Of a stretch of 21,371 bases of DNA, positions 1 to 21,371 are shown piece by piece. The position numbers and the translations under genes are program-made. The notes under the pieces are model-generated. The model was not told where the DNA came from and searched no databases. It saw only the letters and a list, made by a program, of their open reading frames with translations. Position 1 is the stretch's first letter. Every line of letters begins with the position of its first letter. Source of the stretch: a virus; IMG/VR virus record IMGVR_UViG_3300017748_000180, positions 1 through 21,371 of that record; one strand, given 5' to 3'.

Positions 1-2724
1 ATCAGCGTTGCCAGATACATCTAAACTTCCTGCATCTAGCTCACCACTTAATGTAAAGTTTCTTACGCCTGTATAGTCTTTGTTAGAATCAAGTATCATA
101 GCCTTAGATGCTATAGCTGTACCAACTGCTGTTGAGCCTAAATCAAGAGCATTAAGTTCACCCACTACAGCAGTAATACCATCAAGGGCATTTAACTCTG
201 CTGCTGTGGATGTTACACCGTCAAGTATGTTTAACTCTGCTGCTGTAGATGTTACACCATCAAGTATGTTTAACTCAGCAGCAGTTGACGTAATAGCTGT
301 ACCAGCAATACTAATGGCGTCTGTTTCTAGTGTACCATCAATATCTACATCCCCACTAATATCTAAACTACTTGCTTCAATCTCACCGCTAGCTTTAAAT
401 ATTACGTTGTCCCCACCTGCTACCTCAAATATAATCTGATTATCAGTACTAAATTTAATAAGGTTATCGTTGTCTCTACCAATAGCAAGACTAGCATTCT
501 TTACAGACGTTATGCCTGTCTGTGCCGCATCTACTGTTATAGTTAAATCAAACGGGTCGCCATCAGAGCCTGTGCTTGTATCAGTAAAGTTTGTTGTAAC
601 GCCTGCCCCAATAATTTTCAGTTCTTTGGAGTTGTCTATTGTAACTTCTGTGCCATCATCATCTTCAAGAAAAAAGCTAGTCATAGCACTACTAGCGACA
701 TTGGCATCAACGTAAGCCTTAACAGATTGTTGTGTAGGTATAAGCGTAGCTGAATCAGAAGCCATATTATCTTCGTCTACAAAAGCTGTAGCAGTGATTG
801 TGCCGTCGCTTATACTGCCAAAAGTTATAGTGCCTGTGGTTGTAATACCAGATTCACCGTTGTTTATAGCTCCAAAACCAGATGTTATACTTCCGCTATT
901 TAACGCGCCCGTAGTAACTATATTTGAGCCACCAACACTTTTGCCTGACATATAAGTAGATAAAGTTTCTACTGTGGTCATACGCATTGTTCCAGCGTCA
1001 TTTATAAGTACGCCATCACCGTCAGCAACTGCGGTTGTGCCTCTAGCCGTATCTCCGTCTATTAAATTTATTTCAGCAGCAGTAGTCGTAACGCCATCTA
1101 AAATATTAAGTTCTGCGGCTGTAGATGTTACACCGTCTAAGATATTTAGTTCTGCTGTTGTGGATGTTACACCATCTAGTATATTAAGTTCTGCAGCTGT
1201 AGATGTTACACCGTCTAAGATATTTAGTTCTGCTGCTGTAGATGTTACACCGTCTAAGATATTTAGTTCTGCTGTTGTGGATGTTACACCATCTAATATA
1301 TTAAGTTCTGCTGTTGTGGATGTTACACCATCTAATATATTAAGTTCTGCTGTTGTGGATGTTACACCATCTAATATATTAAGTTCTGCGGCTGTGGCTG
1401 TTACGTTTGTACCACCTATATCTAAAGTAGTAACAGATATTTCTCCAGCTACAGTAACAAGACCATTAGCTAGAGTAAGTAAATCTGTATCATCGGTATG
1501 ACCTATAGTTGTACCATTGATAAGTACGTTATCAATATCGAGTGAACCGCCAGATATTAGTCCAGTGGTTGTGATTGTTGATGAACCAGTATCAATCGTA
1601 CCAAAGCCAGACGTAATAGAACCAGAATTTAATGCGCCTACAGTAGTAGCGGCTGTAGTAACAAGATTAGGCATAGCCGTAATCTCATCATCAAAATAAG
1701 CAGCCAAGTCTGTAACTGCCACCTGTACCATAGTTCCGTTATCATTAAGGACAACCCTATCTGCATCCGCTACAGTGGTAGATGTTGCACTTGTGTTTCC
1801 ATCTACAATGTTTAACTCCGTTGCGGTAGATGTTACACCATCTAATATATTAAGTTCTGCTGTTGTGGATGTTACACCATCTAATATATTAAGTTCTGTT
1901 GCTGTAGATGTTACACCATCTAATATATTAAGTTCTGCTGCTGTAGATGTTACACCGTCTAAGATATTTAGTTCTGCTGCTGTAGATGTTACACCATCTA
2001 ATATATTAAGTTCTGCTGCTGTAGATGTTACACCATCTAATATATTAAGTTCTGCTGCTGTAGATGTAATCGCTGTGCCATTAAAATTTATAGCATCTAG
2101 GTATGCTATACCATCAATGTATATGTCTTTCCATTCTTTAGAAGCACTACCTAAATCATACGTGTTATCATCGTCGGGTATGATATTTGAATCTATTTCA
2201 CCGCCAAACACAATATTATCAGTATTTGCATCACCAAGAGTTACTGTGCCGCCGTTAAACGTAGTAGTGCCTGTTACTGTAAGATTACCACCAACACCAA
2301 AGTCACCCGCCACATAGTTAAGACTTTCAACAACGTTAGTGCCATCACAGTACACATGTCCTGTCTCACCTGCTGTAATAGCGATACCAGTTCCTGATGA
2401 TGTCTTAACTGTTACTGTCTGTGCAGTGCCGTTTTTTACAATAAATATTTTACTAAGGGCAGGAACAATAACTGTAGCTGCACCTGATAAAGAAGTTCCT
2501 GTGTCAGTAAGATTTAATATAGCGGCTCTAGATTCTGCTGTAGAGCCATTTGCAGTGCTTAACGTAGCAGAGTTACCACTCCAAGTATTGATGGTTGCGG
2601 AACCTGCTATAGCTTCCTCAATCATGTTGGTTACGCTAGCGTTTAACAAATCCCCCCATGTTCCGGCTAACTCACCTTGAACTGGTAAGGCTAGTTTTAA
2701 AAGAGTGCTAAATTGAGTTGCCAT
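1..2724 (-). CDS. Large repeat-rich tail fibre protein (partial, C-terminus off the window)
   Basis: One uninterrupted minus-strand frame runs from ATG at 2724 to the window edge, giving at least 908 residues without a stop. The N-terminus MATQFSTLLKLALPVQGE and the following TWGD and EEAI segments match the start of tail-fibre/appendage proteins I recognise from marine phages. Beyond about residue 215 it has three arrays of a 13-residue unit, LDGVTSTAAELNI and variants, joined by beta-rich linkers such as GNLTVTGTTTF and GSLDVSG. These repeats are typical of trimeric beta-helical fibres, so a role in host receptor contact is inferred. GAGG lies about 7 nt before the start. It is the last visible gene of the late operon. 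The receptor-binding tip is not in the window. Several repeat units are identical at the DNA level. Confidence 0.9.
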   Translation of the reverse strand, partial: MATQFSTLLKLALPVQGELAGTWGDLLNASVTNMIEEAIAGSATINTWSGNSATLSTANGSTAESRAAILNLTDTGTSLSGAATVIVPALSKIFIVKNGTAQTVTVKTSSGTGIAITAGETGHVYCDGTNVVESLNYVAGDFGVGGNLTVTGTTTFNGGTVTLGDANTDNIVFGGEIDSNIIPDDDNTYDLGSASKEWKDIYIDGIAYLDAINFNGTAITSTAAELNILDGVTSTAAELNILDGVTSTAAELNILDGVTSTAAELNILDGVTSTATELNILDGVTSTTAELNILDGVTSTATELNIVDGNTSATSTTVADADRVVLNDNGTMVQVAVTDLAAYFDDEITAMPNLVTTAATTVGALNSGSITSGFGTIDTGSSTITTTGLISGGSLDIDNVLINGTTIGHTDDTDLLTLANGLVTVAGEISVTTLDIGGTNVTATAAELNILDGVTSTTAELNILDGVTSTTAELNILDGVTSTTAELNILDGVTSTAAELNILDGVTSTAAELNILDGVTSTTAELNILDGVTSTAAELNILDGVTTTAAEINLIDGDTARGTTAVADGDGVLINDAGTMRMTTVETLSTYMSGKSVGGSNIVTTGALNSGSITSGFGAINNGESGITTTGTITFGSISDGTITATAFVDEDNMASDSATLIPTQQSVKAYVDANVASSAMTSFFLEDDDGTEVTIDNSKELKIIGAGVTTNFTDTSTGSDGDPFDLTITVDAAQTGITSVKNASLAIGRDNDNLIKFSTDNQIIFEVAGGDNVIFKASGEIEASSLDISGDVDIDGTLETDAISIAGTAITSTAAELNILDGVTSTAAELNILDGVTSTAAELNALDGITAVVGELNALDLGSTAVGTAIASKAMILDSNKDYTGVRNFTLSGELDAGSLDVSGNAD
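161..292 (-). repeat. 39-bp tandem repeat array A in the fibre gene
   Basis: About three units plus a partial one encode the LDGVTSTAAELN-type 13-mer. The units at 200-277 are nearly identical at the DNA level, and the flanking ones are degenerate. Confidence 0.85.
1076..1402 (-). repeat. 39-bp tandem repeat array B in the fibre gene
   Basis: Eight full units plus a partial one encode the 13-residue fibre repeat. Three consecutive units at about 1271-1387 are identical in DNA. Other units are mosaics of two sequence versions (atctaatatatta and gtctaagatattta types). Confidence 0.9.
1820..2068 (-). repeat. 39-bp tandem repeat array C in the fibre gene
   Basis: Six full units plus a partial one encode the 13-residue fibre repeat. 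At least one unit is identical in DNA to units of array B, about 480 bp away, so recombination between arrays is possible. Confidence 0.9.
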
Positions 2725-2777
2725 TATAAAACCTCACAAATACTAATACTAATACACTTAACTTATACAAACTGCAA

Positions 2778-3209
2778 TTACTCAATACGAACTACAGCAT
2801 TTGTCTTATCTGCAGAAGGAAACTCAATAACAAAATCTGCAGAACTTGTTTGTTTATCTTCTCCAAAATCAATTATTGCTATGGCAGGATTACCTGTTGC
2901 AGATTTGTAAATTAAAGCTCCTCTAACAGTTATAGAAGAAGAACTCCAAGTCGTATCAGAAAAGTCTAGAAACGCTGTAATACCTGATGATGTTGGGCTA
3001 GAAGCTATACTGAGCGTATTACCTCCTGCTGTGTACCCAGTGCCACTAACTTCATTAGTTGTAGAGTACGCTGTGGTTGTAGCATCTAAAGTTGCACTAG
3101 ATGTATACAAAGCAATCTTAAATGTTTGTGTTGTATCACTGCTAAAATCCATTTCTCCATTTAAAAGAGCAACTTTAAAAGATGTGCATAGTGTTTGAGT
3201 GATAGCCAT
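2778..3209 (-). CDS. Conserved virion protein, 143 aa, unknown role
   Basis: The protein is rich in Ser, Thr and Ala. It contains TFKIALYTSSATLDATT at about residues 29-45, a GTGYTAGGNTL segment near the middle, and a C-terminus ADFVIEFPSADKTNAVVRIE. This pattern recurs, from memory, in virion proteins of many marine and other phages. It looks all-beta, with no signal peptide or membrane segment. It lies between a tail-adaptor-like gene and the large fibre, so a tail or fibre-attachment role is likely but inferred. ATG at 3209 is 8 nt after the upstream stop, with GGTAA just before it. Confidence 0.75.
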   Translation of the reverse strand: MAITQTLCTSFKVALLNGEMDFSSDTTQTFKIALYTSSATLDATTTAYSTTNEVSGTGYTAGGNTLSIASSPTSSGITAFLDFSDTTWSSSSITVRGALIYKSATGNPAIAIIDFGEDKQTSSADFVIEFPSADKTNAVVRIE

Positions 3210-3217
3210 AATTTACC

Positions 3218-3862
3218 TTAATTTACATCCGCACGAGATTGCCCAGAACGGTACACATCTTGACGTAACTTACCATCTGCGGTTCTTTGCATTAACTTAA
3301 TAGCTTGTAAGTATCGTTTTTCATACATAGCAACCATGTCAGCTTCACCTTTTTGAAACTTAATAGCTTCCATTAATACTCCGTTAATAAGAGCAGTGTC
3401 AAAAATATCTCCTAAATAAGTGCTACCAGCAGATACTATAGATGTAGGATACTTAGCGAATATATGTTCTATCTCATAATTTTGATCAGGAGTTGGTGCT
3501 AACATTAATTGAACGGTAGATCCAGTAGTCCCATGATATGCGTAGAATTTTGGTAGCCCATATTTTGCACTAGTATTAACAGGAAAGGCATCTCTTAAAA
3601 AATTTACATCTTTATTTAATAAGTAGGTTGAAGTGCTATTACTAATTACAGCTAGACTATAAGTGTATAGATATCCTGTAGGGGTTGTATAAAGTTTGTT
3701 GGTAGCGGTAAGAGGGCCACTATCTACATTACGTAGCGAAGGTAGCTCGACAGAATTAAAAATTAATTGTTCTGCCTGCTGCGTAAATAAAGCATGTTGA
3801 TCTGCTGTAAACGTCTGTTCACACACATCTTCTACATTTGCTTTTAAACTTGTATAGTTCAT
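3218..3862 (-). CDS. Tail-adaptor-like protein (head-tail connector or tail tubular A type), 214 aa
   Basis: It starts MNYTSLKANVEDVCEQTF and continues with TADQHALFTQQAEQLIF, an alpha-helical opening typical of podovirus adaptor or tail-tubular-A proteins. The middle is beta-rich (LYTYSLAVI, LLNKDVNFLRDAFP, GLPKFYAYHG). The end is a long helix (ALINGVLMEAIKFQKGEADM) followed by EKRYLQAIKLMQRTADG. The 228-aa protein at 4396-5082 has a similar layout, so the two may be paralogues or stacked ring components. The family assignment rests on layout and length, not on a search. The gene sits 3 nt from the dockerin-like gene upstream. Confidence 0.6.
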   Translation of the reverse strand: MNYTSLKANVEDVCEQTFTADQHALFTQQAEQLIFNSVELPSLRNVDSGPLTATNKLYTTPTGYLYTYSLAVISNSTSTYLLNKDVNFLRDAFPVNTSAKYGLPKFYAYHGTTGSTVQLMLAPTPDQNYEIEHIFAKYPTSIVSAGSTYLGDIFDTALINGVLMEAIKFQKGEADMVAMYEKRYLQAIKLMQRTADGKLRQDVYRSGQSRADVN

Positions 3863-3865
3863 AAC

Positions 3866-4057
3866 TTACCCCATAGGCCCACGAGCCATAGTTCCTTTAG
3901 TAGCTGCGCCCGTACCACGTATCTTAATACCACCACCTGCGCTAAAACCTTCTACTCCACGACCTTTTAGTATATCTTTTTTTGTAACTTTACCATCACC
4001 TGTGAGGTCAGGAAAACCACCTGATTTTGTTTGTTTACCCATGTTTGCTCTATTCAT
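3866..4057 (-). CDS. Mini-protein with a dockerin/EF-hand-like calcium loop and an RGxGxATKG tail, 63 aa
   Basis: Two parts are visible. Residues 17-28 (DLTGDGKVTKKD) fit the dockerin-type calcium loop: acidic or polar residues at positions 1, 3, 5 and 12, Gly at 6 and a hydrophobic residue at 8. Residues about 46-63 hold IRGTGAATKGTMARGPMG, a Gly/Lys/Arg-rich tail motif I know from small proteins of marine phages and which resembles the end of the 112-aa repeat protein here. Calcium binding is inferred from the pattern. It could be a minor virion component, since it lies between two tail genes. GGAGTG sits before the ATG. Confidence 0.7.
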   Translation of the reverse strand: MNRANMGKQTKSGGFPDLTGDGKVTKKDILKGRGVEGFSAGGGIKIRGTGAATKGTMARGPMG

Positions 4058-4066
4058 AATACACTC

Positions 4067-4393
4067 CTATGAAGTTGTTACCGTAACTGAACCTACAGAT
4101 GCAGTCATTACAAACTGTAATTTATTATCTAATGATCCTGCATACCTAACTGATCTACTTTCTGCATACCCAACAAAATCTGGTCTAGGGTCTCTTATAG
4201 CTTGTGGATCATCTACAGGAAACATACCTAACTCATTTTGTGGATGATCACCATCAAAACAAAAGGGACATGCTTTTAAATTAGTATCATTACCTTTTCT
4301 TACTATATTACGTAGCTCTCGTAATTTGTAACGAAAACCGCATATATCACATTCACCTATTGCTCTTTTTAATGACGCAAATCTATTTGACAT
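4067..4393 (-). CDS. Zinc-ribbon protein, 108 aa, in the tail module
   Basis: Two CxxC knuckles are present, C15-DI-C18 and C42-PF-C45, 23 residues apart, with H50-P next to the second. This is a clear zinc-ribbon layout. The C-terminal third is beta-prone (LQFVMTASVGSVTVTTS). I recall similar CDICGF...CPxCxDxDHPQ proteins in marine phage genomes, annotated as hypothetical. It lies between the two adaptor-like genes, so a structural role or a role in tail assembly is plausible. Nothing shows a DNA-binding or enzymatic domain beyond the ribbon. Confidence 0.75.
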   Translation of the reverse strand: MSNRFASLKRAIGECDICGFRYKLRELRNIVRKGNDTNLKACPFCFDGDHPQNELGMFPVDDPQAIRDPRPDFVGYAESRSVRYAGSLDNKLQFVMTASVGSVTVTTS

Positions 4394-4395
4394 AA

Positions 4396-5082
4396 CTAAA
4401 TCCTAGCAATACGGGGTACATAACGTTCAGAAGTTTTCTCTCTGTCTTCACCTGCAGCTAGATTATATTGTTCATCATATGCAGTTTTTAACATCTCTAC
4501 TCTACCTACAAGTTCAGGCACTTTCATAGATATATGGTACGCTAACCCTGCTACTAGACAGGGTAAAAATCTAAAAGTCATATCTGCTGTTTCTACACCA
4601 TTTCCAGCATCTTCAATACGTCTCATACGAAAGTACACAAATGTATAAATGTTGCTGTCTGGTACAGGCCATACATTAATTCTAGGTTGTGTAGCTAATC
4701 TTTCTACAAATACCTGTATTGGTCTACCGCTTGTTAACTTGTTAGGAATGGATGAGTAAGTGCTTACACCAATACGACTTATAGTAAGATCAGATTGTGT
4801 AGCGGTATTTCCGGGATTAGTGCGAATTACATGATCCAGTAAATCTACAGTGTCTGCAGGAAGATTATATTGAGAAGTACCCGAAGTTAAAGATATAGTG
4901 CCACTATCGATAGTCCACATATTAATACCACGATTTTGCCACTCAATTGTCATTAGGTTCATAGACCTACGAGCAGTGCGTAAGTCATATCCTGACCGCA
5001 TCTCGCGTCCGGCACGCTCCCACGCCTCTTCTGCGATCTCTGTAAAATCCATATCGAATGCGGTAGTGCCTGACGTAGCCAT
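4396..5082 (-). CDS. Tail accessory or head-tail adaptor protein, 228 aa (P22 gp4 / T7 gp11-like layout)
   Basis: The N-terminal helices (FTEIAEEAWERAGREMRSGY, then DLRTARRSMNLMTIEWQNRG) are typical of phage adaptor proteins that bind below the portal. They are followed by a WTIDSGTISLTSGTSQYNLP beta region, an RPIQVFVERLATQPRINVWP strand pair, and C-terminal helices (LPCLVAGLAYHISMKVPELV). Length is near that of T7 tail tubular A (about 196 aa). Together with the 214-aa protein it suggests a short-tailed morphology, which is inference. ATG at 5082 directly abuts the upstream stop; AAGGA lies about 9 nt before it, inside the upstream gene. Confidence 0.75.
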   Translation of the reverse strand: MATSGTTAFDMDFTEIAEEAWERAGREMRSGYDLRTARRSMNLMTIEWQNRGINMWTIDSGTISLTSGTSQYNLPADTVDLLDHVIRTNPGNTATQSDLTISRIGVSTYSSIPNKLTSGRPIQVFVERLATQPRINVWPVPDSNIYTFVYFRMRRIEDAGNGVETADMTFRFLPCLVAGLAYHISMKVPELVGRVEMLKTAYDEQYNLAAGEDREKTSERYVPRIARI

Positions 5083-5364
5083 TTATTTTTTCCTTTTTCG
5101 CCGTGCTGATTCTACTCTTCTTGGTTTTCCTGCTGGCTGTCCAAGTCGTTTCTTTTGGTTAATTCGTTTTCTTTTTTCGGTGGAGGACATTTCTCCAGAG
5201 GTCTTGGGAGTCTTTGAACTAACGCGTTTGGAGGGGCGACAATATGGAGTACCCCGTTTTTCACCTTTGCGACGCCCACACGCCTTCCCCGTTGATACGT
5301 CTTTCCAATCTTCTTTGAACCATCTCTTAAGAGCCAAGCCTTCTTTTGTTTTACGTACTGCCAT
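5083..5364 (-). CDS. Small very basic protein, 93 aa, KRWFKEDW type
   Basis: Contains LALKRWFKEDWKDVSTGKACG at about residues 10-30 and PYC at about 40, followed by a tail of about 45 residues dominated by Lys and Arg. I recall this KRWFKExW...GKxCGR pattern from small hypothetical proteins of marine and giant viruses. A structural zinc site from the two Cys is possible but unproven. The strong positive charge suggests nucleic-acid contact or packing inside the virion, which is inference. It is the fourth of a run of four adjacent basic genes. Upstream Shine-Dalgarno is weak, so coupling to the upstream stop 7 nt away is likely. Confidence 0.7.
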   Translation of the reverse strand: MAVRKTKEGLALKRWFKEDWKDVSTGKACGRRKGEKRGTPYCRPSKRVSSKTPKTSGEMSSTEKRKRINQKKRLGQPAGKPRRVESARRKRKK

Positions 5365-5371
5365 TCTTTAC

Positions 5372-5635
5372 TCATCTATATTGTGTAACTTTACGGCGAT
5401 TTTCTTGTACTATACCACAACCTCTAGCAACACCTTTTTTATTTGAAGGTCGTTTTCTTCTAGCTAGTCCACCACCAGAAAGTTGTACAATCCCTCCAAC
5501 AGCTTTCTTTTTAGAAGACTTACCATAATTGGAAGCACCAACTTTTCGGCATTTAGCGATAGCTCCTGAAGCATATGCGCTTGGAAAGACTTTATAACGA
5601 GATTTTACCTTATGATAACAAGCGTCTTTAGGCAT
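5372..5635 (-). CDS. Small very basic protein, 87 aa, DACYHKVKSRYKVFPSAYAS type
   Basis: The first 33 residues carry a dense conserved-looking motif (C6, YKVFPSAYASGAIAKCRKVG with C29). I recognise it from many marine phage and some large-virus hypothetical proteins. The rest is Lys, Arg, Gly and Ser rich with a second GC pair near the end. There is no membrane segment. Its 3' neighbour is the KRWFKEDW protein and its start overlaps the 94-aa gene by 8 nt, so it is translated as part of the block. Function unknown; a minor virion or DNA-associated protein is possible. Confidence 0.75.
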   Translation of the reverse strand: MPKDACYHKVKSRYKVFPSAYASGAIAKCRKVGASNYGKSSKKKAVGGIVQLSGGGLARRKRPSNKKGVARGCGIVQENRRKVTQYR

Positions 5636-5912
5636 TTTTCTTAGCCCTCCTTATACTTTCTTTTCCTTGACGAAAAATTTTTGCAACTTCAGTTTTACCC
5701 ATAACTTTGGCTCTCTGCTCACCGACAGTAAGTATCTGTATCTTTCTAGCAAACGGCTTGTTTACCTTTTTTACTTTAGCTACAGTTGCTCTAGCATCAG
5801 CAGGAGTAGCAAACTTTATACCTACAGTATCCTTTGGATTTTCATCAGTATAAAGCCTACGGCCTGATCCTTTTGGTTTTTTACCTGTGCCAGTTTTTGG
5901 GTCTTTAGCCAT
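5628..5912 (-). CDS. Small very basic protein, 94 aa, GSGRRLYTDENPKDT type
   Basis: N-terminal KTGTGKKPKGSGRRLYTDEN is followed by a segment that looks like a compact alpha/beta domain: KDTVGIKFATPADARATVAK, then KKVNKPFARKIQILTVGEQRA and a basic C-terminal helix. I recall this combination from hypothetical proteins next to the DACYHKV family in marine phages. There are no catalytic motifs. It abuts the upstream MKKKGMAAGG repeat gene without a gap. A virion or DNA-associated role is inference. Confidence 0.7.
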   Translation of the reverse strand: MAKDPKTGTGKKPKGSGRRLYTDENPKDTVGIKFATPADARATVAKVKKVNKPFARKIQILTVGEQRAKVMGKTEVAKIFRQGKESIRRAKKNA

Positions 5913-6251
5913 TTACGAACCACTCATTGTTACCATTTTGCCAGCACGAAAACCCTTGGTTGCTATACCGTTACCACGGAGTTTACCACCTTTTGAGTAA
6001 CCTTTTTTCATCATACCACCAGCAGCCATGCCTTTTTTCTTCATCATACCACCAGCAGCCATATCTTTTTTCTTCTTATCTACTTTTTTAATTGCAGCCA
6101 TTAAACCACCAGCAGCCATACCTTTTTTCTTCATCATACCACCAGCAGCCATACCTTTTTTCTTCATCATACCGCCAGCAGCCATACCTTTTTTCTTCAT
6201 CATACCACCAGCAGCCATACCTTTTTTCTTCATCATATTCATTTTATTCAT
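5913..6251 (-). CDS. Low-complexity repeat protein, 112 aa, MMKKKGMAAGG units
   Basis: After MNKMN there are four exact 11-residue units (MMKKKGMAAGG), a 19-residue variant with KKVDKKKKD, a fifth unit and a degenerate unit (MMKKGYSKGG). The tail RGNGIATKGFRAGKMVTMSGS resembles the RGTGAATKG tail of the 63-aa protein at 3866-4057. Composition is almost only Met, Lys, Gly and Ala, so it should be disordered and strongly positive. Related MKKKGYAxGG-type proteins occur in marine phages, from memory. Function unknown. The frame is clearly coding: it sits between two genes with no gap and its repeat keeps frame. Confidence 0.75.
   Translation of the reverse strand: MNKMNMMKKKGMAAGGMMKKKGMAAGGMMKKKGMAAGGMMKKKGMAAGGLMAAIKKVDKKKKDMAAGGMMKKKGMAAGGMMKKGYSKGGKLRGNGIATKGFRAGKMVTMSGS
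5985..6236 (-). repeat. 33-bp tandem repeat inside the 112-aa basic protein
   Basis: Four consecutive 33-bp units lie at 6105-6236, a 57-bp variant at 6048-6104, a fifth unit at 6015-6047 and a degenerate copy at 5985-6014. Units are almost identical at the DNA level, so copy number may vary by slippage. Confidence 0.9.
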
Positions 6252-6252
6252 T

Positions 6253-6924
6253 TTATTCGTCCTTGTACAAGTTATTAAAAGTTACTTCAGGATCCATATA
6301 ACTGTGGTCACTTTCAGCATTATGTATCCATTGGCTAGGTTTGAAATCAGGTGCGCCATCTCCTGTTTCCCATAGTGCTGGGCTAGTTGCTCTTACTCTA
6401 TTGTTAGGTAAGGCTACTATATTCCCAGTCCATGCACCTGCATCAGTAAGTTCTAAAACATGACTTTGTTTGTGTTGTGCAGGGTCGTCAGCTATATCTG
6501 TTTCTGTATAATCTACAGTAAACAAATATCGTCCTGTATAAAACTCTCCATCTATTTTACATATCCAAGGACTAGAACTAACACGATCTATCTTTAGGAC
6601 AGAGTGATGATGAGAACTACAATCCCAAGGTTGTGCAAAAGGAACGAGCATAGGTTCAGGCCATTCCTCATACGGTACATCAGCTACGAGTGCAGTAATA
6701 GGCATTCTAGCCCACATAGCGCCCCCATGTATATTAGGGTCATCAGTATCATCTGACTCACATCCTGTAAATATAACATGAAAACTAAGACATCTATCTG
6801 GCACTGTATTTACTGCTATAGCCATAGCATGTAAGAACTCTCCATGATAATCTTGATGATTACAGGTGTATTCTTTTCGTACCCAACATTTAAAATGAGG
6901 TATGTTACTTATTAAATACGGCAT
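6253..6924 (-). CDS. Conserved marine phage protein, 223 aa, unknown function
   Basis: It starts MPYLISNIPHFKCWVRKEY and includes HGEFLHAMAIAVNTVPDR, LSFHVIFTGCESDD, HGGAMWARMPITALVAD and PSQWIHNAESDHSYMDPE. I recognise these as a conserved hypothetical family from marine phage genomes, without a known function. It is rich in His, Trp and acidic residues, contains four Cys, and looks globular and beta-rich. It is not basic, unlike its neighbours on both sides. It abuts both neighbours within 1 nt, so it is part of the late operon. A virion role is inferred from location alone. Confidence 0.75.
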   Translation of the reverse strand: MPYLISNIPHFKCWVRKEYTCNHQDYHGEFLHAMAIAVNTVPDRCLSFHVIFTGCESDDTDDPNIHGGAMWARMPITALVADVPYEEWPEPMLVPFAQPWDCSSHHHSVLKIDRVSSSPWICKIDGEFYTGRYLFTVDYTETDIADDPAQHKQSHVLELTDAGAWTGNIVALPNNRVRATSPALWETGDGAPDFKPSQWIHNAESDHSYMDPEVTFNNLYKDE

Positions 6925-7215
6925 TTAACATTTCCACCTTCTTCTAGCTTGCCGTAATCTTGAGTTAGGGTCTTTAGCAGCTTTTGGAAATTGTTTCATC
7001 TGCCCAGCGCTCCGTGCGCAATAAGACTTACGGCGTTTTGCAGCTTTACTTCCAGCTTTTACTTTACCTGTAACAGCTGTCTTTAATTTACTTCCGGGGT
7101 TGTCTTTACGATATTTAGCAACACCCTTCTTAGTCATTCCAGCACCAGACTTGGTGGGACGCTTATGTCCTCCACCAATAGTGTGGCCTTTCATTGTGCC
7201 TTTACGACTAGCCAT
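6925..7215 (-). CDS. Small very basic protein, 96 aa, RRKSYCARSAGQ type
   Basis: Two visible parts: a Gly/Lys-rich N-terminus (GHTIGGGHKRPTKSGAGMTK) and a conserved-looking C-terminus with RKDNPGSKLKTAV, KAAKRRKSYCARSAGQM and SRLRQARRRWKC. This C-terminal module is one I recall from hypothetical proteins of many marine phages. Two Cys, one of them the last residue, could bind metal or form a disulphide. The net charge is strongly positive. Its start overlaps the 201-aa virion gene by 8 nt. A DNA-associated or internal virion role is inference. Confidence 0.75.
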   Translation of the reverse strand: MASRKGTMKGHTIGGGHKRPTKSGAGMTKKGVAKYRKDNPGSKLKTAVTGKVKAGSKAAKRRKSYCARSAGQMKQFPKAAKDPNSRLRQARRRWKC

Positions 7216-7813
7216 GGAAGAACGTCATCATGTCTATTGTAGCTATCGTATATTTTACTGACATGCCATCTACAAATAAGATGCCATCTGCTGGTATGGT
7301 TCTATCTAATGTAGTGTTGTCAGTGCCTATAGTACGAGACTTAAACAGAGCAGAGCCGTTCTCAGGGGTGTTATTAAAGAACTCCACAACACCAGCCGTG
7401 CCACCAGAGACTATAGAAAAGCCTTTCATGCGCACTCTATTACTACCGTTGATGGCTTCGGCGCAAAGATCACCTGATCCTACCGTAATGTTTGCAGCAT
7501 ACTTTGCAGAACATTCTACAGCACTTACTGTTAAAAACAGCTTTGCACCTGCTACAGCTTCAGCTCTACCCGTAGAAGTTATAACTTCTGTCATGGCGTT
7601 ACCAAAGACATCTGTACCAGTTATTGTGCAGGTCTTAGCATTATCTCCTGTACCAGCCGTGGTTACAGTAACATTTCTAGCCCCACCCCCAGCAAACGTG
7701 GTTTCTGCCATAGTAGCGCTAGTATCGGGTCTAGCAGCTGTTACCAAACGATCTGGATCTGATGCGTTTTCATCACTAATAAACTTAGCTGTTATATCTG
7801 AGCTATGACTCAT
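7208..7813 (-). CDS. Beta-rich virion protein, 201 aa, unknown role
   Basis: Composition is rich in Thr, Ala, Gly and Val with alternating strands (NVTVTTAGTGDNAKTCTITG, AEAVAGAKLFLTVSAVECSA, GILFVDGMSVKYTIATIDM), as in phage head or tail decoration proteins. No family is named. It lies two genes after the major capsid protein, so it is probably a virion protein. The start at 7813 has AAGGAG about 7 nt upstream, just after a terminator-like hairpin, so translation should be efficient on whatever transcript passes or starts here. Confidence 0.65.
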   Translation of the reverse strand: MSHSSDITAKFISDENASDPDRLVTAARPDTSATMAETTFAGGGARNVTVTTAGTGDNAKTCTITGTDVFGNAMTEVITSTGRAEAVAGAKLFLTVSAVECSAKYAANITVGSGDLCAEAINGSNRVRMKGFSIVSGGTAGVVEFFNNTPENGSALFKSRTIGTDNTTLDRTIPADGILFVDGMSVKYTIATIDMMTFFHG

Positions 7814-7832
7814 ATCAATCTCCTTATAAAAG

Positions 7833-7854
7833 GAGAGGGGTGTTACCCCCTCTC
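7833..7854 (-). terminator. Terminator-like hairpin after the 208-aa virion gene
   Basis: A perfect 8-bp stem, GAGAGGGG with CCCCTCTC, and a 6-nt loop. On the minus strand it is followed by CTTTTAT. It begins 4 nt after the stop codon and its T-tract runs into the AAGGAG of the next gene. The short T-tract suggests partial termination. Confidence 0.65.
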
Positions 7855-7858
7855 GTTA

Positions 7859-8485
7859 CTAGGCTTCATAGCCCATCAATTCAATAAGGAGTTTACCAGC
7901 AGTATAATCTGCATCGGTAGCAGCACCTGTGGTTAAGTATAAAAACTGATCTGCGGCAGGTACAGCAGAAAAGAAAACTTTACTACCTAGAGTTGCGTCA
8001 CCAGAGTTAACTAACAATGTCTCATCTAAGCTACTAATAGCTGCGTCTTCAACACCTGTTCCTTCTGTAGCAGAATGAATGTTAATATCTGGATCACCGC
8101 CAGCAGGAGCTTCAAAGCATTCCATGCTTCCAGTCAAGATAGTGCCGTTTTTTGCAGCAGTAATTTGACCAATGTGACAAACAAGTGCTGTGCCGTTGAC
8201 ACCAATAATGTCGCCAGAGCCTGTTGAGCGTAGACCAGTCAGGTCAATAAGAATACGAGTTGTAATGATGCCGCCCATACGCTGAACTGAACTGCGGTAG
8301 ATTGTTCCAGAACCAGTTGTAATACCAGTACCAGCTTCTACAGCCATTGTGTTTGCATCAAAAGAAGATACACCAGTTGAACTGATGCTTGAAAGAGTTG
8401 TAATAGCTCCGGTAGAGGAGTTTTCACTTATTGTAGTAAAGCCGCCTTTTGAGCGAACCGCACCTGCAAAGGTAGTATTAGCCAT
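7859..8485 (-). CDS. Conserved virion protein next to the capsid gene, 208 aa
   Basis: It starts MANTTFAGAVRSKGGF and has ILIDLTGLRSTGSGDIIGVN, CHIGQITAAKNGTILTG, FEAPAGGDPDINIHSATEG and a C-terminal FLYLTTGAATDADY then LLIELMGYE. I recognise this set from abundant conserved proteins in marine phage genomes, located near the capsid or tail genes. Predicted beta-rich; a head decoration or head fibre role is inference. AGGAG is 7 nt before the ATG. The gene lies alone between two terminator-like hairpins, which suggests its own expression level. Confidence 0.75.
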   Translation of the reverse strand: MANTTFAGAVRSKGGFTTISENSSTGAITTLSSISSTGVSSFDANTMAVEAGTGITTGSGTIYRSSVQRMGGIITTRILIDLTGLRSTGSGDIIGVNGTALVCHIGQITAAKNGTILTGSMECFEAPAGGDPDINIHSATEGTGVEDAAISSLDETLLVNSGDATLGSKVFFSAVPAADQFLYLTTGAATDADYTAGKLLIELMGYEA

Positions 8486-8554
8486 GTAATTCTCCTGTCT
8501 TGGCTATTGTCAGCTACGGGATGCAGCTGTCAGGGGATAATTGTACAGTATACT

Positions 8555-8581
8555 AAAAAGAAAGGAGTGGCAAGCCACTCC
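8555..8581 (-). terminator. Intrinsic terminator after the major capsid gene
   Basis: Minus-strand hairpin with a 7-bp stem (GGAGTGG with CCACTCC) and 4-nt loop at 8564-8581, followed by TTTCTTTTT at 8555-8563. It lies 13 nt after the capsid stop codon. It has the classic stem plus T-tract form. Confidence 0.8.
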
Positions 8582-8594
8582 CCTCTAATATGTT

Positions 8595-9503
8595 TTAAGC
8601 TCCGGGTGAGCCGAATATACCCAACGGATCGGACACACCAAATGAATAACGCTCACGAGCTTTGTACCGACTGTTACCAGTATCAAAATCAGCATCCATA
8701 GAGGTAGCCATAGGACTACGTGTGAAGTGCTTTAGCCCGTTAGGAACATCAGTCATAAGGAAAAACGCATCAGTATCTGTGAGATAGTGATTTATTGTAT
8801 AACCTTCAGGGACAGAACCATTATTGCGAAGCGCATTAAGATCATTATCCGCTGTTCCTACACGTCCTTCAGTTTCTAACAAACGAGTTGCCACAAACTG
8901 AAGGTTTGGTGGAATAACTAATTTACGAGGTTTTGCTGCAATCAGTAAGCCACGTTCGTCAGTCCAACCTGCAATTTGAATAACAGCGGCTTCTAATGAA
9001 GTTTCGTTAAGATCCGCTGCAGTTGCAGGTTCGTTAGAGTTTGTGCCACCAGAAACTAACGGGTGGGCTGTAGAACAAAGTTCAACACCGTCACCGTATG
9101 TAGTGCCACTAGAAAAGGCATTATTTAAAATTGTAGCTGCCTTAACTTGTTTTGTGTACGCCATCGCACGAGCCAATGCTTTAGTATAACGAGATGATAA
9201 TGAATCATACAAGTTATCTTCAATAGCCTCTTCTGTAATTGAAAAGCCCATTGCAACGGTCTCATGTGAGTAGCGAGCTGTAAATGCTTCCTGTGCATTG
9301 TCATATTCGATGGCAGAACCTTCGTTTTTAACAGGTGCAGCAGAAAAACCTGACAGCTTTGTTTCTTCTTCAAATGAACGATCAGAAGTCTCTGTTTCAA
9401 AGATCTCTGCATGTTCTTCACCATACTTAGCATACTCCAAGCCGAATAAAGCATTCAGACCGGGAAGGAGTTCTTTAAGTAGTTGTGCGCGTGAAATAGC
9501 CAT
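8595..9503 (-). CDS. Major capsid protein, 302 aa
   Basis: MAISRAQLLKELLPGLNALF, then YGEEHAEIFETETSDRSFEE, AFTARYSHETVAMGFSITEE and AIEDNLYDSLSSRYTKALAR followed by TKQVKAATILNNAF match a major capsid family I know well from marine phages. Later landmarks are STAHPLVSGGT, PRKLVIPPNLQFVATRLL (P-domain-like) and RYKARERYSFGVSDPLGIFG at the end. The length, the upstream scaffold gene and the strong AAGGAGGAG Shine-Dalgarno before ATG 9503 agree with the most abundant virion protein. An HK97-like fold is expected by family. No separate protease is visible, in line with a stand-alone scaffold. A strong terminator follows. Confidence 0.92.
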   Translation of the reverse strand: MAISRAQLLKELLPGLNALFGLEYAKYGEEHAEIFETETSDRSFEEETKLSGFSAAPVKNEGSAIEYDNAQEAFTARYSHETVAMGFSITEEAIEDNLYDSLSSRYTKALARAMAYTKQVKAATILNNAFSSGTTYGDGVELCSTAHPLVSGGTNSNEPATAADLNETSLEAAVIQIAGWTDERGLLIAAKPRKLVIPPNLQFVATRLLETEGRVGTADNDLNALRNNGSVPEGYTINHYLTDTDAFFLMTDVPNGLKHFTRSPMATSMDADFDTGNSRYKARERYSFGVSDPLGIFGSPGA

Positions 9504-9516
9504 TATCTACTCCTCC

Positions 9517-10149
9517 TTATACGCCAGCGGTTTGTTGATAACGTTGATAACCCTGTGTAAGTTTAACAATAAACTCAACAAAGTTACCAGAACTGTTTGC
9601 TGTATCAGGTACAACATCAACAACGGTAATTGGCAAAATTGTTGCTACATTGTTAATAAATACACCCATACGACTATTACCTGACGCTGTTACACCAGTA
9701 TTAAGCACAAGCTCTGCGTTACAAGAGATTGCATTAGCACGAGTAACATATGCAGGAAGTAGTCCACCAGTTGCGCCATCAGCGGAAGCACTAGTGCAGT
9801 TTACTACTTTAAATAGTACATTTGGATCATCACATACAAATGCTTCTATATCGGAAGCTACGATACTTCCGGGATAGCTTTGACGGAAAGTTAGTTGACC
9901 TGTATTTGGATCTGTATAACTACAGCCCATAAATACACCGACAACACCAGCCACCACAGAAGTATTGTTCTGTAATGTGGTAATGATAATAGTCCCATCG
10001 TTTTTATACTGCACTACATCTCCATAGAAGAGAGCTGTACTATAGTTTGAAGCAATAGGAATCTTACGTGTAGAACCCACATAATTATGACCACCAATCA
10101 TTCCGATTGGACGAAGGCCATATGGGGCGTCAATGGTAGGATATGCCAT
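9517..10149 (-). CDS. Virion protein directly upstream of the capsid gene, 210 aa
   Basis: It begins MAYPTIDAPYGLRPIGMIGG and has short strand-turn units: YGDVVQYKNDGTIIITT, VVAGVVGVFMGCSYTDP, ASDIEAFVCDDPNVLFKV. It ends FVEFIVKLTQGYQRYQ. This N-terminal motif is common in proteins encoded beside the capsid gene in marine phages. It looks all-beta and Cys-containing. A capsid-decorating or stabilising role is the most reasonable inference. The stop codon lies inside the region carrying the capsid Shine-Dalgarno, 13 nt before the capsid ATG, so the two genes are tightly coupled. Confidence 0.75.
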   Translation of the reverse strand: MAYPTIDAPYGLRPIGMIGGHNYVGSTRKIPIASNYSTALFYGDVVQYKNDGTIIITTLQNNTSVVAGVVGVFMGCSYTDPNTGQLTFRQSYPGSIVASDIEAFVCDDPNVLFKVVNCTSASADGATGGLLPAYVTRANAISCNAELVLNTGVTASGNSRMGVFINNVATILPITVVDVVPDTANSSGNFVEFIVKLTQGYQRYQQTAGV

Positions 10150-10182
10150 CTATTTTATCTCCAGATAACAAAGGTTTTTAAT

Positions 10183-10632
10183 TTAACCCCCAGCACCAAA
10201 AGTTACTTTTGATTTACGCTCATGAAAGAGCGGCATTCGGGGATCGTTTTCTCTCATAAGGTTGTTATCAACTGATTCAATCTGGCCTTTTGTTTGCTGC
10301 TCATAATAAGCGGTGCGCTCTTCAATCAGTTCTTTTGGAGCTTTACAAAGAATAAGACCACCAATTACAACATTATCTTTGAACTTTTCATTCTCAATAG
10401 TAACTACTGTAATTTCTGGATGATCTGAAGCTTTTACAGGCTCCCAACCTTCACGAAATTTTGAGGAAACATTGGTAGCATCAGTTTGCCCCTGCGTGGC
10501 GACTCTAATCCAACGAAATGCATAACCCGGCTCGGCATTCGGTGACGGCAAAGTTTCAGGTCGTTGCCAAGCTCTAGTACGGGTCGTTTTTTCACGAGTG
10601 ATCTCTTCACGATTTATGCGGTTTTCAGCCAT
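10183..10632 (-). CDS. Conserved phage protein between scaffold and capsid genes, 149 aa
   Basis: It starts with a charged helix (NRINREEITREKTTRTRAWQ), followed by RPETLPSPNAEPGYAFRWIR, REGWEPVKASDHPEITVV, a GLILCKAPKELIEERTAYYE helix and NDPRMPLFHERKSKVTFGAG at the end. I recall this PEPGYxFRWIRV...REGWEPV pattern in conserved marine phage proteins of unknown function. No catalytic motif is visible. Its ATG overlaps the scaffold stop (TAATG), so it is translationally coupled to the scaffold. A role in head assembly is inference. Confidence 0.75.
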   Translation of the reverse strand: MAENRINREEITREKTTRTRAWQRPETLPSPNAEPGYAFRWIRVATQGQTDATNVSSKFREGWEPVKASDHPEITVVTIENEKFKDNVVIGGLILCKAPKELIEERTAYYEQQTKGQIESVDNNLMRENDPRMPLFHERKSKVTFGAGG

Positions 10633-11642
10633 TAGTTTTTCCTCATTTCTTCTGCAACCTTTTTGGCGTATAATTCTAAGGGTACTCCAAGTCTTTTAGC
10701 TATAGAAACTTGTGTTTGCGTTAACGTTATTTTCTTTGGCGCTGCGCTCCGCGTTGCGGGTGCAACCACATTAGATAGTTTCTTTGGCTCTTCAACTTCT
10801 ATTTCAGCATCCTCGAAATTATCGGGGAATACTTGGCGCATACGAGAATTAATTCTCTCGTAGTATTCATCGCTTCCGATGGTAACACCATCTTTCAGAA
10901 GCTTTTGGTGCAACCCTAGTGCTAGTGATGTCATTTCTTCATCAGAATTAAACCACGGATTATCCCGCGCCCACTGATTAGCTTTTTCATCAACTGCCAC
11001 TTGGGCGGTTTCTACTGGTACGTTAACAGGAGTTTCTGGCTCTTGTAAAGCAGGAAGTTTAAAATTATTTAACCTATCAGCCTTAATCTTAGCAGAAGTT
11101 AAGGTTTCTTGTGCTTCTACAACAGCTTCTGCGTCTCCAGCTTCATATGCTTCTTTATATTTTATTTTAGCATTATCTAAATCAGTTGCAGCCGAACGTT
11201 TAGCCTGATCAAGCATAGTTGATTGATTTTTACCAACTGTACCTTTTAATTCTTTATTCTCATCTACTAACTTTTGAGCAAAGGCTTCTAACTCTTGTCT
11301 TTCACGGAGCGCTTGTTCTTTCGCCCTACGCTCGTCGTGGTATCCTTTGCTGAAGTGCTTGATTCTGTTTTTGACCTTGTCAGAATATTCTTCAAGTTCT
11401 TCTTCAGTAACATCGTTAGGCGGATTAGAAACTTTACGCCCTCTGTCAGCTTGTGGAGTATCATCGACAACTTCGATTTCAAGTCCATCATCTTTAGTAT
11501 CCTCTTTATTATTAGATTTCGATTCCGGTTCGGTGGCTGTTTTACCAGATAAATCAATTTCCACAGCACTAGAACTTTCCACTTCTATATTTGGTTTGTT
11601 ATCTTCATCTGGAAACGTATATTCTACTTTTTGAAACGCCAT
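10632..11642 (-). CDS. Capsid scaffolding protein, 336 aa
   Basis: Acidic disordered N-terminal half (VDDTPQADRG, VTEEELEEYSDKVKNRIKHF), then a long coiled-coil from about residue 105 to 195 (DERRAKEQALRERQELEAFA and onward). A short folded part follows (WARDNPWFNSDEEMTSLALG). The C-terminus is basic: KKITLTQTQVSIAKRLGVPL then LYAKKVAEEMRKN. Acidic N-terminus, central coiled coil and basic C-terminal capsid-binding helices are the hallmarks of phage scaffolds. The gene lies upstream of the capsid gene as expected. Assignment is by architecture and position. Confidence 0.85.
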   Translation of the reverse strand: MAFQKVEYTFPDEDNKPNIEVESSSAVEIDLSGKTATEPESKSNNKEDTKDDGLEIEVVDDTPQADRGRKVSNPPNDVTEEELEEYSDKVKNRIKHFSKGYHDERRAKEQALRERQELEAFAQKLVDENKELKGTVGKNQSTMLDQAKRSAATDLDNAKIKYKEAYEAGDAEAVVEAQETLTSAKIKADRLNNFKLPALQEPETPVNVPVETAQVAVDEKANQWARDNPWFNSDEEMTSLALGLHQKLLKDGVTIGSDEYYERINSRMRQVFPDNFEDAEIEVEEPKKLSNVVAPATRSAAPKKITLTQTQVSIAKRLGVPLELYAKKVAEEMRKN

Positions 11643-11651
11643 TATATGCTC

Positions 11652-12029
11652 CTATACTTTGCAGATGCCACGAGGATCAGGAATAACTGCCTCTACGGAA
11701 TCGTCATTCATCAAACGAAATTCTTTACCATTAACTTTAAAACGAGTGCCAGTATTCATACGAAACATAACGTAGTCTCCAATTTCACACCATTTACCAG
11801 TAGGAAATCTGTCTTTATCAGTATAAGCAGCTTCGCCCATATCGATAACTACCCCCATTATTGACATAATATATTCTTTATGTTTTTCAGTATCTGTTTT
11901 AAGTAGGCTACTACCTTCATAAGTGTCACTTATATCAGGTAATGCTATCAATAAACGATATCCGCAAGGTTTAGGTAGCTGTGCTTCCCAATCTTCATCA
12001 GGAGTAATTTTTGCAATTGCTTCAGTCAT
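11652..12029 (-). CDS. GroES-like co-chaperonin, 125 aa
   Basis: The core aligns by eye with GroES: PCGYRLLIALPDIS corresponds to the first beta strand, a mobile-loop-like stretch (DTYEGSSLLKTDTEKHKEY) follows, then IMGVVIDMGEAAY, KWCEIGDYVMFRMNTGTRF and FRLMNDDSVEAVI match the VGDxVIF and ESDILAIV parts. Phage co-chaperonins such as T4 gp31 and the RB49 CocO protein replace GroES so that host GroEL can fold the capsid protein; its location between portal and scaffold fits. Four in-frame ATGs lie at 12038, 12035, 12032 and 12029. GGAAG lies 9 nt before the last, and the MTE start copies the terminase junction, so I favour 12029. Longer than GroES (about 97 aa) mainly at the N-terminus and loop. 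Confidence 0.8.
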   Translation of the reverse strand: MTEAIAKITPDEDWEAQLPKPCGYRLLIALPDISDTYEGSSLLKTDTEKHKEYIMSIMGVVIDMGEAAYTDKDRFPTGKWCEIGDYVMFRMNTGTRFKVNGKEFRLMNDDSVEAVIPDPRGICKV

Positions 12030-12222
12030 CATCATCATCTTCCATTTGATTGCGCGAGAGGTCTGCTACATAATTTAAACAAGCTTCGAGACCCCGTATC
12101 AAGCCTGTAATTTCCTTATACTGGGCGAAGTCTTTTGCTCCTCCCCCTCCAAGAAACTGTAGTGCAGAGGATTTATCCTCGTTAATTTTATCTGAAAGCA
12201 CGTCAAAGACGGTTTTAGCCAT
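12022..12222 (-). CDS. Small phage protein, 66 aa, acidic Asp-run end
   Basis: MAKTVFDVLSDKINEDKSSA is followed by LQFLGGGGAKDFAQYKEITG, then a helical stretch with LEACLNYVADL and a C-terminus MEDDDDD. I recall similar proteins of 60-90 aa next to the portal gene in marine phages; no function is known. The Asp run is encoded by a GAT tandem that also supplies the ATG starts of the co-chaperonin in another frame. The overlap is 8-17 nt. The ATG at 12222 directly follows the 48-aa gene stop. Confidence 0.7.
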   Translation of the reverse strand: MAKTVFDVLSDKINEDKSSALQFLGGGGAKDFAQYKEITGLIRGLEACLNYVADLSRNQMEDDDDD

Positions 12223-12223
12223 T

Positions 12224-12370
12224 TTATTTCTTCTTTTTGTGTGTGTTCTTGTATCGAGTTCTTTGGTCTTTTTCTATTTTTGATAGTACTCTTGCTTGCC
12301 CTGCATGAGATTTTGATGCCTTTTTAAGACCTTTTATAACTTTTTTTAAGGGTTTTGTGTAATGAGGCAT
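12224..12370 (-). CDS. Tiny basic protein downstream of the portal gene, 48 aa
   Basis: This short frame encodes MPHYTKPLKKVIKGLKKASK, then a Gln/Arg-rich middle and a KNTHKKKK end. Its ATG overlaps the portal stop by one base (TAATG), and it stops 1 nt before the next ATG, exactly filling the gap. Its reading frame is the only one that fits. Lys and Arg are about 40% of residues, so it is strongly basic and mainly helical. Function unknown. Confidence 0.75.
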   Translation of the reverse strand: MPHYTKPLKKVIKGLKKASKSHAGQARVLSKIEKDQRTRYKNTHKKKK

Positions 12371-14814
12371 TATTTTTTTCCTCTATCTGTAACGAGTCTG
12401 GCTATTTCTAAATCAGTCTTATTCTTTTCAGCCCGTTTATCTGCGCGTAATTTTACACCTGCCTTTTTAGCATCTATACCAACTTCTAGTTTCTCTAGCT
12501 TTATGCGTTCTTGTTCAAGTTTGGCATCTGCCATATCCTTAACAACTTTACGTTTTTGCTCTTCCTGCCTAATCTGTAGGTCAGCGGCATCCTTCTGTGC
12601 TTTACGTTGTACCTCTGCTCCTTTAATCTGCACTTCTTGTTGTTGAAGCTGGAACATAGGATCTTGTGCTTGTTTTTGTGCGGCCTGTTGTGCGGCTTGC
12701 TGCTGGTTTGCCTGTGTAAGTTGTTTACCTGCCTCTGCAACTACGCGAGCAAGTTGTACTTCTACCTCTTCTGGAAGCTCCTCGTTTGGTGGTGGTAGTT
12801 CTGCGCCCATCCGTTCTTCAATCTCTTTGCGGTATTTAAACCCAAGATGCTCTGCAATGTGAGCCTGTAAGGACGCCATAATTTGTTGCGCTTGTGGGTT
12901 TTGTCCTATCATACCCATAACTTGTGGGTCTTGCATAAACGACATATGCGCACCAATATGTGCCTCATGATCCTGATAGATAAATGCTTTCATAGGTTTA
13001 CCAATTAATGCGTTCATGTTCTCACTAATTGGATCTGCAGGCTTCATATCGTCTTTTATAGGAACAAGTTTGTCTGCGTTCTTTACTCCAAGAACTTCAA
13101 TCATCTGCCTATGCAGCTGAGGTAAGTCATATATCTGCGGGGCTTGTGACGACATTTGTAGAACAGCCTGATACTGTACCACACGTTGTGCCATAGTAGA
13201 ACTATTAGGATCACTAACAGGTATGACATCTACCATCATATAGTCAGATTGCCGTGCTGTAACTTCTCCCCTTACTGGCTGGTAAGCATATTCTGCTGGT
13301 GCATACTCTGCCATCAAAGATTTAAGAAGTTTAAACTCCTGTTTCATAGCATAGTGGACACGAGCCTGAACCGCAGCCATAGGTTTTAACGTACGCTCTA
13401 AAAGCGCTAACGTAGTGCCTACCGGAGCATTAGCAGACATATCCGATATGTTCATGTCACTAATAGCGCCTAACCTGCGACCTTCGTTAGTAATCTTATC
13501 TAATAAGGCTAAGAGTGTTTGAGATGGTTCTTTATAGGGTAGAGGCATGATATTATCACGAATACTACCTGACGGCACATCTACGTCTTTAAACTCTCCG
13601 GGTTCGATAGGAACGTCATCCCCCTTGATACGTAGACCACGAGACTTCAAGCCACCGGGCAGATTGGCGAGCGTACCGGCATCAACAAGCTGACGTATCA
13701 AGGAGGTTCCGGCGCGAGCGTATCCACCAATAATGTGGACAAGCCCAAGACCGTAAAAGCCAAATCCCGGTACATACGGGTAGTGTACGAAGTGTTGGCG
13801 TTTTAATGAAAGAGAGTCTTCAGGATCCCAGTTACGACGAACTGCTAAAATTTCTCCTGAGCCACGCTCTATAGTTACTACATATGGTTTAGCGATCTCG
13901 TCTTTGGAGTCATCAACACCATCAATTACAAGATCTGCATGTACTTCATATAATGCATATCGGTCATCATCAGTTAGGGAATACCCACCTTCTTCAGCCT
14001 TACGTATCTCAATATCCGAGTGGTAGGGTTCTGGCTCACTTAACTCTATATCACGGTAAAACCCGTTAACCTGTAACTTTTTAAGTTCGTTTTTTGTCTT
14101 ACGCATAACGTGTGTAACACGCTCTGCAGTCTCAATATGTGACGCGCTATATGGTACAATACAATCTTCTGCGGGTATAAACAACGCAACCTGACGTCCA
14201 ATATTAGGGTCGTGGTATACTTTTTTAAACGCAGACCCACCCAATCCTAAACTATATAAAAGTCGTTCATGCTCTGGGCGGTACTCAATCATGTTCTCAG
14301 TAAGCTCGTAATTCATATCAGCTTTAACACGAGCTGCAGCTTCAACCTTATCTTTAGTCTCTTCTCCTAAGATTTTGGTCTTTACCGGCCCCATAGAAGG
14401 GAATGTTTCACTCATAGTCTCAGCTTGGAATCGGATTGCGGCTTCTGCAAGCACTGTAGAGTATACTCCACATGCGCCTTGCCACGGGTCAGTACGCTCC
14501 TCATACTTAAATCCTAATACATCCAGACCATCTACAAATGTATCAGCCCATTCTTTACGGCTGTCGATATCAGAATCAATAAGTCCTATTAGTTCATCAG
14601 ATAAAACAGCGAGATCTCCATCTTCCATATTTTCAGCAAGATTACCATCGAACGGTATGTCACTCATGTCCTGACCGGGAATTAGAGTTATCTCCACACT
14701 ACCATCATCTAGAGTAACCATATCAGGGTTTACAATTTCAATCTCTAAATCTGAAGATTCAACTTCTTCATCTAAGCCTGTAGGTGCTTGATATAATCCT
14801 TTTTCAACTGCCAT
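12370..14814 (-). CDS. Portal protein with a long Gln-rich coiled-coil C-terminus, 814 aa
   Basis: Located directly after the large terminase gene. N-terminal DIDSRKEWADTFVDGLDVLG and TDPWQGACGVYSTVLAEAAI, the RPEHERLLYSLGLGGSAFKK segment and the RRLGAISDMNISDMSANAPV region are typical of P22-type portals I recognise in marine phages. The last about 170 residues are unusual in composition: QLTQANQQQAAQQAAQKQAQ followed by a long helix (KVVKDMADAKLEQERIKLEK and onward), which suggests a helical barrel projecting into the capsid, as in the P22 portal (725 aa). The gene overlaps the downstream 48-aa gene by one base. Confidence 0.9.
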   Translation of the reverse strand: MAVEKGLYQAPTGLDEEVESSDLEIEIVNPDMVTLDDGSVEITLIPGQDMSDIPFDGNLAENMEDGDLAVLSDELIGLIDSDIDSRKEWADTFVDGLDVLGFKYEERTDPWQGACGVYSTVLAEAAIRFQAETMSETFPSMGPVKTKILGEETKDKVEAAARVKADMNYELTENMIEYRPEHERLLYSLGLGGSAFKKVYHDPNIGRQVALFIPAEDCIVPYSASHIETAERVTHVMRKTKNELKKLQVNGFYRDIELSEPEPYHSDIEIRKAEEGGYSLTDDDRYALYEVHADLVIDGVDDSKDEIAKPYVVTIERGSGEILAVRRNWDPEDSLSLKRQHFVHYPYVPGFGFYGLGLVHIIGGYARAGTSLIRQLVDAGTLANLPGGLKSRGLRIKGDDVPIEPGEFKDVDVPSGSIRDNIMPLPYKEPSQTLLALLDKITNEGRRLGAISDMNISDMSANAPVGTTLALLERTLKPMAAVQARVHYAMKQEFKLLKSLMAEYAPAEYAYQPVRGEVTARQSDYMMVDVIPVSDPNSSTMAQRVVQYQAVLQMSSQAPQIYDLPQLHRQMIEVLGVKNADKLVPIKDDMKPADPISENMNALIGKPMKAFIYQDHEAHIGAHMSFMQDPQVMGMIGQNPQAQQIMASLQAHIAEHLGFKYRKEIEERMGAELPPPNEELPEEVEVQLARVVAEAGKQLTQANQQQAAQQAAQKQAQDPMFQLQQQEVQIKGAEVQRKAQKDAADLQIRQEEQKRKVVKDMADAKLEQERIKLEKLEVGIDAKKAGVKLRADKRAEKNKTDLEIARLVTDRGKK

Positions 14815-14825
14815 AATAATAACCC

Positions 14826-16370
14826 CTAATAATATCCGCCATTACGACGCTTGAAATATTGCTGTTCTTCTGGCTCGTCACTAGGCAGGCGTATAAAGCC
14901 TCCTTGCCTAAATCTCATAAGAGCCATAACCGTAGAATCAACTAGGTCATCATGACTCATAAACGGGAATCCTGCAATCTCTTCGATAACTTCTTCTGCC
15001 CAACGGGTCTCCGGCATCCAACACATACCTGATGCAACAATATCTGATACAGAATTTAATCGGGCCAATTTATCTCCTGAACCTCTATGCGGGGTATACT
15101 CTTGTACAGGCAGTCCAGACCTGCGCATCTCCTGATACAAGGCTGTGCCAGCGCTTTTCTTCTCAACAATAAACGCGTCTGGCTCCCACTCTTCGTACTC
15201 TTCTAAGGCAAGTTGTTTTAGCTCTGGGAACTCCATACGCTTTTTTATACTGTTTAGCAATATAATATTATAATTGTCTACCTCTTCATTTAAAAACACA
15301 CCCCAAGTTGTCAATGCTGTAAAATCGGCACGGTTGTGTGTTTCTGCTGCTGCATCCAAAGACATTATAACATATTCACAATCAGGTGGATATTCTTGCT
15401 TCCATATACCCCACCAGTCTCGTTTTATAAGCGCAGCTTCTTCTGCGGTAGGTTCTTGTTGGTATTGTGCATTCCATTGAAATGTCGGCATTGATGCCTT
15501 TGTGCGTAATAACGCATTAAGATCAAAGAACTCAGGCCATAGTGGTTTTTGTTCTGACTTCTTAGTTTTTTTATTTATGACGTCTAATATTGCGGGGAAC
15601 TCTACTACATCATACTGATCAGCTCGTTCGTTCTGTGTCATATCGCGTGTAACACGTCCTGTTAAATCATCCATATGCCAACGTGTCTGAATAATAGCCA
15701 CACGTCCTCCCGGCATCAGTCTTGTACGCGCTCCGAATGTAAACCACTCATATGCTTTGTCAAATACTTCAAAGTTTCCGTTAATGACATCTTGTTCGGA
15801 ATGGGGATCGTCAACGAGCAGGAGGTCAGCGCCACGACCAGCAATAGATGAACCAATACCACACGCATAATACTCACCCCCTGAATTAGTATTCCAACGC
15901 CCAGCAGACTTAGAATCTACTGCTAATTTTACCGTAGGAAATATAGAATTATATTCATCTGTAGATATTAGGTTACGTACTTTACGACCAAAATCTACAG
16001 CTAGATCAGTAGTATGAGATACCATCATAACTTTCTTATTGGGGTTACGCCCTAGAAACCATGCCGGAAAAAATATAGAAACAAGCTGTGATTTACCGTG
16101 TCTAGGAGGGATATTAACACAAATACGGTCTTTTTTGCCCTCCGCGATATCCATAAGCATGTTTCCAAGCATTCTATGGTGTTTTCCAACGATATAATCT
16201 GGCTGCATACGCTTACAAAACTCAATTAAGTCGTCATAAGCCGCTTTATTTGTCTTTCTAGTGCTTAATTCATCAACAAGACGGTCAATTTCCAGTATTT
16301 CGTCAGAAGTATACTGATCTAGGTTGTCCAACATCTGTTGAATCTCCGATTCAGAAAAGTTTTCAGTCAT
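14826..16370 (-). CDS. Terminase large subunit (packaging ATPase-nuclease), 514 aa
   Basis: Motor that cuts and translocates DNA into the prohead. Walker A PPRHGKSQ is at residues 88-95, Walker B LLLVDDPH at 183-190, and the coupling stretch IIQTRWHMDDLTGR at about 226-239. The nuclease domain starts at VIMSLDAAAE (D339), continues with FIVEKKSAGTALYQE, and ends with a DDLVDSTVMALMRF segment carrying further acidic residues. The layout is that of the Terminase_6/6C family. An ATG also exists at 16385, but the 16370 start (MTENFSESE) overlaps the upstream gene by 8 nt in the same way as the co-chaperonin junction. No catalytic residue seems missing. Confidence 0.93.
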   Translation of the reverse strand: MTENFSESEIQQMLDNLDQYTSDEILEIDRLVDELSTRKTNKAAYDDLIEFCKRMQPDYIVGKHHRMLGNMLMDIAEGKKDRICVNIPPRHGKSQLVSIFFPAWFLGRNPNKKVMMVSHTTDLAVDFGRKVRNLISTDEYNSIFPTVKLAVDSKSAGRWNTNSGGEYYACGIGSSIAGRGADLLLVDDPHSEQDVINGNFEVFDKAYEWFTFGARTRLMPGGRVAIIQTRWHMDDLTGRVTRDMTQNERADQYDVVEFPAILDVINKKTKKSEQKPLWPEFFDLNALLRTKASMPTFQWNAQYQQEPTAEEAALIKRDWWGIWKQEYPPDCEYVIMSLDAAAETHNRADFTALTTWGVFLNEEVDNYNIILLNSIKKRMEFPELKQLALEEYEEWEPDAFIVEKKSAGTALYQEMRRSGLPVQEYTPHRGSGDKLARLNSVSDIVASGMCWMPETRWAEEVIEEIAGFPFMSHDDLVDSTVMALMRFRQGGFIRLPSDEPEEQQYFKRRNGGYY

Positions 16371-16974
16371 CGTCAAACTTTTCATCCTCTTTTAGACCAA
16401 GTTCAGCATCGACATCGAACGATTCACCGTCTATAACCACTGCTTCGTCTATCTTTTCTTCTGGAGCCGCTAGTTTTTGTAGTTTATCACGTAGTTTTGC
16501 GCGTAGATCATCCGTGGACTGGTGTGTTATGGTAACTTCTGACTTCTCTGCAAACAAACCAACGTCAGATATCTTACCCAACAGCTCTAAAGCACGCATA
16601 CGCACTCTAGGATCTGGATTTTCAGTCTCATCAATAAGCTTATTAGTTACAAGATGGCGTACTTGTACTGCACTTTTAACTACTGAGTGTCCAAACTCCT
16701 GTAAAATGTTATTTGTTAGTATTAAAGATGCCGGAGTAAGTGTGGCTGTCTTGTTTGTGGTAACTTTTTTAGACGTTGCGTCAGGATCGTCAGCATATGC
16801 TAGTGATATTTTAGCAGCTATGTCCTTATCTTCGCTGGTAGGTTCTACATCAAGCCCATGGGTAGCAAGTTCTTTGGCAGTTTCGCTAACTGCATCTGTG
16901 CGTTTCTTTAGATCCATAGGTGGTAGCTCGTCAGGAATTACCACACCAAGCTCTGGTTCTATCATAATACTCAT
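16363..16974 (-). CDS. Probable terminase small subunit, 203 aa
   Basis: It lies immediately upstream of and overlaps the large terminase gene, the usual place of TerS. The N-terminal third is acidic and disordered. A helical core has LTPASLILTNNILQEFGHSV, VVKSAVQVRHLVTNKLIDET and PDPRVRMRALELLGKISDVG. The end is acidic. I recall this core from proteins preceding TerL in marine phages. DNA recognition of the packaging site is inferred from position. I use ATG at 16974 (MSIMIEPEL), because the frame can be extended only to a TTG at 17034 that lies in the control region; no strong Shine-Dalgarno is visible at either. Confidence 0.7.
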   Translation of the reverse strand: MSIMIEPELGVVIPDELPPMDLKKRTDAVSETAKELATHGLDVEPTSEDKDIAAKISLAYADDPDATSKKVTTNKTATLTPASLILTNNILQEFGHSVVKSAVQVRHLVTNKLIDETENPDPRVRMRALELLGKISDVGLFAEKSEVTITHQSTDDLRAKLRDKLQKLAAPEEKIDEAVVIDGESFDVDAELGLKEDEKFDDD

Positions 16975-17001
16975 ATTTATACCGCAGGCTGTTAGCCGTC
17001 G

Positions 17002-17056
17002 TGAGTGAGGGAGGCTACTTAAGTGGATTGCCAAAGACGCCGGATCCCCTCACTCA
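17002..17056. promoter_or_regulatory. 10-bp perfect inverted repeat upstream of the terminase genes
   Basis: TGAGTGAGGG at 17002-17011 and CCCTCACTCA at 17047-17056 are exact reverse complements, 35 nt apart. They lie 28-82 bp before the small terminase ATG, in the untranslated leader or promoter-proximal DNA. Possible roles are a regulator or terminase-binding site, or an RNA stem in the leader. Confidence 0.6.
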
Positions 17057-17062
17057 AATCTA

Positions 17063-17091
17063 CCTATACACAATAAAAAATTTTTACGCAA
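17063..17091 (-). promoter_or_regulatory. Candidate late promoter, minus strand
   Basis: On the minus strand, TTGCGT (17086-17091) and TATAGG (17063-17068) are 17 nt apart across an A5T5 tract, about 90 bp before the terminase start. Matches to the sigma70 consensus are only moderate (3/6 and 4/6), so this is a weak call. Confidence 0.3.
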
Positions 17092-17143
17092 GGGGGTTGG
17101 GACTCCTGACGGGGGGTGTTCCTATATTTAGGGGGGTAGGGGG
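17092..17143 (+). other. G-run cluster with G-quadruplex potential
   Basis: Five G runs of 3 to 6 bases lie at 17092-17096, 17099-17101, 17111-17116, 17131-17136 and 17139-17143. A second cluster is at 17226-17240 (runs of 5, 3 and 4). This stands out in an otherwise AT-leaning window. Confidence 0.6.
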
Positions 17144-17329
17144 TCGAACTCAGAAAAAACCAAATTGCTCGTGGAAATTAGTAATATATAGATGTGTATG
17201 TAACTAACGCAACATAACGGGTCATGGGGGACGGGTGGGGTATTGCCTGTCATGTTTTGCCATTACCTGCCATATCTAAATAATGTTAGTGAGTCTATAA
17301 CAAATATTAGTACGTTTACAGTCTATCCA

Positions 17330-17358
17330 TTGTAAAACACGTTATCACATAATATAAA
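17330..17358 (+). promoter_or_regulatory. Probable sigma70-type promoter of the early arm
   Basis: TTGTAA (17330-17335) and TATAAA (17353-17358) are separated by exactly 17 nt, matching the consensus at 4/6 and 5/6. Transcription would start near 17365, about 50 bp before the first early ATG. Confidence 0.6.
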
Positions 17359-17365
17359 TGTATCA

Positions 17366-17388
17366 TGGCAAGGCATACCGTTTTGCCA
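17366..17388 (+). promoter_or_regulatory. Operator-like dyad at the early promoter start
   Basis: TGGCAA (17366-17371) and TTGCCA (17383-17388) are perfect inverted arms 11 nt apart, placed at the predicted transcription start. GTTTTGCCA also occurs at 17254-17262. This is a good site for a repressor, although it could equally act as an RNA hairpin. Confidence 0.45.
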
Positions 17389-17414
17389 ATAACCAGACAT
17401 GAAGGGAATTTATT

Positions 17415-17945
17415 ATGTCTACATTACTAAAGGACGCTACTGCGTCAGCTATTACTACTGCCGTATCAACTACACTAAAAGGCGACCGCGCCAAGGCTAA
17501 CGCGGTTGACCTACTTGTAGCGGACGGTTTTAAGTCTACTGACTTTATCTCACCAAAAGGCAAGGACAGCAAGTCAACTGCTAGTCCTGAGTTATTTGAG
17601 CAAATCAACACGGCTATTGTATTAGGCTTCTCAGCAAGACTGCAACAGCTAGTAAATGCGCCAAGCGCCAAGGGTATGACCGATGCGCAGAAATTGGCAC
17701 GCCGTACTGCTCAACAACAGATTGGTGCTAAGCGCAATGACTTCAAGACAGCAATAGCCAAGCGAGAGGATAACGCGTTATCAGGCAACACGTCTCGCAC
17801 ACGGTCAGATATGCAACGTATATCTGATAATCTTAATGACTGCTCTAAGGTCATCGAGAATAGCGAAGGCATCGACGGCGTAGACTTGGTCGAACTTGGT
17901 AAGGCAATAGCCAAGGCAAAAACTACACTGCACGTTAAACACTAA
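17415..17945 (+). CDS. Unrecognised early protein, 176 aa
   Basis: First gene of the plus-strand arm, with AAGGGA about 8 nt before the ATG. It is rich in Ala, Lys, Asp and Ser and looks mostly helical: LKDATASAITTAVSTTLKGD, ELFEQINTAIVLGFSARLQQ, DAQKLARRTAQQQIGAKRND and RSDMQRISDNLNDCSKVIEN. It ends AIAKAKTTLHVKH. I do not recognise a family. There are no catalytic motifs, signal peptide or membrane segments. Early position and its own promoter suggest a takeover or replication-related protein, which is inference. A hairpin follows the stop. Confidence 0.75.
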   Translation: MSTLLKDATASAITTAVSTTLKGDRAKANAVDLLVADGFKSTDFISPKGKDSKSTASPELFEQINTAIVLGFSARLQQLVNAPSAKGMTDAQKLARRTAQQQIGAKRNDFKTAIAKREDNALSGNTSRTRSDMQRISDNLNDCSKVIENSEGIDGVDLVELGKAIAKAKTTLHVKH

Positions 17946-17953
17946 CACCTTAT

Positions 17954-17978
17954 CAGGCAGGGATTTATTCCCTGCCTG
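17954..17978 (+). terminator. Hairpin copy 1 (10-bp stem, no T-tract)
   Basis: CAGGCAGGGA (17954-17963) and TCCCTGCCTG (17969-17978) form a perfect stem with loop TTTAT, 9 nt after the stop of the 176-aa gene. No T run follows, so it may act as an RNA-stability or processing element more than as a terminator. The same stem sequence recurs at 18336-18359. Confidence 0.7.
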
Positions 17979-18002
17979 TACTTCAACTAAAAGGAACACA
18001 TT

Positions 18003-18176
18003 ATGAATAATATTTATTTAAACGGTGAAGCAATGGTATGGGTAACAGTCGATGAGAATCGTGACGGAAACTTAGAAGTAAGTTTTTCTAACTGTAAAGA
18101 CCATTTACTTACACAATCACAAGCTGACTATTGTGTATCAACTAACACAATACCAGACAATTATTGGGACTTTTAA
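18003..18176 (+). CDS. Small unrecognised early protein, 57 aa
   Basis: ATG at 18003 is preceded by AAAGGA with about 8 nt spacing. It encodes MNNIYLNGEAMVWVTVDENR followed by DGNLEVSFSNCKDHLLTQSQ and ends NTIPDNYWDF. It is acidic and likely an alpha/beta mini-domain, with two Cys and several aromatic residues. No family is recognised. The stop is 1 nt before the next ATG, so it is co-translated with the membrane protein. Confidence 0.7.
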   Translation: MNNIYLNGEAMVWVTVDENRDGNLEVSFSNCKDHLLTQSQADYCVSTNTIPDNYWDF

Positions 18177-18177
18177 A

Positions 18178-18330
18178 ATGATTAAGATTGAGGATACACT
18201 TGGCAGAATACTTTACTACCTAGTCATAACGCTAGCCATATTGTCATGGGTAGACTGGCTATGGATATTCGGTGTAGCAGATAGTCAATACTACACTATC
18301 TGGGGCATCATCTACTTACTAGCAAACTAA
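18178..18330 (+). CDS. Small membrane protein, 50 aa
   Basis: Starts 1 nt after the previous stop (TAAAATG). After MIKIEDTLGR come two hydrophobic stretches, LYYLVITLAILSWVDWLWIF at about residues 12-31 and YYTIWGIIYLLA near the C-terminus, so one or two membrane spans are expected. It contains three Trp and several Tyr. It is too short for a typical endolysin partner, and its location in the early arm argues against a holin. A GTG extension to 18133 is rejected because it overlaps the 57-aa gene. Function unknown. Confidence 0.65.
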   Translation: MIKIEDTLGRILYYLVITLAILSWVDWLWIFGVADSQYYTIWGIIYLLAN

Positions 18331-18335
18331 TAATC

Positions 18336-18365
18336 AGGCAGGGATTTATTTCCCTGCCTTTTTTT
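18336..18365 (+). terminator. Intrinsic terminator (hairpin copy 2 with T-tract)
   Basis: AGGCAGGGA (18336-18344) and TCCCTGCCT (18351-18359) pair perfectly with a 6-nt loop, followed by a run of seven T at 18359-18365. It closes the three-gene early unit. Confidence 0.85.
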
Positions 18366-18377
18366 GTGCCTTGCGAT

Positions 18378-18479
18378 ACCAGTTCTTAGAGCCGCGTTGA
18401 GCCAGTAGTCGCATAGTGACACGTTATGTTAGTGACACACTAACACGTTGAGACCAGTTCTTGGAGCCGCGTTGAGCCA
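18378..18479 (+). repeat. 27-bp direct repeat, two copies 75 bp apart
   Basis: The stretch starting ACCAGTTCTTRGAGCCGCG occurs at 18378-18404 and 18453-18479, differing at one base (A or G). A GTTAGTG-N3-CACTAAC palindrome lies between the copies. Confidence 0.9.
18428..18444. promoter_or_regulatory. Palindrome copy 1, GTTAGTG-ACA-CACTAAC
   Basis: Perfect 7-bp arms, extending to 8 bp (TGTTAGTG/CACTAACA). It lies between the two 27-bp repeats in the gene-free region. Confidence 0.85.
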
Positions 18480-18574
18480 ATGTTCTAATGTTCTTTGTAA
18501 TGTTCTGCAATGTTCGTCTTTTTTTTGTTAGATTAGAACATTGCGTTTTCGTGGTGTGTCGTGGTGGCGAGTGG

Positions 18575-18597
18575 TAGGCAATGCCGACTTGTGCCTA
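18575..18597. repeat. Short inverted repeat TAGGCA / TGCCTA
   Basis: Six-bp inverted arms at 18575-18580 and 18592-18597 with an 11-nt centre, inside the gene-free region between AATGTTC copies. Confidence 0.45.
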
Positions 18598-18671
18598 TCA
18601 GAACTTATCTAATCTTATCTAATCTTGTATTAGTAGTGTAATGTTCTATTTTATAAATAATATAAAGAGTT

Positions 18672-18688
18672 GTTAGTGGCTCACTAAC
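18672..18688. promoter_or_regulatory. Palindrome copy 2, GTTAGTG-GCT-CACTAAC
   Basis: Perfect 7-bp arms, 8 bp with the flanking T/A. Its 17-mer is identical to the copy at 19875-19891. It lies within the AATGTTC field. Confidence 0.85.
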
Positions 18689-18867
18689 ACGCTACGCAAA
18701 TGTTCTCGTCTCCGAGAGGGCTTCGAGGCAAGTGTCCAAAATCCTCATAAAAAGAACAATAGAACATTGCAGTATTTACAGTGACTTACAAATGCGAACA
18801 CAAGAACATTACAGAACATTACAGCCAAATACACCCATACATACACAACAACACGTTCTGACAAACA

Positions 18868-18896
18868 TTGACATTCTCCACCACTTGTGATAATAT
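18868..18896 (+). promoter_or_regulatory. Strong promoter of the AAA+/metallopeptidase cassette
   Basis: A perfect TTGACA (18868-18873), a 17-nt spacer and TAATAT (18891-18896, 4/6). The expected start is near 18903, about 50 nt before the ATG at 18954. Confidence 0.7.
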
Positions 18897-18901
18897 ATAC
18901 C

Positions 18902-18922
18902 CACGATTGAGATTCAGTCGTG
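18902..18922 (+). promoter_or_regulatory. Hairpin or operator at the cassette promoter start
   Basis: CACGATTGA-GAT-TCAGTCGTG folds into a 9-bp stem with one G-U pair and a 3-nt loop, right at the predicted transcript start. It could protect the 5' end of the mRNA or bind a regulator. Confidence 0.5.
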
Positions 18923-18953
18923 TTTATCAACAGTTGTCAAGAAAGGACACATT

Positions 18954-19871
18954 ATGCAAAACGTAATCACAAACCAAAATGTTAGTGACACACTAACAAG
19001 TCACAGCGCACCAAGTATCGGCTCGTCCGCAATGTTGTGTGAGTTATCCATCTCAACATGGACAGGACGCAAGAAAGACCGCAAAGCATCAGACGATGTT
19101 ACGGATGCTAACTTTGCCGCATCGGGTGTCGCGTCTGTACACAAGAAGTTACTTGCTGATTGCCAAGAACTCATGGCTGTTCAAAAGTTTACAGCTAACA
19201 GCCGTAACATACATTACGCTATGACTATGCCATGGTCGGACACAGGGCTACGTCTCTTGCCAACGGCTCAATACTTCAAGTACCATCAAGCAATGACTGA
19301 CATCCAAAATGAGTACGACAGACTTGTTGACACGTTTCTACAAGGTTACGAATGGGAGATTACCCAAGCATCCGCAAAGCTAGGTGACTTATTCAATCGT
19401 GATGAGTACCCATCTGTGGACAGCCTACGCAACAAGTTTGGGTTTCGCTTGTCGTACATACCGCTACCTGACGCAGGGGATTTTCGTATCGACATCGGCA
19501 ACGAAGCTACCGAACAAGTACGTGATCACTATCAAACCTACTACTCGACACAGCTAAACAACGCAATGGATGACGTGTGGCAACGCACACACAAAGCGTT
19601 ATCTGCCATGTCCGAGCGACTCGACTACTCACCATCCGAGGACAAGAAAGTTTTTCGCGACACACTCGTGACCAACGTTCTCGACATGGTAGAACTTCTT
19701 AACGTGTGTAACGTATCAAACGACAGCCAGATGAATACTGCACGCATGAAACTGGAAGACGCATTACGTGGTGTCAATGCTGATGCACTACGTGAGGATG
19801 CTCACCTACGGTCTGAGACTAAGCGCACCGTGGACGAGGTCATCAAATCACTACCATCAATCAGCCTATAA
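18954..19871 (+). CDS. DUF3150-like protein of the MoxR cassette, 305 aa
   Basis: First gene of the cassette; AAAGGA lies 7-8 nt before the ATG. It contains MLCELSISTWTGRKKDRKAS at about residues 27-46, then ANSRNIHYAMTMPWSDTGLR, LLPTAQYFKYHQAM and a long helical C-terminal half (YYSTQLNNAMDDVWQRTHKA, KKVFRDTLVTNVLDMVELLN). The opening and layout match, from memory, DUF3150-type proteins encoded beside MoxR/CobS-like ATPases in phages; the family name is tentative. No catalytic motif is seen, so a partner or substrate-recognition role is inferred. A palindrome copy lies within codons 10-15 of this gene. Confidence 0.65.
   Translation: MQNVITNQNVSDTLTSHSAPSIGSSAMLCELSISTWTGRKKDRKASDDVTDANFAASGVASVHKKLLADCQELMAVQKFTANSRNIHYAMTMPWSDTGLRLLPTAQYFKYHQAMTDIQNEYDRLVDTFLQGYEWEITQASAKLGDLFNRDEYPSVDSLRNKFGFRLSYIPLPDAGDFRIDIGNEATEQVRDHYQTYYSTQLNNAMDDVWQRTHKALSAMSERLDYSPSEDKKVFRDTLVTNVLDMVELLNVCNVSNDSQMNTARMKLEDALRGVNADALREDAHLRSETKRTVDEVIKSLPSISL
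18981..18997. promoter_or_regulatory. Palindrome copy 3, inside the DUF3150-like gene
   Basis: GTTAGTG-ACA-CACTAAC, identical to copy 1, 27 nt into the reading frame and about 80 bp past the promoter start. Location inside coding DNA suggests the site itself is selected. Confidence 0.8.
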
Positions 19872-19874
19872 CTT

Positions 19875-19891
19875 GTTAGTGGCTCACTAAC
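19875..19891. promoter_or_regulatory. Palindrome copy 4, between DUF3150-like and ATPase genes
   Basis: GTTAGTG-GCT-CACTAAC, 3 nt after the stop codon and 25 nt before the ATPase ATG; identical to copy 2. Confidence 0.85.
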
Positions 19892-19916
19892 ACAAACCAA
19901 AGAAATGGAGATTACC

Positions 19917-21011
19917 ATGAATACAGCAACAGCAATGTACGCACTAGGACTTGACCAAGTAGCCAATGCAATTCTCAAGACAGGTCACAAACGCACCACA
20001 CTTGTGCAAGGTGACATGGGTACTGGTAAGTCGTCACTACTAACCACCTTGTCAGCAGAACTACCTGACCACACACCATGCTACTTCGATTGCACGACCA
20101 AGGACTTGGGTGACATATCAATACCCAACCTTGCAAAGCTAGATGATGGCACAGGTTACGTCACGTATCTGACCAACGAGGAACTAGGTGTACACAACCA
20201 CACACCTGTCATACTCATGATTGACGAGTTTGGCAAAGCTAACCCTGCGGTCAAGAACGCACTCTTACGTCTTATACTAGAACGTAAGGTCGGTAGCTAC
20301 ACGCTACATCCTGACAGCTTAATATTTGCTACGACTAACAAGGGTTCGGAGGGTGTCGGTGACTTACTACCACCACACGCACGCAACCGCATGACCGTAG
20401 TACAAACACGTAAACCCACTAACATGGAGTGGATAGAATGGGGTATTAATAATGACATCGACCATACGTTACTTGGGTGGGCAAAAGACAACCCGCAAAT
20501 TTTCTACTCGTTTGAGGACATCAGAGACCCAGACGACAATCCGTACATCTTCCATCCCAAGCAAAACCGAGCCGCGTTTGTTACACCACGCTCGTTGGAA
20601 GCGGCAAGCGACATACTCAAAGTACGAGACGGACTAGACGACCAGACCTCAACAGCTATGCTCATTGGCACTATCGGTGAGCGTGGCGCGATGGACTTGA
20701 TGGCGTTTGTCAAACTAGCTGACCAACTGCCGAGTGCCGAGTCCATCAAACAAGAACCTAAAACTGCTAAGATACCTACCAGTGCTGCCGGCGTATGTAT
20801 GGTCGTGTATCGCACCCTAGCATCTTTAGAGAAAGACTGGCTTGACCCATGGATGGACTACCTTGTTCGTCTCGACAAAGAAGCACAGGGTATGTTTGCC
20901 AACGGGGTACGCGCTCCAAAGTATGCCAAGCAGTCACTTGTTATGACAAACAAGAAGTTCACACAATGGGCTATGGACAACAACTATATGTTCGCGGCTG
21001 ACAAGAAATAG
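19917..21011 (+). CDS. MoxR/CobS-type AAA+ ATPase, 364 aa
   Basis: ATP-driven remodelling enzyme. Walker A GDMGTGKS is at residues 32-39, Walker B ILMIDE at 99-104 followed by FGKANPAVKNALLRL, sensor-1 ATTNKG at 138-143 (N141), and HARNRM at 154-159 carrying an arginine-finger-like residue. FVTPRSLEAASDI is a sensor-2-like segment. These are the marks of the MoxR/CobS clade, whose members act with VWA-domain partners (RavA-ViaA, CobS-CobT). Cyanophage proteins labelled cobS belong to similar ATPases, so a vitamin B12 role should not be assumed. ATG 19917 is preferred to 19905: GGAG lies 6 nt before it. Its stop TAG gives the first G of palindrome copy 5. Confidence 0.85.
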   Translation: MNTATAMYALGLDQVANAILKTGHKRTTLVQGDMGTGKSSLLTTLSAELPDHTPCYFDCTTKDLGDISIPNLAKLDDGTGYVTYLTNEELGVHNHTPVILMIDEFGKANPAVKNALLRLILERKVGSYTLHPDSLIFATTNKGSEGVGDLLPPHARNRMTVVQTRKPTNMEWIEWGINNDIDHTLLGWAKDNPQIFYSFEDIRDPDDNPYIFHPKQNRAAFVTPRSLEAASDILKVRDGLDDQTSTAMLIGTIGERGAMDLMAFVKLADQLPSAESIKQEPKTAKIPTSAAGVCMVVYRTLASLEKDWLDPWMDYLVRLDKEAQGMFANGVRAPKYAKQSLVMTNKKFTQWAMDNNYMFAADKK

Positions 21012-21027
21012 TTAGTGCTTCACTAAC
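21011..21027. promoter_or_regulatory. Palindrome copy 5, after the ATPase gene
   Basis: GTTAGTG-CTT-CACTAAC starts on the last base of the ATPase stop codon. Arms are 7 bp here; the flanking pair does not match, unlike the other four copies. Confidence 0.85.
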
Positions 21028-21035
21028 ATCTAACA

Positions 21036-21057
21036 GGGTGGGGTTGATACCTCACCC
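21036..21057 (+). promoter_or_regulatory. Intergenic hairpin before the metallopeptidase-like gene
   Basis: GGGTGGGG (21036-21043) and CCTCACCC (21050-21057) form an 8-bp stem with one G-U pair and loop TTGATA. It has no T-tract and ends a few bases before AAAGGAC, the Shine-Dalgarno of the next gene. Confidence 0.55.
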
Positions 21058-21072
21058 AGAAAGGACAGACCA

Positions 21073-21371
21073 ATGCTAGCTATTGGAAAAGAACTTACTA
21101 TCGAACAACGACTAAACAAATGTGTCATCGATATCATGGGCAACCCCAAGTATGTGGCACTTGCAGGCATACTCATGATTGGTGACAAGCGCATATGTGA
21201 CACGACACCAACCGCATACACCAACGGACGTGACGAGGTTTATGGTCGTGGGTTTGCTGAACAACTAAACGATGCAGAGTTTCGCTTTCTCATACTGCAT
21301 GAGTGCTATCACAAACTGTATCGTCATCTTGTCACATGGAGACACCTACACGATGAGAACCCACAACTTGC
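21073..21371 (+). CDS. Metallopeptidase-like partner of the MoxR ATPase (partial, DUF2201/VWA type)
   Basis: 99 codons are visible before the right edge. AAAGGAC precedes ATG 21073. The start has LTIEQRLNKCVIDIMGNPKY, then ALAGILMIGDKRI, YGRGFAEQLNDAEFRFLILH and the zinc-site motif HECYH at 76-80 followed by KLYRH (H85). The HExxH with downstream His in an alpha-helical N-terminal domain matches the metallopeptidase-like domain (DUF2201) that usually precedes a VWA domain in partners of MoxR ATPases. The VWA part, if present, is outside the window. Whether it is a protease or only keeps the fold is not known. Confidence 0.75.
   Translation, partial: MLAIGKELTIEQRLNKCVIDIMGNPKYVALAGILMIGDKRICDTTPTAYTNGRDEVYGRGFAEQLNDAEFRFLILHECYHKLYRHLVTWRHLHDENPQL

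Follow-up and report, generated by a model that had tools for sequence, protein, structure and literature searches.

Small basic proteins of a pelagiphage-like head operon and their homologues among cyanophage virion proteins

Four of the small, strongly basic proteins (P1, P2, P3 and P5) encoded in the window analysed here, a stretch of 21,371 nucleotides from an IMG/VR virus fragment that is part of a HTVC023P-type (pelagiphage-like) head operon, are homologous to modules of one long chain, the T4-GC119/phrog_727 protein of T4-like cyanophages, with the gene of this chain adjoining the terminase genes. P1, P2, P3 and P5, and probably P6 and P4 as well, are best explained as small proteins packed in the phage head with the DNA, a reading that we favour as the probable one.

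The basic proteins and their conserved arrangement

The minus strand of the window carries, in order, terS, terL, the portal gene, the 48-aa basic protein P6, a GroES-like gene, a scaffold-like gene, head genes, the major head protein, two further genes, P5, a 223-aa moron-class gene, P4, P3, P2, P1, an SU10-type adaptor and tail genes, with an identical gene order found in HTVC023P. An earlier sequence-only reading had described a cluster of five extremely basic proteins of 87–112 aa inside this structural operon, and a 48-aa basic protein after the portal gene, all of which are borne out as minus-strand ORFs. The genes concerned, and those that frame them, are as follows.

P1, 5083..5364, minus strand: 93 aa, net charge +26; C-terminal half of DUF5872 (Pfam, 1.3e-14)
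P2, 5372..5635, minus strand: 87 aa, +21; core KDACYHKVKSRYKVFPSAYASGAIAKCRKVGASNYG; phrog_727 (9.9e-19)
P3, 5628..5912, minus strand: 94 aa, +18; core GSGRRLYTDENPKDTVxIKFAT..KPFARKIQILTVGEQRAKVMGK
P4, 5913..6251, minus strand: ORF of 112 aa, +28; tandem MMKKKGMAAGG repeats, C-terminus GNGIATKGFRAGK
P5, 6925..7215, minus strand: 96 aa, +28; DUF6321 (Pfam, 7.7e-12); phrog_10346 (2.2e-25)
P6, 12224..12370, minus strand: 48 aa, +15; LKKASKSHAGQA core; immediately after the portal gene
Major head protein, 8595..9503, minus strand: upstream anchor of the cassette; phrog_371 (3e-21)
Two decoration-like genes, 7208-8485: preceding the basic cluster
223-aa protein, 6253..6924, minus strand: between P5 and P4; phrog_3704 ('ferredoxin', moron class; 1.8e-32)
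SU10-type adaptor protein, 4396..5082, minus strand: downstream anchor of the cassette; Pfam SU10_adaptor (6e-11)

The pI values of P1–P6 lie between 10.8 and 11.8 and their summed charge is ~+136 per set, with the remaining late genes of the window ranging from −40 to +8 and mostly acidic. Packing is tight, with P3 and P2 overlapping by 8 nt and P1 abutting the adaptor gene. Median dN/dS values, which are rough as synonymous sites are almost saturated, are 0.11 for P1, 0.20 for P2, 0.11 for P3 and 0.17 for P5 (100–214 homologues each), and these four are real genes under purifying selection.

P1 and P5 are members of Pfam families above the curated cut-offs, P1 of DUF5872 (55.2 bits against 27.5, profile positions 49-111 of 116) and P5 of DUF6321 (46.1 bits against 28.5). 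The core of P1, LKRWFKEDWKDV..CGR..YCRPSKRVSSKTPKT, contains two invariant cysteines in an alignment of 89 homologues, and that of P5 is RRKSYCARSAGQMKxFPKAAKDPNSRLRQARRRWKC. Neither P2 nor P3 matches a Pfam family above cut-off. P2 weakly resembles the N-terminal half of DUF5872 (12.8 bits for P2 itself, and 20.1 bits to profile positions 1-39 for its DSL-LC04 homologue, both below the cut-off of 27.5), so that P2 and P1 together may represent a split DUF5872. A protein 80% identical to P3 is encoded by pelagiphage HTVC033P. P4 has no Pfam match and a weak PHROG match, with homologues of 55–358 aa. The earlier reading gave each protein a different conserved-looking core; the cores do differ, and those other than that of P4 are conserved, but the MMKKKGMAAGG 'core' of P4 is a low-complexity tandem repeat of variable length with no conserved domain, and the reading missed that four of these cores belong, as domains, to a single known protein family. 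Its statement that none has a known function holds, with DUF5872, DUF6321 and the PHROGs concerned all being families without assigned function; a search of the open-licence literature on the two DUFs turned up a single paper, on the genome of an algal virus, that refers to them briefly. A PDB sequence search with P5 and the P1 profile gave no meaningful match, and P1 modelled alone reached a pLDDT of only 60, the model not being used. A cellular origin of the P5 relatives was considered and dropped, with 28 of the 31 bacterial or archaeal contigs that carry a close P5 relative also carrying phage head-operon families.

Across 86 distinct related loci with both anchors, the small basic genes between the major capsid gene and the adaptor number 4 at the median, and this interval contains P5 in 81 loci, P1 in 76 and P2 in 73. 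As these loci were gathered by module, cross-module figures are fairer: within 2.5 kb, P2 occurs in 25/25 and P5 in 24/25 loci selected by P1, P1 occurs in 24/24 and P5 in 23/24 loci selected by P2, and loci selected by P5 hold P1 in 19/25 and P2 in 16/25. The association of P3 is looser (15/30 with P5, 6/30 with P1). The arrangement is thus a conserved cassette and no accident of this contig. In some loci the basic block is placed between portal and groES instead, as if it had moved as a unit.

Several further features of these regions were observed. The phrog_3704 gene (6253-6924) is an insert within the basic cluster, and its position differs among loci. An RG[NT]G[IA]ATKG-like C-terminal motif is common to P4 (5913-6251) and a 63-aa protein (3866-4057), a 108-aa protein beside the adaptor (4067-4393) has two CxxC pairs (CDIC...CPFC) and is likely a zinc ribbon, and a tail-fibre-like ORF (1-2724) contains numerous TSTAAELNILDGV repeats.

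Fused chains, other lineages and virion proteins

Profiles of P1, P2, P3 and P5 match the long cyanophage chains with iE values of 8e-6 to 1e-43, with phrog_727 itself matched at different positions by both P2 (268-312 of 450) and P5. The P2 profile finds modules of T4-GC119 at 1e-23 to 4e-30, P3 is the N-terminal module of P3-P2-P5 chains (iE 1e-34), P5 is the C-terminal module of T4-GC119, and the P1 module also lies within T4-GC119 proteins. In SynMITS9220M01_097 the module order is P3, P1, DUF192, P2, CWKGYEKKG and P5. With strict profiles, 91 of 122 complete long chains contain P2-P5 and 27 contain P3-P2-P5; P1 is divergent in the long chains and was detected in several with a relaxed profile. 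Like the window set, the T4-GC119/phrog_727 protein (S-SM1 SSM1_115, SynMITS9220M01_097, S-SCSM1_29) is strongly basic and encoded in the late head region, however it forms one multi-domain chain with disordered linkers beside the terminase genes, whereas the window has four separate genes beside the adaptor, and it brings additional DUF192 and CWKGYEKKG modules and SAM-lyase neighbours. The P5 of four chains (loci L201, L203, L205 and L209) is closely similar to pelagiphage P5, which suggests recent exchange.

The AlphaFold model of a long chain resembles beads on a string, with confident P3, DUF192 and P5 modules, moderate P1 and CWK modules, and linkers below pLDDT 50. The core of P2 is not confidently modelled, appearing as disordered despite its strong conservation. 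A fold search with the composite model returned only solved DUF192 structures and cyanophage relatives, and so barely tested the folds of the P modules. An alignment mixing long and short proteins was discarded, the short ones being scattered in it. A 2010 cyanophage paper names T4-GC119 as a hypothetical protein.

T7-like cyanophages carry P1 or P5 singly beside scaffold and capsid genes, with P5 immediately after the major capsid gene in P-SCSP1q and P1 between the scaffold and capsid genes in P-SCSP2. In a third, flavophage-like lineage, giant proteins of 2.2–2.5k aa lie upstream of a module row of P5, P6+P2, P3 and a permuted P1-like protein, several row proteins having a common N-terminal QKxNPF-like tag, which is possibly another capsid-targeting signal. 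At individual loci of this kind, unrelated small proteins share an N-terminal YxQKxNPF tag (L142 9085-11402; L465–L505), the tag reads FSGPFMQKSP at L485 9065-10017, P6 is fused to a P2-like module at L142 9431-9715, and the P1-like protein at L142 11121-11402 has its domain halves swapped, a circular permutation.

Homologues of the modules are reported from virions. The C-terminus of S-CREM2 gp137 is a P5 module, and gp137 was found by MS in CsCl-purified virions (4 unique peptides, 4.1% coverage), with the authors of that study noting that virion MS may include carry-over (PMC10665884). S-SCSM1_29, which carries P1, P2, CWK and P5 modules, is annotated as 'virion protein', a label taken to mean that it was detected by MS, with 45 virion proteins of this phage defined by MS (PMC9602691). 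A free 69-aa basic protein, S-SCSM1_93, is also labelled in this way and, on visual comparison, looks like the DUF3008-like N-terminus of S-SZBM1_194. Counting against a virion location, S-SZBM1_194, which occupies the module slot and lacks P1, P2 and P5, is absent from the virion protein list of S-SZBM1. In HTVC010P the P5 relative is annotated as hypothetical and a different gene as virion structural. The earlier suggestion of internal or ejected virion proteins gains support by way of relatives, from the module-bearing homologues found in S-CREM2 virions by MS and labelled virion protein in S-SCSM1, and from the T4-like capsid-targeting sequences carried by the slot neighbours of these homologues.

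Capsid-targeting-like tags and SAM-lyase neighbours

Head entry of T4 internal proteins is conferred by an N-terminal sequence of ~10 residues that gp21 removes after L/I-x-E, and these proteins are described as diverse defence proteins with only the targeting sequence in common (PMC9026906, PMC3012670). The N-terminus of IPII and IPIII is MKTYQEFIAEA and that of IPI is MKTFKEFTS. A comparable start, MK[ST][FY]xxF[ILM]xE, is found in 23 ORFs, each adjoining a module gene, that belong to six or more unrelated families; many of them are orthologues from loci centred on that gene and so represent fewer independent events. The motif is absent from 340,349 other residues and from all 1426 reverse-strand ORFs. 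Inside the module proteins a looser form of the tag occurs 14 times in 73.9 kaa, the other long ORFs having 3 in 205 kaa. In S-CREM2 a loosened tag is present on 6 of the 15 non-structural proteins that were MS-positive and on none of the 31 that were MS-negative (Fisher p = 0.0005, an optimistic value since the tag was loosened after these sequences were seen), the six being a SAM hydrolase, a Cas9-like nuclease, an APH-like kinase, a cytidylyltransferase, gp13 and gp136, with the gp136 gene adjoining that of gp137. On cyanophage capsid targeting, the open-licence literature yielded only a T4 review. The tagged cyanophage enzymes and the SAM-lyase-like (PF23780) genes at the module slot lie at the following positions.

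L507 338-1582, 4205-6814, 6811-7047 and 7080-9347, minus strand: enzymes with a T4-like capsid-targeting start
L508 4609-5469 and L462 3820-5049, plus strand: enzymes with a T4-like capsid-targeting start
L326 1871-2425, L311 5926-6660, L314 2241-3038, L318 3966-4637 and L461 15253-17376: SAM-lyase-like genes

Among cyanophage enzymes reported from virions (SAM hydrolase, Cas9-like nuclease, APH-like kinase and cytidylyltransferase/NMNAT), starts such as MKNFSSFLTEA and MKSFLQFLKEA are seen, and T4-like capsid-targeting starts would explain the packaging of such enzymes. Use of [ILMF]xE as evidence of protease sites was set aside: it precedes two modules in 86–88% of cases, P1 in 44% and P5 in 0%, with an overall enrichment of 1.75 compared with 1.39 in other ORFs.

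In T4-like phages the module slot lies between the terminase genes, and the SAM-lyase-like genes adjoin it, overlap it or are fused into it, lying beside the module gene in four loci and within S-SZBM1_194, and one of the proteins starts with a capsid-targeting-like tag. Only the S-SZBM1_194 domain passes the PF23780 cut-off; the other four fall just below it and are tied to that domain by direct sequence similarity. A late anti-restriction enzyme would make sense mainly if packaged. It is conceivable, though we would not put it foremost, that the basic proteins are ejected effectors of anti-restriction or host take-over rather than DNA organisers, with their charge merely aiding co-packaging and ejection. 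This overlaps with the favoured reading, as both place the proteins in the head, and it is consistent with the gathering of fused, adjacent and in one case tagged SAM-lyase-like proteins at the slot, with T4 IPI being an injected restriction inhibitor, and with the several small folded modules on flexible linkers in the AlphaFold model. Effectors usually have a fast turnover, however, whereas P1, P2 and P5 are found almost throughout the lineage and are strongly constrained by purifying selection, and no enzymatic domain was found in the window proteins with Pfam.

P1–P6 themselves have neither an N-terminal capsid-targeting sequence nor an L/I-x-E prohead-protease site, with a single F-x-E in P1, so that the T4 packaging route cannot apply to them unchanged. 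Expressed late from the head operon, they would instead have to enter the prohead through contacts with scaffold or shell, or by virtue of charge, and would then neutralise or organise the packaged DNA, some probably being delivered with it into the next host. In T4-like relatives, the modules would be recruited in a slot where T4-type targeting operates, and the prohead protease may cleave them. We infer that the free pelagiphage versions are packaged, head-internal, DNA-binding and ejected; organisation of DNA, like the DNA condensation proposed in the earlier reading, is plausible from their charge alone, and ejection with a counter-defence role is plausible by analogy with the neighbouring genes.

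Alternative roles and relation to known head proteins

A role in packaging or assembly, performed at the portal and neck or together with the terminase by factors that depart before the virion matures, would suit the position of the fused form next to the terminase genes, the abutment of the free form on the adaptor gene in most loci, and the failure to detect the S-SZBM1 slot protein in virions. Such a role is nevertheless unlikely, as two phages are reported to have module proteins in their mature virions and the modules are common to phages with unrelated neck and tail machinery. We consider it more doubtful still that these are late nucleic-acid-binding regulators or RNA-binding proteins outside the virion: their small size, high basicity and ribosomal-protein-like composition, together with possible MS carry-over, which would account for the detections in relatives, are in keeping with this, but capsid genes are adjacent in at least three phage types and the modules are associated with a tag that splits MS-positive from MS-negative proteins. 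Outer decoration or tail-associated proteins, suggested by the place of the window cluster after two decoration-like genes and before the adaptor, are very improbable given a charge opposite to that of other exposed late proteins and the lumen-targeting-like tags in the slot of T4-like phages.

The reading of these proteins as packed in the head is best framed by T4, from which the concept of small basic internal head proteins is already known. IPI, IPII, IPIII and Alt are small, Lys-rich, embedded in the packaged DNA and ejected, and they form a diverse, unrelated set within one phage, as do the proteins of the window, which are likewise small, basic, late and encoded beside head genes. In contrast to the T4 proteins, with which no sequence homology was seen, the window proteins have no targeting sequence or L/I-x-E site. 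Functional likeness to the T4 internal proteins, here as free genes, is by analogy the best reading. The likeness to inner-body and ejection proteins of phiKZ/SPN3US type, which are large and processed at S/A-x-E (PMC9026906), is one of concept, in which a mass of protein sits within the head and is passed on together with the DNA.

In the open-licence literature, no description was found of the link between free pelagiphage genes and a fused cyanophage virion protein, or of the capsid-targeting-like tags around the fused module gene. Connecting the window proteins with proteins known from virions of cultured cyanophages opens two DUF families and several PHROGs without assigned function to testing, and the capsid-targeting-like tag provides a rule, readable from sequence, by which the enzymes carried in cyanophage virions may be predicted. 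More tentatively, unrelated marine phage types may draw on a single exchangeable set of small basic modules for head cargo, packaged lineage by lineage, which might take the form of free genes in HTVC023P-type podoviruses, of one chain in a tag-rich slot in T4-like cyanophages, and of proteins with QKxNPF-like tags in the third lineage. If true, such a set would serve very abundant ocean viruses in common, as an aid to genome packaging or to take-over.
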